Shown: positions 1 to 64,000 of the stretch, in pieces
Layout of the letters: every line of letters starts with the position of its first letter
Numbering within the stretch: position 1 is the first letter of the stretch
From: Psychroflexus lacisalsi
GTDB taxonomy: Bacteria; Bacteroidota; Bacteroidia; Flavobacteriales; Flavobacteriaceae
Direction of reading: 5' to 3'
DNA: 64,000 bases
NCBI RefSeq assembly: GCF_020164495.1
Contig: NZ_JAIQYZ010000001.1
Location: 1 to 64,000, forward strand
Notes under the pieces: model-generated
Seen by the model: the letters and a program-made list of their open reading frames with translations, nothing else
The model's database searches: none
Told to the model about the DNA's origin: nothing
Program-made: the position numbers and the translations under genes

Positions 1-1
1 A

Positions 2-112
2 AAACATAGAAAAGCAGAAGAATTGAAAGTGAATGGACAAAAGTTGAGAATCTTAAAAGAATCTGATTTTGTTGCACTTTACGAATCAAATGTAGAAGAA
101 AGTGAGCAATAA
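2..112 (+). CDS. 3' end of a gene cut by the window edge, possibly GroES-like
   Basis: An open frame enters from the left edge and gives 36 residues before a TAA stop. The tail (VNGQKLRILKESDFVALYE) resembles the final beta strands of GroES-type co-chaperonins, which end in a similar '..G..y.i..esDilA..' pattern, but 36 residues are too few for a firm call. The stop is followed immediately by a GTGCCT...GTTGCACAA repeat and then by the transposon, so the insertion lies just past the gene and does not break it. Most of the gene lies outside the window. Confidence 0.4.
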   Translation, partial: KHRKAEELKVNGQKLRILKESDFVALYESNVEESEQ

Positions 113-133
113 CTGTGCCTAACAATGGTAACC

Positions 134-1850
134 GTTGCACAAGCCTTTAAAAATAAGAATAATCGATCATTTTAAGCCCTTTTAAGGGCTTTTATCTTTT
201 TATCAGAGTTGGATTTACGCTAAATTAAGTGGGCTTAAATCAAAGTTGATTAAGTATTGCAGGGCTTTTATTTCCAAAAGCAAAGACCGTAGAGCTTTTG
301 CTCCACTTTTGGCTCTTTTCTGAGTAAATTTCAAGTACTTTTTCAGGTTATATGCCATGGCTGAGAGATGCATGCATTTATTGGCTTGTTTAAGTCCGAT
401 GGTATTGATTTTTCTCAAGCCCATGAATTGGGTTAATGTCCCAAAGACAGGTTCCACTGTACTTTGCCGTTTGGCTTTCATGTACCTGCCTTGTTTGCTT
501 TCTACCCGCTCTATGTTTCTATCATACTCTTCTTTGTAGTAGGTCACCGAGAACTTCTTCTCTTTGGCTGTCCTGCCTAAACATTCAGATTGTAACGGAC
601 ATCCTTTACACTGCTTACTTGAGCTTCGGTATTCTTTCTTTAAAGTAGCTGTTCTGTAATCCTTAAACACCTTTTTGAAGGGGATCACTTCTGCTTGAGG
701 ACAGATGTAATGATCTTGCTCCTGATTATATTTAAAGCCTTTTGGCCCGCCTCTATAAGTTCCGTGAGGTGGAATAAAACTTTGTAAACCTAGCTGCTCT
801 AGGTAAGCATAGTTTTCTCCGCTACTGTAGCCTGCATCTGCTATGCAGTTTCTCCAAAGCAGACCTGTTTTATGCAACCGAGGTTGTAATCGGCTCACGA
901 TATCCTGAAGGTGTTGGTTGTCTTTTTTATCGGCATGATAGGCTCTTATATCGGTAATGACATGATGACCAGTATCAACACTGAGCTGACTTAAGTAATT
1001 CAGCTTTCTGGCTTTTCCTGGTTTGACACTAATGCGAGCATCTGGATCAGTAGGGCTATAATGGGTCTTATTACTGGTATAGCGAGCTCCTTTATTCTTA
1101 GCTCCCGGGCGATAGTCTTGATCCTTAGACCACTTTTTATTTCTGGACTTTAGCGCTGCCAGCTCTTGCTTATTAGCACTAATGCTTTGTTGCTCTTTGC
1201 TAGCTTTGTTTTCTTTAGCCTTTCTATAGACTTCCTTATCTCGGTGGCTGATGTGGCGAACTTCTGCAAGATGCCCCTGCAGATCCTGCTCAGGGACTTT
1301 GAGCTCCAGACTATCCATAGAAGCATTTGCTTTGATTGGAGCGGAGTCTATAGCTTGGGTATGACCACTGACCATACCTTTATCAATACACATCTGTAAG
1401 ACTTTGGTGAAGACTTCTTCAAATATCTCTTCTGGGAAAAGCTGGCGAGTTCTGCTGATAGTAGAATGCCAGGGCAATTGATCATCTACATCGTAACCGA
1501 TGAAAAACAAAATGTCCAAGCGCATGCTACAATGCTCAATCAGTTTTCGATCACTGATAAGGTTCTCTAAATATCCCACCAAACACAATTTGAAAAACAC
1601 AACAGGATCTATGCTTTTTTGACCACTGGCGCCATAGTAAGGTTTTGTCAATGCATACAGATAGTCTAAATCCAACACTGACTTTAACCTGCGATAAAAA
1701 TTGTGTTCCGGGACTCGCTCACTCAGCAAGAACTGAGTGAACAACTTCTCTTGATATTCCTTTTTTCCTTGCATTACTAAAGATAAGAATTTTCATCTTT
1801 TCAATGTTTATGAAATGCATCTATTTAAAAGAGAAAACAAGTTGTGCAAC
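134..1850 (-). mobile_element. IS1182-family insertion sequence
   Basis: One transposase gene nearly fills the element. The ends proposed here are 9-bp inverted repeats, GTTGCACAA at 134-142 and TTGTGCAAC at 1842-1850, giving about 1.7 kb, within the family's usual size. The limits are uncertain: a wider inverted similarity (ACTGTGCCT near 112-120, AGGCACAAAGT near 1851-1861) lies outside the repeats and may be target sequence or longer termini. No clear direct target duplication is visible. The transposase frame and its catalytic residues are intact, so the copy may be active. Confidence 0.7.
215..1774 (-). CDS. IS1182-family DDE transposase
   Basis: This 519-residue transposase cuts and rejoins DNA at the ends of its insertion sequence. 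The DDE triad is visible: Asp143 in AIDSAPIKAN, Asp313 in IADAGYSSGE and Glu441 in STVEPVFGTL. An N-terminal helical region (about 15-110, including LPWHSTISRTR) precedes the catalytic core, and a lysine-rich insert lies at about 170-250. A cysteine cluster (C358, C389, C392, C398) looks like the zinc-binding stretch common in IS1182/IS5-like enzymes. Length matches full-size family members, and there is no frameshift or stop. Nothing else is encoded between the proposed ends. Confidence 0.93.
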   Translation of the reverse strand: MQGKKEYQEKLFTQFLLSERVPEHNFYRRLKSVLDLDYLYALTKPYYGASGQKSIDPVVFFKLCLVGYLENLISDRKLIEHCSMRLDILFFIGYDVDDQLPWHSTISRTRQLFPEEIFEEVFTKVLQMCIDKGMVSGHTQAIDSAPIKANASMDSLELKVPEQDLQGHLAEVRHISHRDKEVYRKAKENKASKEQQSISANKQELAALKSRNKKWSKDQDYRPGAKNKGARYTSNKTHYSPTDPDARISVKPGKARKLNYLSQLSVDTGHHVITDIRAYHADKKDNQHLQDIVSRLQPRLHKTGLLWRNCIADAGYSSGENYAYLEQLGLQSFIPPHGTYRGGPKGFKYNQEQDHYICPQAEVIPFKKVFKDYRTATLKKEYRSSSKQCKGCPLQSECLGRTAKEKKFSVTYYKEEYDRNIERVESKQGRYMKAKRQSTVEPVFGTLTQFMGLRKINTIGLKQANKCMHLSAMAYNLKKYLKFTQKRAKSGAKALRSLLLEIKALQYLINFDLSPLNLA

Positions 1851-1867
1851 AGGCACAAAGTGTATGT

Positions 1868-2005
1868 TTACTTACTTGTTTTATGACCATTCGGAATATC
1901 CTGCGGATTTTCAGTTTGGTGTATTCTTTCAAAATTTAGTGCTAACCCACGTAAATAATCATATCCAAAAATGTTGTGTTTGGAATTATGGTTTTGCAAA
2001 CACAT
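1868..2005 (-). CDS. small ORF or gene remnant ending at a gene-end repeat
   Basis: An ATG-started frame of 45 residues on the minus strand. Its second half (YDYLRGLALNFERI and following) looks like protein rather than noise. It stops just before a GTGCCTGTTGCACAA repeat, the same arrangement as the gene tail at the left edge of the window. I do not recognise the product. It may be the last piece of an older gene. The plus-strand frame covering the same bases looks like an artefact. Confidence 0.25.
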   Translation of the reverse strand: MCLQNHNSKHNIFGYDYLRGLALNFERIHQTENPQDIPNGHKTSK

Positions 2006-2123
2006 TTATTTTGTCAATCTCAGTATTCTGCGACGGCATTAAAAGACAACTTTTAGATTGAATAAATGGCTGATTAAAATAAAATATCTGCATTTTTAAA
2101 AAATCAACTTTGCTTAAATCAAG

Positions 2124-2299
2124 ATGCTCTTTAAAATAACCAAACATAAAACTGGATTGGAAACGGAAATATTAGACCTGTTAAAAATTGAAAATATCAA
2201 AAATATTTAACGGAAATAGAAAAGACTAAACCTGCAATAGCAGGATTTACATCACACATTCTGAGTTCGGGAATTTTAAAGGTAACCGAAATTCAATAG
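2124..2299 (+). pseudogene. fossil coding fragment, frameshifted
   Basis: The roughly 780 bases between the insertion sequence and the next gene hold no intact gene. Within them, an ATG-started stretch (MLFKITKHKTGLETEILD...) runs to a TAA and continues after a one-base shift as a second protein-like stretch (KPAIAGFTSHILSSGIL) ending at TAG. Together they look like one decayed gene of unknown family. The rest of the region (2300-2766) is AT-rich with no convincing frame apart from a possible terminator. Confidence 0.3.
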
Positions 2300-2506
2300 T
2301 GAAACATTCTGAATAAGAAAAATATTTTGATTTAAGTGACCCAAATATTCAACTTTTTTTATTTGCTCATTATTAATCTTTGAGCGAACAAGAAAGAAGT
2401 GAGGAAAAATGACTAGCTGAATAAATACTATAAATAACACAATATATTAGCTATAACCTCGTGTGTCTTCGCTTAGAGGATCCTGTAGTTAATTCTTAAA
2501 ACAGGA

Positions 2507-2535
2507 AACCAGACCTAGATAGGCATGGTTTTTTT
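2507..2535 (+). terminator. possible intrinsic terminator
   Basis: An interrupted stem pairs AACCA with TGGTT and CCT with AGG around an AGAT loop, followed by a run of seven T. It sits in the fossil region, so it may be a leftover of a lost gene. The short stem with mismatches keeps confidence low. Confidence 0.3.
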
Positions 2536-2841
2536 GAAAAAATCAAAGCCGATAGTTTTTAAGGCTATTAAAACGGCAAGCATAAAAGATAGTTAATGGT
2601 TTTCTATTTCTAAAAGGATGCCCAAGAAAGTTCAACTCTATGTTGATTTTCAGTCAATAAATCAATCACGCTTTTAAATATGATTTTTTTGACAAAAAAC
2701 AATCACAAAATTGGATTACAAATTAACAAATTTTTATATTTTCGCTGTTTTTAAAATTTAAAATAAAAAAATCTTATACTCCTCACCTTACTCCTTTTCA
2801 CTTTTTTTCTTTCTGAATCTTCGCATGCCCAGCAGAATTAT

Positions 2842-4038
2842 GTGAAAGGCTTAATTATTAAAAAAAATAAGGATACTCTTAGAGGGTTTGTTGATGACAG
2901 AGATTGGGATAAAAATCCAGATCAAATTAGGTTTAAAACTAGACTGGATAGTTCTCCATCAACCTTTCTACCTTTAGATATCCATGGCTTTAGTGTTGAC
3001 AATATAATTTATGTAGGTGGTGTTGTAGAAGCTGAAGTGACCGAATTGAATACAAATGACTTAGAAGAAAATCCTAAAATAAATATTGAAATTGATACCA
3101 CATTTTTACAAGTGGTTGTTGGAGGGGCTAAGGAGTTATATTATTATAAAAACAAAACGGATAGGGAAAATTTCTACATAAAAAGAGAGGGACAACTGGA
3201 TTTACTTGTCTACAAAAAATATATAGATGAACAAAAAAATACAGGAAAAGCCGTTGTTATTGAGAACAAAAAATATCTAGGCCAGCTAACACTATATTTG
3301 AAAGAGTGTCCTGATATTAATTCAAAGTTGAAAAACACCTCCTACAACGAGGGCGATTTAAGACGACTTTTCAATTATTACTATGAGTGCACTTCAACTG
3401 AATCATCATTTACAAAGACAAAGAACAAATTGTCATTTGAGCTAGGAGCTATAACAGGTATTTCTATAAGCTCCCTCAATTTCACATCATATGGAGGATT
3501 TGAGGCGCTACTAGCCAGAAAAAACTATGATAGTTCTGTTAATTTTGCTGGAGGACTTTTTTTAAATATCGGTCTCCCTAAGAACTTGAGCAAATGGTCT
3601 ATTAACAATGAGTTGTTTTATTCAAGTTATAATTTTAAAGACACCTTTACAGAAGTAAGAGGTGAGAATAATTTCACAATTACCGATACAGAATTGGGCT
3701 ACTCATACATCAAATTAAATAATTTAGTACGATACACTTACCCTATTGGAAATACATTTTTGTACTTGAACGCAGGCGTTTCAAATGGCTTTGCAATTAA
3801 TGAAACTAATAAATTGACAGAAGTATTCCAATTTAATGAGAGACGAGTCATAACTGAAGAACGAGCACTAGAAGATGTAAGGAAGTACGAACAAGGCTTA
3901 TTGTTCGGCCTAGGTGTTAAATACAATAGGTATTCTTTAGAATTCAGAACAGAGTCTGGAACTGGAATTGATTTAAATAGAAATTTAGGTTCTGGTACCA
4001 GACGCTATTTTCTGCTTTTAGGTTATAGGTTTAACTAA
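2842..4038 (+). CDS. PorT-like outer-membrane beta-barrel protein, start codon apparently lost
   Basis: A 398-residue frame from a GTG at 2842. The C-terminal 200 residues alternate polar and aromatic residues and end in LLLGYRFN, typical of an outer-membrane beta-barrel of the PorT type; the N-terminal half is likely periplasmic or plug-like. The GTG is probably not the real start: the same frame is open back to 2767 and encodes a good signal peptide (LILLTLLLFTFFL, then SHAQQ as the cleavage site). No ATG, GTG or TTG precedes that segment, and a TAA at 2764 closes the frame. An A-rich run at 2765-2771 is a likely place for a lost base. The gene may be inactive or use a non-standard start. 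Confidence 0.75.
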   Translation: MKGLIIKKNKDTLRGFVDDRDWDKNPDQIRFKTRLDSSPSTFLPLDIHGFSVDNIIYVGGVVEAEVTELNTNDLEENPKINIEIDTTFLQVVVGGAKELYYYKNKTDRENFYIKREGQLDLLVYKKYIDEQKNTGKAVVIENKKYLGQLTLYLKECPDINSKLKNTSYNEGDLRRLFNYYYECTSTESSFTKTKNKLSFELGAITGISISSLNFTSYGGFEALLARKNYDSSVNFAGGLFLNIGLPKNLSKWSINNELFYSSYNFKDTFTEVRGENNFTITDTELGYSYIKLNNLVRYTYPIGNTFLYLNAGVSNGFAINETNKLTEVFQFNERRVITEERALEDVRKYEQGLLFGLGVKYNRYSLEFRTESGTGIDLNRNLGSGTRRYFLLLGYRFN

Positions 4039-4226
4039 ACCAGGTGTGAAAACCAAATTCCTTTGGTAATAATCCTTTTGTCACTCGACAGCAATTAAAA
4101 AACTATCTGAGAGAAACAATACTTAACAAAATATTAATTTATCTCGTACTATATCAACATAATTTATTAAATTTAAGTAAAAATTTGGATGTTTTATTTT
4201 AAAATAAATCCTTAAAACTTAATTTT

Positions 4227-4910
4227 ATGAAAAATTATTTCTGGAACTCACTCCTAATATTTACTGTTTTCGTTTTTACTAGTTGTGATACTGATGATGG
4301 ACCTGAAATAACTGCTCCTGATATTTCTAGTACAACTACAGAACAAAATGCCGAAATTACTTATACTTCTATTGAAATAAATGGCGATATCACTTCAGAT
4401 GGAGGAAGTGAAGTTACCTCTAGAGGAGTTTGTTGGAGTACAAATCAGAATCCAACAATTTCAGATAACATCACAACAGAAACATCAAATACATTTACAA
4501 GTTTAATAGAGAATTTAACAGCAAATACCACTTACTTTTTTAGCGTTTATGCAACAAATAGTTCAGGTACTAGCTATGGTAACCCAATAAGTTTGAGTAC
4601 TTCCTCATTAGATGGAACAACTTGGGATTTTACCATTTCACTTGATAACAACAACCCTAATAACACATGGCACGCTGATGTAATTTTCAATCCTGACGGC
4701 ACTACTGTTTATGACGAGCCAAGTTCTCCAGGAACTTACACATCCTACGGTGTTTGGTCTCTAAATGGTAATACATTAGACTACAATCTTGATTCTTCAA
4801 CAACAAATGGTGTCTATGAATTCACAGGTACTTTAAATGGCAACACAATGATTGGCACTTTTTTATTTCCAGGATATCCTGATGCTGCATGGACTGCAAT
4901 TGAGTACTAA
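4227..4910 (+). CDS. surface lipoprotein with a fibronectin-III-like domain
   Basis: A 227-residue predicted lipoprotein. The N-terminus carries a hydrophobic segment ending in FTSC, a lipobox with the acylated cysteine at about residue 20. Residues about 35-125 form a beta-sandwich repeat with the SRGVCWSTNQNPT motif common in Bacteroidota fibronectin-III-like lipoproteins. The rest (WHADVIFNPDGT..., YGVWSLNGNTLDYNL) resembles the beta-rich lipocalin-like domain often found in such proteins. No enzymatic motif is seen; the role is probably binding or structural at the cell surface. It stands alone, with about 180 bases on each side. Confidence 0.8.
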   Translation: MKNYFWNSLLIFTVFVFTSCDTDDGPEITAPDISSTTTEQNAEITYTSIEINGDITSDGGSEVTSRGVCWSTNQNPTISDNITTETSNTFTSLIENLTANTTYFFSVYATNSSGTSYGNPISLSTSSLDGTTWDFTISLDNNNPNNTWHADVIFNPDGTTVYDEPSSPGTYTSYGVWSLNGNTLDYNLDSSTTNGVYEFTGTLNGNTMIGTFLFPGYPDAAWTAIEY

Positions 4911-5088
4911 TTAAAACTCATCTTTTTAGTTTTAAAGCCAGTAAAATTTTATAAACTGATAATAGCTACTATAAGATTCAGGGATGTTGAAAATCAAAAG
5001 GCTTAATTTTTAAAACTCTACATTTAAATCCTATACGGCCAATACTAGTTTAAATAAACAGCAAGTATTTAAAAATTCCAATACCACC

Positions 5089-5571
5089 ATGAAATACAAT
5101 TTGACTTTTGCGTTTTTAATCATGTTCAGTTTGACCTACGGGCAATCAATTGCTGAAAAAGACAGCATAAATGAGAATCCTAACTATGACAAAGCACTTG
5201 CTGAAGAATTGGGTGGAGATGAATATGGGATGAAAAGTTACTTTTTGGTTATTTTAAAAACAGGAACCAATACGACCAAAGACCAAGACCTCATCAGCAA
5301 AAGCTATAGAAGACATTTGGATAATATCAATCGATTGGTTGACGAAAAAAAGTTAATATTAGTGGGACCTCTTGGAAAAAACGAACAAAATTACAGAGGT
5401 ATTTTTATCTTAGATGGCATGGAATCCTTAGAAGAGGCAAAGGAAGTATTGCAAACAGATCTCGCCATTAGGAATGATCTTTTGGATTACGAAATATTCC
5501 CTTGGTACGGTTCGGCAGCACTTCCTGAATACTTATCCTATTCTGATAAGATTTGGAAAACCAAACCTTGA
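5089..5571 (+). CDS. exported YciI-like protein
   Basis: 160 residues. A signal peptide (hydrophobic FAFLIMFSLTYG, then Q) is followed by a YCII-related fold: a beta strand (SYFLVILKTG), a helix with YRRHLDNINRLVDEKKLILVGPL, and a C-terminal EAKEVLQTDLAIRNDLLDYEIFPW. YciI-family proteins are small ferredoxin-like-fold proteins, some with dehydrochlorinase-type activity. The His-Asp pair of the fold is suggested by RRHLD here. Secreted versions are common in flavobacteria with no known role. It converges with the methyltransferase gene 30 bases downstream. Confidence 0.8.
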   Translation: MKYNLTFAFLIMFSLTYGQSIAEKDSINENPNYDKALAEELGGDEYGMKSYFLVILKTGTNTTKDQDLISKSYRRHLDNINRLVDEKKLILVGPLGKNEQNYRGIFILDGMESLEEAKEVLQTDLAIRNDLLDYEIFPWYGSAALPEYLSYSDKIWKTKP

Positions 5572-5602
5572 TAGAAACCATAATTTTAGTTTGAAATTTT
5601 TT

Positions 5603-6262
5603 CTAAAACATCCGATAAAGCTTGGTCACAATAAGTCCTTTGTTTTCTTTGTCAGTTAAGGATAATAAGGTTTTAGAGTCTTTTACCTGAAGATGAAACG
5701 GGGAAGCCAAAAGATCCAGTCCGCTTTGTTTTTTGAGTCGGGTGCCTTGTCCTGAAATGATATCTTCATTGGGCACGAAGTCGCCTTCAGGAATATGTTC
5801 GGTGAGGATGACGTATTTGAAGTTAGATAGTTTTTGAGTTACGCATTGTACTTCAGCATTGGAAAGGTGTTGAAGGACCTGACGAACTACAGCACAATCG
5901 GCTTTTGGTAATCTCTCTTTGGCGATATCCAGATGAAGAAATTCCAGAGGGTCTACTTTAAATAGCTTTTTATTCCGATCAATTAAATCTTCTACAATAT
6001 CCACAGCGATGTATTTCTGGGTATGCTTTACTAAGTGTTTCCCAACATTAAAATCCCCACAGCCTAAATCACAAACGATGAGCGCAGCTTCAAAAGAGCT
6101 TAAAAAGGAAGTGACCACCTCGATGTAAGGATTGAGGATTTCAGGATGGTGAGAGCCGTCACCCGAATAAAATTCTGAAGACAAACCACCCCATAATTTC
6201 CTTTTGTAAATCTGCTCCATAGCCGCTTGGGTTGGCCAGGGCTTTTTTTCCTTGATACTCAT
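5603..6262 (-). CDS. class I SAM-dependent methyltransferase
   Basis: A 219-residue protein. Motif I, the SAM-binding glycine loop, is VCDLGCGDFNVGKHL at about 61-75. It is followed by the acidic end of strand 2 (YIAVDIVEDLI) and motif IV-like DCAVVRQVLQHLS. The start 'KPWPTQAAMEQIYKRKLWGG' is typical of a flavobacterial family in which the methyltransferase fold acts on an unknown substrate. It is a single-gene unit; three palindromes lie upstream of its start. Confidence 0.8.
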   Translation of the reverse strand: MSIKEKKPWPTQAAMEQIYKRKLWGGLSSEFYSGDGSHHPEILNPYIEVVTSFLSSFEAALIVCDLGCGDFNVGKHLVKHTQKYIAVDIVEDLIDRNKKLFKVDPLEFLHLDIAKERLPKADCAVVRQVLQHLSNAEVQCVTQKLSNFKYVILTEHIPEGDFVPNEDIISGQGTRLKKQSGLDLLASPFHLQVKDSKTLLSLTDKENKGLIVTKLYRMF

Positions 6263-6322
6263 GAAAGTTTATCGTCTAATTAAAAGTTCAATTTTCAAAT
6301 TTATAGATTTAAAGTATTAATG

Positions 6323-6434
6323 AAATGGTTAAAACCATTTTGAACTCGAGAATCACATTATAGCCCAAGGTTTAAACCGTGGGCTATAAATAATATTTTC
6401 AAGACCTCACAGGTTTTCGAAACCTGTGAGGTCT
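6323..6434. repeat. cluster of three intergenic palindromes
   Basis: Three perfect or near-perfect hairpins in a row. 6323-6340 has 8-bp arms (AAATGGTT/AACCATTT). 6359-6388 has 9-bp arms (TATAGCCCA/TGGGCTATA) around an inner GGTTTAAACC. 6402-6434 has 15-bp perfect arms with a TCG loop (AGACCTCACAGGTTT on the left). The third has the look of the repetitive extragenic palindromes common in Bacteroidota genomes. They lie between divergent genes, so they are not simple terminators. Confidence 0.75.
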
Positions 6435-6520
6435 ATATGCTCAACTCTTGGTTTTGAAAATAATTCTTATTTTTAATCTTTTAAATCCACGTTATTAAAT
6501 ACCTATTTAATTTTAGTCTA

Positions 6521-6868
6521 ATGCAAGGCTTGATTTTGACAGTAATGTCTTGTCAAAGTTCAATGTCACCAATGAAGGTTAATAAATCACTTCCTGGCTT
6601 CACGGAGTCTCAATTCATGACTCAAATTCAAGCTGATGAAAAGATACAAACGAATGAGTGTACCTATTTGGTGAAAGAAAGAAGCTATGAGGCGCCAGTA
6701 GGCACGACGCCTAGAAACGAACTAAAAAGAGCCGCTAAAGGCATTGACGAATGGGTACAAATTGACGGAGGGAACGCTTATGTATTAACCAGTTATAAAT
6801 GGGTGCGTGTTGATAAAAAAGGAACTACTCAACTAGAGGTTAATTTCCATACGATGAATTGTAATTAA
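6521..6868 (+). CDS. small predicted lipoprotein, unknown function
   Basis: 115 residues from the ATG at 6521. VMSCQSS near the N-terminus looks like a lipobox, but only nine residues precede the cysteine, too few for a signal peptide. The frame is open back to 6485, and an ATT at 6494 would give a proper lipoprotein signal (IKYLFNFSLMQGLILTVMSC), so the true start may be upstream and non-standard. The mature part contains no recognised domain; a basic stretch (RNELKRAAKG) precedes a beta-rich end. It is followed after 12 bases by an acetyltransferase gene and is probably co-transcribed with it. Confidence 0.6.
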   Translation: MQGLILTVMSCQSSMSPMKVNKSLPGFTESQFMTQIQADEKIQTNECTYLVKERSYEAPVGTTPRNELKRAAKGIDEWVQIDGGNAYVLTSYKWVRVDKKGTTQLEVNFHTMNCN

Positions 6869-6880
6869 ATCTAAGTTCTT

Positions 6881-7384
6881 ATGAAATTGATTTTCCAGCC
6901 CATTCAGTCCAAAGATTTTGAAGACGTCATTTCCATGTTTCAAGCGGCAGCAAGGAAAATCCATAAAATGAATATCGACCACTGGCAATATTGGAAAAAT
7001 CCTCCCTTAGAAAAACTTAACTGGGTAAAAGACGGTATGGCCAATCAGGAATATTTTTTTATAGAAAATGCCGACCAGCAAGTGATAGGCATGGTGAGGA
7101 TTTTAATGGAAGACCTAATGTATTGGGGTGAACAAGATGAAAAGGCAAAATATGTGCATTCGTTGGTTGTTAAAGAAGAATTCAACGGTCAGGATCTTGG
7201 AAAAAAAATCCTTCAGCAGATCGCCCAACACGTCCAAACAGAAGACTGTAAATACCTGCGTCTGGACGCGGATTCCAAAAATCCCAAGCTTTGCTCCTAC
7301 TATGAAAAGCAAGGCTTTCAAAAAGTAGGAACTAAGGAATTACCTATTTCAGTGTATAACCTTTACCAGAAGGAATTGATCTGA
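6881..7384 (+). CDS. GNAT-family N-acetyltransferase
   Basis: 167 residues with the GNAT fold. The central strand (KYVHSLVVKEEF) is followed by the acetyl-CoA pyrophosphate loop NGQDLGKKILQQI at about 107-119, a degenerate form of the Q/RxxGxG/A motif. The usual C-terminal CSYYEKQGFQKVGT then follows. The substrate cannot be told; small-molecule amine or protein N-termini are both possible. The HWQYWKNPP stretch near residue 35 is typical of a subgroup found in Firmicutes and Bacteroidota. Confidence 0.85.
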   Translation: MKLIFQPIQSKDFEDVISMFQAAARKIHKMNIDHWQYWKNPPLEKLNWVKDGMANQEYFFIENADQQVIGMVRILMEDLMYWGEQDEKAKYVHSLVVKEEFNGQDLGKKILQQIAQHVQTEDCKYLRLDADSKNPKLCSYYEKQGFQKVGTKELPISVYNLYQKELI

Positions 7385-7491
7385 TCATACTTTACCAATC
7401 ACAATCTGTAAAAAACGATAATATTAGCACTAACAGGGAATTGCTGATTTTTTTAGTACATTGAAATTTTAAATTTAAATCAGAAATTTAT

Positions 7492-8646
7492 TTGAAAACA
7501 ATATATCTAAAAATAGTCCTTTTGTTAGTTCCTTTATTTGGTCTATCACAAGAAAAGGATAGCCTCAACTCCCCTCTTATTTCAGTAAATGATTCCAAGA
7601 TTTTCGAAAGCATCAACATTGGTTTCGATCTGAGAACCGAATTTCAGGGCTATACCTTCCGGGGTGGCGGCCAGGATTATGATGGAGTCCAGTTCGAAAA
7701 CGGATTTACAGCCCTAAGGATTTCAGGTAAATTGCATGAAAAAGTAGATTTCAACTTCAGAAATCGATTCAACAGCGGTTCAGAAGTTCAATCTTTAGAT
7801 CGTCTCAGTAACGATATTCAGCTGGCTTACGTAAAATTGAATGCCAACGAAAAGCTGGATTTTTATATTGGTAAAATGTTTGGATTTTACGGAGGCTACG
7901 AGTATGAATTTAGCCCATTATATATTTTAGAATATAATGATATCTATAGCAATGCCCTGGCATTTGTAACGGGAGCTGGATTATCATATCAAGCTTTTGA
8001 CAATCATCAATTTCGGTTTCAGGTATTAAACTCACGGACTTTGCTTTACGAAGACTTGTATGGAGATGTAGTTGCAGAAGACATTGAAGAACCCATTTGG
8101 CCAGTCAATTTAGTTGTCAATTGGCGTGGGAGCTTTTTTGATGGAAAATTTGAAACACACTACAGCGCAAGTCGCAGCAATGAAGTCAAAAATCAAGGAA
8201 CCTATTTTTTTACTCTAGGTCATAAATACCAGAATAATAACTTCAAGCTGATGTACGATTTCCAGTACAGTTTTGAAGAAATTGATACCAAAGGCATTGT
8301 CAATAGCCTACTTGCCGAAAATGAAATTGCAGAAAACGTTCTGTATGTAGAAAACTGGATGAGAGCAGAATATCAATTTAGCGACAAATTCCAAGGTTTG
8401 TTAACGCTTATGACCAGTACGGCCTACGACAATTTTAATACCACGCGAGATCACATCAGGACCAGTTATGGAGCTATACCCACCCTGTACTACAAACCCT
8501 TCAAAAAGATGGACCTGCGCTTGTTTGCGGCCTATATTGGTCGGTATTACGACTTTACTGCCTACGCTACACAAAATTATGATGTTGGAAGTTATAACCG
8601 TAACGAAGTAAGAATAGGTGTATTAGCCCCATTGAACTTATTGTAA
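7492..8646 (+). CDS. outer-membrane porin, phosphate-selective OprO/P type
   Basis: 384 residues with a TTG start, a signal peptide (KIVLLLVPLFGLSQ) and then repeated amphipathic beta strands. Recognisable porin blocks are FENGFTALRISGKLHEKVDFNFRNRF, KLDFYIGKMF and the strand-turn pattern SFFDGKFETHYSAS...; the chain ends in hydrophobic NEVRIGVLAPLNLL. It is likely a passive channel for anions or small solutes. It stands alone, with an interspersed repeat (8719-8766) downstream. Confidence 0.82.
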   Translation: MKTIYLKIVLLLVPLFGLSQEKDSLNSPLISVNDSKIFESINIGFDLRTEFQGYTFRGGGQDYDGVQFENGFTALRISGKLHEKVDFNFRNRFNSGSEVQSLDRLSNDIQLAYVKLNANEKLDFYIGKMFGFYGGYEYEFSPLYILEYNDIYSNALAFVTGAGLSYQAFDNHQFRFQVLNSRTLLYEDLYGDVVAEDIEEPIWPVNLVVNWRGSFFDGKFETHYSASRSNEVKNQGTYFFTLGHKYQNNNFKLMYDFQYSFEEIDTKGIVNSLLAENEIAENVLYVENWMRAEYQFSDKFQGLLTLMTSTAYDNFNTTRDHIRTSYGAIPTLYYKPFKKMDLRLFAAYIGRYYDFTAYATQNYDVGSYNRNEVRIGVLAPLNLL

Positions 8647-8718
8647 ATCAATAGAGAGAATCACATTTTATAAAATGGTTTATTTTGAGTTTGCTCTAGT
8701 TAATTTAAAAGCTTCGCG

Positions 8719-8766
8719 ATACATTTCTTAAGGCTTTGTACTGGTCTAAACCTCCAAAGCGATAGA
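8719..8766. repeat. dispersed intergenic repeat, copy 1
   Basis: A 22-base stretch here (8719-8740) is identical to 16621-16642. The similarity continues through a second block containing CCAAAGC and AT. Within each copy GCTTTG and CAAAGC can pair into a hairpin. Both copies lie downstream of membrane-protein genes (porin here, MFS transporter at the other). Confidence 0.75.
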
Positions 8767-8904
8767 GATGGTTATGTAGAGGGAAATTGAAGTTGAGATG
8801 AGCAGCTTAAACTTATATAGGTTTTAATTTTTACTTAATAAACGATCAGTTTTTAATTGGTAATCCAGTAATCTCCTATTTTCGATAGAAGATAAAAAAT
8901 TATT

Positions 8905-9081
8905 ATGGCCAAGCGAACTTCAGTCAACGATGTTAAGGAAATCGAAGATTTAGACAATTTGGACAAAATCGTTAAAGACAAGCGCAAGCACAAACGCGCT
9001 GGAGAAAAGAAAGAACGCCGCAACCGCCATTATGTCAAGCTATTGATCAAACAGCAAATCACGCATCATGAGGAAGAATGA
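8905..9081 (+). CDS. small highly basic protein, unknown function
   Basis: A 58-residue ATG-started gene. The sequence begins MAKRTSVNDVKEIEDLDNLD, an acidic helix, then switches to a strongly basic tract (KDKRKHKRAGEKKERRNRHYVKLLIKQQ). The composition suggests a nucleic-acid- or ribosome-associated protein. I do not recognise a named family. It is preceded by about 250 bases of non-coding DNA and converges with the GreA-like gene. Two copies of AAGCGAAGCGCT separate the pair. Confidence 0.6.
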   Translation: MAKRTSVNDVKEIEDLDNLDKIVKDKRKHKRAGEKKERRNRHYVKLLIKQQITHHEEE

Positions 9082-9135
9082 TTCATTTTATTATTAATTA
9101 AGTTTTTTCTTTTTGAGGAAGTGTCTTTGATCTAA

Positions 9136-9170
9136 AAGCGAAGCGCTCTTTTTTCAACAAGCGAAGCGCT
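9136..9170. repeat. 12-bp direct repeat between convergent genes
   Basis: AAGCGAAGCGCT occurs at 9136-9147 and 9159-9170, with CTTTTTT between them. Each unit holds the palindrome AGCGCT, so the two can fold together. Position between converging genes suggests a loose bidirectional terminator. Confidence 0.5.
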
Positions 9171-9172
9171 AC

Positions 9173-9622
9173 CTAAACAATTTCCTCAATCACAAAAGAA
9201 TTTCCATTAAACGTGACCTCATCTTTTATAATTTTTCCCATCAGCAATTGTCCAATAGGTGTGCCGGGTGAAATAGCGTAAAAGGTTTGATTATCCACTT
9301 CTATCGCGCCCAAACTTACCGCTATAAAATAATTGGCTTTAGAGGTAAAGACTATACTTCCTAAACTCACATGCGAAGGCGTGTTATCGATATTCACTTG
9401 AGACAGAGTTGTTCTTAACTTATTGATTTCAGCCAATTGTCGGCCCGCTTTTTCACGCTCCAGCTGCACCATCGCCCTCCCCGTTTCATGCTTATCGCCA
9501 GCGCTGCTTTTGGTTTCCGAAAGCAAGCTGTGTTGAAGATCTTCAATCTGCCGCTGAATGCTTTGGTAACGCGTATCCACCAGTTGAAGGCATTGCTGAT
9601 ATAGGTTGTGTTTGAGGGTCAT
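9173..9622 (-). CDS. GreA/GreB-like protein
   Basis: 149 residues. An N-terminal helical hairpin (about 1-75, rich in Q, E and R) is followed by the GreA C-terminal fold (VSLGSIVFTSKANYFIAVSLGAIEVDNQTFYAISPGTPIGQLLMGK...). The GTPIGQLLMGK block matches the 'SPlGkALlGk' signature of transcription cleavage factors. Homologues in flavobacteria are often labelled 3-oxoacyl-ACP synthase, which the sequence does not support. Such paralogues may act at RNA polymerase's secondary channel; the tip acidic pair of GreA is not clearly conserved. Confidence 0.8.
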   Translation of the reverse strand: MTLKHNLYQQCLQLVDTRYQSIQRQIEDLQHSLLSETKSSAGDKHETGRAMVQLEREKAGRQLAEINKLRTTLSQVNIDNTPSHVSLGSIVFTSKANYFIAVSLGAIEVDNQTFYAISPGTPIGQLLMGKIIKDEVTFNGNSFVIEEIV

Positions 9623-9730
9623 GGGTGGGATTAAGATTTGAGACGATTTAAATTCTAATTATCTTTCAAAAATAAACTCTTTCAAGCGCATGACTTCATG
9701 ATATCTAATTAAAACTTATAAAATATCCGT

Positions 9731-9766
9731 AATAAACGAATTAAGTTTTCGAATATTTCGTTTATT
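9731..9766. promoter_or_regulatory. inverted-repeat operator of the toxin-antitoxin operon
   Basis: Perfect 10-bp arms, AATAAACGAA (9731-9740) and TTCGTTTATT (9757-9766), are separated by 16 bases and end 18 bases before the antitoxin ATG. This spacing suits binding by an antitoxin dimer over the promoter, the standard autoregulation of type II modules. Confidence 0.65.
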
Positions 9767-9784
9767 TGTAATAAATAAGTGATT

Positions 9785-10240
9785 ATGAAAAGTATTGACG
9801 AATTAAAGAAACCTTCAAAAGAAGAGCAGAAAGCAGCAATGGAATCTTACGACGCTTTAGCTTCCACATTGAAAGAAATCCATTCTGATTATGCAGAAAT
9901 TGAAATTGAGGAGACTAAAGACAAAATTAAAATTCCTGTAAGCGCACTTAAATTACTTCTTGAAATTTTGAAAGAAACAAGTAAAGGACAACCAATTTCT
10001 ATTGTACCAGTTGCCACAGAAATTACAACCCAAGCAGCTGCAGAAGTTTTAGGGTGTTCTAGGCCACATCTGGTAAAATTACTTGAAAAAGGAGAAATAA
10101 AGTTTACCAAAATTGGCAAACATCGAAGAATCAAATATCAAAATGTGCTCGATTACAAAAAGAAAATGAAAATAGAGCAAAAAAGACTATTGATAGAAAT
10201 GATGAAAGCTGATGAAGAATCTGGTTTATATGATTCATAG
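9785..10240 (+). CDS. antitoxin with excisionase-type helix-turn-helix
   Basis: 151 residues from the ATG at 9785 (a GTG two codons earlier is possible). Residues about 83-130 form an excisionase/MerR-like DNA-binding domain: ITTQAAAEVLGCSRPHLVKLLEKG, then the wing FTKIGKHRRIKYQNVLDY. The N-terminal half is acidic and helical, and the C-terminal tail (QKRLLIEMMKADEESGLYDS) probably wraps the toxin. The stop codon overlaps the PIN toxin start by 11 bases, so the two are translated together. The 9731-9766 palindrome is the likely binding site. Confidence 0.85.
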   Translation: MKSIDELKKPSKEEQKAAMESYDALASTLKEIHSDYAEIEIEETKDKIKIPVSALKLLLEILKETSKGQPISIVPVATEITTQAAAEVLGCSRPHLVKLLEKGEIKFTKIGKHRRIKYQNVLDYKKKMKIEQKRLLIEMMKADEESGLYDS

Positions 10241-10793
10241 CCTACGTTTTACCTGTGTTCTAGATACCAACGTCATTTATCCCATTGACGTAAGAGACTT
10301 GCTTTTTTGGTTTGCATTTTATGATCTTTTCACACCAAAATGGAGTCAACATATTTTTGAAGAATGGGAAAATGTTATGAGAAGGAAAAATATTCCTGAA
10401 AGTGAAATTCAAAAAAGAACCTCTAAAGCATATCTTGCTTTTCCAGATGCTTTGGTAGAAAATTATGAACCCCTAGTAGAATCTCTTCAACTTCCAGATG
10501 AAAAAGACAGGCATGTATTAGCAGCTGCCATCAAAACCAATGCAAACATTATTGTTACAAATAATATTAAGGATTTTCCCAGAGATTACTTATCCACCTT
10601 TGGGTTGATAGCAAAAACAGCAGATGATTTTATTACTGATACGATTGATTTAAACAATGACATTGCTGTAAAGGCTTTTAGAGATCTTGTCGTCAACAGA
10701 ACAAATCCAGACCTTGATGAATTTGAAATCCTGGATCGCTTTCGTAAAAATGGACTTAAAGATTCAGCCAATTATTTACATGCTTTGCTTTGA
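10230..10793 (+). CDS. PIN-domain ribonuclease toxin
   Basis: 187 residues from the ATG inside the antitoxin's last codons; an ATG at 10212 in the same frame is an alternative. PIN-domain acidic residues are visible: Asp12 in VLDTNVIYP, Glu44/45 in FEEWENV, Asp93 in DEKDRHVLAAA, and Asn111/Asp115 in TNNIKDFP. These coordinate the metal for RNA cleavage. At 187 residues it is longer than VapC (about 130) and resembles the PIN_3 group; the extra C-terminal helices (140-187) may hold the antitoxin. Intact pair, so presumably functional. Confidence 0.87.
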   Translation: MIHSLRFTCVLDTNVIYPIDVRDLLFWFAFYDLFTPKWSQHIFEEWENVMRRKNIPESEIQKRTSKAYLAFPDALVENYEPLVESLQLPDEKDRHVLAAAIKTNANIIVTNNIKDFPRDYLSTFGLIAKTADDFITDTIDLNNDIAVKAFRDLVVNRTNPDLDEFEILDRFRKNGLKDSANYLHALL

Positions 10794-10863
10794 TGTTTTC
10801 TATTACTAATTCAAATAAATGTTCATGAGTTTCTTATAAACTATAATTATTGTAAGTTTATAT

Positions 10864-11586
10864 ATGTCCAAAAAAACCTCAACCCTTCTCTTTATTCTTT
10901 TATTTATTAACTCTGTTGTTCTTTCACAAAACAATAGTGGAGAAATTTTGTATGGTCAAAGTGTAGAAAAATTTTATATAGATACTACTTCAATTGATAA
11001 TTCGGACCTTAAAAGTATAATTATTACTCAATTCAAAGAAAAACAAAACGCTTTATCACCAGACAAAAATTTCTACAGTCTAAAGTTTCAAGGCAGTAAA
11101 TCTGTTTTTGAAAGGCTTACTATGATGAATAATGATGGTAGTAATAAAGTAACTAAGGAATTAGCAAAAGGAATCTATTTTGTTAATATAGTTGACAAGT
11201 CCATTTATCATAAAGGTGATTTCATGGGTGAAAATCTAATTATATACCACGAAAAACCATCCTATGACGAATGGGAAATTATAAATGAACAAAAGATGAT
11301 TCGCGGGTATAATTGTATAAAAGCAGAAACGATAAGACAAAATGAAATAGGTGTGAAAACAAAAGTTACAGCTTGGTTTTCAACAGATATAAACTTGAAT
11401 TTTGGTCCAAAAAATTACTTTGGTCTACCGGGTTTAATTATAGAATTACACGAATTGGGCAGTGTGTATTATGTAAGAGAAATCAATCTTAAAGAGGTAA
11501 AGCTTGATGAAGTTGATATAGATGATAAAGAAATAATAACCTATGATGAATATGTAAAAAAGGCTAATGGAAGTATCCGGTTTTAA
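10864..11586 (+). CDS. GLPGLI family protein
   Basis: 240 residues with a signal peptide (LLFILLFINSVVLSQ). The family signature is visible as YFGLPGLIIEL at about 180-190, preceded by WFSTDINLNFGP, the usual WYT..I....GP block. GLPGLI proteins are exported beta-rich proteins of Bacteroidota, often next to TonB receptors or proteases, with no known activity. Here it sits directly before an exported S41 protease (26 bases to its start codon), so the two are probably one transcription unit. Confidence 0.88.
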   Translation: MSKKTSTLLFILLFINSVVLSQNNSGEILYGQSVEKFYIDTTSIDNSDLKSIIITQFKEKQNALSPDKNFYSLKFQGSKSVFERLTMMNNDGSNKVTKELAKGIYFVNIVDKSIYHKGDFMGENLIIYHEKPSYDEWEIINEQKMIRGYNCIKAETIRQNEIGVKTKVTAWFSTDINLNFGPKNYFGLPGLIIELHELGSVYYVREINLKEVKLDEVDIDDKEIITYDEYVKKANGSIRF

Positions 11587-11612
11587 ATAACTTTATCTTG
11601 AAAAGCAAACAC

Positions 11613-13133
11613 ATGAAATCAATTTTTTTGAAAACCCTTATCCTCCCGCTTCTCCTACTTACAAGTTCATTAAGTTTTGCACAACATGTCGATGATCCCT
11701 TCTCACCCGAAAAGATGAAAAAGGACCTGGAGGTATTTAAGGAGATTCGGTTACAGGCCAATTCCGGACTTTATAAATACCGCACGGAAGCCCAAATCGA
11801 CAGCATTTACCAATGGGCAGAAGACGAAATTGAAAATTCCTCTACTTATCTGGATTTCTACAACATCATTTCCCAACTCACAGACTTTGAAGGCAGTCTG
11901 CACAATGATACGGGCTTGCCAGATAAGTATTGGGAAAGTTTAAGAGCAGAAAACTTTGGTTATTTTCCCTATCCTATCAAATGGATTGAGGGCCATTGGC
12001 GAATTAATTTTGAAGGTGGCGAACTTCCTTTGGGCGCAGAAGTCATCGAAATCAACGGTGAGCCTATGGCAGAAATCGTCAAGAACCTTCATAAATACTA
12101 CACCACAGATGGCTTTAATTTAACTGCTAAAAGAATTGGATTACGAACTCATTTTTCAAGATATTACAGATGGCATTACGGTCAAAAGGAAGAGTTTGAC
12201 GTAACCTTCAAAGCAATCGGTTCAAACACTCTGGAAAACAAAATGCTTGAAAGTATTAGCTATTCAGACTATTACAATAAATTTAGAGCAAGACATTCTT
12301 TTCCTTATGACCAAGTTGATTATATGGACTTAAAAGAAGATCAGAAATACGGATTTAAACAAGTAAATGATTCAACAGGAGTTTTAACGCTACGTTCATT
12401 TTCAATAGGAAATGAAACTACCGATAAGCATAAAAGGTATGCCGCTTTTCTGGATAGTATTTTCAGTAAAATCAAAAATGATAAGCTTCAAAATTTGATT
12501 GTGGACGTGCGCTTAAATAATGGTGGCGATGACCCCAATGACCTTCTAGCCTATTCATATTTGACTCAGCGGAATTTTCAGGAAAACACAGAAGCCTGGA
12601 TTCGCTTTAGAAAAATACCGCTCATTAGATACTATGACATTTGGATTCCGAGATTCATCAGACCCTTTGTTGTAGGTGGATATAACAAACAATTTCAGGA
12701 GATTTTCCCCTTAGAAAAAGATGGCGCTTACTATCAAGATGACACCAGTGAAGATCACCATGTGTGGCAGCCTCAGGAAAATGCTTTTACAGGAAACACC
12801 TATTTATTGATTAGTCCTGTAGTTGCTTCAGCGGGTAGTTTGTTTGCGGCTATGCTGGCAGGTAATGAAAACACCATAACAATTGGAGAAGAAACTTCAG
12901 GCGGCTATTATGGTCACAACGGTCATACAACCTTAACTTATGCCTTACCTAAGTCTAAACTCACCACTTCTTTTTCAATAGTGAATTTAAAACAGGACGT
13001 CCCCGTGAAGTCGAATCAGATCCACGGTAGAGGGATTATCCCCGATTATAAGGTATCTCAATCTTTCGAAGATTTTATCAATAATGAAGACACGCAGATG
13101 AGATTTACTTTGGAACTGATCAGGGAGAATTGA
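11613..13133 (+). CDS. exported S41-family (tail-specific) peptidase
   Basis: 506 residues from the ATG at 11613; a TTG 15 bases upstream is in frame but adds only SKH-type residues. The signal peptide is LILPLLLLTSSLSFAQ. The C-terminal catalytic domain shows LIVDVRLNNGGD and, around residue 400, PVVASAGSLFAAML, where the serine of ASAGS is the S41 nucleophile. The following IGEETSGGYYGHN is the usual loop. No clear PDZ domain is seen, so it belongs to the C-terminal-processing-like hydrolases without PDZ. Substrate unknown; neighbouring GLPGLI protein is a candidate partner. Confidence 0.85.
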   Translation: MKSIFLKTLILPLLLLTSSLSFAQHVDDPFSPEKMKKDLEVFKEIRLQANSGLYKYRTEAQIDSIYQWAEDEIENSSTYLDFYNIISQLTDFEGSLHNDTGLPDKYWESLRAENFGYFPYPIKWIEGHWRINFEGGELPLGAEVIEINGEPMAEIVKNLHKYYTTDGFNLTAKRIGLRTHFSRYYRWHYGQKEEFDVTFKAIGSNTLENKMLESISYSDYYNKFRARHSFPYDQVDYMDLKEDQKYGFKQVNDSTGVLTLRSFSIGNETTDKHKRYAAFLDSIFSKIKNDKLQNLIVDVRLNNGGDDPNDLLAYSYLTQRNFQENTEAWIRFRKIPLIRYYDIWIPRFIRPFVVGGYNKQFQEIFPLEKDGAYYQDDTSEDHHVWQPQENAFTGNTYLLISPVVASAGSLFAAMLAGNENTITIGEETSGGYYGHNGHTTLTYALPKSKLTTSFSIVNLKQDVPVKSNQIHGRGIIPDYKVSQSFEDFINNEDTQMRFTLELIREN

Positions 13134-13183
13134 GATATAAAGCATTTAATAATTAGACTCTGAAATAAAAAGTCAATAAATCT

Positions 13184-13348
13184 TTGAACCCAACACATAA
13201 CAGAATTTTAGGAACCCTGCTTTTAGTCACTGGCATTATCATTAATTCTTTTGATTTCTTTAAATCTGAATTTATTTCAGGAGCACTTATAGGAATTGGT
13301 TTTAGCATGATCGTTTGTGCCAGAATTATCTTTAAAAAGAAAAAATGA
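13184..13348 (+). CDS. tiny two-helix membrane protein, paralogue of the one at 15186
   Basis: 54 residues with a TTG start. Two hydrophobic helices (ILGTLLLVTGIIIN and ISGALIGIGFSMIVCARIIF) flank a short DFFKSEF loop, and a lysine-rich tail follows. The order NRILG...hydrophobic...F-I-S/A-G-A-(4)-G is shared with the 55-residue product at 15186, so the two are paralogues. No recognised family. The TTG start is inferred from this alignment. Confidence 0.55.
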   Translation: MNPTHNRILGTLLLVTGIIINSFDFFKSEFISGALIGIGFSMIVCARIIFKKKK

Positions 13349-13408
13349 TGGATTTCTTAAATGCGTCTTTTTACTATTTTTAAAAAGAATTAAAACTTTA
13401 TCCAAATT

Positions 13409-13852
13409 ATGACGCGAGTAAAAGCTTTTAAATCCCAAACGATACTTTCTAAATTGATGATAGGCTTCGGAATTTTGTTCCTATTGGTTGGAATTTTTGC
13501 CATAGTAAAACTATTTATAGGTGATTCCGGTAGTGAATCCTCTTCAGTGGATTGGACCGGATTTTTGCAGGGATTTCAAGGCTTATTTTTTATAGGTTTA
13601 GGCGCTTATAACCTCAGGAATGAAAAATACTACATCGAATGGGATGAGCATCAGTTGAGGTTTTTTCTGCCAGACACCAAACAACTTGAAACAATTGATT
13701 TTGCTGACATTGACTCTATCAACATCAGGCTTTTTGAAATTGAACTTTATTTTAAGGATGAAAAACGAACACTTGATCTTAACTCTCTAAAAGATGAAGA
13801 CTTGAAAAAGGTGAAGTATAAATTTGAACCTCTTCAAAAGGCCTTAAAGTGA
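13409..13852 (+). CDS. membrane protein with a PH-like cytosolic domain
   Basis: 147 residues. Two predicted transmembrane helices lie at about 15-37 (LMIGFGILFLLVGIFAIVKL) and 52-66. The C-terminal half (YYIEWDEHQLRFFLPDTKQLETIDFADIDSINIRLFEIEL...) alternates strands and one helix like bacterial PH-type modules. No catalytic motif is seen. It belongs to a run of short plus-strand genes for small membrane or PH-like proteins at 13.2-15.4 kb, each with its own gap. Confidence 0.65.
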   Translation: MTRVKAFKSQTILSKLMIGFGILFLLVGIFAIVKLFIGDSGSESSSVDWTGFLQGFQGLFFIGLGAYNLRNEKYYIEWDEHQLRFFLPDTKQLETIDFADIDSINIRLFEIELYFKDEKRTLDLNSLKDEDLKKVKYKFEPLQKALK

Positions 13853-13895
13853 ATATTAACGATAAAAGGTTCTTTAATTTTTGAAAGTAAGTTGC

Positions 13896-13984
13896 TTCTC
13901 GACCTCAATTTATTCTGAGCATTTGCAATAGGATTTGACGTTGAACAAGATAAGCCATGTTTCAAGTTCGAGCGGAGTCGAGAA
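13896..13984. repeat. intergenic inverted repeat with TTCTCGAC/GTCGAGAA arms
   Basis: 8-bp perfect arms, TTCTCGAC at 13896-13903 and GTCGAGAA at 13977-13984, enclose about 73 bases. The right arm lies in GAGCGGAGTCGAGAAC, a sequence style that recurs in flavobacterial intergenic repeats. It sits between the genes ending at 13852 and starting at 14034. Confidence 0.5.
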
Positions 13985-14033
13985 CATGATTAATAGAAAT
14001 AAAATTAATTAAATCTTTTAAAAACATCCTAAA

Positions 14034-14216
14034 ATGAAAATCAACAAAACAGGATTCTATATTTTAAACGCTCTTTTATTTATATCCATTATCCTAGGAT
14101 TTTATGAGTTTATAGACATCAAAACCTTGGTCGGGGTTTTCATTACGCCAGCTTTTATAATCTCAGTCTCTTTAAGATACAAGAGGACAAAAGAAAAAGT
14201 AATATCTAAAGATTAA
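14034..14216 (+). CDS. small two-helix membrane protein
   Basis: 60 residues. Two hydrophobic stretches (FYILNALLFISIILGFYEF and LVGVFITPAFIISVSL) are followed by a basic tail (RYKRTKEKVISKD), which suggests cytoplasmic ends. The function is not recognised. Only two bases separate its stop from the GTG start of the acetyltransferase gene, so the two are co-transcribed. Confidence 0.6.
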   Translation: MKINKTGFYILNALLFISIILGFYEFIDIKTLVGVFITPAFIISVSLRYKRTKEKVISKD

Positions 14217-14218
14217 CG

Positions 14219-14650
14219 GTGATCAGAGCTTATAACAGGAGTGATAAAATCGAAGTGATTCAACTGTTCAAATTGAATACACCTCAATATTTTGATGCTT
14301 CTGAAGAAAAAGGCTTTGTGCACTATCTGGATCACGACATAGAAGATTATTTTGTTTTCGAAAGCAACAGGCAAATCATAGGTTCAGGAGGGGTTAACCT
14401 CTCATCTAAAGAAAAATCAGCTTGCTTATCCTATGGAATGATTCATCCGGACTTTCAAGGCCAGGGCATTGGCAGAGAATTGACGCATTTTAGAATAAAT
14501 CATTTACGCAGGATTCCTCACATTGAGGAAATTGTGGTAAGAACCTCTCAGCATGTTTTTAAATTTTATGAGAAAATGGGTTTTAAAATAGATCATATTG
14601 AAAAAGACTATTGGGCAAAAGATTTTGATTTGTACCAAATGAAAATTTAA
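14219..14650 (+). CDS. GNAT-family N-acetyltransferase
   Basis: 143 residues with a GTG start. The acetyl-CoA-binding loop is clear: HPDFQGQGIGRELTHFRI (Q/RxxGxG at about 81-86), followed by IVVRTSQHVFKFYEKMGF, the conserved C-terminal strand and helix. The substrate is unknown. It is not closely related to the acetyltransferase at 6881, which has a degenerate loop. Confidence 0.88.
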   Translation: MIRAYNRSDKIEVIQLFKLNTPQYFDASEEKGFVHYLDHDIEDYFVFESNRQIIGSGGVNLSSKEKSACLSYGMIHPDFQGQGIGRELTHFRINHLRRIPHIEEIVVRTSQHVFKFYEKMGFKIDHIEKDYWAKDFDLYQMKI

Positions 14651-14687
14651 AACAGTAAATTGAATAACTAACTTTAAAAACGATGAT

Positions 14688-15068
14688 ATGGGATTATTTT
14701 CATCATTGCTTGGTAATGCGGGAGCGGTAAGCAAACAAGATTTAGAAAAAGACTACGGTCAGTTATTGACCGAAAACGAGACCATTGAAATCGGTTTTAA
14801 GCTGGTAAGGGATACTTTTATTTTTACCAGCAAACGCTTGATTTTGGTTGACAAGCAAGGCCTTACAGGACGCAAGGTAGAGTACCTGTCGGTGGGTTAC
14901 AAAAGCGTAAGTAGATTCAGTGTAGAAACTGCCGGATCTTTTGATTTGGAAGCAGAATTGAAGATTTGGATCTCCAGTGAGCAACATCCAAGTATTTCTA
15001 AAAAATTCAATAAAAGCGTTAATGTTTACGATGTACAAAAAGTATTGGCTCAACATGTTTTAGGCTAG
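14688..15068 (+). CDS. bacterial PH-domain protein (YvbH-like)
   Basis: 126 residues, nearly all one bacterial pleckstrin-homology domain. MGLFSSLLGNAG is followed by LTENETIEIGFKLVRDTFIFTSKRLILVDKQGLTGRKVEYLSVGYKSVSRFSVETAG, the strand order and 'FTskRLilvDkqG.tgkk.ey.sipY..I..fs.eTaG' pattern of the family. The C-terminal helix is KSVNVYDVQKVLAQHVL. These proteins are cytosolic and of unknown role. Confidence 0.88.
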   Translation: MGLFSSLLGNAGAVSKQDLEKDYGQLLTENETIEIGFKLVRDTFIFTSKRLILVDKQGLTGRKVEYLSVGYKSVSRFSVETAGSFDLEAELKIWISSEQHPSISKKFNKSVNVYDVQKVLAQHVLG

Positions 15069-15098
15069 TTTTGACTGAAGCATTGTAACAAAAGCCCA

Positions 15099-15116
15099 AC
15101 CGCACCAAAGTGCGGT
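15099..15116. terminator. short perfect hairpin after the PH-domain gene
   Basis: ACCGCAC and GTGCGGT (7 bp) enclose CAAA, 30 bases after the stop. No T-run follows, so termination is uncertain. Confidence 0.35.
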
Positions 15117-15185
15117 AAGCCTCAAATTTTATAAATATCAAAGTTTTAATGAATTTGGATTTTATAAATCCATAAAACCTTTCCG

Positions 15186-15353
15186 ATGACCACTACACAA
15201 AATAGAATTCTAGGTATAGCTCTTTTCATAATTGGATTAATCATGACTTTAACCGATGTAGAGTTTACAGGATCAGGTTTTATTGCAGGAGCTTTTATGG
15301 GTGTAGGTCTGGGTCTAATATTCTTTATTAAAATTGGACCTAAGAAGCAGTAA
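15186..15353 (+). CDS. tiny two-helix membrane protein, paralogue of the one at 13184
   Basis: 55 residues from an ATG. Helices ILGIALFIIGLIMTL and IAGAFMGVGLGLIFFI flank TDVEFTGSG, and the tail is KIGPKKQ. The NRILG start and the G-F-I-A-G-A...G-(3)-G core match the gene at 13184. Function unknown; the two paralogues bracket a group of small genes. Confidence 0.6.
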   Translation: MTTTQNRILGIALFIIGLIMTLTDVEFTGSGFIAGAFMGVGLGLIFFIKIGPKKQ

Positions 15354-15383
15354 GCCTTCTATTTCATTTGATATCTTCACTTC

Positions 15384-16550
15384 GTGAAAGTTTCCAAACG
15401 CATTCTCCCCGTTATAGTTTTTGCTCAGTTTTGTTGCACATCGCTCTGGTTTGCTGGTAATGCTGTGATGAACGAGCTGGTTGTTAACTTCAATTTACCG
15501 TCCAGCGCTTTGGGGCATTTAACCTCCGCCGTTCAGCTAGGATTTATTGTTGGGACTTTAATTTTTGCAGTATTGAGTATCGCAGACCGGTTTTCACCAT
15601 CTCGTGTCTTCTTTTTTTCTGCAATCCTTGGCGCAGGATTCAATTTGGCTATTGTTTGGGAAGACAATACCATGTCAAGCCTATTAGTCTTTAGGTTTCT
15701 GACAGGTTTCTTTCTCGCGGGAATTTATCCGGTAGGTATGAAAATAGCAGCCGATTATTACGAAAAAGGCTTGGGTAAATCCCTTAGCTTTTTGGTAGGC
15801 GCTTTAGTACTTGGGACAGCTTTCCCTCACCTTTTAAAAGACATGACAGAATGATTTCTTTGGAAATCAGTTATGATCGTGACTTCTCTATTAGCCGTTT
15901 TGGGAGGCGTGTTGATTTTGCTTTTTGTACCAGACGGTCCCTACCGGCAAGCAGGTCGTAACTTAAAATTTTCAGCCTTTTTTAGAGTCTTCCACAATCG
16001 CAATTTTCGGGCTGCAGCTTTTGGCTATTTTGGCCACATGTGGGAGTTATATGCCTTTTGGGCTTTTGTGCCTATTTTACTACAAACCTACAAGTCGTCG
16101 CATCCGGAGATTACCTTCAATGTCTCATTATTATCATTTCTGGTTATAGCTATCGGAGGATTATCCTGCGTCTTGGGCGGTTATTTGTCGCAAGGTCTCG
16201 GCACAAAACGGATAGCATTTTTAGCCTTGCTTCTATCCTGTATTTGCTGTTTGGTTTCTCCATGGATGTTGGGCACCGAAAGTGAAATTCTATTTATAGG
16301 GTTTCTACTGCTGTGGGGGATGGTTGTTATAGCAGATTCGCCGCTCTTATCCACACTGGTTGCTCAAAGTGCACCAGCCGAAATCAAAGGCACTGCACTC
16401 ACGATTGTCAACAGTATCGGTTTTGCCATAACCATTGTGAGCATTCAACTTCTCAATACGTTGAGCGTTTGGACAAGTAGTAATTTTATTTATACCGTCC
16501 TGGTCATAGGACCTGTTTTGGGATTGATTGCTTTGAGGAAAAAAAGGTAA
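15384..16550 (+). pseudogene. MFS transporter interrupted by one in-frame TGA
   Basis: A full-length major facilitator (about 388 codons, GTG start). Residues 1-156 read as transmembrane helices 1-5 (VIVFAQFCCTSLWFAGNAVM, the loop AGIYPVGMKIAADYYEKGLGKSL). The frame then hits TGA at 15852-15854 and continues unshifted as FLWKSVMIVTSLLAVLGG and six more helices. A single base change thus divides an otherwise intact gene. TGA is an ordinary stop in neighbouring genes, so recoding is unlikely. Restart at the ATG at 15873 would give only the second half. Either a recent null mutation or a sequencing error. Confidence 0.85.
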
Positions 16551-16620
16551 AAAATTCATTTTGGTCAGTTGTTACTCCTTTTTTCTTCTGAATTTGTTTC
16601 CGTTAGCATAATGAGTTAAG

Positions 16621-16670
16621 ATACATTTCTTAAGGCTTTGTAATGACTTTTAAGATCCAAAGCAATAGGA
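16621..16670. repeat. dispersed intergenic repeat, copy 2
   Basis: The first 22 bases are identical to 8719-8740, and the block TCCAAAGCAATAG that follows matches CTCCAAAGCGATAG in copy 1. GCTTTG and CAAAGC can pair within the copy. Confidence 0.75.
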
Positions 16671-16803
16671 GTTTCAGCAGAAAGTGAGTTTAGAATTGGG
16701 TAAGTAATGCTTAAAAATGAGATTGTACTTCGTCTTAGTTTAAAGTGTATTTTTAAATTAAGAAATTAATCAATCAATATTTGATTTTGCTGATCATCAA
16801 AAC

Positions 16804-17931
16804 ATGAAATACTCTTTTGGCATCGCTTTTCTTTTTTCCATGTGTTGTTGTGAACTAGCATTTTCTCAGGGCACTTTCAGGAATGATAATATTTCAAAAA
16901 CGATCCAGAAAAGCGGCCGCTCTTTTATCAACAATAGAAACATTGCTTCTGTATCCATAGGGGTGTATAAAGATGGAAATACTTATACCCAGCACTTTGG
17001 TAGTGTAGAAAAAAGGAAAACCATTCTGCCAGATGACGAGACCATCTACGAGATCGGGTCTGTTTCTAAAACCATAGTCGGTTATCTGATGGCGGAAGCT
17101 GTACTCGATGGAAAACTCAAATTGGAAGACGACATCAGGTTACATCTGCAAGGCCAGTATCCAAACCTGGAATATAAAGGGAAACCCATTACCATAAAAC
17201 ATTTACTCACCCACACTAGCGGAATGCCCATGTTCCTGCCACTGGAAATGAACGGTGTTTTCGAAAAATTAGACGAAAGTGTACCAGGTTTATACCTGGA
17301 AATGGAAAAGGCTTACGATAAGAAAAAATTTCTGGAGGAGTTAAAGGAGGTTTCGATAAGTACAAACCCAGGGACAGATTATGCTTATTCCAATGCAGGA
17401 GGAGAATTGATAGGACACATCCTGGAAACCCTCTACCAGCAATCCATAGATGCGTTATTAAAAGAAAGACTATCTGCTAAGTATGACCTGAATAATACCG
17501 GCATTAAGCTGGATTCAGTTCAAAAGCAAAAAATAGCTCTTGGCTATTGGATGGACAGTGATTCTCAATCTCCAAGCCAGTTCAATTCACTTTGGGGAAC
17601 AGCAGGCGGAATTAAGATGACAATTGTAGATATGATGCTCTACGCCAAATTACAACTGGATAAAAATAATCCTGTAGTCTCAGAATCTCACCGGTTGCTA
17701 TATGAAGAGGGAAACACCTTTAAACTTTCTTACTTCTGGCGAGTGTGGAACGATAAATATGGCACGTCCTATAACCATCATGGAGGAACCAGCGGAACTC
17801 AAAACTGGCTCTTCATTTTTCCAAAATATGACCTTGGAATATCTATTATTACCAACCAAAGCGGACCTAAAACCCCAAAATTGTTAAGCAAGACCGTAAA
17901 GAAAATGCTTAAGCAACTGACCAAAGGGTAA
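16804..17931 (+). CDS. serine hydrolase of the beta-lactamase/PBP4 family
   Basis: 375 residues with a signal peptide (AFLFSMCCCELAFSQ). Class C-type motifs are in order: SxxK as SVSKT at about 88-92, YxN as YSN at about 197-199, and the K/HxG-equivalent HHGGTSGT near residue 325. Length and motif spacing fit exported beta-lactamase-fold esterases or D-aminopeptidase-like enzymes rather than a dedicated resistance enzyme. Monocistronic. The dispersed repeat with a copy near 33.3 kb follows its stop. Confidence 0.87.
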   Translation: MKYSFGIAFLFSMCCCELAFSQGTFRNDNISKTIQKSGRSFINNRNIASVSIGVYKDGNTYTQHFGSVEKRKTILPDDETIYEIGSVSKTIVGYLMAEAVLDGKLKLEDDIRLHLQGQYPNLEYKGKPITIKHLLTHTSGMPMFLPLEMNGVFEKLDESVPGLYLEMEKAYDKKKFLEELKEVSISTNPGTDYAYSNAGGELIGHILETLYQQSIDALLKERLSAKYDLNNTGIKLDSVQKQKIALGYWMDSDSQSPSQFNSLWGTAGGIKMTIVDMMLYAKLQLDKNNPVVSESHRLLYEEGNTFKLSYFWRVWNDKYGTSYNHHGGTSGTQNWLFIFPKYDLGISIITNQSGPKTPKLLSKTVKKMLKQLTKG

Positions 17932-17953
17932 AACCGGATCAGTTTATTTCGAA

Positions 17954-17985
17954 AATTTTACCAGACATTTAAAAGCCATTAGAGC
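17954..17985. repeat. 32-bp dispersed repeat, copy 1
   Basis: This stretch (AATTTTACCA..., ending AAAAGCCATTAGAGC) matches 33332-33363 at 30 of 32 positions. It lies 20 bases past the stop of the serine hydrolase; the other copy follows the response regulator gene. Confidence 0.7.
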
Positions 17986-18057
17986 ATAAAAGCAATAAAT
18001 GCGGAATTTAAATTTTGGCACCAACCGCTATTGTTCTTATACATTATTGGTGTTCCT

Positions 18058-19113
18058 TTAATTGATTTTCCCCGAGTCTACATCTCTTATAAAAGTGATC
18101 AATCCTGAGAAATAGTTTTCAGGGTCATCAAATTGAGACACATGGCTTCCATTGGTTATCACACTGCGACCATTTTGTACTTCGGTGGCCATCCATTTCA
18201 TATATTCAGGATCCATAGTGTCGTGTTTTGCTCCTAACATTAAGGTTGGAATTTCAATTTCTTTTAGTCTGTCAGAAACATCCCAATCACTTAATGTTGC
18301 ATCATCTGTAATGCCAAATTCACTAGGCCCTTGCATATAGATGTAAATTTCAGGGTTTAGATGTTCAAACATAAGTAGGATAGATTTCGGCCATTCCTCC
18401 AAAGGTTTACGCAAAATATGTTCGGTATAAAAATGTTCCATCAAGAGTTCTTCATACCTCGGATTGGCGTAATCTTTATTAGCTTCTATGGCTTGGATTT
18501 CCTTTAAAACATCGTCAGGTAATTGTGGAGCTAAAATCTCTTGAGCATATTTGTTGTATTCTGGAACACTTGCCACCATATTAGAAACGATGAGTCCTTT
18601 TAAATTTTCCTGATATTTCAGGGCGTATTCCATAGCCAAAATACCACCCCAAGATTGACCTAATAAGTAGAAATTGTCTTTGTTGAGGTTTAAAGCTTTA
18701 CGCACTTGCTCTACTTCTTCCACAAAATGCTCTGTAGTCCAGAGTAAAGGATCATTAGGCTTGTCGCTATAGTAGGAATCAAGCTGATCATAGTAAATAT
18801 ATTCTATCTCTTCATTTGGCAGATAACCTTCAAAATTTCCAAATTCTTCATGGGTTCCACCTGGTCCACCGTGAAGCAAAAGGACTCGCATTGTTGGACT
18901 GTTGCCCATGCGTTTGGTATAGACGTTAAAAGTGCCTATTTCAGTTTCAATAGGAATCATATTGATGCCACCGGTTGCTTGGTCAGCTTTGTTCGAATAA
19001 TCCAAATAACTAGATTTTTCAAGATTTTCAGCTTCAATTGATTTTTCTGCTTTATCAACGCAACTCATCAGTAAGAGTGAAATAATGACGGGGTAGATGA
19101 TGTTTGTTTTCAT
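18058..19113 (-). CDS. proline iminopeptidase-like alpha/beta hydrolase, lipoprotein
   Basis: 351 residues. The lipobox LLLMSC puts the acylated cysteine at 18. The alpha/beta-hydrolase core shows the oxyanion loop HGGPGG (about 80-85), the variant strand YYDQLDSYYSD, the nucleophile elbow GQSWGG (about 152-157), the acid in AKHDTMDPEYM and the histidine in GSHVSQFDDPE. These are the hallmarks of prolyl aminopeptidase/tricorn F1-type enzymes. It probably trims peptides in the periplasm or at the surface. Degraded pieces of a second copy of this gene lie at 20.6 and 22.3-22.6 kb. Confidence 0.88.
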   Translation of the reverse strand: MKTNIIYPVIISLLLMSCVDKAEKSIEAENLEKSSYLDYSNKADQATGGINMIPIETEIGTFNVYTKRMGNSPTMRVLLLHGGPGGTHEEFGNFEGYLPNEEIEYIYYDQLDSYYSDKPNDPLLWTTEHFVEEVEQVRKALNLNKDNFYLLGQSWGGILAMEYALKYQENLKGLIVSNMVASVPEYNKYAQEILAPQLPDDVLKEIQAIEANKDYANPRYEELLMEHFYTEHILRKPLEEWPKSILLMFEHLNPEIYIYMQGPSEFGITDDATLSDWDVSDRLKEIEIPTLMLGAKHDTMDPEYMKWMATEVQNGRSVITNGSHVSQFDDPENYFSGLITFIRDVDSGKIN

Positions 19114-19143
19114 ATTGAATTCGATTTTAAATATTAATTTTAT

Positions 19144-20316
19144 TTATAAATAACTCAACCACCAGTAATGCCGGTGGGTTCTCTTATAATTCCAGTACCA
19201 GACGCATACCGGGTACAGGGTAGCTACTACAAAAACCCACATCAGATACACCCCAACCAAAGAAAGGCCATAGCCCTGAAGGTCTGTTTCGAAAATGATA
19301 AAAATTTCAGAAATCAGAAGCGATGGATCGTAGCCTGTAACATAAGCGACTAGCATTGCCAATGCATGGATGTAATAAATGTGTACGATGTAGAAGAACA
19401 AAGGTACTTTACCAAATAACACAATTAGATTATAAAGCTTCCCTTTAAAATGTTCTGCCCATGCCAGTAGAATTAACGATGGCCCAAGGGTGATGAGTAA
19501 ATAGAGCAATGAAGGCGGGTATTTGGTGACGTTAAAGAATGACATTAACGTTTTGTTGAATTCATCATAATAGATCCAGGGCGTTAAATTACCGTAGACA
19601 TTGCTCCCTCTTATGACAAAAAAGATGACAATGGAGGTTAAGCCTATGGTGATTAATAACTGTCGCCTAACTAAGTCATCATATTGTTTTGAATATAACC
19701 TTCCAAGATGATAACCTAGTGGCATTACAAAAATCCATGGGATAAGGGGGTAAGCGTTTAGAACGGTAATGCTCTCTGATATTTGAATTGGACCCTGCAC
19801 ATGCAAAAGTGTCCAAAGACCCGTAAACGAATCCGCCGTAAAACTATCCAAAGCATTGTGACCAAAAATCACAATCAGACAGAGAACAATCATTAACTTT
19901 TTTTGAACATGAATAAACAAGGCCAAAAACACCATAGAGATGCCTAATAACCAGATAACCTGGAAAAGGATGCTATCAAAATTGAACTGAAATCGCCAAC
20001 CAAACGTCACAATGATAATTTCTACCACGATCAACCATAAGCCACGTTTAACCAGCCACTGACTCAACTCATTTTTGGTTATTCTTTGCTGAACAAAAAA
20101 AGCTGAGGTTCCTGCCAGTAAGACAAAAACAGGAGCGCAAAAGTGCGTAATAAAACGAGTAAAAAATAAGCCAAAATTAGTTTGGTCGATATCCGTAGGA
20201 TCAAAAAAGAAGGTGTCTTTATGAACAAAATCCCTCACATGGTCTAAAGCCATAAGAATAATGACAAAACCTTTTAGAAAGTCTAAAGACTGTATTCTTT
20301 GGGTGGTTGCTTTCAT
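19144..20316 (-). CDS. DUF1624-type acyltransferase-like membrane protein
   Basis: 390 residues with about ten predicted transmembrane helices. The N-terminus SLDFLKGFVIILMALDHVRDFVH is the signature of the DUF1624/heparan-alpha-glucosaminide N-acetyltransferase-like family, with the conserved Asp-His pair in LDHVRD. It continues with FITHFCAPVFVLLAGTSAFF. Such proteins may transfer acyl groups across the membrane to sugars, but the substrate is unknown. It lies upstream of the iminopeptidase gene on the same strand with a 30-base gap, so possibly one operon. Confidence 0.85.
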   Translation of the reverse strand: MKATTQRIQSLDFLKGFVIILMALDHVRDFVHKDTFFFDPTDIDQTNFGLFFTRFITHFCAPVFVLLAGTSAFFVQQRITKNELSQWLVKRGLWLIVVEIIIVTFGWRFQFNFDSILFQVIWLLGISMVFLALFIHVQKKLMIVLCLIVIFGHNALDSFTADSFTGLWTLLHVQGPIQISESITVLNAYPLIPWIFVMPLGYHLGRLYSKQYDDLVRRQLLITIGLTSIVIFFVIRGSNVYGNLTPWIYYDEFNKTLMSFFNVTKYPPSLLYLLITLGPSLILLAWAEHFKGKLYNLIVLFGKVPLFFYIVHIYYIHALAMLVAYVTGYDPSLLISEIFIIFETDLQGYGLSLVGVYLMWVFVVATLYPVCVWYWNYKRTHRHYWWLSYL

Positions 20317-20624
20317 CTATTTAACTTAAACGAGACTTTGTAGAGTTATTTGTTAATTACATACCTAATGACTCTGATAAATATAGTTTATAAATAATTG
20401 ATATATAAGTCGTTGGATCTTTATTGGTTTTGTCAATATAGTTTAGATTCCCTGGATTTTTGTTTCTATCCTCTTCCTGACAGCATGATAAGAAAGCTAA
20501 GTAATGAAGTAAAAAAGTTTTAATATTTGAATATGAAAGCAATTGATTATTCTACTAGTTATAACTACTCAAGCAATTTTGCTGTTTGCCATTACTCACA
20601 TTTAGCGATCTATCTTCGGCATAA

Positions 20625-20710
20625 AATGAGGCCATTTTCAAGAGGTTTTCGCAAAAAGTGTTTGGTGTAAATATGTTCCATCAAAAGTTCTTGTCTTCAA
20701 TAGTAAATTT
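20625..20710 (-). pseudogene. remnant of a second iminopeptidase gene, 3' part
   Basis: The 490-base gap upstream of the DUF1624 gene contains a stretch aligning by eye with 18385-18465 of the intact iminopeptidase gene. Shared blocks are GGCCATT, GGTTT.CGCAAAA, ATGTTCCATCAA.AGTTCTT. It is frameshifted and truncated. A matching 5' piece lies at about 22340-22560; two intact genes separate them. The rest of the gap (20317-20624) shows no convincing frame. Confidence 0.55.
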
Positions 20711-20807
20711 TTCGCTTATTGGTGTAAAGTGTTTCAAATAATTAAGCCGCTTACATATAGTAAAGCGGCTTAATCTTTTATCGTTTTAGACTTCATGATC
20801 TTTGGAT

Positions 20808-21335
20808 TTAGACTTTGCTAAGTCTTGTATCTAATGAGGGACTGATTCTTAGTTTTTTCTTCTTGTTATTTTTTTTTAATTTGACCACAAAGCTCTGCTT
20901 GTTTGGCTTGTCTTTTTTACTGATGCATCTATAGACGACATTGGTGACTTCCCAGCCCTTGTGATCTCTGTATATATCAGCAATAATAGAGTGAGGTATA
21001 GGAATATCTTTAAATCTTTGAACAGCTTTGATAATTTCGCCGTTTTCATTAAACCTGACAATCAAACTACCTTTTTTGCTTTTACAGGATATTGTATAAA
21101 TACCATCGCCCTGTTCTTTTAATTCGTCTATAAATTCTGGTATGTCTACATGTGATGTTAAAAATTTAATTGGATCCTTCCGGAACTCGTCAGGATATGT
21201 TTCTTGTAAATAGGCAGAGTAACCCTGTCTAAGTGATTTCAGCAATAAAGAATTTTTTTCCAGCTGTTTGAGTTCCTGAGCTTGTCCTATAAACAGGAAG
21301 CTCACCATAAATAAATAAAACATTACATTTTTCAT
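20808..21335 (-). CDS. exported PepSY-like protein
   Basis: 175 residues from the ATG at 21335 (another ATG lies three codons upstream). Signal peptide FYLFMVSFLFIGQAQ. The mature part reads KKGSLIVRFNENGEIIKAVQRFKDIPIPHSIIADIYRDHKGWEV, which matches the strand-helix pattern of the BLIP/PepSY-like proteins of Bacteroidota. A lysine-rich C-terminus (KLKKNNKKKKLRI) follows. It is preceded by a perfect TTCTACC/GGTAGAA palindrome and by the Crp-type regulator gene on the same strand. Confidence 0.72.
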   Translation of the reverse strand: MKNVMFYLFMVSFLFIGQAQELKQLEKNSLLLKSLRQGYSAYLQETYPDEFRKDPIKFLTSHVDIPEFIDELKEQGDGIYTISCKSKKGSLIVRFNENGEIIKAVQRFKDIPIPHSIIADIYRDHKGWEVTNVVYRCISKKDKPNKQSFVVKLKKNNKKKKLRISPSLDTRLSKV

Positions 21336-21393
21336 GATTAACAAGTATTAAGATTAATAATACTTAAAGATAATATGAGCAATCTGCGATGAA

Positions 21394-21409
21394 TTCTACC
21401 GGGGTAGAA
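21394..21409. promoter_or_regulatory. candidate operator palindrome
   Basis: Perfect 7-bp arms TTCTACC and GGTAGAA around GG lie about 60 bases upstream of the start of the PepSY-like gene. Position and symmetry suit a dimeric regulator; the neighbouring Crp/Fnr protein is one candidate, although the motif is not the usual TGTGA/TTGAT type. Confidence 0.4.
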
Positions 21410-21457
21410 CAAGACTTAATTAATATGTTAAAGTCTTCGGATATTGTTCTATTTAAA

Positions 21458-22153
21458 TTAAGAGTGGCTGTTTTTCTTCGCCATTTCTAGCAACCTAAGT
21501 AATAATTTTATATCGCTTATTTCAAGACTGTTACGTGAAGTTTTAAGGCAACCTCCCCTTTTTAGTGTTTGGAGATGCCGGTTTACTACAGCTCCTGTTG
21601 AGCCTATCAGCTTGGCTATTTCTTTATCCGGAAGATCATTAATAAGTTTAAGATTAGAAGAGTCATCAAGATTGCGTACTAGGAGTTTTAACAATCGGGT
21701 TGAAACATCTGTAAAACTAATATCAGAAACGTATGACTCCAGCAACCGCATTTGTCTTCCTGCATAGGGTAGTAGCTGCGCATATTGTGCAGGATGATCT
21801 TTCAGCCATTGCCTTAGACGCTCCATGGGGATAGTAAGAACCTTTACTTCATCCAGGCACTCATAAAAAATTTCATGTTCTTGGTTGTCAAACAAACATA
21901 AAAGATCAAAAATATCCCCTTGTTGAAGTAATAATAATGTAATCTCTTTTCCGTTCTCAGCTGCTACCTGATACATTTTTACTCTTCCTTTAAGTATGAT
22001 GTAAGCCTGGAGAGAAAGATTTTCAGAATTCAGAATACAAGTGTTTTTTGTCCATTTCTTTTCATGAAACAGCGACAGAAGTTCCCCGCTGTCTTCCTCT
22101 TGAAGACATTTGAAAAGCGGGCATTTGTTTAATACTTTTTCTAAAGCTTGCAT
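21458..22153 (-). CDS. Crp/Fnr-family transcriptional regulator
   Basis: 231 residues from the ATG at 22153 (GTG two codons earlier possible). Residues about 15-130 form the cyclic-nucleotide-binding beta roll (ILKGRVKMYQVAAENGKEITLLLLQQGDIFDLLCLF). A long dimer helix follows, then the winged helix at about 165-225 (LPDKEIAKLIGSTGAVVNRHLQTLKRGGCLKTSRNSLEI). Cysteines near the N-terminus (NKCPLFKCL) recall Fnr-type iron-sulfur ligation, but the spacing is not that of classical Fnr. It and the PepSY-like gene lie between two pieces of a broken iminopeptidase gene. Confidence 0.87.
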   Translation of the reverse strand: MQALEKVLNKCPLFKCLQEEDSGELLSLFHEKKWTKNTCILNSENLSLQAYIILKGRVKMYQVAAENGKEITLLLLQQGDIFDLLCLFDNQEHEIFYECLDEVKVLTIPMERLRQWLKDHPAQYAQLLPYAGRQMRLLESYVSDISFTDVSTRLLKLLVRNLDDSSNLKLINDLPDKEIAKLIGSTGAVVNRHLQTLKRGGCLKTSRNSLEISDIKLLLRLLEMAKKNSHS

Positions 22154-22339
22154 AGTCACCGGTAATTGAAAGTGAAAGATTTCTGTTGGAAAAATCTTCA
22201 GGTTTCACATGATATCTCAACGTGGATTTAAATACTTTTTTTCTGACTTTGATAGCTAAGATTTCTTTTACGACATCCTAGGTGACTTTGGCATTTAAAC
22301 TTCCCAGACACATCTGATGTATTCTGGTACGCTCTCGAC

Positions 22340-22560
22340 CTTTGGTTGTCCGAGTATTTGGTTTAGAGCTATAACAAGAATTGAATTGATCTTAATTGAT
22401 ATACTGTATCTCTTCATTTGGAAGACACCTTTCAAATTATCCAGACCATTAATGGTCACTTTTGGACCATAGTGTAATTATAAGACCTGCATTTTTAGAC
22501 TGTTTTTCAGGCATTTCACATCAAGAATTTTAATTCGGTTTCATTTTGAATCATGAATTC
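22340..22560 (-). pseudogene. remnant of a second iminopeptidase gene, 5' part
   Basis: The gap upstream of the Crp gene aligns by eye with 18740-18955 of the intact iminopeptidase gene. Clear blocks are TATCTCTTCATTTGG, CTTTCAAA(T/A), the TTTTGGACCA region matching the HGGPGG codons, and ACTGTTTTTCAGGCAT. The frame is destroyed. With the 3' piece at 20.6 kb it describes one ancestral gene into which about 1.65 kb now intervenes. Confidence 0.6.
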
Positions 22561-22577
22561 TAAGTTGTTTAATATTA

Positions 22578-23453
22578 CTACTTAGTCATGGCATCATTGA
22601 GCTTCTTCGTATCAACAAACTGCTGAAAAGCAGTAATTTTCCCATTTTCTAAGGTCCATAAATGAGCGACCTGAGCGTTATAAGCTCTGCCAATTGTCTT
22701 GTGTTTGGCATCGTAACGTAGGGTTGCCAGCACTTTGTTATTGTTCATATTGTGCAACTCGATATCTTCTAAAGTGAAGTAGGCGTGATCGGCTAGCACT
22801 CTGCCAAAAACTCCATTTAAAACCGCATCCGGGCCAATGTATGGGTTGTTATCTGCGTAGGGATTGCCTTCGGCCTCGTTCCAAACGATGTTGGCATCCA
22901 TAGCTCCAATTACGGCGGGAACATCACCAGCAGCAAAGGCTTTGTAGAGACTGTCGATCACGGCAACATTGTGTGGACTGGTCATCAGTTCTGAAATGTC
23001 CCAGTAGCCATGTTCTTTTACAATTTTACCATCAACAAATTGAACCGTCATGTGAGACGGGATATCATAAGTTTGTCCATTAGCTTTCAGCTCGCCTTGC
23101 CATAAACCCCAGAAATTCACCCAAGTTTCACCTTTGTCGGTCACTACCATTTCATACTCTGAATCTTCATCTACGTACTTCCATGATGAAAATAGTGTAG
23201 CATCTTGTTTATTGGTTTCGATGAATTGTATTACGCTTTGACCTTTATCTTTTGTTTTATTGTTATAAATCATTGCCGTATCGGCGTAATGCGTGGCAAA
23301 TTCTTTCCAATCTTGATTTTCATAGGCACTGATCACTTTCTTATAAGTGGCTATTTCCGCGGATTGTTGAGTATATCTTTTGTCTTGGTTGCAGGAAGTA
23401 ATGAAGACCAAAAGCATTAATAATACAGGTAATTGTTTTTTCATTGTTTTCAT
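22578..23453 (-). CDS. lipoprotein with two NTF2/SnoaL-like domains
   Basis: 291 residues; lipobox LVFITSC. Two tandem NTF2-like folds are visible. The first, at about 30-150, runs from ISAYENQDWKEFATHYADTAMIYN to HMTVQFVDGKIVKEHGYWD. The second, at about 165-285, runs from IDSLYKAFAAGDVPAVIGAMDANIVWNEAEGNPYADNNPYIGPDAVLNGVF to HLWTLENGKITAFQQFVD. This fold can bind or isomerise small molecules; no catalytic residues can be assigned. It is the last gene of a five-gene minus-strand cluster, and a decayed copy of part of it lies at 26.6-26.8 kb. Confidence 0.85.
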   Translation of the reverse strand: MKTMKKQLPVLLMLLVFITSCNQDKRYTQQSAEIATYKKVISAYENQDWKEFATHYADTAMIYNNKTKDKGQSVIQFIETNKQDATLFSSWKYVDEDSEYEMVVTDKGETWVNFWGLWQGELKANGQTYDIPSHMTVQFVDGKIVKEHGYWDISELMTSPHNVAVIDSLYKAFAAGDVPAVIGAMDANIVWNEAEGNPYADNNPYIGPDAVLNGVFGRVLADHAYFTLEDIELHNMNNNKVLATLRYDAKHKTIGRAYNAQVAHLWTLENGKITAFQQFVDTKKLNDAMTK

Positions 23454-23481
23454 TTTTACTGGTTTTTGAGGTTAGAATATT

Positions 23482-24261
23482 TTATAAATTCGCTTTGTGT
23501 TGACCACCATCTACAGCAAGACAAGTGCCTGTCACCCAACTGGCACAAGGCGACACTATGAATGTGGCAACTTTGCCTACTTCATCTGGTTTGCCTAATC
23601 TTCCTGACGGAATTGTGTTAAGTATCTTGTTATAAAAAGGTGGGTTTTGGGTTTTAGTTAATTCCCACAATCCATCTGGAAACTCTACTGATCCCGGAGC
23701 GAGAGTATTTACCCTTATGTTCTTTGGCGCCAATTGAATAGCCATGGTTTTAGAATAACTGATAAGCGCTGCTTTTACGGCAGCATAAGCTGGCGGCGAG
23801 CCTGCCTCCAGACCGGAACCTGATGAAATAAACAGAATGCTACCTTGGCCGGCATCAAGCATCCAGGGAATGACTTTTCTGGTTGCTTTAACGCTACCTA
23901 AAAGATCTACATTGATGGAAGTTTCCCAGTCTCTATAGTCATCTCCTAAACTCAAGGCTGAAACATTATTCACCAAAATATCGATGTTTCCGAATTGGTC
24001 TTTTACTTTATCAAGGAAGGTGTCTAATTGCTTGGTGTTTCCAATATCGCATTTGAGTGCAATCACTTTTACGCCTTTTTTAAGCAATTCTTTTTCAGTC
24101 TTTTTTAAGGCGTCTTTACCACGGGCACAAATAGCGACATTAACTCCTTCTTCGGCAAGATGCAAAGCAATACTTCTGCCGATGCCCTTGCTACCTCCTG
24201 TAATGACGGCATTTTTTCCTTTGATTTGTAAATCCATATTTCCAATGTCTTTTTGATTCAT
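23482..24261 (-). CDS. short-chain dehydrogenase/reductase
   Basis: 259 residues, a classical SDR. The cofactor loop is TGGSKGIGRS (about 18-27), the structural motif is NNVSALS (NNAG-like), and the catalytic residues are Ser of SSGSG (about 147-151), Tyr of PPAYAAVKAAL (about 160) and Lys four residues later. The C-terminus has the usual GRLGKPDEVGKVATFIVSP and WVTGTCLAVDGG. An Arg in ICARGKDALKK suggests preference for NADP(H). Gap of 16 bases to the alcohol dehydrogenase upstream and 28 to the NTF2-like gene downstream: one operon. Confidence 0.9.
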   Translation of the reverse strand: MNQKDIGNMDLQIKGKNAVITGGSKGIGRSIALHLAEEGVNVAICARGKDALKKTEKELLKKGVKVIALKCDIGNTKQLDTFLDKVKDQFGNIDILVNNVSALSLGDDYRDWETSINVDLLGSVKATRKVIPWMLDAGQGSILFISSGSGLEAGSPPAYAAVKAALISYSKTMAIQLAPKNIRVNTLAPGSVEFPDGLWELTKTQNPPFYNKILNTIPSGRLGKPDEVGKVATFIVSPCASWVTGTCLAVDGGQHKANL

Positions 24262-24277
24262 TATACTAACCAGGTTA

Positions 24278-25282
24278 TTAGTTTTTCAATACAATCCTGT
24301 AACGGGCTTTCCCTGACTTTAAATGTTCTAAAGCTTCATTCACTTTTGCCATGGGGAACTCTTCTGTAATGGGGTAGATATCATGGCGTACACAAAATTC
24401 TAGCATGGTTTTGGTCAATGCAGGACTACCGAGTGGACTACCAGTAACTGATTTATCTCCCATAATTAAAGTAAAAGCCGGAATAGCCATAGGCTCCAAG
24501 ACTGCTCCAACATTGTGAAATTTGCCTTTTGGAGCCAGCGCCACTAAATAGGCATTCCAATCCAAGGTGACGTTGGTCGTATTTAGAATAAAATTTAAAG
24601 TGCCAGCGATTTTCTCCAATTCTTCTGGTTTAGTTGAATCTATCACCTGGGTTGCTCCCATGGCCAAAATAGATTCTTTTTTACTTGGACTAGAGCTAAA
24701 AGCGACGATTTCACATCCCCATTTATTGAGAAACTTGAGCGCCATATGACCTAAACCTCCAATTCCTATAACCCCTACCTTATCGGTGGCTTTTACCCCT
24801 GCAATCATAATAGGATTAAAGACTGTGATGCCTCCGCAAAGCAGAGGTCCTGCTTTTGCCAGATTGATTCCTTCGGGTAAGGGGATGGTCCACGACCAGT
24901 GACTGCGCACATAATCTGCAAAACCACCATGTCGACCCCCGATGGTGAACTCTACACTGGAGCAGAGGTGGTGGGACCCATCCATACACTCGTGACATGA
25001 CATACAGGAAGCAGAATACCAGCCAACTCCTACTTTGTCTCCAACTTTTATGTTTTTAACTGCATTACCAGCAGCTATTACTTCACCGACCACTTCATGC
25101 CCGGGAACGATAGGGTAGGTGGTCATTCCCCAGTCGTTGTTCATCATGCTGAGGTCTGAATGGCAAATGCCACAATTGAGGACTTTCACATCGACTTGTT
25201 CTGCGCCGAGCGCTCCCATTTCGTAAGAGAAGGCTTCTAATTTTTCGTGTGGTCCTTTGGCTGCAAATGCTGATACTTTCAT
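24278..25282 (-). CDS. zinc-dependent NAD(P)-alcohol dehydrogenase
   Basis: 334 residues from the ATG at 25282. The catalytic zinc site is GICHSDL with GHEVVGEV; the structural zinc cysteines follow in SASCMSCHECMDGSHHLC. The nucleotide loop is IGIGGLGHMALKFL. This pattern is the cinnamyl-alcohol/YahK-type NADPH aldehyde reductase group. A longer frame starting at a TTG at 25336 is rejected, because those 18 codons copy the end of the RidA gene (see 25290-25336). Likely partner of the SDR and RidA genes in reducing or detoxifying carbonyl compounds (inference). Confidence 0.92.
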   Translation of the reverse strand: MKVSAFAAKGPHEKLEAFSYEMGALGAEQVDVKVLNCGICHSDLSMMNNDWGMTTYPIVPGHEVVGEVIAAGNAVKNIKVGDKVGVGWYSASCMSCHECMDGSHHLCSSVEFTIGGRHGGFADYVRSHWSWTIPLPEGINLAKAGPLLCGGITVFNPIMIAGVKATDKVGVIGIGGLGHMALKFLNKWGCEIVAFSSSPSKKESILAMGATQVIDSTKPEELEKIAGTLNFILNTTNVTLDWNAYLVALAPKGKFHNVGAVLEPMAIPAFTLIMGDKSVTGSPLGSPALTKTMLEFCVRHDIYPITEEFPMAKVNEALEHLKSGKARYRIVLKN

Positions 25283-25289
25283 ATGTTTA

Positions 25290-25336
25290 TTTTTTTTATA
25301 AAGTTCAATTTCAATTTGTAACTCAGGTAATGTCAA
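25290..25336 (-). pseudogene. remnant of a RidA gene 3' end
   Basis: The bases just before the alcohol dehydrogenase start encode LPELQIEIEL, almost the same as LPELLIEIEL at the end of the intact RidA gene (26046-26447). The DNA aligns over about 37 bases. It shows that another RidA gene once ended here, directly ahead of the dehydrogenase gene. Confidence 0.6.
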
Positions 25337-25388
25337 TTTTTAGGTGATGGTGGTAAAGATTTTTATAACTTTCTATTATTTCGCAGTA

Positions 25389-26024
25389 TCAAGCATTTGG
25401 TTCGGTGGCGCCTTTCACTATATCCCAGAATTCCTCCCTGTTATTGGTGTGGGGAAATTCCGTTGAGGGTGTTTCTACATTTAGAAACTTGCACAAAGGT
25501 TCCCATCCTTCCTTTACCTGATATACCAATAGTTGCTCTGCTGGAATTAACTGCCGAACCGCTTTATTATGTGCTTCATATCTTTCAGCTAGTTCGTCGT
25601 AATCAAGGCCCATTGAAAAACCCGATTTTTCAATCACCTTCACCGCCATATTGAGCCATTCCTGCATAGGTGCAGGTGCATTTTTACGGTCGCTAAGCAA
25701 CTTGTAGATCGTGGATCCAAAGCTTTCTGCCCATGACTCTTTGCTGCGGTGAGTTAAAATAAACTTAGCATTTCGATAATGCTTGTACAGTTCTTTGTAA
25801 AAGGCTGCGGTGGGCCAATCAACTGCGCTCTGCATATCTTTATAGACTGCTTTAAAGTTGGTAGGATTCTTCAACACCTCATTCCATAATGGCACGTGAA
25901 CAGGCATGTTTTGAGCCACGAGCTCCATGTGGTGACAAGGACCGAGTTGTAGTTGTCCCAAGGCTGTTTTTAGTGAATAGGTTCCTGTTCTGCCTAGACC
26001 AAAGCCAATAACTTTCAATTCCAT
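25389..26024 (-). CDS. sulfotransferase-like protein
   Basis: 211 residues. The N-terminus VIGFGLGRTGTYSLKTALGQL carries the 5'-phosphosulfate-binding loop of the sulfotransferase family (PF17784-like), followed by PCHHMELV. The second part contains AKFILTHRSKESWAESF, matching the 3'-phosphate-binding strand with the conserved Arg-Ser. The end has YQVKEGWEPLCKFLNV, typical of the family. Whether it really transfers sulfate is unknown; many bacterial members lack a defined substrate. It starts 21 bases after the RidA gene and lies between that gene and the dehydrogenase, possibly inserted there. Confidence 0.85.
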   Translation of the reverse strand: MELKVIGFGLGRTGTYSLKTALGQLQLGPCHHMELVAQNMPVHVPLWNEVLKNPTNFKAVYKDMQSAVDWPTAAFYKELYKHYRNAKFILTHRSKESWAESFGSTIYKLLSDRKNAPAPMQEWLNMAVKVIEKSGFSMGLDYDELAERYEAHNKAVRQLIPAEQLLVYQVKEGWEPLCKFLNVETPSTEFPHTNNREEFWDIVKGATEPNA

Positions 26025-26045
26025 AATTATTTTTTTAATTGATTT

Positions 26046-26447
26046 TTATACTTTATACACGTCCAACTCAATTTCAATCAGTAATTCAGGCAGGGCCAGT
26101 TCTTTTACACCCAGCCAGGAACCCGTAGGGAAATGAGTTTTATAAATTTCAGTTCGATAGCCCGCGTGTTCTAAAAACAAAGGCATATTGGTGGTGAATA
26201 CATCTTCTTTCACCACATCATCAAACGTGCAATTGAAATGTTTCAGAATGTTGTCTAAATCAGTGTAACAGTTTTTCATCTGCTGTAGGAAGTCTCCAAC
26301 CGCAGTTGGATTACCCTCATCATCCATGCTCACAGCCCCAGAAATTTTAATATGGTTCCCAATTTTAACCGCATGTGAATACCCATAAGCTTTTTCAATT
26401 TCTGGACGGAGTAAAAAATATTCGGGTTTTGATTGTGATGTTTCCAT
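26046..26447 (-). CDS. RidA-family (YjgF) protein
   Basis: 133 residues with the RidA fold. The core blocks are YSHAVKIGNHIKISGAVSMDDEGNP (about 20-45), LQQMKNCYTDLDNILKHFNCTFDDVVKEDVFTTNM, and the C-terminal KELALPELLIEIELDVYKV. The usual imine-deaminase Arg of the RidA consensus (about position 105) is not evident, so it may be one of the non-deaminase subgroups (Rid2-7). It is the first gene of the cluster running to 22578. Confidence 0.85.
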   Translation of the reverse strand: METSQSKPEYFLLRPEIEKAYGYSHAVKIGNHIKISGAVSMDDEGNPTAVGDFLQQMKNCYTDLDNILKHFNCTFDDVVKEDVFTTNMPLFLEHAGYRTEIYKTHFPTGSWLGVKELALPELLIEIELDVYKV

Positions 26448-26583
26448 TTGATCTCATTTTGAATTTAGCCTAGTGCTCATGAAAGTCTTCTTTTAAGAGT
26501 CTTCATATTTAGCAGTAATTTCACTTTCAGTATCTTAATCTTCTCGTTCAACTTTGAGTGAATTCGTATCTATTTCAGCATTA

Positions 26584-26830
26584 TTCTGTCAACAAATTGT
26601 GCATTGCGGAGAAAAGGAATGACATATTCACTACCATTTCTTACTCTTCATCTTCTACAACCCAGGAGAACATTGCTGCATCTTCTTTGTTTATATAACC
26701 TGAGCAATGGATACTTTTTTTTGACTACATTATTGGTAATTTTTCCGTGTCTTAATGATGTGATGCTATGGCTTCATCTTTTCGTTTTCACAGGCCTTGA
26801 CTTACTATGATTACCGGATATAGCATTGTT
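26584..26830 (-). pseudogene. degraded copy of the NTF2-like gene
   Basis: Most of the 450-base gap upstream of RidA is a decayed copy of 23195-23360 of the NTF2-like gene. Matching blocks include CACTACCATTTC, TACTCT..ATCTTC, GCATCTT...GTTTAT and TTTTCA.AGGC. In the coding direction it has several stops, for example TAA where the intact copy has TAT before GAAATGGTAGTG. The remaining bases of the gap show nothing. Confidence 0.65.
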
Positions 26831-26898
26831 CTTGATGATTACATAATGCCAGTTGGACCATTCCAAGTCTTATTATTATTAGCCTTTTTATTTTAAAA

Positions 26899-27318
26899 CT
26901 AGTGTTCTGAAAAACCAATAATTTTCTCATCCTGTAAAGTCCAGGAATGTTTAAAGGTGTTGCTTATATATTCACATTCTGCGGGCTCTTTCCCTGAGAC
27001 CTTACCGCTAACTATAACCGTGTTGTTTCTTTCACTCAGGAAGGCGAGATCATTAAATTCGAGGCTATGCCATTTGTTCTTCATAATTGCTATGAAAGTA
27101 ATGGTGTATCTTTCATCGATCTCTTGATCGTTTTTGAATTTGTCCCACTTTACCTTGGGTGTGAGAGCTTTTATCTCTCCAGAAGTGGTGCTGTTTTTTT
27201 GAACCATTTCATATATGTGTTTCATGGTCCTTTCATTTTTTGTTAGTTGCGCCTGCACTCCCTTGGGTAAAAGGAGTGCAGCAGCAAACATTAATACATA
27301 TATTTTTAAAGGAATCAT
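26899..27318 (-). CDS. small exported NTF2/SnoaL-like protein
   Basis: 139 residues. Signal peptide (VLMFAAALLLPKGVQAQ). The mature part has helix-strand order and the ending FKHSWTLQDEKIIGFSEH, which is the closing strand pair of NTF2-like folds. It lies only six bases after the gene at 27325, so it is translated from the same message. Function unknown. Together with the 27325 and 28225 products it forms a group of small exported proteins next to the two-component system. Confidence 0.65.
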   Translation of the reverse strand: MIPLKIYVLMFAAALLLPKGVQAQLTKNERTMKHIYEMVQKNSTTSGEIKALTPKVKWDKFKNDQEIDERYTITFIAIMKNKWHSLEFNDLAFLSERNNTVIVSGKVSGKEPAECEYISNTFKHSWTLQDEKIIGFSEH

Positions 27319-27324
27319 CTCTCT

Positions 27325-28083
27325 TTATTTAGTCGGAACATAGGAAAGGGCTGGCATCATATTTCCTTCGGTGTATTCGATTTTGGTAACATATTGCATT
27401 AATTCATCCCATAATTTTTTTGAATCCTTACCCAAGAGTTTTCTGTTCTCTTCGGCTTGTTTTTCAAATTCCATAGCACTTGAAGCAGCACTTGCAACCA
27501 TTATGTAAGATTCTTCATTTCCAAAACCGCTGAAATAAACGCGGTAGTGGGACTTTGATCCTTTTTCAGTATAAAGGTTCTTGAATTTTTCTGCAATTTC
27601 AGCTACTTTTTCTTGGTCTCTTGCCTTGTGAAACATCACCATATTTTTTCTGTAGTTTTTCCCTGCCGGTGTGGTGGTCATTCCGTCAGGCATATAGGAA
27701 TGATTGTTGCTAAGCGTAATGATGTAATCTTGGTGGTCGTCATAGTGCTTATCAAATTCCTGAAAGATTTCACCAAATTTTTCATCACCTATTTTTGCCC
27801 TTGTTTTAGGCAGAAATTCTTTGCCTAAATCTTCCCAGCCGCTTACAGGAGTGATGCTGAACACCTTGTTGTCGTTGGTCCATAAAACATTCCAACTGTC
27901 TTCTTCCTGATTTTCTTCGGCCAGGTTTGCCAGTCTTTCGGAAATTTTTTCGTAGGCTTCTGAATTTGAGGGGTATACGTGATCTACATGAACTCTGTAG
28001 TGTTGGACGTTTTGCGCACTCAAAAATGCCGTGCTGACTAGTAGTATAAGTAGTGTTTTAAAAATTTTGTCAATTGTTTTCAT
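27325..28083 (-). CDS. exported protein with two ferredoxin-like (ABM/NIPSNAP-type) repeats
   Basis: 252 residues with a signal peptide (KTLLILLVSTAFLSAQ). Two similar halves are suggested: HYRVHVDHVYPSNSEAYEKISERLANL... with WNVLWTNDNKVFSITPV, and NMVMFHKARDQEKVAEIAEKFKNLY... with HYRVYFSGFGNEESYIMVAS. Each has the strand-helix-strand-strand pattern of dimeric alpha-beta barrels. No known family name can be given. The 28225 product shares the plan and is probably a distant paralogue. Transcription of this gene from upstream is blocked by a strong terminator at 28161-28200, so it may have its own promoter. Confidence 0.7.
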   Translation of the reverse strand: MKTIDKIFKTLLILLVSTAFLSAQNVQHYRVHVDHVYPSNSEAYEKISERLANLAEENQEEDSWNVLWTNDNKVFSITPVSGWEDLGKEFLPKTRAKIGDEKFGEIFQEFDKHYDDHQDYIITLSNNHSYMPDGMTTTPAGKNYRKNMVMFHKARDQEKVAEIAEKFKNLYTEKGSKSHYRVYFSGFGNEESYIMVASAASSAMEFEKQAEENRKLLGKDSKKLWDELMQYVTKIEYTEGNMMPALSYVPTK

Positions 28084-28160
28084 GATATAAAGTGTTTTAA
28101 AGGTTACTTAATTCGGTGTTTATTTTAATTTATTATCAAATATTCCTATGATTAAAATCA

Positions 28161-28200
28161 AAAAGGTCAGATAAGTTCTTTTAAGACTTATCTGGCTTTT
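28161..28200. terminator. bidirectional intrinsic terminator
   Basis: CAGATAAGT and ACTTATCTG (9 bp) plus outer AAAAG/CTTTT pairs form a strong stem with T-runs on both sides. It closes the 28225-28950 gene (minus strand). Confidence 0.75.
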
Positions 28201-28224
28201 GGCTAATCAAAACATTCATAAAGA

Positions 28225-28950
28225 TTAGTTAGATAGTTCCGGTTGGTGTTCCCATATGTAAGACCATGACTTAACCCCAGCAGACTCCCATATATCAGAT
28301 ATTTCTTTGGCCTTGTCTTCGCCTCTTGCTTTAACGTACATTTCGTAAGGAGTATCCCTTTTAACATCCAATTCTGCATAGCTATTATAAGTAGAAGACA
28401 CCATATAATCTGCATTATCTATATCCCCACCAATAACACTATACCAGTATGCTCTAGAATCTCCCTCAACCTCTTTCATTGTAGAGGTAACTTCTTTTAT
28501 GACATCAGAAAAATTACCTCCGTTATCTACTTTATAATAAGTAACCCAAGCCAGTTTAGCCTGTGCTGTGGGGGCATTTTTTCTGCTCCAATCTGGTAAT
28601 GTCTTGGCCATGTCATTAGTTATTGTTTCTACATGGGGCATTATGAAATTCATGACAATAGAATAACAATCTTTTCCGGCTTCATCGGTTTCATCCATTT
28701 CTGCCCATTTGTCCATAAATCCTGTAACTCCATATACAGTCCCTTCGCCCTGCATTCTAGACCAGAAATTCCATTCATTTTCTCCCTGGTCCGCTGTGTA
28801 ACATTCTTTATATTTCTTAACCCCGTCTTTAAACTGGGAAGTATGACCTTGCTTAATTTTGAATTGCGTCATGGTCATAATACGTTCTTCTACCTCTTGC
28901 GCAAAAGCCATAAGTGGTAAGACCAATAAAATAATCAGTAATTTTTTCAT
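28225..28950 (-). CDS. exported two-domain protein, probable target of the adjacent two-component system
   Basis: 241 residues; signal peptide LLIILLVLPLMAFAQ. As in the 27325 product, two strand-helix-strand units are seen: MTMTQFKIKQGHTSQFKDGVKKYKE...NEWNFWSRMQGEGTVYGVTGFM and AWVTYYKVDNGGNFSDVIKEVTSTMKE...RAYWYSVIGGDIDNADYMVSSTY. This suggests a secreted dimeric alpha-beta-barrel protein; ligand unknown. An ACAT-N4-ATGT palindrome shared with the sensor kinase lies 57 bases upstream of its start, just ahead of a TTG-N20-TACTTTG promoter-like sequence, so control by that system is likely. Confidence 0.72.
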   Translation of the reverse strand: MKKLLIILLVLPLMAFAQEVEERIMTMTQFKIKQGHTSQFKDGVKKYKECYTADQGENEWNFWSRMQGEGTVYGVTGFMDKWAEMDETDEAGKDCYSIVMNFIMPHVETITNDMAKTLPDWSRKNAPTAQAKLAWVTYYKVDNGGNFSDVIKEVTSTMKEVEGDSRAYWYSVIGGDIDNADYMVSSTYNSYAELDVKRDTPYEMYVKARGEDKAKEISDIWESAGVKSWSYIWEHQPELSN

Positions 28951-29006
28951 CGTTTGTTGTTTTAAAAGTTTAAAGCAAAGTAGATAAGATTTGAAGAGCT
29001 GTCAAT

Positions 29007-29020
29007 CACATATTGATGTG
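29007..29020. promoter_or_regulatory. palindromic operator, site 1
   Basis: CACATATTGATGTG lies upstream of the minus-strand gene at 28225-28950, inside a stretch of about 55 bases that matches the region upstream of the sensor kinase (AGCTGTCAA just before, GTTA...AAATGTTAT after). The same ACAT-N4-ATGT core recurs at 29491 and 32562. Confidence 0.7.
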
Positions 29021-29243
29021 GTTGTTAATAAAATGTTATTATTAAAGTAATTTTTTATAAAAAGATGATTAAGCTTGATCGACTTATGTTATTCACAAAA
29101 AAATTAGATGATTTATAATTAAAAAAACTCTCAGCTGATAATTCCTTAGATTCAGAAATTATTAGCTCAGGCAAATAAACTAGTAAAGGTGAATGTGTAA
29201 TTTTATAAAACTCGAAATCTAGGTTTAGAATACCATTAAATGT

Positions 29244-29414
29244 TTACCAACCTGCATACGAACCATCAGTTGGCACTTGGTGGATAAGTACAAAATCATT
29301 GTACACATACATCCAAATTGGAACATTAAAAACCAAAAAGATGAAATACAGGATTAGACCAAACAAAGTAGATCACCATAGAATGCAAAACACATAATTT
29401 GTAAATGCTTTCAT
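29244..29414 (-). pseudogene. small membrane-protein gene with an in-frame TGA
   Basis: In the 600-base space between the divergent exported-protein and kinase genes, a minus-strand frame starts ATG AAA GCA at 29414 and reads MKAFTNYVFCILW. It hits TGA at 29373-29375, then continues in frame as STLFGLILYFIFLVFNVPIW and MYVYNDFVLIHQVPTDGSYAGW to a TAA. The second part is a transmembrane helix plus a soluble tail with good protein character. One nonsense base explains the break. The remaining space carries the two operators and the kinase promoter. Confidence 0.5.
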
Positions 29415-29490
29415 AAAATTGAGTTTTAATCGATTGTAATTCAGAACAATAGAATTAAAGCAATTAAAGTAAGATTCTAGCAGCTGTCAA

Positions 29491-29506
29491 CCACATATTG
29501 ATGTGG
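29491..29506. promoter_or_regulatory. palindromic operator, site 2
   Basis: CCACATATTGATGTGG, 6-bp perfect arms around ATTG, lies 16 bases upstream of the kinase's TAnnTTTG element, covering the -33 region. Flanks match site 1. A bound regulator here could activate or repress the kinase gene. Confidence 0.72.
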
Positions 29507-29522
29507 TGTTATAGAAATGTTA

Positions 29523-29530
29523 TACATTTG
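29523..29530 (+). promoter_or_regulatory. promoter -7 element of the sensor kinase
   Basis: TACATTTG is a perfect match to the Bacteroidota -7 consensus TAnnTTTG. It lies 20 bases before the TTG start, giving a short leader. Confidence 0.6.
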
Positions 29531-29550
29531 ATAATATAAATCTTACTACT

Positions 29551-32500
29551 TTGATAGTCAGGGCTTTATTTAGGGTTTTAGTTTCTTGCCTGTTTTGTCT
29601 TGCCATCCCAATTTCAGCTCAAAACTCCATCCAAATAGAAAAGCTTACGACAGATTCCGGATTAAATTTCAGACATGTCAATAGCATTGCTCAAGATGCA
29701 AAAGGATTTATGTGGTTTGGCACGAGTCAGGGCCTTGCAAAATATGATGGGAATACATTCAAGCTTTTTAATAGCGGTAAAAATAATCCCTACTTTATTC
29801 CCTTTGAAGAGATACTGAAATTAGAATATCAAAGTTCAGGTCATACACTTTGGTTTATTGCTAATCATAAATTGTTTGCTTTAAATCTAGAGACCGAAAA
29901 ATTGAAATCCATTGAAGGTCTTGAAAAAGCAATGAAGGGTGAAGTATTGGATATGGTCTTTGATAAAAAAAACAATTTGTGGATTGTTACAGACGATCCT
30001 AATCCCAAAAATAAAAAAGCACAGCACCTCATCAAATATGATGGAAAGACTTTTCGCTTAATTAAATCATTAGAGCGGGAAAGCACCGGATTTACTTCTG
30101 TTACGGTTTCAGGAACCAATATTATTTGTTGGACAACCATCAATCATGGGTTGACAGTCATCAATCAGGAAGGCCATGTTGTAAAAAGCAAAATTTTAGA
30201 TACTTACAACTGGTATGGATATACAATTCATTATGGGAAATCTTTCTTTAATGCTAAAAATCAACATTATTACTTTTCAGAAAGCCAGAAAGGTGTTGGG
30301 GTTTATCAAAATTTAGAATTTAGTCACCAACTCATAACACACGAAGGCGTTTTCTATAACGCAGTTGAAGATAAAGATGGTGGCATCTGGTTCACAGGAG
30401 AAAAAGAATTATTTTATTTGAATACTTCAGGAAATATCTTTGATTACACTTCTGAAATTGCAAAAATTATAGACTTTTCTCACATTAATCATATTTATGT
30501 AGACCTATCTAATCTTTTATGGTTGGGCACCAATAATGGACTTGTAAAGGTAATGTTGGAACCTCAAAATTTCGAAAAGCTAGCCCACAATAACGCAGAG
30601 GATTGGGGGCTAAGTTTTAGAAGTATTTTCCCTCTAAGGAGTGGAGATGTAGCTGCTATGTGCGAAACTGAAAATCAATTATACAGAATTAATCCTTCAG
30701 GCAGTGCAACTATATTGCCAATACCAAATGCTTACGAAAGATTAAAAGATGCACGTTTTTTTGTTTCAGATACGATATCTAATAAAGCGTATACAGTTAC
30801 TAATTACCTAATTGAAATCGATTTTAATACCAATAGATTAATTCTTCACGACGAATTTAGTCCATTTATAAATGAGACGAAACCGAATCCAATTATTCAA
30901 TTAAATGATGGTACATTATTGATGGGGTATATGTTGTCAAAATTAATTCGTGTTGATTCTGAAACCAAACTTTTTGCTCCTGTTTTTAAGACTAAACCTG
31001 AAGTTGATGATATCATCAAAACGCTTTTTCAGAGTAAAGCTGACCCCAACATCATCTGGGTTGGCACTAAAAGCCTTGGCGTATTAAAGCTCAATCTTAA
31101 AGGCAAAGTGGTAGAGAGATATGATATTCAATCCACTCCTTCCATCAGTAAAAACTCGGTGTTATCGCTTTTAGAATTCAAGGAATTTTTATTGGTAGGA
31201 ACTTTTGGCGGCGGCCTTGATGTATTGGATTTAAATCGAAACAGCATTCGCACTATAAATACTCAAAATGGGCTCTGTGACAACAATGTGGTTTCCATAT
31301 TGTCAGCAAATGATAAAGAAATTATAGCAGCCACCTACAACGGCTTAAGCCGAATCAATATGGCAACCAACGATATTCAAAATTACTTTGATAAAGATGG
31401 TATTTCACATAATGAATTCAATTACCCTTCGGCTTACAAGTCAACAAATGGAGTATTTTATTTTGGAGGCATGAATGGTATTACCAAATTCTCCATTGAA
31501 AATTTGACTAAAAAAAGAGTTTTACCAGCTTTAAATTTCACTCAATTTGAAATTTTTAATCAACGTAAAGATACGCTTTTGCAAATAACAAGATTAAGTG
31601 AAACGCCTGTTGAGTTGTCACCCTATGATATCAACCTCAAAATAGATTGGTCGGTTCCCGATTATTTCAATAATGATAATTACACTTATTATACTATGAT
31701 GGAAGGTTTTGAAAATAAATGGTTTTTTCAAGGCAAAGCGAACAGCATCCGTTATAACCAATTACCGGCCGGCGAATACAACCTAAAAGTTAAAGGGGTA
31801 GATATAAATGGTAATGAAAGCAAAGCGGGGCTGAGCATTCCCATCATCGTTAATCCTATTTTTTACAAAACCTGGTGGTTCATACTATTAATGGGCCTTT
31901 TTATAAGCGGAATTATTTATTCCATTTTTAAATATCGACTCAACCAGGCTTTGGCAATGGAGCGCTTGCGCACCAGAATATCAAGTGACTTACACGATGA
32001 CGTTGGCTCGATGTTGACCGGTTTGGCCATGCAAACTGAAATGCTGGAAATGCAAGCCACCAATCCTAATGAAAAAAGCAAACTTCATAAAATTACCAAC
32101 CTGAGCAGAAGTACCATTTCCCACATGAGGGATTTGGTATGGAGTATTGATAGTCGAAGAGACACTATTGGCAATTTGGTTGAGCGCATGCACGAGTTGG
32201 CAGAAGAGCTTCTGCTACCAGCAGAGATTTCTTATCAAATAGATGTGGATGATCTTAATCTGCAAAAAAAGATAAATTTTAACTGCCGTAGGAATTTATA
32301 TCTTATCTATAAAGAAGCCATCAACAATCTTATTAAACATTCTGACGCTAATTTTGTTAATGTAAGGCTTATCAACAATAAAGGGGTTTGTGAATTCAGC
32401 ATCAAAGATAATGGCAGTACAAAACCATTACATCACGTTTCAGGATTAGGTTTAGCCAATATGAAAATGAGAGCAGAAAACATCAATGCCAATTTGAAGT

Positions 32501-32553
32501 TTGATTTAGAAAATGGTTTTGGAATTCGCATTTTAATACCTAATGTGACATAA
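29551..32553 (+). CDS. sensor histidine kinase with an exported propeller domain
   Basis: 1000 residues with a TTG start. Signal peptide (1-23), then about 620 residues of beta-propeller repeats of the two-component-regulator type (FMWFGTSQGLAKYDGNTF, LWLGTNNGLVKV and similar). A Y_Y_Y-type domain follows (FENKWFFQG...YNLKVKGVDINGNES), then one transmembrane helix at about 772-792. The cytoplasmic part has a HisKA_3 dimerisation helix with phospho-accepting His815 in SDLHDDVGSM. The ATPase domain (about 885-1000) has EAINNLIKHS, IKDNGS and GLGLANM. It senses a periplasmic signal and phosphorylates the LuxR-type regulator encoded 72 bases downstream. Such kinases often sense polysaccharide fragments, but no polysaccharide-degradation genes are nearby. 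Confidence 0.93.
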   Translation: MIVRALFRVLVSCLFCLAIPISAQNSIQIEKLTTDSGLNFRHVNSIAQDAKGFMWFGTSQGLAKYDGNTFKLFNSGKNNPYFIPFEEILKLEYQSSGHTLWFIANHKLFALNLETEKLKSIEGLEKAMKGEVLDMVFDKKNNLWIVTDDPNPKNKKAQHLIKYDGKTFRLIKSLERESTGFTSVTVSGTNIICWTTINHGLTVINQEGHVVKSKILDTYNWYGYTIHYGKSFFNAKNQHYYFSESQKGVGVYQNLEFSHQLITHEGVFYNAVEDKDGGIWFTGEKELFYLNTSGNIFDYTSEIAKIIDFSHINHIYVDLSNLLWLGTNNGLVKVMLEPQNFEKLAHNNAEDWGLSFRSIFPLRSGDVAAMCETENQLYRINPSGSATILPIPNAYERLKDARFFVSDTISNKAYTVTNYLIEIDFNTNRLILHDEFSPFINETKPNPIIQLNDGTLLMGYMLSKLIRVDSETKLFAPVFKTKPEVDDIIKTLFQSKADPNIIWVGTKSLGVLKLNLKGKVVERYDIQSTPSISKNSVLSLLEFKEFLLVGTFGGGLDVLDLNRNSIRTINTQNGLCDNNVVSILSANDKEIIAATYNGLSRINMATNDIQNYFDKDGISHNEFNYPSAYKSTNGVFYFGGMNGITKFSIENLTKKRVLPALNFTQFEIFNQRKDTLLQITRLSETPVELSPYDINLKIDWSVPDYFNNDNYTYYTMMEGFENKWFFQGKANSIRYNQLPAGEYNLKVKGVDINGNESKAGLSIPIIVNPIFYKTWWFILLMGLFISGIIYSIFKYRLNQALAMERLRTRISSDLHDDVGSMLTGLAMQTEMLEMQATNPNEKSKLHKITNLSRSTISHMRDLVWSIDSRRDTIGNLVERMHELAEELLLPAEISYQIDVDDLNLQKKINFNCRRNLYLIYKEAINNLIKHSDANFVNVRLINNKGVCEFSIKDNGSTKPLHHVSGLGLANMKMRAENINANLKFDLENGFGIRILIPNVT

Positions 32554-32561
32554 ACAAAATA

Positions 32562-32575
32562 ACATGTTCATGTGG
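32562..32575. promoter_or_regulatory. palindromic operator, site 3
   Basis: ACATGTTCATGTGG, with the ACAT-N4-ATGT spacing and the outer GG of site 2, lies in the 72-base gap between kinase and response regulator genes, about 50 bases before the latter's start. A second small hairpin, AGATTT/AAATCT (32580-32596), follows. Confidence 0.55.
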
Positions 32576-32625
32576 TGGCAGATTTACTTTAAATCTATAA
32601 CTTAATCCCTATAAAAAAGGAAAAG

Positions 32626-33255
32626 TTGCAAAACGAAATTAACATAATCATTGTTGAAGATGATCCTGCGGTTTTAGATAGTTTAGTGACTTTTTTTGGG
32701 TTACATCAATCTGTTCAGGTTTTGAAAACATTTGGAAGCACTGAAGATTTTTCAGGCTGGCTTAAAGATGAAATTAAAACCGAATTTATTTTACTTCTTG
32801 ACATTCAACTTCCTGGTAAAAGCGGTGTGGAAGCATTGCCAGAAATTAAAATACTGAAGCCCGATCTAGACGTGATCATCCTTACCACTTTTGAAGAAAC
32901 CGACATGATTTTTAAAGCTCTAAGTGCCGGCGCTTGCTCTTATGTTTCCAAACGCAGTTCACTAGATAAAATAATAGAGGCGGTTGAGGTAGTTGCTGAT
33001 GGTGGCTCGTATATGTCACCAGCCATCGCCAGAAAAATTGCTGATTTTTATGCTCCCAAAAAACTTCATCAGCTTACTAAAAGACAATTGGATATTGTGA
33101 ACGGCATTGTCAACGGTAGAAGTTATAAAATGATTGCTTCAGATTTGTTTATTTCCCTGGATACTGTAAGGAGTCACATTAAGAATATTTATAACACCTT
33201 AGAAATAAATTCTAAAGCCGAATTGATCAGGAAATCTTATGATAAAGAATTATAG
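32626..33255 (+). CDS. NarL/FixJ-family response regulator
   Basis: 209 residues with a TTG start. The receiver domain (5-125) has the acidic pocket E11-D12-D13, phospho-accepting Asp59 in LLLDIQLPG, Thr87 in ILTTFEE and Lys109 in YVSKR. The LuxR-type DNA-binding domain is at about 145-205 (LTKRQLDIVNGIVNGRSYKMIASDLFISLDTVRSHIKNIYNTL). It is the partner of the upstream kinase and the natural candidate to bind the three ACAT-N4-ATGT palindromes, since NarL/FixJ dimers bind short inverted repeats. Confidence 0.93.
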   Translation: MQNEINIIIVEDDPAVLDSLVTFFGLHQSVQVLKTFGSTEDFSGWLKDEIKTEFILLLDIQLPGKSGVEALPEIKILKPDLDVIILTTFEETDMIFKALSAGACSYVSKRSSLDKIIEAVEVVADGGSYMSPAIARKIADFYAPKKLHQLTKRQLDIVNGIVNGRSYKMIASDLFISLDTVRSHIKNIYNTLEINSKAELIRKSYDKEL

Positions 33256-33331
33256 GATTTCGATAGTATATTACTTCAAATTATAGGTTTTTAAACTCTA
33301 GAAACTATTGAAAAGTTATTCATTCCAGCAG

Positions 33332-33363
33332 AATTTTACCAAAGATTTAAAAGCCATTAGAGC
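33332..33363. repeat. 32-bp dispersed repeat, copy 2
   Basis: 30 of 32 positions match 17954-17985; both copies are in the same orientation and lie shortly after a gene's stop codon. Confidence 0.7.
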
Positions 33364-33411
33364 TAAGAAGAAACTCAAAAGCATTTATTTTGAAATACCT
33401 TAAAACTGGCT

Positions 33412-34320
33412 ATGCTTAAAATTGCGTTTCATCCTATTTACAAACATCCCTTGCCCGAGGGTCATCGCTTTCCGATGGAGAAATACGATTTGTTACCTAA
33501 GCAATTGCTTCACGAAGGAACCTGTGAGCAAGAAAATTTTTTTCAGCCCGAGGTTAAGGAAGACAATGAGAAATACATACGGTCGGTACATACATCTGAA
33601 TACCTCAAAGAATTGTACAGCATTACCATTGAGCCTAGAAAAGCTAGAAAAATAGGATTTCCACTTTCGGAAGTCTTGGTGGAACGCGAACGCATCATTA
33701 CCGATGGCACCATCAAAGCCTGCAATTTTGCATTAGAACATGGTGTGGCAATGAATATTGCTGGCGGTACGCATCACGCCTATTCCGATCACGGTGAAGC
33801 CTTTTGTATGCTGAACGATCAGGCGATTGGCGCGCAGTATTTACTTCAGAATAAATTAGCGAAACAGATCCTTGTAGTCGACCTCGATGTACACCAGGGC
33901 AACGGGACGGCAGAGATTTTTCAAAATGACGATCGGGTATTTACCTTCTCCATGCACGGCAAAAGCAATTACCCGTTCAAAAAAGAAGTGTCCGATTTGG
34001 ATATCCCTTTGGAAAATGACTGTGGTGATGAGGTTTATCTCAAAACTTTAAAAAATACTTTGCCAAATCTGATCGATCGAGTAAAACCAGATTTTATATT
34101 CTTTCTTTCTGGTGTTGACATTTTGAGTACCGATAAATTGGGAAAATTAGGTTGTACTGTGGAAGGCTGCAAAAAAAGAGATGAATTTGTGTTTGAACAA
34201 TGCCTCAACTATGAGATTCCTGTTGAAGTAAGTATGGGAGGCGGTTATTCCAAAGACATCAAAACAATCATCGATGCTCATGCCAATACCTACAGGACGG
34301 CTCAACTGATGTACTTTTAG
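33412..34320 (+). CDS. histone deacetylase-superfamily protein
   Basis: 302 residues, the size of class IV-type or acetoin-utilisation-type bacterial deacetylases. The zinc and proton-relay residues are visible: GGTHHAYSDHGEAFCMLND (tandem His), VVDLDVHQGNGT (Asp and His zinc ligands), and the C-terminal SGVDILSTDKLGKLG with the third Asp. It starts FHPIYKHPLPEGHRFPMEKYDLL. It probably removes acyl groups from proteins or small amides. Single gene. Confidence 0.9.
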   Translation: MLKIAFHPIYKHPLPEGHRFPMEKYDLLPKQLLHEGTCEQENFFQPEVKEDNEKYIRSVHTSEYLKELYSITIEPRKARKIGFPLSEVLVERERIITDGTIKACNFALEHGVAMNIAGGTHHAYSDHGEAFCMLNDQAIGAQYLLQNKLAKQILVVDLDVHQGNGTAEIFQNDDRVFTFSMHGKSNYPFKKEVSDLDIPLENDCGDEVYLKTLKNTLPNLIDRVKPDFIFFLSGVDILSTDKLGKLGCTVEGCKKRDEFVFEQCLNYEIPVEVSMGGGYSKDIKTIIDAHANTYRTAQLMYF

Positions 34321-34392
34321 TTTGTAGACAAGAGTCGGAAGGCAAGTAAACAATTACCAATTAATAATTTTTAATTCAAAATTAAAGATCAT

Positions 34393-34863
34393 CTATTTAT
34401 GCTTCCAGCTGAATCCTTTCAGCATAAGTGCCGTTCTCAAAATATCTTTCTGACTCACAATGCCTATAATTTTTCCATCTTCTACGACAGGAAAACGTCG
34501 CCTTTTAGATTTTAAAAACAATTGCGCAGCGTCAAAAAGATTTATATCAGGTGACATCACATCGACTTCTTTGGACATGTACTTTTCCACACTCGTGTCT
34601 TCCATGGGCATATTGTAATACCGGCTTTCAGAAATTTGCTTAACGCAATCGCCTTCAGAAATAATCCCAATGACTCGTTTTTGGTCATCGACCACTGGGC
34701 CGCCAGATATTCTGAATTTGATTAGCATATCCACAACTTCAATGATACTTTGATTCTTTTTGAAAAGAATCATGCTTTGAGACATACAATCCCTAACGGT
34801 AATTTTTTCTGCTTGCACATTGGCTTCACCCACTTGCTTACCTTGAAAACTTTTAATGCCCAT
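34393..34863 (-). CDS. two-CBS-domain protein
   Basis: 156 residues made of a CBS pair: domain 1 at about 22-80 (VRDCMSQSMILFKKNQSIIEVVDMLIKFRISGGPVVDDQKRVIGIISEGD) and domain 2 at about 93-148 (YMSKEVDVMSPDINLFDAAQLFLKSKRRRFPVVEDGKIIGIVSQKDI). No enzyme or transporter part is attached. Such stand-alone CBS proteins usually bind adenine nucleotides and act as sensors. Partner unknown; it is not in an obvious operon. Confidence 0.9.
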   Translation of the reverse strand: MGIKSFQGKQVGEANVQAEKITVRDCMSQSMILFKKNQSIIEVVDMLIKFRISGGPVVDDQKRVIGIISEGDCVKQISESRYYNMPMEDTSVEKYMSKEVDVMSPDINLFDAAQLFLKSKRRRFPVVEDGKIIGIVSQKDILRTALMLKGFSWKHK

Positions 34864-35016
34864 GACTTTTAATTTGACATCAAATTAAGCATTAAAATAA
34901 TGATATTTTAATTTTGAAGGTTAAAAAATGATTTTGTGATAAGTATTATAGATAAATGCTGATTTTAATCTTGATAGATTTAACAGAAATCTTAGTACAT
35001 AGATGTCAAAAACACT

Positions 35017-36597
35017 CTATTTTCTCCCCGGTTGCTTGATTTCATAACCAGACTTTGCCTTGTCTTCTTTTACCATTTGCTTTACATCTTCCAATAATTG
35101 TTGAGCATCGTAGATAATTCCATCTTTGATGGTGTACTTCACACCGCCCACTCGGGTGACTTCATTTTCTTCAGTCAATTTGATGGCGCCCGTTCCGTAA
35201 AGGACTTTCAGGTTTTCCAAAGGATTTTCTTCAACGATCACAAAATCGGCTAGTTTTCCCACTTCAACCGTCCCGATTTTATCTTCCATACCAAGTGCTT
35301 CTGCACCGTTGAGCGTCGCAGACATCATAATTTCTAAAGGATGAAATCCAGCTTCTCTCAACAATTCCAGTTCGCGGACATAAGCAAAACCGTAAAGTTG
35401 AAATATAAATCCAGAATCAGATCCTGTAGTGACTCGGCCACCTCTGTTTTTGTATTCGTTGACAAAGGTCATCCATAGATCGTAGTTTTTTCTCCAAGTC
35501 GTTTCTTCTTCAGTTCCCCAATAATGCCAATGCGAGCCGTGCGAAATTTTACTTGGCTGGTAGAATTCCCAAAGCGAAGGCAAAGTGTATTCCTCATGCC
35601 ATTCTGCTCGGCTGGTTCTCATCAAATCCCGGTTAGCTTCATAAATATTAAATGTAGGATCTATGGTAAAATCAAGTTCCAGCAACTCATTCATGACCTC
35701 GTTCCATTTGTCGGAATATGGTGGAGCCGCTTGCTCCCACAATTTACCCGCACCTGCAAATCGGTCTTGCTCATTGTTATAATTGTAATCCAATTTATAA
35801 TGCTGAACAGTTCTGTCTGTAAACAAAGCCTCTGGTAAGCCATACCAATGTTCCATGCTAGTAAGTCCAGCTCTCGCAGAATTTAGTACATTCCATCGTG
35901 CAACGTTCATTTGAGCATGGTGCATGGCCGAACGCAATCCCAACCTTTTATTTTCCTCAAGTGCAGTCTGCATAATTTCTGGTCTTGCGCCAAAAAATTT
36001 GATGCCATCCGCTCCTTTTTCAGCATTTGCTTTCACCCATTTTTTTGCCATTTCTGGAGAACTAATTTCAGTTTTACTTCCTTGTCCAAAAGCCGTGTAA
36101 GCCAAAATTCTGGGAGCCGTGATTTCGTTTTTAGCAGATTTATTTTTGTGTTCCAGCACCCAGTCCAGTCCATTACCAGCCGATGGATCTCGTATAGTGG
36201 TAATTCCGTGTCCCATCCAAAGCTTGAAAACATACTCGGCTGGAGTCCCCTGAGCTTCTCCACCAATATGACCGTGCATATCTACAAAACCTGGCATCAG
36301 ATACATCCCGGAAGCATCGAGTTCTTTGCCGCCAGATTTGAGCTGAGGTCTATTGCTTTCTTTTATCTCTACCCCAGGATATCCCACGGTTTTAATTTCA
36401 GTAATTTTATTTTGCTCCACCACAATATCTACTGGTCCCGTGGGTGGTGCACCATTTCCATTGATTAGCGTAACTCCGCGTATAATCAGTTGTGACCATG
36501 GGCCTTCTCCTTCAGTTCTTTCTGGAGCACTTTCGATTTGTGACCAAGCCGTAACTTGAATTAACAACACACACAGAGATAATAATAGCTTCTTCAT
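35017..36597 (-). CDS. exported metal-dependent amidohydrolase
   Basis: 526 residues with a signal peptide (LLLSLCVLLIQVTAWSQ). The amidohydrolase beta-barrel motif is MPGFVDMHGHIGG (HxH metal ligands, about 103-108), with later ligands in SAMHHAQMN and SMEHWYG, and Asp in TTGSDSGF. The C-terminal small beta-domain LADFVIVEENPLENLKVL closes the fold. Members of this group act on peptides, imides or cyclic amides; periplasmic location suggests peptide or xenobiotic breakdown. Single gene with about 250 bases upstream, divergent from the ABC exporter. Confidence 0.9.
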   Translation of the reverse strand: MKKLLLSLCVLLIQVTAWSQIESAPERTEGEGPWSQLIIRGVTLINGNGAPPTGPVDIVVEQNKITEIKTVGYPGVEIKESNRPQLKSGGKELDASGMYLMPGFVDMHGHIGGEAQGTPAEYVFKLWMGHGITTIRDPSAGNGLDWVLEHKNKSAKNEITAPRILAYTAFGQGSKTEISSPEMAKKWVKANAEKGADGIKFFGARPEIMQTALEENKRLGLRSAMHHAQMNVARWNVLNSARAGLTSMEHWYGLPEALFTDRTVQHYKLDYNYNNEQDRFAGAGKLWEQAAPPYSDKWNEVMNELLELDFTIDPTFNIYEANRDLMRTSRAEWHEEYTLPSLWEFYQPSKISHGSHWHYWGTEEETTWRKNYDLWMTFVNEYKNRGGRVTTGSDSGFIFQLYGFAYVRELELLREAGFHPLEIMMSATLNGAEALGMEDKIGTVEVGKLADFVIVEENPLENLKVLYGTGAIKLTEENEVTRVGGVKYTIKDGIIYDAQQLLEDVKQMVKEDKAKSGYEIKQPGRK

Positions 36598-36815
36598 AAT
36601 TCATTTTTTTAAAAAAATAAAGGTAAGAAAGTTTACGAGCACGATTACTGTCTTCTCACTTAGTGATCATCTTTGATGTTGAATCCTTATTAAATCACAA
36701 ATTGAACTAACTATTCGTCCTATTTCTTTTGAACTTAATACTGCTGACTTAAAGGTTTTGCGATAATTTTTAAGACATTTAAGTTAAGTTAATAGATTAG
36801 TAATGAGCTTGAAGT

Positions 36816-36823
36816 TAACTTTG
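36816..36823 (+). promoter_or_regulatory. promoter -7 element of the ABC exporter
   Basis: TAACTTTG fits the TAnnTTTG consensus and lies 30 bases before the ATG at 36853. Confidence 0.5.
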
Positions 36824-36852
36824 CAGCTTTATAAAAGAAGAAAATTTTTAGA

Positions 36853-38631
36853 ATGGCTAAGAGAAAAAAGGAATCTGACCTTCCCAAAGTAAAGTTGAAT
36901 AAAGAAAACCTTAAAAAATCTTTACGCCTTTTTTCCTACATCGGACCCCACAAATGGAAGTTAATCATCGGTATGATTTTCCTGGGATTCACAGGTCTTA
37001 CAGCTTTGCTCTTCCCAAAACTGATGGGCGATCTCATCGAGACTGCAGATTTCAATGCCGATGAGATCAATAGAATGGGACTTATTTTGCTAGGACTCTT
37101 TACAGCTCAAGCTGTGTTTTCCTTCTTCCGAGTAGTTCTATTTGTGAATGTGACGGAGAATATGCTTTCTGCCATCAGACAAGATACTTACAACACCTTG
37201 GTAAAAATGCCAATGCAATTCTTTTCTTCTAGAAGAGTCAGCGAATTGAATAGTCGCGTGGCCGCCGATATCTCCCAAATTCAAGATACGTTTACCACAG
37301 GCATTGCTGAATTTTTAAGGCAAATGATTATTGTCATTGGTGGAATCACGGCTTTGTTTTTTACGTCAGTAAAATTGTCTCTCTTGATGTTGGCTACCAT
37401 TCCCATCTTCGCTATAGTCGCTGTGTTTTTTGGGAAATTCATCAAAAAATTATCTAAGGAAGCTCAGGATAAAGTAGCCGATTCCAATACCATCGTAGGG
37501 GAAAGTTTACAAGGCATTGCCAATGTAAAAGCCTTTACCAACGAAGCTTTTGAAATGCTGAGGTACAAATTTGCTGTCAACGATATCAAGAAAATTGCCA
37601 TCAAAGGAGGATTAGCGCGTGGCGCTTTTTCATCATTTATCATTTTCTGTATTTTCGGGGCTATCGTACTTTTAGTGTGGTATGCTGTCAAACTTCAGAA
37701 TATTGGTGAATTGACCCAGTCTGAATTGATCACTTTTATTCTTTATACGATATTCGTTGGTGCATCTATTGGGGGATTACCAATCCAATACGCGCAAATT
37801 CAAAAAGCGATAGGCGCTACAGAACGTGTTTTTGATTTGATAGACGAAGAGCCTGAAGTGATTATAGAAAACTCAACACCTCAACCTATTCACGGTAAAC
37901 TGAGTTTCAAGAATTTAAAATTTGCCTATCCTACCCGACCAGAACTCACGGTATTAAAAAACATAAGCTTTGAGGCCAAAGAAGGCGAAACTGTTGCTAT
38001 AGTTGGCCCTAGTGGTGCGGGAAAATCTACTATTGCGTCATTGATTTTAAGATTTTACGAGCCTCAGGATGGACAGATGTTACTTGATGATGTACCAGCT
38101 TCAGAATTTACATTGCACGATTTAAGAAGCCAGATGGCGATTGTTCCTCAAGATATTTTACTCTTTGGCGGCACGATAAAAGAAAATATTGCTTATGGAA
38201 AACCTGAAGCAACTCATGAAGAAATATTGGAAGCAGCCAAAAAAGCCAATGCTCACGACTTTATCATGTCTTTTCCAGAGCAGTACGAAACCATTGTTGG
38301 TGAACGTGGCGTTCAACTTTCTGGAGGACAGCGTCAGCGTGTGGCGATTGCCAGGGCAGTGTTGAAAAACCCTGTGATTTTGATTCTCGACGAAGCGACG
38401 AGCTCACTGGATTCAGAATCTGAAAAATTAGTCCAGGAGGCTTTAGATAAGTTGATGAAAGGCAGAACTTCTTTTGTAATTGCTCATCGTTTATCCACCA
38501 TTAAAAATGCAGAGCAGATTTTAGTTTTAGAAGACGGAGAGATTATTGAAAAAGGAACTCACGCTGATCTTTTAGAAAAAGAAAATGGATTGTACCATAA
38601 ATTGATTCAGTTGCAAATGGAGCTCAACTAA
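36853..38631 (+). CDS. ABC exporter, fused membrane and ATPase domains
   Basis: 592 residues, a half-size exporter that works as a homodimer (MsbA/BmrA type). Six transmembrane helices lie in 1-320. The ATPase domain has Walker A GPSGAGKST at about 385-393, the Q-loop IVPQDILLFGG, signature LSGGQRQR at about 489, Walker B VILILDEATSSLD at about 505-517 and the H-loop in IAHRLST. The substrate cannot be deduced; lipids, drugs and peptides are all handled by this family. It lies 140 bases before serA on the same strand. Confidence 0.95.
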   Translation: MAKRKKESDLPKVKLNKENLKKSLRLFSYIGPHKWKLIIGMIFLGFTGLTALLFPKLMGDLIETADFNADEINRMGLILLGLFTAQAVFSFFRVVLFVNVTENMLSAIRQDTYNTLVKMPMQFFSSRRVSELNSRVAADISQIQDTFTTGIAEFLRQMIIVIGGITALFFTSVKLSLLMLATIPIFAIVAVFFGKFIKKLSKEAQDKVADSNTIVGESLQGIANVKAFTNEAFEMLRYKFAVNDIKKIAIKGGLARGAFSSFIIFCIFGAIVLLVWYAVKLQNIGELTQSELITFILYTIFVGASIGGLPIQYAQIQKAIGATERVFDLIDEEPEVIIENSTPQPIHGKLSFKNLKFAYPTRPELTVLKNISFEAKEGETVAIVGPSGAGKSTIASLILRFYEPQDGQMLLDDVPASEFTLHDLRSQMAIVPQDILLFGGTIKENIAYGKPEATHEEILEAAKKANAHDFIMSFPEQYETIVGERGVQLSGGQRQRVAIARAVLKNPVILILDEATSSLDSESEKLVQEALDKLMKGRTSFVIAHRLSTIKNAEQILVLEDGEIIEKGTHADLLEKENGLYHKLIQLQMELN

Positions 38632-38772
38632 TTTTAAATGTACTCAGTCATTAATAGGAATTCAAATCAAAATTCTAACTGGATTAAATTCAGAAAAAAA
38701 TCACTGCAACAAAGTATTGCCTTAATGTAATTTAATAATTTAGAATCTTTTAATTATCAATACACAATCACT

Positions 38773-40008
38773 ATGTCACCACTTAAAACGTCTTTTCCGA
38801 AAGGTAAAATGAAAATTGTTCTTTTGGAAAGTATAAGTCAATCGGCTGTAGAATCTTTCAAAAAAGCTGGTTATACCCAAATCGAACAGTATCCTGGTGC
38901 TTTATCTGGTGAAGAATTGGACGAAGTTTTGAAGGACGCAAAAGTGGTTTGTGTGAGATCTAAAACTCAATTGACGGAAGAGGTTATTCAAAAAGCTAAA
39001 AAGTTAGTCGCTATTGGTTGTTTTTGTATTGGAACCAATCAAGTAGATCTGGACGCGGCTAATAAAGCTGGCGTTTGTGTCTTCAATGCGCCGTTTAGCA
39101 ACACGCGTTCTGTGGCAGAACTTGTCATTGCTTCAGCTATCATGTTAATAAGACGTATTCCAGACAAAGACAAAGCGGCTCACGCTGGAGAATGGGACAA
39201 AGATTCTACCAATGCCCACGAAATTCGGGGTAAGAAACTTGGCGTTGTGGGCTATGGCCATATTGGTTCTCAGGTTTCTATATTGGCCGAAGCTATGGGA
39301 TTGAAGGTGTTTTATTATGATGTTGAAAATAAATTGCCACTGGGCAATGCAGAAGAAGTTGATGATCTCAAAAATCTAATCGAAGATTGTGATTTGATTA
39401 CACTTCATGTCCCGGGAACAAACGGAACCAAAAACCTTTTTGATAAACAAGTGCTGAGTTGGTTTACCAAGGGACAGATGTTGATCAATATGAGCCGGGG
39501 AGATGTTGTGGATATTGAAGCTTTGAAAACAGCTTTGGAAGATGGACGAATTGGCGGAGCAGCATTAGATGTTTTTCCCGAAGAACCAAAGAACAAAGCC
39601 GAAAAGTTCACTTCACCACTTCAGAATATTTCTAATGTCATTCTGACTCCACATATTGGTGGCTCTACAGAAGAAGCTCAATGGAATATTGGCATTGATG
39701 TATCTGGTAAGCTCATTAAATACATAGAAAGTGGTTCAAGCATTGGTAGCCATTCCATTCCGGAACTGTCCTTACCAAAAATGGAAGACACACATAGAAT
39801 TCTTCACATTCATAAAAATGTTTCTGGGGTTCTTTCTGAAATTAACTCCAAGATTTCAAAGCTAGATGTAAACATCCTGGGACAGTATCTGAGCACCAAT
39901 ATGGATGTAGGTTATGTAGTGTTGGATATTGCTAAAAACGACTCTCTGGACACCTCAAAGGAACTTAAGCAAATAGAAAATACCATAAAAGTAAGGATAC
40001 TCTATTAG
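38773..40008 (+). CDS. serA: D-3-phosphoglycerate dehydrogenase
   Basis: 411 residues, close to the Escherichia coli enzyme in size. It catalyses the first step of serine synthesis, oxidation of 3-phosphoglycerate with NAD. Evidence: substrate-domain start KIVLLESISQSAVESFKKAGY; the NAD loop GVVGYGHIGSQVSILAEAMGL; catalytic Arg in MSRGDVVD, Glu in DVFPEEP and His in TPHIGGST. The C-terminal ACT domain (about 340-411, HRILHIHKNVSGVLSEINSKIS) is the serine-feedback site of this subtype. The first 12 residues could be trimmed to the ATG before KIVLLES. Confidence 0.94.
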   Translation: MSPLKTSFPKGKMKIVLLESISQSAVESFKKAGYTQIEQYPGALSGEELDEVLKDAKVVCVRSKTQLTEEVIQKAKKLVAIGCFCIGTNQVDLDAANKAGVCVFNAPFSNTRSVAELVIASAIMLIRRIPDKDKAAHAGEWDKDSTNAHEIRGKKLGVVGYGHIGSQVSILAEAMGLKVFYYDVENKLPLGNAEEVDDLKNLIEDCDLITLHVPGTNGTKNLFDKQVLSWFTKGQMLINMSRGDVVDIEALKTALEDGRIGGAALDVFPEEPKNKAEKFTSPLQNISNVILTPHIGGSTEEAQWNIGIDVSGKLIKYIESGSSIGSHSIPELSLPKMEDTHRILHIHKNVSGVLSEINSKISKLDVNILGQYLSTNMDVGYVVLDIAKNDSLDTSKELKQIENTIKVRILY

Positions 40009-40023
40009 TAAAAATGTTTTACT
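40007..40023. terminator. short hairpin between convergent genes
   Basis: AGTAAAA and TTTTACT enclose ATG, starting within the serA stop codon and lying in the 21-base gap to the converging gene. It may serve both strands, although it is weak. Confidence 0.35.
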
Positions 40024-40029
40024 GAATAC

Positions 40030-40671
40030 TCATCTGGTTTTTAACCAGCCTGTAATACTTAGTCGTTCCTCCTTAAGGACTTCTTTTACTTCATGTTCAA
40101 GAACTTGACTTTCAAAAATGACAACTCTTCCTGGTAGAGGATATATTGTGATTCTTTCTTTTCCTTTTGGATATAAGACTAATTCTCCTCCATTTGTCGT
40201 TTTCCAGGAATTATCGTTGAGATAGCAAACCATAGAAAGTTTGCGTCTATCATCATTTTGAAAAGTATCTATATGCTTTTGATAAAAGGTGCCCTTGGGA
40301 TACATCGCATAATGAAACTCTTGGTGAAGAAGACCCATAAAACAAGTTCTGTTCAAATAGTCTTTAAAATGATGTATCTGTTTGAAAAAACACTTTTCTA
40401 CTGAATTTGCCTTGAGTTCATCTATCCATTGGATATAATCTCCTCGGATATTTTTTTCAATCGATTCATTCAACTTATTACCAATAGCAGCCTTTTTAAG
40501 ATCGCTTTGATTGTATAAAGCTTTAAGGTCAATTCTTAAAAGATCTACTAGAGACTCTTCAAAAAAAGTGTCACAAATAGAAAACCCTTGCTCTAAAATA
40601 TCAGAAATAATGAGTTCATAAAAAGGATTTTCTTCTGAAGAAATGGCCTCTGTCAAAAGTGTTTTAGTCAT
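40030..40671 (-). CDS. 2-oxoglutarate/Fe(II)-dependent oxygenase, prolyl-hydroxylase type
   Basis: 213 residues. The double-stranded beta-helix core shows HYAMYPKGTFYQKHIDTFQN, giving the HxD iron ligands, then LSMVCYLNDNSWKTTNGGELVLYP. The distal iron His is in VLEHEVKEVL and the 2-oxoglutarate-binding Arg in LSITGWL. This is the prolyl 4-hydroxylase-like (P4Hc) subfamily of bacterial SM-20 type; likely substrate is a ribosomal or translation protein, but this is inference. Converges with serA. Confidence 0.88.
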   Translation of the reverse strand: MTKTLLTEAISSEENPFYELIISDILEQGFSICDTFFEESLVDLLRIDLKALYNQSDLKKAAIGNKLNESIEKNIRGDYIQWIDELKANSVEKCFFKQIHHFKDYLNRTCFMGLLHQEFHYAMYPKGTFYQKHIDTFQNDDRRKLSMVCYLNDNSWKTTNGGELVLYPKGKERITIYPLPGRVVIFESQVLEHEVKEVLKEERLSITGWLKTR

Positions 40672-41021
40672 CTAAAATCATCAAAATATAATTTTTCAAA
40701 TTTAGCTTTTAATACTATAAGCTGTTTTAATTTTTTAATTCTTCACTGAGGATTCTATTACTAAATTTTCGTGGTTAAAATTCAAAATCTGTTTCCAAGG
40801 GAAATCAATTAAGCTCGTTTCGAGGGAGTTCACTTCACTCGTAAAAATATCTTTTATAACTCTTGGTCATCAATCTTTTGTTTTTGTTCACCTTTTAGTT
40901 AAGACAAAATGGTTAGAGGGTGTGTTGGATCATTTTGACAGAATCATTGAGTCAAACATATTTGAAGTTTTAGTATCAAAAATGAATGTAACCTCTCAAC
41001 CTTATAATTTTATAATTCCAG
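40672..41021. other. 350-base intergenic region without recognisable gene
   Basis: This space separates the divergent oxygenase and QueD-like genes. It is AT-rich, with no frame that reads like protein. Apart from the QueD promoter at its right end I see no structured element. Confidence 0.6.
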
Positions 41022-41029
41022 TATCTTTG
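41022..41029 (+). promoter_or_regulatory. promoter -7 element of the QueD-like gene
   Basis: TATCTTTG, a perfect TAnnTTTG match, lies 18 bases before the ATG at 41047. Confidence 0.6.
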
Positions 41030-41046
41030 CAGTAATATTTGAGATT

Positions 41047-41499
41047 ATGGCAAAAATTAGAATTACCAAGCAATTTACGTTCGAAACCGCTCACGCTCTC
41101 TACGGTTACGACGGGAAATGCAAAAATGTCCACGGGCATAGTTACAGTCTGGACGTCACCGTTATAGGGAATCCTATAACTGACATGAGCAACGTCAAGT
41201 GTGGGATGGTGATTGACTTTGGCGATCTCAAACGAATTGTGAAGAACGAGGTTGTAGATGTTATGGATCACGCTATTCTACTCAATAGAAATACGCCGCA
41301 TATTGAACTCGCAGAGTATTTAAAATCTTCCGGACATAATGTTGTTCTTGTAGATTACCAACCCACAAGTGAAAATATGATAGCTGATTTTGCTGAAAAA
41401 ATTTCAAAAAAGTTGGCTAAAGACATTACGCTACATTCCCTAAAACTTAGAGAAACCGGAACTGCTTTTGCAGAATGGTATGCCAGTGATAATAGCTAA
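41047..41499 (+). CDS. queD: 6-pyruvoyl-tetrahydropterin synthase / 6-carboxytetrahydropterin synthase
   Basis: 150 residues of the T-fold PTPS family. The zinc ligands are His in FETAHALYG and the HGHSY pair; the catalytic Cys is in CKNVHGHS; VIDFGDLKRIV and LDHAILLN-like MDHAILLN follow; the closing Glu is in LRETGTAFAEW. In bacteria this family usually makes 6-carboxytetrahydropterin for queuosine, hence the symbol, though pterin synthesis is possible. Its stop overlaps that of the convergent penicillin-binding protein by 4 bases. Confidence 0.88.
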   Translation: MAKIRITKQFTFETAHALYGYDGKCKNVHGHSYSLDVTVIGNPITDMSNVKCGMVIDFGDLKRIVKNEVVDVMDHAILLNRNTPHIELAEYLKSSGHNVVLVDYQPTSENMIADFAEKISKKLAKDITLHSLKLRETGTAFAEWYASDNS

Positions 41500-43820
41500 A
41501 AATCTATTTCAAATTCTGTAGCCTCTTCTTTTTCTTCACTAGTTTCATCTTCAGAAGCTACGTCACAATCGATTTGAATGCTTAAGTTATCGGGTCTTTC
41601 AAACTTTTCTTTTGAAATATCCAAGCTTTCATCTGCATAAACATCCTTCATATACATCCCCCAGATTGGTAAGGCTAAGGTTGCTCCCTGACCGTAAGCG
41701 ATCGTTTCAAATCTTACACTTCTGTCTTCGCCGCCTACCCAAACGCCTGTAGCAAGATTGGGTACCATTCCTATAAACCATCCATCACTTTGATTTTGTG
41801 TGGTTCCTGTTTTACCTGCGATGTCATTTTCAAAGACATAAGGATATCCAGTCACAGCTCTCTTATAAGGTTCGCTGTTTTTAGCATAATCAGAATTTGA
41901 TTTTAGTCGTCTACCAGAACCAGATTGAGTAACCCCTTCTAATAATTGAATGGTAACATAAGCAGCTTCTTCACTTAGTACATCACGACTTTGTGGTTGA
42001 TGCTGGTAAAGAATAGTTCCATTTTTATCCTCTATACGTTGTATTGCATATGGCTTTACGTAGACGCCTTTGTTTGCAAACGCACTGTAAGCCGAAACCA
42101 TTTCGTAAACGCTGATATCTGCAGTACCCAAAGCTATAGCAGCCACAGGTTGAATACGTGAGGTATCAATTCCTAATTTGTCAATCAAACTGATGACACT
42201 TTCAGGACCAGTCCTATCAATTACTCTAGCTGTTATAGTGTTGATAGATTCAGCTAAAGCTTTCTTCAAGGTTTTATTACCTCCGTAATCATCATCGCCG
42301 CCAGCGTTGGAGGGTGTCCAGTCTTCGGTCACCCCGTGTTTTCCTTTAGGTATGGTATAAGGTGTATTAGGAAATTCTTTACATGGCGAATAATGCAATT
42401 GATCTATAGCAGTAGCATATACAAATGGTTTGAAGGTAGACCCTACTTGACGTTTTGCTTGTTTAACATGCTCGTATTTAAAAAACTTATAATTTACACC
42501 ACCTACCCAGGCTTTTATCTCTCCTGTTTGTGGGGTCATGGACATCATTCCAGTATTTAGAAATGATTTGTAATACCTGATAGAATCTTTAGGAGTCATT
42601 AAGGTATCAATTGGGCCATCCCATGAAAACAAGCGCATTTCGCGTTTTCTGTTAAAGGTTGCCATGATAGAATCTTCATCAATTCCTCTTCGCTTCATTC
42701 TTTTGTAGCGGTCAGAATTTCTCATTCCTTTTTTAAGAATGCTTTCTATTTCTGAAGCATCAATACTTCTGAAGGGTGCTGTTTTGTTATTTTGATTTTG
42801 ACGATCAAATTCCTTTTGAAGATTCTTAAGATGTTTCTCAACCGCTGTTTCAGCATAGGTTTGCATTTTATAATCTACAGAGGTGTAGATTTTTAATCCA
42901 TCCCTGTACATGCTATAAGAACTCCCATCTGGTTTAGGGTTATCCTCAATCCAGTCTTTCATAAATTCCTGGACATAAGCTCTGAAGTAGGTAGCAATAC
43001 CATCGTCATGTTCTTCTGGAGAGAAGAATGTTGTAAGCGGTAAACTCTGAACAGAATCTTTTACTTTCTGAGTGATAAATCCATTTTTCTCCATTTGTTT
43101 TAAAACCTGATTTCTTCTTTGTTCAGAATTATCTTTAAACTGGTCTTTAACAGGATTGTAAAGAATTGGATTTTTCAACATAGCTACCAATGTAGCAGAC
43201 TCTTCCAAAGTAAGATCTTTAGGTTCTTTTGAAAAATAAATTCTTGAAGCAGAACGTATTCCAACAGCCTGATATAAAAAATCAAACTTGTTGAGATACA
43301 TCGTAATGATTTCATTTTTGGCGTACTGTTCTTCCAACCTCACGGCGATGACCCATTCTTTTACTTTCTGTATGATACGATTGAAAGTTCCACTTTTGTT
43401 AGGGTCTGTAAATAAAAGTTTAGAAAGTTGTTGTGTAATTGTACTTGCACCACCTCTTTTACCAAGATAAATAGCAGCTCTCAAGGTGCCTCTGGCGTCT
43501 ATACCGGAATGGCTGTAAAACCTTTCGTCTTCGGTTGCAACAAGAGCGCTGATGAGATGATCTGGAAGGTCTTCGTAATTGATGGGAGTTCTGTTCTCTT
43601 TAAAGTATTTACCGAGAGTTTGCCCGTCGGCAGAAATCACTTCTGTAGCAAGATTTGTTTCTGGATTCTCAAGTTCTTCAAAAGTAGGCATAGGTCCCAA
43701 AGCTCCCCAACTAGCCAGAAGGAATATAAAGATAACACTAAGGATTCCTACAAAGAATACTATCCAAAAGCCAAGTATATATTTTTTGAATCCCTTTTTT
43801 GGTGTTGATGTTTTACTCAT
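41496..43820 (-). CDS. mrcA: class A penicillin-binding protein, PBP1A type
   Basis: 774 residues, bifunctional peptidoglycan synthase. One N-terminal transmembrane helix (FWIVFFVGILSVIFIFLLASW); glycosyltransferase domain with EDERFYSHSGIDARGTLRAA and the TITQQLSK block (about 95-140). The transpeptidase domain has SxxK as GSTFKPF near residue 460, SxN as ESINT and KTGTT near residue 670. The acidic tail (EDETSEEKEEATEFEIDF) is typical of flavobacterial copies. It follows gldH by 17 bases, in one operon with the PSP1 and gldH genes. Confidence 0.95.
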   Translation of the reverse strand: MSKTSTPKKGFKKYILGFWIVFFVGILSVIFIFLLASWGALGPMPTFEELENPETNLATEVISADGQTLGKYFKENRTPINYEDLPDHLISALVATEDERFYSHSGIDARGTLRAAIYLGKRGGASTITQQLSKLLFTDPNKSGTFNRIIQKVKEWVIAVRLEEQYAKNEIITMYLNKFDFLYQAVGIRSASRIYFSKEPKDLTLEESATLVAMLKNPILYNPVKDQFKDNSEQRRNQVLKQMEKNGFITQKVKDSVQSLPLTTFFSPEEHDDGIATYFRAYVQEFMKDWIEDNPKPDGSSYSMYRDGLKIYTSVDYKMQTYAETAVEKHLKNLQKEFDRQNQNNKTAPFRSIDASEIESILKKGMRNSDRYKRMKRRGIDEDSIMATFNRKREMRLFSWDGPIDTLMTPKDSIRYYKSFLNTGMMSMTPQTGEIKAWVGGVNYKFFKYEHVKQAKRQVGSTFKPFVYATAIDQLHYSPCKEFPNTPYTIPKGKHGVTEDWTPSNAGGDDDYGGNKTLKKALAESINTITARVIDRTGPESVISLIDKLGIDTSRIQPVAAIALGTADISVYEMVSAYSAFANKGVYVKPYAIQRIEDKNGTILYQHQPQSRDVLSEEAAYVTIQLLEGVTQSGSGRRLKSNSDYAKNSEPYKRAVTGYPYVFENDIAGKTGTTQNQSDGWFIGMVPNLATGVWVGGEDRSVRFETIAYGQGATLALPIWGMYMKDVYADESLDISKEKFERPDNLSIQIDCDVASEDETSEEKEEATEFEIDF

Positions 43821-43837
43821 AATAATTTAAAAAAACA

Positions 43838-44335
43838 TTAATTTTCAGTCGGTTCGATGGTTTCCAAATGTATACCAAAGTCCATTATTCCCTGCAACGT
43901 ATCCAGCGCTTCCACTTTTCCAAACTTACGCATGGCGTGCTTCACTTCTATAGTGTAGTTTCCTTTTTCAGTAAAAACTACATTTGATTTATACCACAAT
44001 TTACTCTCTTTTACACTTCCAAAACCCTTGCCCATCAACTTTCCATCAGATTGAGCCATTTCATATTCTAGAGTATCTCCAATTTGTTTCCCATTGGGAA
44101 ATGAGATATTGGCGATGAGGTATAGATTGTTGAATTCATAATCCTGGTTCACTCTTGTAACAAAAAATAAATCGTATGGTTTGATGGTGTCTGGTGCTTG
44201 AATATCAAACATCAGAGTATCATTTTTGAACCAGCCATCATCAAAATTTTTATAATCAGAATACATGACATTATCATTACAGCTGACTAAAAACACACAA
44301 AAGCCAACCAGAACGCAGAGTTTAAGAGTTTGCAT
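43838..44335 (-). CDS. gldH: gliding-motility lipoprotein GldH
   Basis: 165 residues from the ATG at 44335; a longer frame from 44407 lacks a signal peptide start and is rejected. Lipobox VSC (CVFLVSC) at about residue 19, then NDNVMYSDYKNFDDGWFKNDTLMF, the usual start of mature GldH. GldH is needed for gliding and type IX secretion stability in Flavobacterium johnsoniae. Its start codon lies inside the 3' end of the PSP1 gene (14-base overlap), showing translational coupling. Confidence 0.9.
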   Translation of the reverse strand: MQTLKLCVLVGFCVFLVSCNDNVMYSDYKNFDDGWFKNDTLMFDIQAPDTIKPYDLFFVTRVNQDYEFNNLYLIANISFPNGKQIGDTLEYEMAQSDGKLMGKGFGSVKESKLWYKSNVVFTEKGNYTIEVKHAMRKFGKVEALDTLQGIMDFGIHLETIEPTEN

Positions 44336-45485
44336 TGTTTCTTTTCGACTTCTTATTTTTATTTGACTTTCTTTTATTTTTAGGCTTATTTCGTTTTGGT
44401 TTGTCAAAGCGAGTTAGACTATCTTGACCAAATGAGTTGGAAAATTCTGTCTTTTCAATAGCAACTTCAGTAGTAAATTCTTCAAGACTGGCTACAGGTT
44501 TTTTCTCCCGTTGAGCTTTCAAGATCACTTTTACAGCGTCGGTATCCAGCTCAATCCAGTTGTTGTACTCCTTTTCATAAGCATACCATAGCTTTCCTTT
44601 GAAAATGTCGATCTTTTGACAAACAGCATCACCCTTTTGAGTCGTTAGTTTTTGATCTTGTCTTGGAAAATCCTTTAAAGCTTCAAGATAAGTGTCCAAT
44701 TCGTAATTGAGACAACATTTCAATTTTCCACATTGCCCAGCAAGTTTGAGTGGGTTCAATGATAATTGTTGATACCTCGCAGCCGAAGTTTTTACCGTTC
44801 TAAAATCGGTTAACCACGTAGAACAACACAACTCACGACCACAGGAACCAATCCCGCCAAGCCTAGCTGCTTCTTGTCTAAAGCCTATTTGACGCATTTC
44901 AATCCGGGTCTTAAACTCGTATGCAAATTCTTTGATCAATTGTCTAAAGTCAACGCGCTCTTCTGCGGTATAATAAAAGATAGCTTTGGAACCATCCCCT
45001 TGAAATTCGATATCACTTATTTTCATCCTCAAGTCCAGGCGTATAGCAATTTGCCTTGCTTTGACCTTCATCTTATCCTCGCGTTCTCTGGCAGCCTGCC
45101 ATACGTCAATATCCTTTTGAGAGGCTTTTCTATAAACTTTGCCCACTTCCTTTGAAGTTGGGTCTGTATTTTTCTTTTTCATCTGCACCCTTACCAATTC
45201 CCCGGTAAGCGTAACTATGCCAATATCATGACCTGGAGAAGCTTCAGTGGCTACAATGTCACCAATAGAAAGCGTTAAGTCTTCCGTATTTCTAAAAAAT
45301 TCCTTTCTACTATTTTTAAATCTAACCTCGACACAGTCAAAAGCCTTTTGATTTCCTGGTAGTTCAACATCAGACAACCAGTCAAAAACCGTTAGCTTAT
45401 TACATCCATCTGTTCCGCATGTCCCGTTATTTTTACAGCCTTTAGGTTGACCATCCTTTCCGGTCGAGCAAGTGCTACATCCCAT
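44322..45485 (-). CDS. PSP1-domain protein, RicT-like
   Basis: 387 residues. The N-terminus has a cysteine-rich start (MGCSTCSTGKDGQPKGC). The PSP1 domain covers about 130-260 with AAEREDKMKVKARQ-like ARE, the LRMKISDIEFQGDGSKAIFYYTAEERVDFRQL strand, and GIGSCGRELCCSTWL followed by LAGQCGKLKCCLNYE. The last two carry cysteines of the family's cluster site. RicT (YaaT) in Bacillus takes part in an FeS-linked complex that affects RNase Y; the Bacteroidota role is unknown. The basic tail is N/K-rich. First gene of the operon with gldH and mrcA. Confidence 0.9.
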   Translation of the reverse strand: MGCSTCSTGKDGQPKGCKNNGTCGTDGCNKLTVFDWLSDVELPGNQKAFDCVEVRFKNSRKEFFRNTEDLTLSIGDIVATEASPGHDIGIVTLTGELVRVQMKKKNTDPTSKEVGKVYRKASQKDIDVWQAAREREDKMKVKARQIAIRLDLRMKISDIEFQGDGSKAIFYYTAEERVDFRQLIKEFAYEFKTRIEMRQIGFRQEAARLGGIGSCGRELCCSTWLTDFRTVKTSAARYQQLSLNPLKLAGQCGKLKCCLNYELDTYLEALKDFPRQDQKLTTQKGDAVCQKIDIFKGKLWYAYEKEYNNWIELDTDAVKVILKAQREKKPVASLEEFTTEVAIEKTEFSNSFGQDSLTRFDKPKRNKPKNKRKSNKNKKSKRNNANS

Positions 45486-45662
45486 AAATTATATATTGAA
45501 GCGTTTCTTACTTTAAAACGCTGAAGATTAATTATTCTTATTTTGAATTTCAAAGATACCAAATAATTACTAGAGACCTTATACTGCTTTTTTGGACTTA
45601 TTCTGAATTTGATAGCGTGTAGATTAAGTTTTTTCGATCTTTGCTTTAAAAATTAAGTTCGC

Positions 45663-46817
45663 TTGAAACACCCCATCTACATCAATGGTTTCGGATCCAT
45701 TTCTGCTTTAGGTCATGACCAGGAAACCATCTTGAATAATTATCAAAATGACTTCGCTCATTTCTCAAAGTTGGAATTGGAAAACACTTCCGTTCTCGGC
45801 GCTAGTCTTCCAATACCCTCTTTAGAAGAAATTGAAAATCTTTCTAAAGAAAATACCAGATATAAAGATCTGGACAAGTCTGTACTTATGGCTATTTTAA
45901 CGGCCAGAAAAGCAATTTCAAAATTGAACTTTAAGCCAGAATCCACCGGGGTTAATATCGGTTCTTCTCGAGGAGCGACAGCTTTGTTTGAACACTACCA
46001 TAAAGATTTTTTGGAAGGCAGAAAATTATCACCCTTAACTTCTCCTACCACCACTTTGGGAAATATTTCGTCCTGGGTGGCTCAAGACCTAGGAGTTGAT
46101 GGTCCCAACATAAGTCATTCCATCACCTGTTCTACAGCTTTGCATGCGATGCTGAATGCTAAAGCCTGGCTTCAGGCCGATATGTGTGATCTGTTTTTGG
46201 TTGGAGGCTCAGAAGCCCCATTAACAGAATTTACCATTGCTCAAATGCAAGCTTTGAAGCTTTATTCAAAACTAGACACTGAATTTCCTTGTGAAAGTTT
46301 AAAACTCGACAAACTCCAAAACTCTTTGATTCTTGGAGAGGGCTCTGCAACAGCAGTGATGTCAAAATCACCAGAAAATGCGTTAGCGAAAATCATAGGT
46401 TTTGGTTATGCTACGGAACAAATCACCCACAACATTTCCATTTCTCCGGATGCCAAATGCTTTCAAAAATCCATGAAAATGGCTTTGGAAGAAGCAGGAA
46501 GAAGTTCAGTAGATGCCATAGTTCTGCATGCGCCTGGCACCAAAAAAGGAGATCAAGCTGAAGTCAATGCCATTCAAAAAACATTTGAAACTTCACCTTT
46601 ATTAACCACCAATAAATGGAAGTTGGGCCACACGTTTGGAGCTTCAGGAATGTTGAATATCGAGATGGCTCTACTGATGCTGAAAACTGGGGAGTTTTTT
46701 GAAAATCCATTTTACAAGCAAACAAAATCCAATAAACCCGTTGAATCTGTTTTGGTGAATGCCGTAGGTTTTGGAGGAAATGCAGTGAGCATTTTGCTGG
46801 AAAAACCTAAACTATAG
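45663..46817 (+). CDS. beta-ketoacyl-ACP synthase family protein
   Basis: 384 residues with a TTG start, thiolase fold. The active-site Cys is in HSITCSTALHAML (about 160), and the catalytic histidines are in VLHAPGTKKGDQ and KLGHTFGASG, so the Cys-His-His set is intact although the surrounding text differs from FabF (EAHGTGT). Members of this branch in flavobacteria sit beside bioB, as here, and may supply the biotin precursor or a special lipid; this is inference. Divergent from the PSP1 operon. Confidence 0.88.
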   Translation: MKHPIYINGFGSISALGHDQETILNNYQNDFAHFSKLELENTSVLGASLPIPSLEEIENLSKENTRYKDLDKSVLMAILTARKAISKLNFKPESTGVNIGSSRGATALFEHYHKDFLEGRKLSPLTSPTTTLGNISSWVAQDLGVDGPNISHSITCSTALHAMLNAKAWLQADMCDLFLVGGSEAPLTEFTIAQMQALKLYSKLDTEFPCESLKLDKLQNSLILGEGSATAVMSKSPENALAKIIGFGYATEQITHNISISPDAKCFQKSMKMALEEAGRSSVDAIVLHAPGTKKGDQAEVNAIQKTFETSPLLTTNKWKLGHTFGASGMLNIEMALLMLKTGEFFENPFYKQTKSNKPVESVLVNAVGFGGNAVSILLEKPKL

Positions 46818-46870
46818 AAATTAATTTGACTCAAATATTTTTCAGAATAGATAATACAACTTGTTTTTTC

Positions 46871-46878
46871 TATTTTTG
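46871..46878 (+). promoter_or_regulatory. possible promoter -7 element of bioB
   Basis: TATTTTTG fits TAnnTTTG and lies 19 bases before the bioB ATG; the T-rich context makes chance likely enough to hold confidence down. Confidence 0.4.
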
Positions 46879-46897
46879 AATCATTAAATAAAATACC

Positions 46898-47986
46898 ATG
46901 ACAAGAAACGACTGGACCAAGGAAGAGATTTTAGAAATTTACAATAAGCCTTTAATGGAGTTGCTTTACGAAGCAGCTACTGTGCATAGAATACATCATG
47001 ATCCCAACAAAGTACAAGTGTCTACTTTGTTGTCTATAAAAACAGGAGGTTGCCCGGAAGACTGTGGCTATTGTCCACAAGCGGCCCGTTACCACACCGA
47101 TATTGAAGGAAACGACCTGATGAGCGTTTCGCAGGTAAAAGCGCAAGCTTTGAGAGCAAAATCCTCTGGAAGTTCCAGAGTGTGCATGGGTGCTGCCTGG
47201 AGAAATGTAAAAGATGGAGAGGAGTTCGACAACGTTTTGGAAATGGTAAGAACCATCAACAAATTGGATATGGAAGTTTGCTGTACGTTGGGTATGGTAA
47301 CAGAAAATCAAGCACAACGTTTGGCGGAAGCTGGACTTTACGCCTATAATCACAATTTAGATTCTTCAGAAGAATACTATAAAGAAGTCATTTCTACCAG
47401 AGGTTACCAGGATAGATTGGATACGATTGGAAATGTAAGAAAAAGTAATGTGACCGTTTGTAGCGGTGGAATTATTGGTATGGGCGAATCTTTGGAAGAT
47501 AGAGCAGGGATGTTGGTGGCGCTAGCTACCTTAAACCCTCAACCAGAATCTACACCGATTAACGCCTTGGTTCCTGTAGAAGGAACACCGCTGGAAGAGC
47601 AGCAAAAAGTATCTATCTGGGAAATGCTGCGAATGGTAGCCACCACTAGAATTGTAATGCCAGAAACTCAGGTAAGACTTTCTGCAGGTAGAACCGATAT
47701 GAGTAGAGAAGGCCAGGCGATGTGTTTCTTTGCTGGTGCGAATTCTATTTTTGCTGGAGATAAATTGTTGACCACACCAAACCCTGATGTGAACGAAGAC
47801 ATGGAAATGTTTAAGCTCTTAGGACTTGAGCCACAAAAACCTTTCGAGAAAAAATCTCAGCCTCAATCGGTTTCAGCCGAAGAATCTCAATACAAGCCTC
47901 TAGGTGAAAAACCAAAATGGACCAGACCTGGACATACCATAGAACGTAATGTTGAGGCAAAACAAAAAGCTAAGACAAAAGCCTAG
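46898..47986 (+). CDS. bioB: biotin synthase
   Basis: 362 residues; inserts sulfur into dethiobiotin to form biotin, using two iron-sulfur clusters and S-adenosylmethionine. The radical-SAM CxxxCxxC is Cys52, Cys56 and Cys59 in GGCPEDCGYCPQAARYHT. Further markers are SSGSSRVCMGAAWRN, YNHNLDSSEEYYKEVISTR, CSGGIIGMGE and the auxiliary-cluster Arg in IVMPETQVRLSAGR. The C-terminus is extended by about 30 residues rich in K, E and Q. A strong terminator follows. Confidence 0.97.
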   Translation: MTRNDWTKEEILEIYNKPLMELLYEAATVHRIHHDPNKVQVSTLLSIKTGGCPEDCGYCPQAARYHTDIEGNDLMSVSQVKAQALRAKSSGSSRVCMGAAWRNVKDGEEFDNVLEMVRTINKLDMEVCCTLGMVTENQAQRLAEAGLYAYNHNLDSSEEYYKEVISTRGYQDRLDTIGNVRKSNVTVCSGGIIGMGESLEDRAGMLVALATLNPQPESTPINALVPVEGTPLEEQQKVSIWEMLRMVATTRIVMPETQVRLSAGRTDMSREGQAMCFFAGANSIFAGDKLLTTPNPDVNEDMEMFKLLGLEPQKPFEKKSQPQSVSAEESQYKPLGEKPKWTRPGHTIERNVEAKQKAKTKA

Positions 47987-48013
47987 TCCAATATAAATTT
48001 ACTTAAAAGATAC

Positions 48014-48056
48014 AATAAGCTTCATTTTGGCAGATCCCGAAATGAAGCTTATTTTT
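48014..48056 (+). terminator. intrinsic terminator of bioB
   Basis: A 14-bp perfect stem (AATAAGCTTCATTT with AAATGAAGCTTATT) and 12-base loop, followed by T-rich sequence, 28 bases past the bioB stop. It lies directly before the next gene's start, so that gene is expressed from a promoter within or by readthrough. Confidence 0.8.
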
Positions 48057-48063
48057 GTATGTT

Positions 48064-48957
48064 ATGGACTCCAATCAAAAACTCAACCTACAAACCGTGG
48101 AAAGGGTAAAAACTATTTCTCCGCAAGATTTTGTTGAGAACTACGTGAAGCCCCAGAAACCTGTAGTGATTGAACAACTCTCACATGACTGGCCAGCTTA
48201 TAAAAAGTGGTCTCTTGCCTATTTAAAAGATATTGCTGGTGAGGTCGAAGTGCCTTTGTACGATAACAGGCCGGTTTCTGCAAAAGACAAATTCAATGAG
48301 CCTCACGCAAAAATGAAACTCAAGGATTATATAGATCTTTTGAAAAAAGGGCCTACCCAATATAGAATCTTTCTTTTTAATTTAATGAAGGAAGTTCCTG
48401 AGCTTCAGGACCATTTTAAGATGCCTAACCTTGGAATTAAGTTTTTAGAAAAACTCCCATTTCTGTTTTTTGGAGCTGAAAATTCTTCAGTGTTTATGCA
48501 TTATGACATTGATTTTGCTAATATTCTTCACATCCATTTTGAAGGTAAAAAGCGTTGTATTATTTATCCACCTTCAGAAACTAAATTTCTTTATAAAGTC
48601 CACAATGCGCTGATTAGTTTAAACGAAATAGATTTCAATAATCCAGATTTAGAAAAGTTCCCCGCCTTAAAACTAGCTGAAGGTTACGAGGCTTACCTGG
48701 AACATGGTGAAGCCCTGTATATGCCAGAAGGTTTTTGGCATAACATGACTTATCTAACCCCTGGATTTTCCATGAGTTTGAGAACTTTTCCAAAAAGTGC
48801 CAAAAATTTATGGAAAGCGCTCTACAACGTAACCATTATGAGAGGTTTTGAAAATGTTATGCGGAAATTTAAAGGAGACGATTGGATTGACTACAAAAAC
48901 AAGAGGGCCTATCGCCGGCAAAATAAACGATTAGAGAAAGAATTACATGGGGAGTAA
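48064..48957 (+). CDS. cupin-like JmjC-type protein
   Basis: 297 residues from the ATG at 48064 (a TTG three codons upstream is in frame). Cupin_8 fold of Fe(II)/2-oxoglutarate oxygenases: VFMHYDIDFANILHIHFEGKKRCIIYPP with HxD, and the distal His in GEALYMPEGFWHNMTYL. The N-terminus has DFVENYVKPQKPVVIEQLSHDWPAYKKWS, the usual pocket of this group. It probably hydroxylates a protein or small molecule. It converges with recX, overlapping its stop by 15 bases. Confidence 0.9.
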   Translation: MDSNQKLNLQTVERVKTISPQDFVENYVKPQKPVVIEQLSHDWPAYKKWSLAYLKDIAGEVEVPLYDNRPVSAKDKFNEPHAKMKLKDYIDLLKKGPTQYRIFLFNLMKEVPELQDHFKMPNLGIKFLEKLPFLFFGAENSSVFMHYDIDFANILHIHFEGKKRCIIYPPSETKFLYKVHNALISLNEIDFNNPDLEKFPALKLAEGYEAYLEHGEALYMPEGFWHNMTYLTPGFSMSLRTFPKSAKNLWKALYNVTIMRGFENVMRKFKGDDWIDYKNKRAYRRQNKRLEKELHGE

Positions 48958-49434
48958 TTCATTGATCACGTCATAAATCAACTCAGTTTCGTAGCCTTTG
49001 TAAGCCAGATGCTGATAAAGCTTTTGCCTCTTTTTATAGTCGTTTGGCTCTTTTATGGTCTTGAGTTTTTGTTCAGATAAGTCTCTGAGTGTCTTGAGAT
49101 AATCATCTTCATCAATTTCAGATAGACCAGCTTTGAGGTTGTAGGCAGAAATGTCTTTGGCTTTCAATTCTCGTGTAATTCTTAAACGCCCGTATTTTTT
49201 TATTCTGAATTTGCCACGTGCATAACTTCTGGCAAAGCGTTCTTCATTGAGAAAATCTTCTTCAATAAGCCTAGTGATGATGTAGGCTTTTGCATCTTCA
49301 TACATCTCGAGGTCATATAGTTTTTTTTCTACCTCCTGATGGCACCGATCCTGATAAACACAATAGTTCATCACCTTCAGTAGAGCTTCGTCAACGGTTA
49401 ATGATTTCTTGGGTTTAAAGTTTTCTTTCGGCAT
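48943..49434 (-). CDS. recX: regulatory protein RecX
   Basis: 163 residues from the ATG at 49434; the longer frame (start 49488) gives a hydrophobic start not seen in RecX. Three-helix repeats typical of RecX: LLKVMNYCVYQDRCHQEVEKKLYD, AYIITRLIEEDFLNEERFARSYARGKFRIKKYGRLRITRELKAKDI, and YKKRQKLYQHLAYKGYETELIYDVI. RecX caps RecA filaments and tunes recombination. No recA in the window. Confidence 0.9.
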   Translation of the reverse strand: MPKENFKPKKSLTVDEALLKVMNYCVYQDRCHQEVEKKLYDLEMYEDAKAYIITRLIEEDFLNEERFARSYARGKFRIKKYGRLRITRELKAKDISAYNLKAGLSEIDEDDYLKTLRDLSEQKLKTIKEPNDYKKRQKLYQHLAYKGYETELIYDVINELLPM

Positions 49435-49470
49435 TTTCAGTAAAATAGAGTTACAAAAATACAAAAACAA

Positions 49471-49504
49471 AAAACCCCATATTCTCAATGGAATATGGGG
49501 TTTT
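49471..49504 (-). terminator. intrinsic terminator of rng
   Basis: A 14-bp perfect stem (AAAACCCCATATTC with GAATATGGGGTTTT), 6-base loop, ending in T-rich sequence on the minus strand, 19 bases past the rng stop. Confidence 0.85.
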
Positions 49505-49522
49505 AAATATTATTTCAACAAC

Positions 49523-51064
49523 TTATACTTTGATGACTGTTCCATCTTGATCGTAGAAATGATATTCTAAGTAATTGTAAGCATCTCTAGGTTGGATTTT
49601 AACCCACTTTTTGAAATCAAAAAACCATTTGCTTCTTGGGGAAGGAAAGCCTTTCATAAGATAGGCAGCTATAAAAGGATGCGCTGTCAACGTTATCTTT
49701 TTATTTCCTTTTTTCAAGATCTTTTGCAGATCCGCATTGATTTTGTTTACAATTACGATTGGAGCTTCTATTTCACCATCAGAATTTGGATCCTTTTCGC
49801 TAGTCTTAATGTTCATCTCTGGACGAACACGCTGTCTTGTGATCTGGATTAATCCAAATTTACTAGGAGGTAAAATTTTATGTTTTGCTCTATCATCACT
49901 CATCTCATCTTTAAGATGTTCATAAAGTTTTCTTCGGTTGTCTGGGTTGTTCATGTCGATAAAATCTACGACTATGATTCCTCCCATGTCTCTTAATCTC
50001 AACTGACGTGCAATTTCTGTTGCACTTATCATGTTGACTTCGAGTGCTGTATCTTCTTGATTTTTGGCCTTATTACTTCTATTTCCACTATTTACATCGA
50101 TCACGTGCATAGCTTCTGTATGCTCTATGACTAGGTAAGCTCCTTTTTTCATGGTTACGGTTTTACCAAAAGACGTTTTGATTTGTCTTTCAATTCCATA
50201 CTTTTCGAATATGGGAACTTTTGAGTTATAGTGAGAAACAATAGATTCACTGTCTGGAGATATTTTCCCGACATAATCTTTTATTTGTGTAAATGTAACA
50301 TCATCATCTACGCTTATCGATGTAAATGAATCGTTGAACATGTCTCTTAATATTGATGAAGCTTTATTAAGCTCACCCAAAACTTTCGAGGGTTGATGTG
50401 CTTTGCTTAGCTTTTTGCACATATTCTCCCATCGTTTCATCAAATTTTGAAGGTCTCTATCTATATCAGCTACTTTTTTGTCTTCTGCAACAGTTCTGAT
50501 AATGACACTAAAACCTTTGGGTTTAATACTTTTTACTAATCGTTTGAGTCGATTTTTTTCTTCTTTGCTTTCAATTTTTTGTGAAACTGAAACTCTATCC
50601 GAAAAAGGAACCAAAACAATATAGCGCCCTGCAAGAGAAAGCTCACTACTTAATCTAGGGCCTTTTGTGGAGATAGGTTCTTTTACTACTTGTACAAGAA
50701 CAGATTGGTTGGAGTGTAGCGTATCTGCTATCGATCCATTTTTATCGATTTCTTCTTCAAAAGGAAAATCTCTCAAAGAGAAATTTTTCAATTGATTGGA
50801 GGTTGCTTTTTTCACAAACTTCAACATTGTTTTGACGTTTGGACCTAGGTCATGGTAATGTAAAAAACCATCTTTTTCATAGCCTACATTGACAAATGCG
50901 GCGTTGAGACCTGGTAAAGCTTTTCTTATTTTAGCTAAGAAAATATCACCAACAGAGAAATCGAATCCTTCTGTTTCTTTATGGAGCTCTATGAGTCTTC
51001 CATCTTTTAATAAGGCAAAATCTACAGCGTCGGAACTAGAACGTACTATTAATTCCTTAGTCAC
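49523..51064 (-). CDS. rng: ribonuclease E/G family protein
   Basis: 513 residues, the length of RNase G. An N-terminal S1-like fold (FSVGDIFLAKIRKALPGLNAAFVNVGYEKDGFLHYHDLG) is followed by the 5'-sensor and the catalytic part. The catalytic part shows VIDVNSGN, DMGGIIVVDFIDM (metal-binding Asp residues) and the RNase H-like region ending in TRQRVRPE. This endonuclease processes rRNA and mRNA ends. The zinc-link CPxC of RNase E is not apparent. It is preceded by a hairpin leader (51118-51151) and by the gene for the 29-residue basic protein. Confidence 0.93.
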   Translation of the reverse strand: MTKELIVRSSSDAVDFALLKDGRLIELHKETEGFDFSVGDIFLAKIRKALPGLNAAFVNVGYEKDGFLHYHDLGPNVKTMLKFVKKATSNQLKNFSLRDFPFEEEIDKNGSIADTLHSNQSVLVQVVKEPISTKGPRLSSELSLAGRYIVLVPFSDRVSVSQKIESKEEKNRLKRLVKSIKPKGFSVIIRTVAEDKKVADIDRDLQNLMKRWENMCKKLSKAHQPSKVLGELNKASSILRDMFNDSFTSISVDDDVTFTQIKDYVGKISPDSESIVSHYNSKVPIFEKYGIERQIKTSFGKTVTMKKGAYLVIEHTEAMHVIDVNSGNRSNKAKNQEDTALEVNMISATEIARQLRLRDMGGIIVVDFIDMNNPDNRRKLYEHLKDEMSDDRAKHKILPPSKFGLIQITRQRVRPEMNIKTSEKDPNSDGEIEAPIVIVNKINADLQKILKKGNKKITLTAHPFIAAYLMKGFPSPRSKWFFDFKKWVKIQPRDAYNYLEYHFYDQDGTVIKV

Positions 51065-51117
51065 GCTTTTTAGATTTAGTTAGTCTGCAATAATTTACAA
51101 ACTAGAATTATACATAA

Positions 51118-51151
51118 GTAATCCTTACAATTCTTTTCAGAAAAGGATTAC
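51118..51151. promoter_or_regulatory. hairpin in the leader of rng
   Basis: GTAATCCTT and AAGGATTAC (9 bp) surround 16 bases, 54 bases upstream of the rng ATG. It may be an RNA leader structure or an extra terminator for the preceding small gene. Confidence 0.35.
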
Positions 51152-51213
51152 AATTAAAAATAATATAGAAATTCAATGTTCTGAACCTCAATGTCAAAGA
51201 ACGTATTGAATAG

Positions 51214-51241
51214 GAAAAAGTAGTTATGAAACTACTTTTTC
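51214..51241 (-). terminator. hairpin overlapping the stop of the 29-residue gene
   Basis: GAAAAAGTAGTT and AACTACTTTTTC (12 bp perfect) enclose ATGA. On the minus strand it follows and includes the stop codon; the A/T ends supply the U-rich tail. Confidence 0.6.
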
Positions 51242-51321
51242 TTGTGACGGTTAGCTCTACTTCTCTTTTTTCTTTTGTGAGTAGCTACCTTATGTCTTTT
51301 TCTCTTCTTACCGCTTGGCAT
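51232..51321 (-). CDS. 29-residue basic ribosome-associated protein, mS38/COX24-like
   Basis: A complete tiny gene: ATG at 51321, TAG at 51232-51234. The product MPSGKKRKRHKVATHKRKKR followed by SRANRHKKK is almost all Lys, Arg and His. This is the pattern of the AURKAIP1/COX24 family, whose mitochondrial members (mS38) sit in the small ribosomal subunit, and Bacteroidota carry such short genes beside HU. It lies between HU (28 bases upstream) and the rng leader. Easily missed because of its length. Confidence 0.82.
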   Translation of the reverse strand: MPSGKKRKRHKVATHKRKKRSRANRHKKK

Positions 51322-51348
51322 AGGCTTGTTTTTTATAGATTATTAAAT

Positions 51349-51639
51349 TTATTTTACTTCAACGTTGTGTTTTACTCCTTCCACAAATATTTTTGCAGGT
51401 TTAAATGCTGGAATATTGTGAGCAGGAATCTTAATCGTAGTATTCTTTGAGATATTTCTACCCGTTTTTTCTGCTCTAGTTTTTACGATAAAGCTACCAA
51501 AACCTCTTAGATATACATTATCTCCACCTTCTAAAGAATTCTTTACCTCATCCATAAAGGTTTCTACAGTAGCTTGAACTTCATTTTTCTCTAAACCGAG
51601 TTTCTCTGAAATGTTAGCTACAATATCTGCTTTCGTCAT
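51349..51639 (-). CDS. HU-family DNA-binding protein
   Basis: 96 residues. N-terminal helices (TKADIVANISEKLGLEKNEVQATVETFMDEVKNSLEGGDNVYLRGFGSF) and the beta arm (AEKTGRNISKNTTIKIPAHNIPAFKPAK) are characteristic; the family is HU/IHF, and the sequence has the R-N-I-x-K-N-T-T form found in Bacteroidota. Bends and compacts DNA. A TATATTTG promoter element lies upstream. It is transcribed toward the 29-residue gene and rng. Confidence 0.93.
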   Translation of the reverse strand: MTKADIVANISEKLGLEKNEVQATVETFMDEVKNSLEGGDNVYLRGFGSFIVKTRAEKTGRNISKNTTIKIPAHNIPAFKPAKIFVEGVKHNVEVK

Positions 51640-51688
51640 AATTCAAAAATATTTGTTCAGGATTAATCTTAGATTTTTTTTGAGTTTG

Positions 51689-51696
51689 CAAATATA
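51689..51696 (-). promoter_or_regulatory. promoter -7 element of HU
   Basis: On the minus strand TATATTTG matches TAnnTTTG, 50 bases before the HU start; the mutY gene starts divergently 78 bases further. Confidence 0.5.
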
Positions 51697-51773
51697 AGTA
51701 ATTAATCCGCAATAAATAAATACAATGCTCTAAATAGTAGGCGGATATGAATTATACTTGCAAAAAACTTGAA

Positions 51774-52844
51774 ATGAATTTCTCTAAACGTCTTCTAGAC
51801 TGGTACAAGATAGAACATAGAGATTTACCCTGGAGACATACCAATGATCCTTATGTCATTTGGCTAAGTGAAATCATATTACAGCAAACTCAGGTCAAGC
51901 AGGGCTTACCGTACTTCAAAAAGTTTGTATCAAAATTTCCAACCGTCCATGATCTTGCAAATGCCAGCGAAGATGAGGTTTTGAAATTGTGGCAAGGACT
52001 GGGGTATTATTCAAGAGCAAGAAATCTTCATCATACGGCCCGATTTGTTAGTAAAACCTTAAATGGAGAATTTCCAAATAATTTCAATGAGCTTAAGACT
52101 TTAAAAGGAGTTGGAGATTATACTGCTGCTGCCATAGCTTCTTTTGCTTTCGATGAACCTGTAGCAGTGGTTGATGGCAATGTACAACGTGTGCTTTCCA
52201 GATATTTGGGCATAAATACGCCCATCAATTCTACTGAAGGCATAAAAGAATTTAAAACCAAAGCACAGAAGTTGATCGATATATCAAATCCTTCAGTTTA
52301 CAATCAGGCGATCATGGAGTTTGGTGCATTGCATTGTAGGCCGAAATCTCCGAAGTGCATGTTTTGTGTTTTTCAGCAAGATTGTGTTGCTTTTCAACAA
52401 GGGCTTCAAGAGGAACTACCAGTCAAACTGAAGAAAACCAAAGTCAAAAAACGATACTTCAATTATTTGGTACTTACAGATTCAGAAGAAAACACAATCG
52501 TACAAAAAAGAAGTGGTCCAGGAATCTGGCAAGGTCTCTACGAATTTCCTCTTATCGAGTCTGAAAAAGAACAAGACGAACCTATTTCCAGTGATATAAA
52601 CGAACTGACTGGATTACCCGCTAAAAGTATAGAAGTGGTAAAGATTTATAATGACGAACCTGTCATCCATCTTTTATCCCATAGAAAAATCATGGCAACG
52701 TTTATTGAAGTGAAGATAAATGGGCCATTGTCTGGCATAAAATTTTCAAAAACCTATGAAATTCATAAAATAAAAGATTTGAGTCAACTTGCAGTGCCTG
52801 TGCTCATTCAAAATTTTATAGAATCTGAATTTTCTATGGCATAA
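51774..52844 (+). CDS. mutY: A/G-specific adenine DNA glycosylase
   Basis: 356 residues from the ATG at 51774. An earlier ATG (51747) lies upstream of a TATACTTG promoter-like element at 51753-51760 and is not favoured. The enzyme removes adenine paired with 8-oxoguanine. Catalytic Glu in LSEIILQQTQV, helix-hairpin-helix LKGVGDYTAAAIASF, catalytic Asp in VVDGNVQRVLSR, and the iron-sulfur cysteines CRPKSPKCMFCVFQQDC. The C-terminal NUDIX-like recognition domain (FNYLVLTDSEENTIVQKRSGPGIWQGLYEFPL) is present. It heads the mutY-ssb-gldE-gldD set. Confidence 0.95.
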   Translation: MNFSKRLLDWYKIEHRDLPWRHTNDPYVIWLSEIILQQTQVKQGLPYFKKFVSKFPTVHDLANASEDEVLKLWQGLGYYSRARNLHHTARFVSKTLNGEFPNNFNELKTLKGVGDYTAAAIASFAFDEPVAVVDGNVQRVLSRYLGINTPINSTEGIKEFKTKAQKLIDISNPSVYNQAIMEFGALHCRPKSPKCMFCVFQQDCVAFQQGLQEELPVKLKKTKVKKRYFNYLVLTDSEENTIVQKRSGPGIWQGLYEFPLIESEKEQDEPISSDINELTGLPAKSIEVVKIYNDEPVIHLLSHRKIMATFIEVKINGPLSGIKFSKTYEIHKIKDLSQLAVPVLIQNFIESEFSMA

Positions 52845-52877
52845 TTCTTTTTCTTACATTTACATAAATTTAAAACT

Positions 52878-53330
52878 ATGGCAGGAACACTCAACAAAGT
52901 CATGCTTATTGGTCACACAGGCGATGAAGTAAAGATGCATTATTTTGAAGGCGGAAATTGCATTGGGCGCTTTCCTTTGGCCACAAATGAAGAGTACATC
53001 AATAAAGCAACCAACGAAAAAGTAAGCAATACTGAGTGGCACAACATTGTTGTGAGAAACAAAGCCGCTGAAGTTTGCGAAAAATACCTTAAAAAAGGTG
53101 ATAAAGTATATATTGAAGGCCGTATCAAAACTCGTAAGTGGCAGGACGATAAAGGCATGGATAGATATTCTACAGAAATACAATGCCTGGAATTTACCTT
53201 CTTGACTCCCAAAGATGGAACAACTTCTGAAAGTGCGGGAAACTCCCAAGCCTCTCAATCTAAGCCTAACTCTAAACCTTCTCCAGCTCCGAAAATGGAG
53301 GAAGAGGAGGAAGATGATTTACCCTTTTAA
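52878..53330 (+). CDS. ssb: single-stranded DNA-binding protein
   Basis: 150 residues. OB-fold N-terminal domain (MAGTLNKVMLIGHTGDEVKMHYFEGGNCIGRFPLATNE..., EWHNIVVRNKAAEVCEKYLKKGDKVYIEGRIKTRKWQDDKGMDRYSTEI). A disordered P/S/Q linker and the acidic tip DDLPF, which binds partner proteins, follow. It may be a paralogue tied to mutY-linked repair, since many flavobacteria also have another ssb. Confidence 0.94.
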   Translation: MAGTLNKVMLIGHTGDEVKMHYFEGGNCIGRFPLATNEEYINKATNEKVSNTEWHNIVVRNKAAEVCEKYLKKGDKVYIEGRIKTRKWQDDKGMDRYSTEIQCLEFTFLTPKDGTTSESAGNSQASQSKPNSKPSPAPKMEEEEEDDLPF

Positions 53331-53349
53331 AACAAAAATTCTTTAAATT

Positions 53350-54693
53350 TTGGAACCCGGTCCCTCGAGTTACATCTTTTTTTCTGTATTGGAATTTTCA
53401 GATGTATTTAAAATTATCCTTTTCTTTATTCTGCTTATATCTTCTGCACTTATTTCAGGCTCTGAAGTAGCTCTGTTTTCTCTTAAACCATCAGATTTTG
53501 ATGTGAAAGAAGGAAATGTATCCAAGCAAGAGCAGATCATTATTAACCTACTGGATAAGCCAAAGAAACTATTAGCTACAATCTTGATAGCCAATAATTT
53601 TATAAACATCGCTATTGTTCTTTTGTATGCCTCCATAAGTGAGACTTTTTACGGGGATAGCACTACCTTATTTTTTGGCATAAGTCTGAAGTTTTTGATT
53701 GACGTTGGGTTGGTTACTTTCCTCATCCTGATGTTTGGTGAAATTTTACCAAAAGTATACGCCAATAGAAATAATGTTGTATTTGCACATTTTATGGCAG
53801 TGCCTCTTAGTATTTTGGACCGTCTTCTTACACCGCTCAGCCTGCCAATGCGATCTGTTACCAACCTGATACAAAATCGATTTGGAAAACAGAAAACCAA
53901 CTTAAGTGTGGATCAGTTATCCCAAGCTCTGGAGCTCACAAGCGAAGAGGATACCTCAAAAGATGAAAAGAAAATACTTCAAGGTATTGTTTCCTTTGGT
54001 AATACAGATACTAAACAAGTGATGAGACCTAGACTCGATATTTTTACGCTCAATGTAGAGCAGCCTTTTCATGAAGTTATAGAAGAAATCATGGAAAATG
54101 GTTATTCCAGAATTCCCGTTTATGAAGACAATGTAGACAACATCACAGGTATATTATACATCAAAGACTTATTACCACATCTTCAGAAGGAGAATTTTGA
54201 ATGGCAACCTCTGGTAAGAGAACCTTATTTTGTGCCAGAGAATAAAAAACTAGACGATCTCCTTGCAGATTTCCAGGAACAAAAAAACCACCTAGCCATA
54301 GTTGTAGATGAATATGGAGGAACCAGCGGTTTGATATCCCTGGAAGATATAATTGAAGAAATAGTAGGAGATATAAGTGATGAGTTTGATGATGAGGATG
54401 TGATCTATTCAAAAATTAATGAATCCACATATGTGTTTGAAGGAAAAACACCATTGAAGAATTTTTACAAAATACTAAAGCTAGAGGAACCGAAGATTGA
54501 AGAATTTGAATCCAATAAAGGAGAAGCAGAAACTCTTGCAGGTTTTGTATTGGAGTCTTCAAAAGGTTTTCCTAAGAAAAGCCAAGTTATTGCCTTTAGT
54601 AACTTCGACTTTACCGTAGAAGTACTTGATAGTAAAAGAATAGTTCAGCTAAAAGTGAAGATCAATAAGGACAAAACTTTAGATGATGCATAG
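53350..54693 (+). CDS. gldE: gliding-motility-associated protein GldE
   Basis: 447 residues with a TTG start. CNNM-type membrane domain with four helices (about 10-200; [19 protein letters not shown]), a CBS pair (about 215-335; [35 protein letters not shown] and [31 protein letters not shown]) and a CorC-type C-terminal domain. This is the HlyC/CorC ion-transport-related family; GldE in Flavobacterium assists gliding together with GldD. The reading frame overlaps gldD by 11 bases. Confidence 0.93.
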
Positions 54694-55243
54694 GATTTTT
54701 TTGACTTTCATATTGTTAGTTATATGCTCGTGCAGCGACTCTACACAACCCAAACCCTCTGGTTTTTTAGCTTTAGAGTACGACTTGGCTCAATATAGCA
54801 GAGTGGATCCGGATTGTCCCTTTTCTTTTGAAAAAAATGATTTTTCAGATTTAGAAAAAGATAATCCAAATCAGCCTTGTTGGCTCAACTTAAACTATTC
54901 TGGGATGAACGCCAAGATATACCTAAGCTATTCATCTGTAGAAAATAATTTAAGGGAGTTGCTTATTGATGCTCAAAAACTTCCCGAAAAGCACACCATA
55001 AAAGCAGACCTTATAGAAGCCAGCATTTATGAAAACAAAGCAAATCAGACCTTTGGAAATTTTTATAATGTGGAAGGCGATGCTGCTTCACCAGCTCAAT
55101 TCTATATCACTGATAGTACTTCTCATTTCTTGACAGGATCTTTATATTTTGAAGTAAAACCCAATTACGATTCTATACTTCCCGCCGCAAATTATCTCAA
55201 GAATGACATGAGACATTTAATGGAAACCTTGGAGTGGGAGTAA
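54683..55243 (+). CDS. gldD: gliding-motility lipoprotein GldD
   Basis: 186 residues. Lipobox CSC within VICSCSDSTQ; mature part FLALEYDLAQYSRVDPDCPFSFEKNDFSDL and WLNLNYSGMNAKIYLSYSSVENNLRELLIDAQKL. Known GldD proteins have the same two halves and are required for gliding and type IX secretion. Start codon is the first of two adjacent ATGs, overlapping the gldE end. Last gene of the operon. Confidence 0.92.
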   Translation: MMHRIFLTFILLVICSCSDSTQPKPSGFLALEYDLAQYSRVDPDCPFSFEKNDFSDLEKDNPNQPCWLNLNYSGMNAKIYLSYSSVENNLRELLIDAQKLPEKHTIKADLIEASIYENKANQTFGNFYNVEGDAASPAQFYITDSTSHFLTGSLYFEVKPNYDSILPAANYLKNDMRHLMETLEWE

Positions 55244-55263
55244 AGCCTCACCTTACTTAAAAT

Positions 55264-55306
55264 AAATCTAATTCCAGTGCTTAATAAGTGAGCTTATTTT
55301 AGATTT
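55264..55306. terminator. nested inverted repeat after gldD
   Basis: AAATCTAA/TTAGATTT (8 bp) encloses a second perfect stem AATAAG/CTTATT. It follows the gldD stop by about 20 bases, a likely terminator without a long T-run. Confidence 0.5.
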
Positions 55307-55324
55307 ACTCAAAATTTATATAAC

Positions 55325-56116
55325 ATGAAGACACCATTAGTTTATTTAGCCATTAGTGTAATTACACTGATAGGCTGTAAAAATTCAAACTCTAGCCAAG
55401 AAGAAGCTCAAAGCGAAGAAGTCGCAGAAAATTCAGAAAAGGTGAGTAGCAAATTTAATATTACCCCTATTTCCCATGCCACGGCAGTTTTTGAAATTGA
55501 CGAAACTGTTTTTTATATCGATCCTGTAGGAGGAGCAGAAGCTTTTGAAGGTCAGCCTTCACCAGACATGATTTTGGTGACAGACATTCACGGAGATCAT
55601 TTCAATATGGAAACTTTGGAAGCGGTTTCCAAACCAGAAACCAAAATTGTTGTGCCACAAGCTGTAGCTGACAAAATAGAAGGTGCACTTACCAGCCAGC
55701 TTGTTGTCTTAAAAAATGAAGAAATCAAAACGATTGACGGCTTCAACATAGAAGGTGTAGCCATGTATAATCAAGGTGACCAGGACAAGGTAAGACATGT
55801 TAAAGGAAGAGGAAACGGCTATGTCATCGAAAAAGGAGACTTGAGGGTCTACTTCTCTGGAGACACTGAAGATGTTCCTGAAATGAGAGCCTTAACCGAT
55901 ATCGACAAAGCATTTGTATGTATGAATCTTCCTTATACCATGAGTGTAGATGCAGCTGCAGACGGCGTACTAGCGTTTAAGCCAAAGGAAATCTACCCTT
56001 ATCATTACAGGGGCCAGGGCGGACTAGCCGACGTGGAGAAATTCAAATCTTTGGTCAACCAGGGTAATAAGGAGATACAAGTTAAACTACTCGACTGGTA
56101 TCCTTCTACCAAATAA
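55325..56116 (+). CDS. MBL-fold metallo-hydrolase lipoprotein, UlaG-like
   Basis: 263 residues. Lipobox LIGC, then an E/S-rich linker. The mature domain is a small metallo-beta-lactamase fold: ISHATAVFEIDETVFYIDPVGGAEAFEG, ILVTDIHGDHFNMETLE (the HxxxDH-like motif is D-I-H-G-D-H), and HVKGRGNGYVIEKGDLRVYFSGDTED with the metal-bridging Asp. This is the UlaG/YtkP-type branch. Exported copies may act on small lactones or phosphoesters; substrate unknown. Confidence 0.87.
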   Translation: MKTPLVYLAISVITLIGCKNSNSSQEEAQSEEVAENSEKVSSKFNITPISHATAVFEIDETVFYIDPVGGAEAFEGQPSPDMILVTDIHGDHFNMETLEAVSKPETKIVVPQAVADKIEGALTSQLVVLKNEEIKTIDGFNIEGVAMYNQGDQDKVRHVKGRGNGYVIEKGDLRVYFSGDTEDVPEMRALTDIDKAFVCMNLPYTMSVDAAADGVLAFKPKEIYPYHYRGQGGLADVEKFKSLVNQGNKEIQVKLLDWYPSTK

Positions 56117-56137
56117 ACCTTTTATCAACATCTTTTA

Positions 56138-56171
56138 TTTCCAGGCTTTGATATCCATCAAAGCCTGGAAA
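56138..56171 (+). terminator. strong intrinsic terminator
   Basis: 15-bp perfect arms (TTTCCAGGCTTTGAT and its complement) around ATCC, followed by GTTTT, lie 21 bases past the metallo-hydrolase stop. Confidence 0.75.
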
Positions 56172-56235
56172 GTTTTAACCCGAATTTATCAGTCGTGTCG
56201 AAGAATTAAATTCACTTTTGCAAAAAAAATAGAGT

Positions 56236-57144
56236 TTGAAACCAAATCAATTAAAGTGGGTATTTCTTGTGGCTCTAGCCTTTTTATGGGGGAGTTCGTT
56301 TATCCTCATTAAAAAAGGGCTGGTAGGATTCACGCCGCTTCAACTCACCGCACTTAGAGTATTGATTACTGGTATTTTTCTTACGTTGATAGGTTTTAAG
56401 AAAATTAAGGAAATTCAAAAAAGTCAGTGGAAATGGATTGCCATTTCGGGGTTTATAGGAACCATGCTGCCTACTTTACTATTTTCTATTGCCGAAACGG
56501 AGATCGATAGTGCTATTGCTTCCATCCTGAATTCAACTGTACCCTTGTTGGCTCTAATTACGGGGGTCTTGTTCTTTAGTAACCAATTTATTAAAAAGCA
56601 ATTTATGGGGGTCGTCATCGGGTTGGTAGGTTCTGTGCTTTTAATTCTTGCCGGAGCTTCGCTCAACCCTAATCAAAATTACTGGTTTGCGGTCTTACCG
56701 GTCATTGCCTCTCTGATGTATGCTTTTAATGCAAATATTTTAAAGTCTTATCTGGAAAGGATTTCAGCTTTAGGCATTGCCACGGGTTCGTTTTTGATTT
56801 TAATTCCTTTTGCATTTGGTATTTTAGTATTTACCGGTTTTTTTAATACTGAATTTTTAGCCCAGGAAGCGGTCCAAACCTCTCTGATTTATGTTACCGT
56901 TTTAGCTCTGATGGGTACGGCTCTTGCCAAGATTATCTTCAACCGACTCATCCAATTGTCCAATCCAGTCTTTTCTACCTCGGTCACTTATTTAATTCCA
57001 ATTGTGGCTTTGTTTTGGGGCTTTATGGATGGAGAAGAGTTTAACTGGTATCAACTCGCCGCTGGTGGCGTAATTTTATTGGGGGTGTATGTGTCCAATC
57101 GGAAGAAAAAAGAAAAGAAGAACAAGGTGCTCGAGAAAGCTTAG
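56236..57144 (+). CDS. EamA/DMT-family exporter
   Basis: 302 residues with a TTG start and ten predicted transmembrane helices formed by two EamA repeats. Markers are FLWGSSFILIKKGLVGFTPLQLTALR, VPLLALITGVLFF, and in the second half NPVFSTSVTYLIPIVALFWGFMDGEE. The C-terminus is strongly basic (NRKKKEKKNKVLEKA). The family exports metabolites such as amino acids; substrate unknown. Confidence 0.9.
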   Translation: MKPNQLKWVFLVALAFLWGSSFILIKKGLVGFTPLQLTALRVLITGIFLTLIGFKKIKEIQKSQWKWIAISGFIGTMLPTLLFSIAETEIDSAIASILNSTVPLLALITGVLFFSNQFIKKQFMGVVIGLVGSVLLILAGASLNPNQNYWFAVLPVIASLMYAFNANILKSYLERISALGIATGSFLILIPFAFGILVFTGFFNTEFLAQEAVQTSLIYVTVLALMGTALAKIIFNRLIQLSNPVFSTSVTYLIPIVALFWGFMDGEEFNWYQLAAGGVILLGVYVSNRKKKEKKNKVLEKA

Positions 57145-57250
57145 ATTGACTCAGGGTTTATTTTACCTCAAACCCTCTTTTAATTATCCATTTAAAAAAT
57201 TAGCATTACCTATTGAAGACTTTATAGAGAAGAATCTAAACTCTTTATAA

Positions 57251-59623
57251 TTAGTTATAGACATCATTATTTACAACTACAACTTCAGATACTAAATCAC
57301 CAGTGTTGGTAATTCCCTCAATAAAAAACTTAAGAGGAGAGTTGGCCGGATTATAAACTGTGAAATTCAAACTCCCATCATCATCTATTTTGCAATTTGG
57401 GATCCAGTCTATAACTCCATAGTCCTTAAAAAAATCGCCCTTATACACGTTGTATTTTGGAACGTAGAAATTTTTATTCTTAGCAAAAGTTAATGGAAAC
57501 TCAAATTGTCTGAAAGGCCCTCTTTTATTCTTGTTGACAAAATCCAAAGAAGTATAAATTTTTATAACCCCTCCAGCTCCTAAAAAGCCTTCTCCATAGC
57601 CATTCTCATTCACAACTAAATAATCGACAATATTCATATTGTAAGCGTAAAAATAATTTTGATTTACAATGAGTTGATCGTCCAGGTAAATTAATGGACT
57701 TGGGTCATTGACATTGGATCTTGCAACCCTAGGAACTATTTCAAATGATCCTGAGGTTTCCCTAGCATAATAATCAGGCAAATACGCATTGACGTAATTT
57801 GCAAAGGTCAGATTACTATTTCTCTTTGTATCATCAAAAGCATAGACCTTTGTGAAAATATCCTTCTTAAGATTTTCAATTTTAGTTTGCCTTTTTTTAG
57901 CTTTTATGAAGACTTCATCAAGCTTTTGGGTTTTATTGAGATCAATCAGGCTAAATTCTGATTTAGATATACCCTTAGGAGAGAAAGACTGATTGGTTTG
58001 CAATACTTTAAATGTATTCTCAAAATCGGGAATTTCTGAAGGATAAAATTCTGTACCTAAATCAGGCTTCCACACTTTTCCTTTTTTATTCATTGTACCA
58101 ATGCCCAGCATTTCGCTTTCTATGGGATAAAGACTAGAAACAACGAAACTATCTTGATCTTCAGATAGACTTACCTTCACTCCATTATTCTGTTCAAGAG
58201 GGTATACCACATACTCCTTTTGTCTTTTTTTATTCTGATTTGCTTTTAAAACAATACCATCTTCAAAAGCATATGTGTCAGTTACATTGTTATTAAAGAT
58301 GTCATCCCAATTATAACTGCTCCAGCCCTGAGTCAACAATAAATTGTCTAAGTCGTACTTTTTCTTAGCATCTACATTTGTAAAATAGTAGTGAGCATTT
58401 TCAACGTAGCTTTTCAGATAAGGCTGTAAGTAGGTATAAGAAATGATATTATGTTGTCTCTGATAAGATTTGGTTGTTTCTGGAAGTATGGAGACGCTTA
58501 TGTTAGTCTTATCCGTCGAGGAATGAGCTAAGTTTGATAAAGGAATACGAATTCGTGTTGAATCCTTATATGTTGTAGTAATGGGAGTACCAGGATTAAT
58601 AAAGTTAATACCTGTGTAGTGAAAAAAAATGCGCTCCAATACGGGTTTGTTATTTTCATCAAAAAGGGTAAGAATATTGATTCCAGAAAACAACTCCTCA
58701 TGATTGACTATTTTTAAAAGACTTTTTTCTTTAAAAGTAACAGGAGTAGCTTTTGCTGTTTTGCCATTATGAACGGTGAGCTTATATGACTTCCCTTTGA
58801 TATCTCTTAAAGTGCTTTGATTGGTTCTAAGCTCTACTGCTAAAAGTTTTGGAGAGTTATTGACATGAACAGAAATTCCTTTAGGCTTGATGTCGTCGAT
58901 TTCGTAATTATAGATTTTACCAAGGTGATTAACCTCTACTTTATATGTTTGATCTAAGCTAGGAGTGAACTGGAATTTACCTATCCCAAAGGCATTGGTT
59001 TGAAACGATATCAAAAGCTGATCATTAGAATCATAGACTTTGCCCTCCACATCCTGAACTCCGTAACCTTGATTATTTTTTATGATAACTCCTACACTGG
59101 TTTTAACAGAATTGACAAAGAAACCGCCCTCAGGTAAAAACTGTGCATCTAATTTTTGTATGGTTGCAGTTTTTTCAATGCTGCTTTCTTCTTCAGGATC
59201 AATGACTCTGAATGATTCTACAAAAGCATTGGGTTCATCAAAATTCCTCATCCAATTGGTATACGCCTTAAAGGTGTAGTGCCCAGAACTGAATAAGCTA
59301 TCAACAGTGAAGACATTGTTTGTAAAGCCGTTATCCACCTTTACCAGCTTACTTTTAACGACTTTATTACTGGCATCAGTAATGACACAATAAAGGTTTT
59401 TAGTTGATTCTGACGGAACTTTTGAATCTTTATCAAGAACGTAACCACTAAACCCTATCATTTCTCCTTTTATAAAGGTACTTTTATTCAAATGACAATA
59501 AGCTACCTCTCTATAAAGAGAGCTGTAATCATCGAATGATGTTATAATCTTATCTATTTTTTGTTCTTGGCCAATTAGTAGGTTGCTAATTAAAATAATC
59601 GTGATGAGTATCGCTTTTTTCAT
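57251..59623 (-). CDS. large surface protein with macroglobulin-like and TonB-plug-like parts
   Basis: 790 residues from the ATG at 59623 (a longer frame to 59653 has a poor start). Signal peptide ILITIILISNLLIGQ. The region about 40-230 resembles macroglobulin MG-type strands (HLNKSTFIKGEMIGFSGYVLDKDS, GHYTFKAYTNWMRNF). A long beta-rich middle follows. The part near residues 670-710 reads like a TonB-receptor plug (PLIYLDDQLIVNQNYF...GGVIKIYTSLDF), but no barrel follows. Such proteins are common in Bacteroidota with no known role, probably at the outer membrane. Length about 800 residues is normal. Confidence 0.78.
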   Translation of the reverse strand: MKKAILITIILISNLLIGQEQKIDKIITSFDDYSSLYREVAYCHLNKSTFIKGEMIGFSGYVLDKDSKVPSESTKNLYCVITDASNKVVKSKLVKVDNGFTNNVFTVDSLFSSGHYTFKAYTNWMRNFDEPNAFVESFRVIDPEEESSIEKTATIQKLDAQFLPEGGFFVNSVKTSVGVIIKNNQGYGVQDVEGKVYDSNDQLLISFQTNAFGIGKFQFTPSLDQTYKVEVNHLGKIYNYEIDDIKPKGISVHVNNSPKLLAVELRTNQSTLRDIKGKSYKLTVHNGKTAKATPVTFKEKSLLKIVNHEELFSGINILTLFDENNKPVLERIFFHYTGINFINPGTPITTTYKDSTRIRIPLSNLAHSSTDKTNISVSILPETTKSYQRQHNIISYTYLQPYLKSYVENAHYYFTNVDAKKKYDLDNLLLTQGWSSYNWDDIFNNNVTDTYAFEDGIVLKANQNKKRQKEYVVYPLEQNNGVKVSLSEDQDSFVVSSLYPIESEMLGIGTMNKKGKVWKPDLGTEFYPSEIPDFENTFKVLQTNQSFSPKGISKSEFSLIDLNKTQKLDEVFIKAKKRQTKIENLKKDIFTKVYAFDDTKRNSNLTFANYVNAYLPDYYARETSGSFEIVPRVARSNVNDPSPLIYLDDQLIVNQNYFYAYNMNIVDYLVVNENGYGEGFLGAGGVIKIYTSLDFVNKNKRGPFRQFEFPLTFAKNKNFYVPKYNVYKGDFFKDYGVIDWIPNCKIDDDGSLNFTVYNPANSPLKFFIEGITNTGDLVSEVVVVNNDVYN

Positions 59624-59940
59624 GGCTTTGTAGAATTTAATTAGAATAATCAACTACATCATTATGCGGTATAATAATCACAGCTTCTCAAATATATAAC
59701 ATTTTCGGATAAAAAACATTGCTGATTTACAGGTCATAGACGATAAGAATAATTAGTCTTTGGTGAGAATTCATAAAGGCCTTGACCCTGTTTTAACAGC
59801 AGTCTTTAATGAGTCACTGGTCTAGAAAATAAATTTTTTTACCAGCTTTCTAAACTTACATTTTCCAGATAATACTCTTGACTTGCGATGAATCACTATT
59901 ATTTAAAGTTCCAAAAATTAAGATGATCTGTTAATTTTAA
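59624..59940. other. 317-base intergenic region
   Basis: This region lies between the surface protein start and the small membrane protein stop. It holds a CTGTT/AACAG mini-palindrome near 59795 and otherwise AT-rich sequence; no frame or conserved element is seen. Confidence 0.5.
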
Positions 59941-60267
59941 TTAATCGAAAATTGAAATGATTATATTATTCCAATTAAGTGACCCTATGAATAAGATCAA
60001 AAACACTATAAAAGGTGCCTCACCTAGGAAAAACCATTTTATATCCTTTTTGAAATTAGGTCTTCTAATAAAACTTATAGAGTTTATTAAAGACATGATG
60101 ACAATGCCAAGGATTCCTAGAACTAGAAATAGTTTTATGTTTTTAAATAACCAATCGGTTAATACATTTCTTAAATATTCTATGGTTACGAATATTAAAA
60201 TTAATCCGAGAACGAAAGTTGAAATTAACCAAATTGAAAGTTGTTTAAGACCTGTGTTTTTGTCCAC
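59941..60267 (-). CDS. small three-helix membrane protein
   Basis: 108 residues. Three hydrophobic segments (ISTFVLGLILIFVTIEYL, IKLFLVLGILGIVIMSLI and WFFLGEAPFIVFLILFIGSL) with short charged loops. Start overlaps the end of the broken P-type ATPase gene by 23 bases, so it may once have been part of its operon. Not recognised; an open frame on the opposite strand is judged an artefact. Confidence 0.55.
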   Translation of the reverse strand: MDKNTGLKQLSIWLISTFVLGLILIFVTIEYLRNVLTDWLFKNIKLFLVLGILGIVIMSLINSISFIRRPNFKKDIKWFFLGEAPFIVFLILFIGSLNWNNIIISIFD

Positions 60268-61649
60268 GAAAAAACTTAAACACTTCCATCACAAAAATCA
60301 TTGGTAAAGCTAGCGCCAAAACATACAACCACTCGTTAAAACTAATTGGTTCTATTCGTAAGATATCTTGCATAAAAGGAATTTGCATACTCAAGATGTG
60401 AATTCCCTGAGCGGCCAGAACTCCAAAAACAAGTATGATATTTCTTTTTAACGGTACTTTGAAGACTGAAACTCGTTCGGAACGACAGTTAAATACATGA
60501 AAGTTTTGCATAAATACCATTAACAGCAGAATAATATTTCGTGCGTGTATTTCATCCATTTGGGTGAACGTGTTTAAATAATACCAGAGTCCAAAAACAA
60601 TTAATCCCATAGCTGCACCAGAAACTACGGTTTGATGAATCATTAACGGGTTGAATATTTTTTCTGATGGCTTTCTGGGTTTTCGCTCCATGGCACCTGG
60701 TTCTCCCCTCTCAAACGCAAGGGAAACATCTTGTATGCCGTTGGTAACGAGGTTGAGCCATAGTAACTGAACTGCAAGTAGCGGCAGAGGCAATCCAGCA
60801 GCGATTGATGCAAGAAAAGGGATGATTTCTGCAGCTCCAGTTGAAATCAATAGATAAATTACTTTACGCACATTATCGAAGGCAAACCGGCCTTCTTCGA
60901 CTCCTGCAACAATCGATGAGAAGTTATCGTCCACGACAATCATTGATCCCACTTCTTTTGCTACATCAGTACCCGAACCCATAGCTATCCCAATATTAGC
61001 GCGCTTAAGGGCGGGAGCATCATTTACACCATCGCCTGTAACGGCAACAAATTCATCTTTACGAATCAACACCTCTACAATTTCAAGTTTTTGTGTTGGA
61101 GAAACTCTGGCAAAAACTGAGGTTGATGCCACCAGTTTTTCAAACGCAGGACTATCTACCGCGCCTGCTTCGTTCAGCATTTGTCCAGTAACAACAAGAG
61201 TTGTTGTGTCGGCTATTCCCAACTCACGAGCTATGGCACCAGCTGTTGCTGGATGGTCTCCGGTTATCATGATTACCCTTATTCCAGCTTTATTGCATTG
61301 CTCTACAGATGTTTTTGCCTCCGGTCTTAGCGGGTCAATAAAGCTTACAAGTCCGTAAAATGTGAGTCCAGGAATATCTCCATTGTCATAAATTTCCTTT
61401 TTCTGAAAATTGGGGTATTTACCACTGGCAAAGGCTAATACACGATAACCATCTTGAGCAATTTGTTCTGCATCGGCAAGTATTTTGTCCTTGAGGAAGT
61501 TTGTTTTCTCCGTAAAACTGAATCCGGTTATTGATTTCTTCCTGTTTTAATCCAGTATCAGAAGTTCTTAACTCGCTGAAAATTTCTTCTTTGTTATTGG
61601 CTTGCCAATGTTTTTGTCTAAGGTGTTTTTGAGGTTCATGTTCATCCAT
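60245..61649 (-). pseudogene. P-type cation ATPase with a large internal deletion
   Basis: Two out-of-frame pieces of one P-type ATPase (calcium/proton-type). The 5' piece (ATG at 61649) encodes the cation-ATPase N-terminal domain (EIFSELRTSDTGLKQEEINNR, then YGENKLP) and runs out of frame after ENKLP. The 3' piece reads KDKILADAEQIAQDGYRVLAFASG, GLVSFIDPLRPEAK, MITGDHPATAGAIARELGI, VAVTGDGVNDAPALK and six C-terminal helices. The middle of the enzyme (TGES actuator loop and the phosphorylated DKTGT) is absent, about 370-400 codons judged from the usual 830-900 residues. The protein cannot pump ions. Confidence 0.9.
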
Positions 61650-61860
61650 TTTATTTCATTGTCAAGCTATTACTAAACTTTCATCATTATGAAAATACAA
61701 TTTTATTTGAAATAGTTTTGGGTTAAGCCTGAGCTTAAATAGGAATAGAGTAGAAGTTTTAAACTATCAGTCAGCCTTTAGTAGAAATTTGAAGCAAGGC
61801 TGGATGTTGAGGTTAACTTATAAGCATAAAGCAATGTATCTAGAAGAATCATGTAGGTTC

Positions 61861-61900
61861 AAAAAAAAATCCCCCCGAATTTCAAAAGAATATAGGGGGT
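61861..61900 (-). terminator. intrinsic terminator of trhO
   Basis: On the minus strand ACCCCC pairs with GGGGGG/T around an AT-rich centre with a TTC/GAA inner stem, followed by nine T. It lies 30 bases past the trhO stop. Confidence 0.8.
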
Positions 61901-61930
61901 AAGTCAATCTAAAATAATGTGAGAGAATTT

Positions 61931-62959
61931 TTACTTAAACTTCAATACTGGTGACCTTCCTTTTTTGAATTTTCTATTTCCTGCAGGTCTGCCAGATCTT
62001 AAGCTTTTTTGCTCTTCGTATGGCAGGTGCACTATTTCTTGGCATTGCTCTGAGCAGCAACCGTCCATCTTTTTGGCGCAATCTTCACATTGGATAAAGA
62101 GCAAGTGGCAACCGTCGTTGGCACAGTTCACGTGGGTATCGCAGGGCGTCCCGCATTGGTGGCATTTGGCGATGACATCGTCGGAAATCTTTTCGCTTCG
62201 GCGGTCATCGAACACAAAGTTCTTTCCAAAAAACTTATTTTCCAAGTCTTTGTCTTTGACTTGTCGGGCATATTCTATAATTCCGCCTTCCAGTTGGTAG
62301 ACTCTTTTGAAACCCTTGTGTTTGTAATAAGCGCTGGCTTTTTCACAACGAATGCCGCCGGTGCAATACATGACGAGGTCTTTGTCTTCTTTATGATCTT
62401 TGAGGTCTTCTTCTATGATGTCTAAAGATTGACGAAAAGTGTCAACGTCCGGTGTCACCGCATTTTTGAAGTGACCAATTTCACTTTCGTAGTGGTTACG
62501 CATATCGACCAAAACAGTGTTTGGGTTTTCGATGAGTTCATTGAACTTTTTGGCATCGACGTGAATCCCTTTGTTGGTGACATCGAAAGTGGCATCGTTG
62601 AGCCCATCGTGGACAATTTTGGGTCTGACTTTTATTTTGAGTTTTAAGAAGGATTTATCGTAATGTTCGATGGCGATGTTGAGCCTTACATCCTTTAAGA
62701 AGTCAATACTATCCAGGAATGTTTTGAACTCTTCAAACTTTTTGGCAGGCACAGAAAGTTGAGCGTTGATGCCTTCGTGAGCCACATTGATGCGGCCAAG
62801 AACGTCGAGTTTGTTCCAGTTGAGGAACAAGTAATCTCTAAATTCTTTAGGATTCTTGAGTTGATGGTACTTGTAAAAAGAAAGGGTAAAGCGCTCTTCA
62901 CCAGCTTGTTCTATAAGCTGTTCCCTTTCTTTTGAACTTAGTTTATTGTACAGTTGCAT
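61931..62959 (-). CDS. trhO: tRNA uridine(34) hydroxylase, rhodanese family
   Basis: 342 residues. N-terminal ferredoxin-like domain (about 25-120) and a rhodanese domain (about 130-230) with the catalytic-loop cysteine in VMYCTGGIRCEKASAYY. A C-terminal Cys-rich zinc-binding part (CHQCGTPCDTHVNCANDGCHLLFIQCEDCAKKMDGCCSEQC) follows. TrhO (YceA) hydroxylates the wobble uridine of tRNAs toward cmo5U/mo5U. Order and length match the family. A terminator follows. Confidence 0.92.
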   Translation of the reverse strand: MQLYNKLSSKEREQLIEQAGEERFTLSFYKYHQLKNPKEFRDYLFLNWNKLDVLGRINVAHEGINAQLSVPAKKFEEFKTFLDSIDFLKDVRLNIAIEHYDKSFLKLKIKVRPKIVHDGLNDATFDVTNKGIHVDAKKFNELIENPNTVLVDMRNHYESEIGHFKNAVTPDVDTFRQSLDIIEEDLKDHKEDKDLVMYCTGGIRCEKASAYYKHKGFKRVYQLEGGIIEYARQVKDKDLENKFFGKNFVFDDRRSEKISDDVIAKCHQCGTPCDTHVNCANDGCHLLFIQCEDCAKKMDGCCSEQCQEIVHLPYEEQKSLRSGRPAGNRKFKKGRSPVLKFK

Positions 62960-63068
62960 GCTATACTAATATTTGAGTTAAAAGAAATGATTATTGAAGC
63001 GCAAAGATACGATTTGGAATTTACGATATCAGATTTAAGATTAAGAATTGGCAATCAGCAGTCCTCAA

Positions 63069-63440
63069 TTATAAATTATTTAATCGTTTTTTGATGGTTT
63101 TACTTGATGCCACAAAAATAGAAGTCAATTCATTTGCCTCTTTATGCAAGAATTTCAATTCTTTCTTTTCGTTTAAATCTTTGATGAGATCAAGCTCTTC
63201 TATCATTTCTAACCAAAATTGAGTTTCATCGGCTTCTTCTATTACGGTTCCCATTTTCGAAATAAAGTCTTTGTCACTTTTAGCTCTACAAACAGCTCTG
63301 TAGTTTGGTGCAACAGAAGTTGAAGAGCGTATGATTTAGTTGGTAATTGTCCAACAAGTTGGTTTATTTGGCAAGGTTTCAACCAACTTTATCACTCTGA
63401 TTGCAAATTGCCTAGTACGCTTTTTCAGTTCTTCTTTCAC
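63069..63440 (-). pseudogene. four-helix-bundle (S23-type) protein with a premature TAA
   Basis: The frame starts with GTG at 63440 (VKEELKKRTRQFAIRVIKLV, the family's first helix), meets TAA at 63336-63338 after WTITN, and continues in the same frame as IIRSSTSVAPNYRAVCRAKS and DKDFISKMGTVIEEADETQFW to the normal end. The four-helix-bundle proteins of the 23S-intervening-sequence/S23 family read '..nQiirSatSigANyrea..', so a CAA glutamine codon has become TAA. Function of the family is not well defined. An ATG in the second part would give a 61-residue remnant. Confidence 0.85.
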
Positions 63441-63513
63441 ATCTCTTTGATTCAGAATTTAAAATTAGTTATTTAAATCAAAAATCTTTATTCTAAAATT
63501 TGCAATCAAATAA

Positions 63514-64000
63514 TCAGTCAGGAAACACAGCGACAAAGACTTTAGCCGATTGGGCTTCAAATTGATGTTTTAAATCTTTGATGGATAATTTTCCTATTTT
63601 ATATTCAAGTTGCTTTCGAGTCCCACAAACAATCTCGTTTTTAAATTTAAATGGCGTTAGATCTTTTTTATCGTAGGATGATATATAAACTTTTATCAAT
63701 TGGTCAGGATTAAACTTAGAACTATTAGCCTCAGCTTTTGAATACGAATAAGTGTAATCTTTCAATAGGGAAATCACATCTGAAAGCACTGCGCTTGCAG
63801 TGGGAATGCTTCCAGCTCCTTTGCCTTGTAGAAGTTGTTGCTGTGCAAATTCTGCATCGATTTGCACCGCGTTATTTTCGAATTCAATAGAGGTTAGTAA
63901 ATTATTGTTTTTGATAAACTGTGGCGCTACGAAAGCGTTTAGTCCATCGTCATTGAGTTCAGAATGTCCCAAAACTTTTATACTGAAGTTTTTTTCTTTG
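63514..64000 (-). CDS. homoserine dehydrogenase, C-terminal part
   Basis: The gene enters from the right edge on the minus strand; 162 residues are visible. The conserved GKGAGSIPTASAVLSDVISLL marks the catalytic/dimer region of homoserine dehydrogenases, and KNFSIKVLGHSEL precedes it. The enzyme makes homoserine for threonine and methionine. The end (LKHQFEAQSAKVFVAVFPD) lacks an ACT domain. The N-terminal NAD part lies outside the window. Confidence 0.88.
   Translation of the reverse strand, partial: KEKNFSIKVLGHSELNDDGLNAFVAPQFIKNNNLLTSIEFENNAVQIDAEFAQQQLLQGKGAGSIPTASAVLSDVISLLKDYTYSYSKAEANSSKFNPDQLIKVYISSYDKKDLTPFKFKNEIVCGTRKQLEYKIGKLSIKDLKHQFEAQSAKVFVAVFPD

Follow-up and report, generated by a model that had tools for sequence, protein, structure and literature searches.

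Two-component systems of the NarL/FixJ family, such as NarX-NarL and UhpB-UhpA, combine a HisKA_3 kinase carrying a HATPase domain with a regulator built from a receiver and a GerE domain, and members of this family often have short palindromes as operators and commonly regulate their own expression. A sensor composed of Reg_prop and Y_Y_Y domains is found in the hybrid two-component systems (HTCS) of Bacteroides. At class-II activator sites of the CRP/FNR type, the site is centred at -41.5 and abuts the -33/-35 region at a fixed spacing. Features of all three were found at one locus of Psychroflexus lacisalsi within the 64,000 nucleotides analysed here (the window), where a first-pass annotation had proposed that a response regulator binds three shared palindromes and forms a feedback circuit with its own kinase and a secreted protein. 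The gene positions it gave were correct and are listed with the other features in Table 1.

Table 1. Features of the locus in the window
Feature	Position	Strand	Description
Small protein with signal-peptide-like start, 139 aa (P0005)	26899..27318	-	possibly co-transcribed
Second exported tandem ferredoxin-like protein, 252 aa (P0002)	27325..28083	-	possibly co-transcribed with P0001
Secreted tandem dimeric-alpha/beta-barrel-type protein, 241 aa (P0001)	28225..28950	-	translation; signal-peptide-like start by eye
53-nt direct repeat, copy 1	28970..29022		operator 1 and target-side promoter
-7-type box of secreted-protein gene	28975..28982	-	TACTTTGC; starts 21 nt past operator 1
Operator 1	29004..29023		AATCACAT-ATTG-ATGTGGTT on +; upstream of secreted-protein gene; 0 mismatches to consensus
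53-nt direct repeat, copy 2	29455..29507		operator 2 and target-type promoter toward minus strand, box shifted by one
Operator 2	29489..29508		AACCACAT-ATTG-ATGTGGTG; upstream of kinase; 1 mismatch
Consensus -7 box of kinase	29523..29530	+	TACATTTG; 14 nt past operator 2
Sensor histidine kinase	29551..32553	+	Reg_prop propeller, Y_Y_Y, one membrane span (by eye), HisKA_3, HATPase_c
Operator 3	32558..32577		AATAACAT-GTTC-ATGTGGTG; kinase-regulator gap; 2 mismatches
NarL/FixJ-type response regulator	32626..33255	+	Response_reg and GerE; domain matches, alignments

The kinase (HisKA_3, 5.4e-12; HATPase_c, 2.9e-4, under the gathering score) reads SDLHDDVGS, and in the alignment of the response regulator (Response_reg, 4.7e-19; GerE, 4.8e-14) D12, D13 and D59 were nearly invariant and K109 invariant; we take these to be the residues of phosphorylation. 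By its domains and these presumed residues the pair is a NarL/FixJ-type two-component system. Partial NCBIfam matches linked the kinase to UhpB/NarX/NarQ and the regulator to MctR/UhpA/NarL, but scores were far under every listed equivalog cut-off (UhpB, 65.5 against 408; UhpA, 94.2 against 258; NarL, 77 against 250), and the system further differs from NarX-NarL and UhpB-UhpA in its large extracellular propeller sensor, its flavobacterial promoter geometry and, to our knowledge, its operator sequence. Unlike in the HTCS, kinase and regulator are separate proteins: a domain search of the kinase matched neither a receiver nor an HTH domain, and the regulator has GerE rather than AraC as its output domain. 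We know of no operator described for a non-hybrid flavobacterial kinase of the propeller (Reg_prop) type, and a literature search gave no study of this system among the matches listed, judged by title.

The secreted protein had been described as being without a clear family. This held for Pfam and NCBIfam, in which P0001 matched no family, but not for its fold, which Foldseek assigned to the dimeric alpha/beta barrels: the AlphaFold2 model (pLDDT 80.6) matched 2pgc best (E 1.5e-9, TM 0.55 by query and 0.63 by target) and has the ferredoxin-like fold of known members. The tandem beta-alpha-beta-beta-alpha-beta arrangement is common to P0001 and 2pgc, 3mcs, 3f44 and the coproheme decarboxylases, although identity was only 6–14% in the 50 matches listed and P0001, unlike these proteins, is predicted to be exported and has no Pfam match. 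The model of P0002 (pLDDT 87.5) shows the same kind of fold; sequence homology between the two was negligible by BLAST (E 0.032) and weak by profile comparison (probability 52.6). P0002 orthologs in two other Psychroflexus genomes (G013, G024) start 12 nt after the secreted gene, the gap in the window being 141 nt, and homologs of P0005 (34–36%) are encoded at this locus in L031 and L034. Genes at 26.9–28.1 kb may perhaps be controlled by read-through from the secreted-gene promoter.

All three palindromes are present as described (CACATATTGATGTG at 29007–29020, CCACATATTGATGTGG at 29491–29506 and ACATGTTCATGTGG at 32562–32575), and the ATG of the secreted protein lies 53 nt beyond the end of operator 1. 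ACAT-N4-ATGT occurs at four places in the window, the fourth at 47799 away from the locus; shuffled windows contained 1.27 on average, and four were reached in 1 of 100 shuffles. The longer form CCACATN4ATGTGG with up to two mismatches, also found at four places, was not above chance within the window alone (13 of 100 shuffles reached four). Across the host genome (3.04 Mb; 3,036,088 bases) CACAT-N4-ATGTG occurs three times, twice at the locus and once within an ORF (932736). Against a 20-base consensus, AAYCACATN4ATGTGRTT, partly derived from the window sites themselves, operator 1 ranked first in the genome, operator 2 second and operator 3, the weakest of the three, joint third with seven other places. 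Weaker matches are common and mean little: with up to three mismatches the consensus was found at 91 places and its reversed control at 55. Frequent occurrence away from promoters, which would have spoken against the proposal, was not seen, the motif proving rare across its host genome. A broad regulon was rejected because the seven further two-mismatch places are all in or overlapping ORFs and because the operator-plus-box pattern, searched with up to two mismatches, was nearly confined to the locus (the two local promoter copies and a two-mismatch place at 869647 within an ORF).

Conservation of the site before the same genes, a point on which the proposal could have failed, was upheld in related genomes. 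The perfect AAYCACAT-N4-ATGTGRTT was found 13 times in 27 Psychroflexus genomes, in every case (13/13) at genes of this system, and was confined to the eight genomes carrying the regulator (E up to 1e-40), with none in the other 19. Two of the genomes, P. gondwanensis (G021) and G025, have the secreted gene unlinked from kinase and regulator and retain all three operators. The promoters are related by descent, and site counts do not represent independent events.

Eleven one-mismatch sites lay outside the system in the 27 genomes. Six within ORFs were taken as chance, as was an intergenic one in G008, a genome without the regulator, which has no box. One in P. gondwanensis (C9:22264) precedes an S9-type peptidase gene with box and spacing. 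The sites on G004 C22, G024 C31 and G013 C1 all precede the same gene, encoding a 153-aa exported-type protein whose close orthologs (83–91% to the G024 copy) were found only in these three of the 27 genomes, all with the regulator; a 35% relative in G023, a genome without the regulator, has no site. These sites are some 90 nt from the gene and lack a box at 21, the nearest TAnnTT in gene direction being at 58–59 (with one further TAnnTT at offset 2 in G013), and sequence comparison makes the three genes likely further targets with a different spacing. The 21-nt box was found at four of seven extra sites.

With the consensus fixed beforehand, 397 Flavobacteriaceae genomes were surveyed. An ortholog of the regulator was identified in 15, with a propeller kinase alongside in 13; a site was present upstream of the kinase in 13/13 and in the kinase-regulator gap within two mismatches in 12/13, the remaining one having three. 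The background was 2 of 1722 overlapping 200-nt stretches (from 14 of the loci). In the two regulator orthologs that lack the site pair, the recognition helix has TVRDHIKK instead of TVR(S/T)HIKN, a contrast confounded by their being also the most distant. Perfect 20-mers occurred in 15 genomes of the family, in seven of them (G127, G176, G191, G243, G332, G080 and G355) away from such a kinase/regulator pair; these were taken as chance because the reversed control matches 17 genomes. Two of the seven, G332 and G243, do encode a regulator ortholog at another place, which in G243 is some 9 kb away. An ACATCATCATGT inside kinase genes was likewise rejected as a site, as it represents the codons of LHDD and is a coding coincidence.

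When 80 named secreted-family loci were compared, the operator was found at the seven with adjacent regulator and kinase and at the unlinked P. gondwanensis locus. For two of the 72 operator-less loci the regulator was sought elsewhere in the genome: none was detected at 1e-40 in W. aurantiaca (L110 = G035), and Planktosalinus lacus (L091), where the regulator is present, has a second secreted-gene copy without a site. At the Paucihalobacter locus (L087) the only site is 487 nt upstream of the secreted gene, beside the kinase and beyond the 450-nt limit of this survey.

Rarity, conservation and co-occurrence of site and regulator across the 397 genomes support the shared-operator, self-regulating circuit, and the palindromes are very probably operators of the regulator at 32626–33255, which most likely activates its targets and regulates its own system. 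A periplasmic signal would be sensed by the propeller kinase, which would phosphorylate the regulator, and a dimer of the latter would bind AAYCACAT-N4-ATGTGRTT. At most target promoters the end of the site adjoins the -33 region and the distance to an imperfect -7 box is exactly 21 nt, with the centre of the site predicted at about -43, so placed that the regulator most likely switches on the secreted tandem-barrel protein and, perhaps by read-through, the next two genes; operators beside the kinase promoter and in the kinase-regulator gap would let the system set its own level.

The geometry of the promoters bears on the direction of control. Boxes were placed following the positions that PMC6847099 and PMC9723704 give for flavobacterial -7 boxes. 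Of 11 secreted genes examined in regulator-carrying genomes, the window included, 10 have a close site, and in 10/10 TAnnTT started at offset 21 exactly. The same offset was found at 14 of 15 kinase sites when these were read outward from the kinase (5/5 in the last genomes to be added) and at 11 of 19 regulator sites, a further five with offset 20 bringing those that fit 20–21 to 16/19. Where a kinase and a secreted gene share a site, it was tallied under the secreted gene; the tallies exclude the kinase site of G257 and the gap site of Planktosalinus, each of which has a box at 21. The box of operator 3 is poor. The sigma-A type Bacteroidetes motif TAnnTTTG (-12 to -5) was perfect on the kinase side at offsets 14–18 in 11/14, whereas target sides have TAnnTT at 21 and none of 24 has TAnnTTTG in the first 60 nt. 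From these boxes the centre of operator 1 is predicted at about -43.5 from the transcription start, and that of the operator at the kinase promoter at about -36 to -41; the predicted starts in the window are near 28970 on the minus strand and 29535 on the plus strand. Operator 2 faces two promoters, that of the kinase on the plus strand and a target-type promoter on the opposite strand. Eight of ten secreted-gene boxes (for example TACTTTGC, TATATTGC and TAAATTGC) fit TAnnTTGY, given for the same position in SM5 promoters of Flavobacterium psychrophilum in PMC9723704. The remaining two have TACTTTTC, however, and TTAG ends many boxes of other targets, which leaves the involvement of an SM5-type sigma factor unproven.

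Because the site sits at a class-II-type position, activation of the secreted gene is the most likely outcome, although the regulator family differs from CRP/FNR and the centre, by flavobacterial -7 numbering, is predicted from sequence. The same regulator could use the same operator to repress, or only tune, kinase and targets by blocking RNA polymerase; at the kinase, whose promoter is of the consensus type, the site overlaps the -33 region, a layout suited to repression there, but the fixed 21-nt spacing and the lack of TAnnTTTG on target sides are as for activator-dependent promoters, and we consider repression unlikely.

That a DNA-binding protein other than the neighbouring regulator uses the palindromes is less probable still. 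CRP-type regulators have half-sites resembling TCACA/TGTGA, but here these stand in everted order; perfect sites in Psychroflexus accompany the regulator even at an unlinked target gene, and in Flavobacteriaceae the site pair accompanies the regulator and propeller kinase.

The flank said to be common to the first two sites proved to be a 53-nt direct repeat with 81% identity, outside which operator 3 lies, its own flank not being shared. The likeness of operators 1 and 2 might thus reflect duplication of a promoter segment with no common regulator, which is very improbable: the palindrome is kept across species while flanks diverge, unlinked loci and other genera retain it, and the duplication, though real, is of a regulated promoter. 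In all three minus-strand frames of 29023–29488 no intact gene was found behind the minus-strand promoter of copy 2; in G014 the matching promoter stands before a 151-aa ORF. A relic of a further target gene at 29023–29454 was rejected, comparison with the inserts of G014 or G026 giving only short chance matches. Hairpins or terminators in RNA are the least credible explanation, for although the eight-base arms could pair across the four-base loop and operator 3 lies between co-directional genes, the arms at the secreted genes are mismatched at a conserved position (C3 against A18, 10/10) and the site there is upstream of the predicted transcription start.

The kinases of these systems exchange sensor domains while regulator and operator stay, and this natural exchange points to one regulator serving different sensors. 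In other Bacteroidota, secreted-gene homologs are preceded by a 1378–1474-aa protein with a kinase match by tblastn and an AraC-like end (by eye). Tentatively, and with slightly more doubt than confidence, we propose a Flavobacteriaceae signalling module whose operator, regulator and promoter spacing are fixed but whose propeller sensor is swapped by recombination between lineages. A single exported-enzyme programme (tandem-barrel proteins, SnoaL lipoproteins, an epimerase, an S9 peptidase and acyltransferases) would thereby be re-wired to new signals, the same secreted gene lying behind hybrid propeller regulators in other Bacteroidota. With operator, regulator and promoter geometry predictable to the base, a reporter on the promoter at 28.95–29.03 kb would make the signal a screenable question.

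The ACAT-N4-ATGT palindromes of this locus are, on sequence comparison, very probably operators of the adjacent response regulator (RR). The first-pass annotation had tied them to this regulator, acting on its own genes and on the secreted gene, and on the same comparative basis that reading was upheld. All three palindromes were confirmed at the positions it recorded, and the flank it described for the first two is a 53-nt direct repeat (81% identical). The core occurs four times in the 64-kb window against 1.27 expected; the longer form with mismatches shows no excess over chance there, so counts in the window are by themselves weak evidence. In the whole genome (3,036,088 bases, 53 contigs), the motif was as rare as the annotation's reading supposed, CACAT-N4-ATGTG being found at only three places, two in this locus and one inside an ORF. 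Scored genome-wide against the consensus AAYCACATN4ATGTGRTT, which came from the comparative work across relatives, the three sites of this locus are the best (0 mismatches), the second best (1) and joint third best (2). The seven other two-mismatch places lie within or overlap ORFs, and up to three mismatches were found at 91 places (55 with the reversed control).

Features of the window and of compared loci (L numbers)
Feature	Position	Strand	Remarks
Propeller sensor kinase	29551-32553	+	Reg_prop, Y_Y_Y, HisKA_3, weak HATPase_c
Regulator (RR)	32626-33255	+	Receiver and GerE
Secreted gene	28225-28950	-	Tandem ferredoxin-like by AlphaFold2
Next gene	27325-28083	-	Fold similar in kind to secreted protein; pLDDT 87.5
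Stretch between operator copies	29023-29454		No intact gene
Stretch beyond secreted-gene cluster	26448-26898		About 450 bases without ORF of 80 aa
Chimeric kinases	L034:1201-4275, L031:3262-6294		Compare L032:3072-5156, L037:3491-6568
Propeller-type protein before secreted-gene homolog	L105:5642-9784, L100:5712-9848, L136:5569-9708
Propeller-type protein before secreted-gene homolog	L133:5335-9726, L147:4917-9341
Second secreted-gene copy, Planktosalinus lacus	L091:10001-10723		No operator
RR orthologs, altered recognition helix	L239:8316-8954, L240:10678-11319		Full operator pair missing
Operator before S9-type peptidase	L064:4265-4284		21-nt box
One-mismatch sites before 153-aa protein	L241:2050, L242:2050, L243:2049		No box at 21 nt
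Further Paucihalobacter ruber operators	L183:8208, L183:9198, L185:2783		Perfect, 21-nt box

The secreted product has no match in Pfam or NCBIfam, in agreement with its earlier description as lacking a clear family; however, a Foldseek search with its AlphaFold2 model (8 sequences, pLDDT 80.6) returned dimeric alpha/beta barrels (top match 2pgc, E 1.5e-9). The stretch beyond the secreted-gene cluster is possibly a decayed gene.

Among 60 genomes, own included and 27 of them Psychroflexus, clear orthologs of the secreted protein were identified in seven further genomes of Psychroflexus and in one additional genus, along with two weak matches at 3e-4; RR orthologs (E up to 1e-40) were found in exactly those seven Psychroflexus genomes. 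The genes are adjacent in five of the seven, the secreted gene lying elsewhere in G021 (P. gondwanensis) and G025. Conservation in related species, on which the first-pass reading also depended, was found in all seven, with the palindrome upstream of both the secreted gene and the kinase and again between kinase and RR; in G004, G013 and G024, where the secreted gene lies near the kinase and is transcribed away from it, the two genes share a single palindrome. The perfect consensus occurs 13 times in the 27 Psychroflexus genomes, always at genes of this system and only in the eight genomes with an RR; the 19 others have none. One mismatch adds 16 sites, 5 at the system's genes and 11 elsewhere. 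The 12-kb locus of Winogradskyella aurantiaca (G035), which has the secreted gene and no RR, contains no ACAT-N4-ATGT. Reading frames appear broken in the split kinases of G013 (L032) and G026 (L035), in the aligned secreted gene of G026 (one in-frame stop) and in the shortened regulator match of G442 (L178), through either decay or assembly error.

Across 397 Flavobacteriaceae genomes, the RR has orthologs at 1e-60 in 15, with a propeller kinase beside it in 13 (in G013 as two open pieces). The kinase-upstream site is present in all 13 and the gap site, within two mismatches, in 12 (three mismatches in Planktosalinus), against a background of 2 of 1722 stretches. In the two exceptions, G125 and G243, the kinase is similar at its end only; G125 retains a gap site with two mismatches. 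Their recognition helix reads TVRDHIKK rather than TVR(S/T)HIKN, a contrast confounded by their being also the most distant orthologs, and the regulators at L239 and L240 offer a possible natural specificity contrast. The perfect 20-mer itself was found in 15 of the 397 genomes, at a kinase/RR pair in eight; the other seven are no more than the reversed control yields by chance. For the secreted family (80 named loci, the best 80 of 99 confirmed), a perfect core lies within 450 nt upstream of the gene in seven of the best 80 loci. Six of these have RR and kinase adjacent, including Polaribacter sp. IC066 and Planktosalinus lacus, and the seventh is P. gondwanensis, with the RR elsewhere in its genome. 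Paucihalobacter ruber is a seventh locus with an adjacent RR, its sites lying next to the kinase and within the gap. The remaining 72 of the best 80 have no core with up to one mismatch. One of these 72, the second Planktosalinus lacus copy (L091), followed by homologs of the 252-aa next-gene product and of SnoaL, indicates that an RR-carrying genome can hold a copy without operator, which slightly lowers confidence in the operator reading.

In the direction of the target, most sites read AACCACAT-N4-ATGTGATTGAC. A TAnnTT box begins precisely 21 nt beyond the site at 10 of 10 close secreted-gene sites, on the side facing away from the kinase at 14 of 15 kinase sites (all but the window copy), at 11 of 19 RR sites (five more at 20 nt) and at four of seven extra sites. 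This rule emerged from the first genomes; in five added later (G137, G344, G224, G397, G332) it applied at 5/5 kinase sites, and at offset 20-21 at 5/5 RR sites. On the kinase side, 11 of 14 have a perfect TAnnTTTG at offsets of 14-18 nt. By the flavobacterial -7 box numbering of PMC6847099 (T-12 to G-5), targets have the operator centred near -43.5, and the kinase has it between about -36.5 and -40.5. TAnnTTTG was absent within 60 nt on all 24 target sides, which suits activator-dependent promoters, and eight of ten secreted-gene boxes are compatible with the F. psychrophilum SM5 motif, TAnnTTGY (PMC9723704). A C/A mismatch conserved in the palindrome arms at secreted genes (10/10) speaks against an RNA hairpin.

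The repeat copy at 29455-29507 is a divergent operator, with the kinase on one side and a target-type promoter on the other, behind which no intact gene is present in the own genome. The matching place holds a 151-aa ORF in G014, an alpha/beta hydrolase in G021 and, in G025, an epimerase whose name comes from its similarity to a homolog with a Pfam match. A target gene that once stood between the two operators has, we infer, decayed or disappeared here; the stretch between them is probably its remains or former place.

Kinase sensors are of two main types (34-42% identical). The transmitters of G024 and G013 are 90% identical; their sensors, in 60-residue windows up to about residue 760, are 20-51% identical, and over the same span G024 and G021 are 63-87% identical. 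In trees of 19 kinases, G004 and G024 group by sensor with G021 and G025 (support 100/100) and by transmitter with G013 (99/99), the latter group lying inside a clade of G000, G014, Planktosalinus and Paucihalobacter (100/98); relationships of the regulators track the transmitters. The kinases at L034 and L031 are chimeras of one lineage's sensor on another's transmitter, with regulator and operator unchanged. In other Bacteroidota, secreted-gene homologs come immediately after a propeller-type protein of 1378-1474 aa that has, by eye, an AraC-like end. Of the best 80 of 99 loci, 22 have a kinase-like match no more than 5 kb away, which in seven of them is this system's kinase.

Systems of this kind are already known; the operator, regulon, geometry and sensor exchange appear to be without description among the literature matches listed. 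Among the genes behind the site is that of the secreted tandem-barrel protein, frequently followed by one for a SnoaL-type lipoprotein (Pfam), a SnoaL match being within 5 kb in 53 of the best 80 of 99 secreted-family loci; a further gene is an epimerase. In P. gondwanensis, an operator precedes a 725-aa S9-type peptidase, named by likeness, and a similar gene is near the kinase in L235. The one-mismatch sites of L241-L243 are some 90 nt upstream of the gene for a 153-aa exported-type protein present in 3 of 27 Psychroflexus genomes (G004, G013, G024), all RR-carrying, and perhaps reflect another mode of control. The Paucihalobacter operators precede an MBOAT-acyltransferase neighbour gene, a DinB-like protein and an Acyl_transf_3 (acyltransferase) gene. 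The common theme of the site-associated genes is exported or envelope chemistry.
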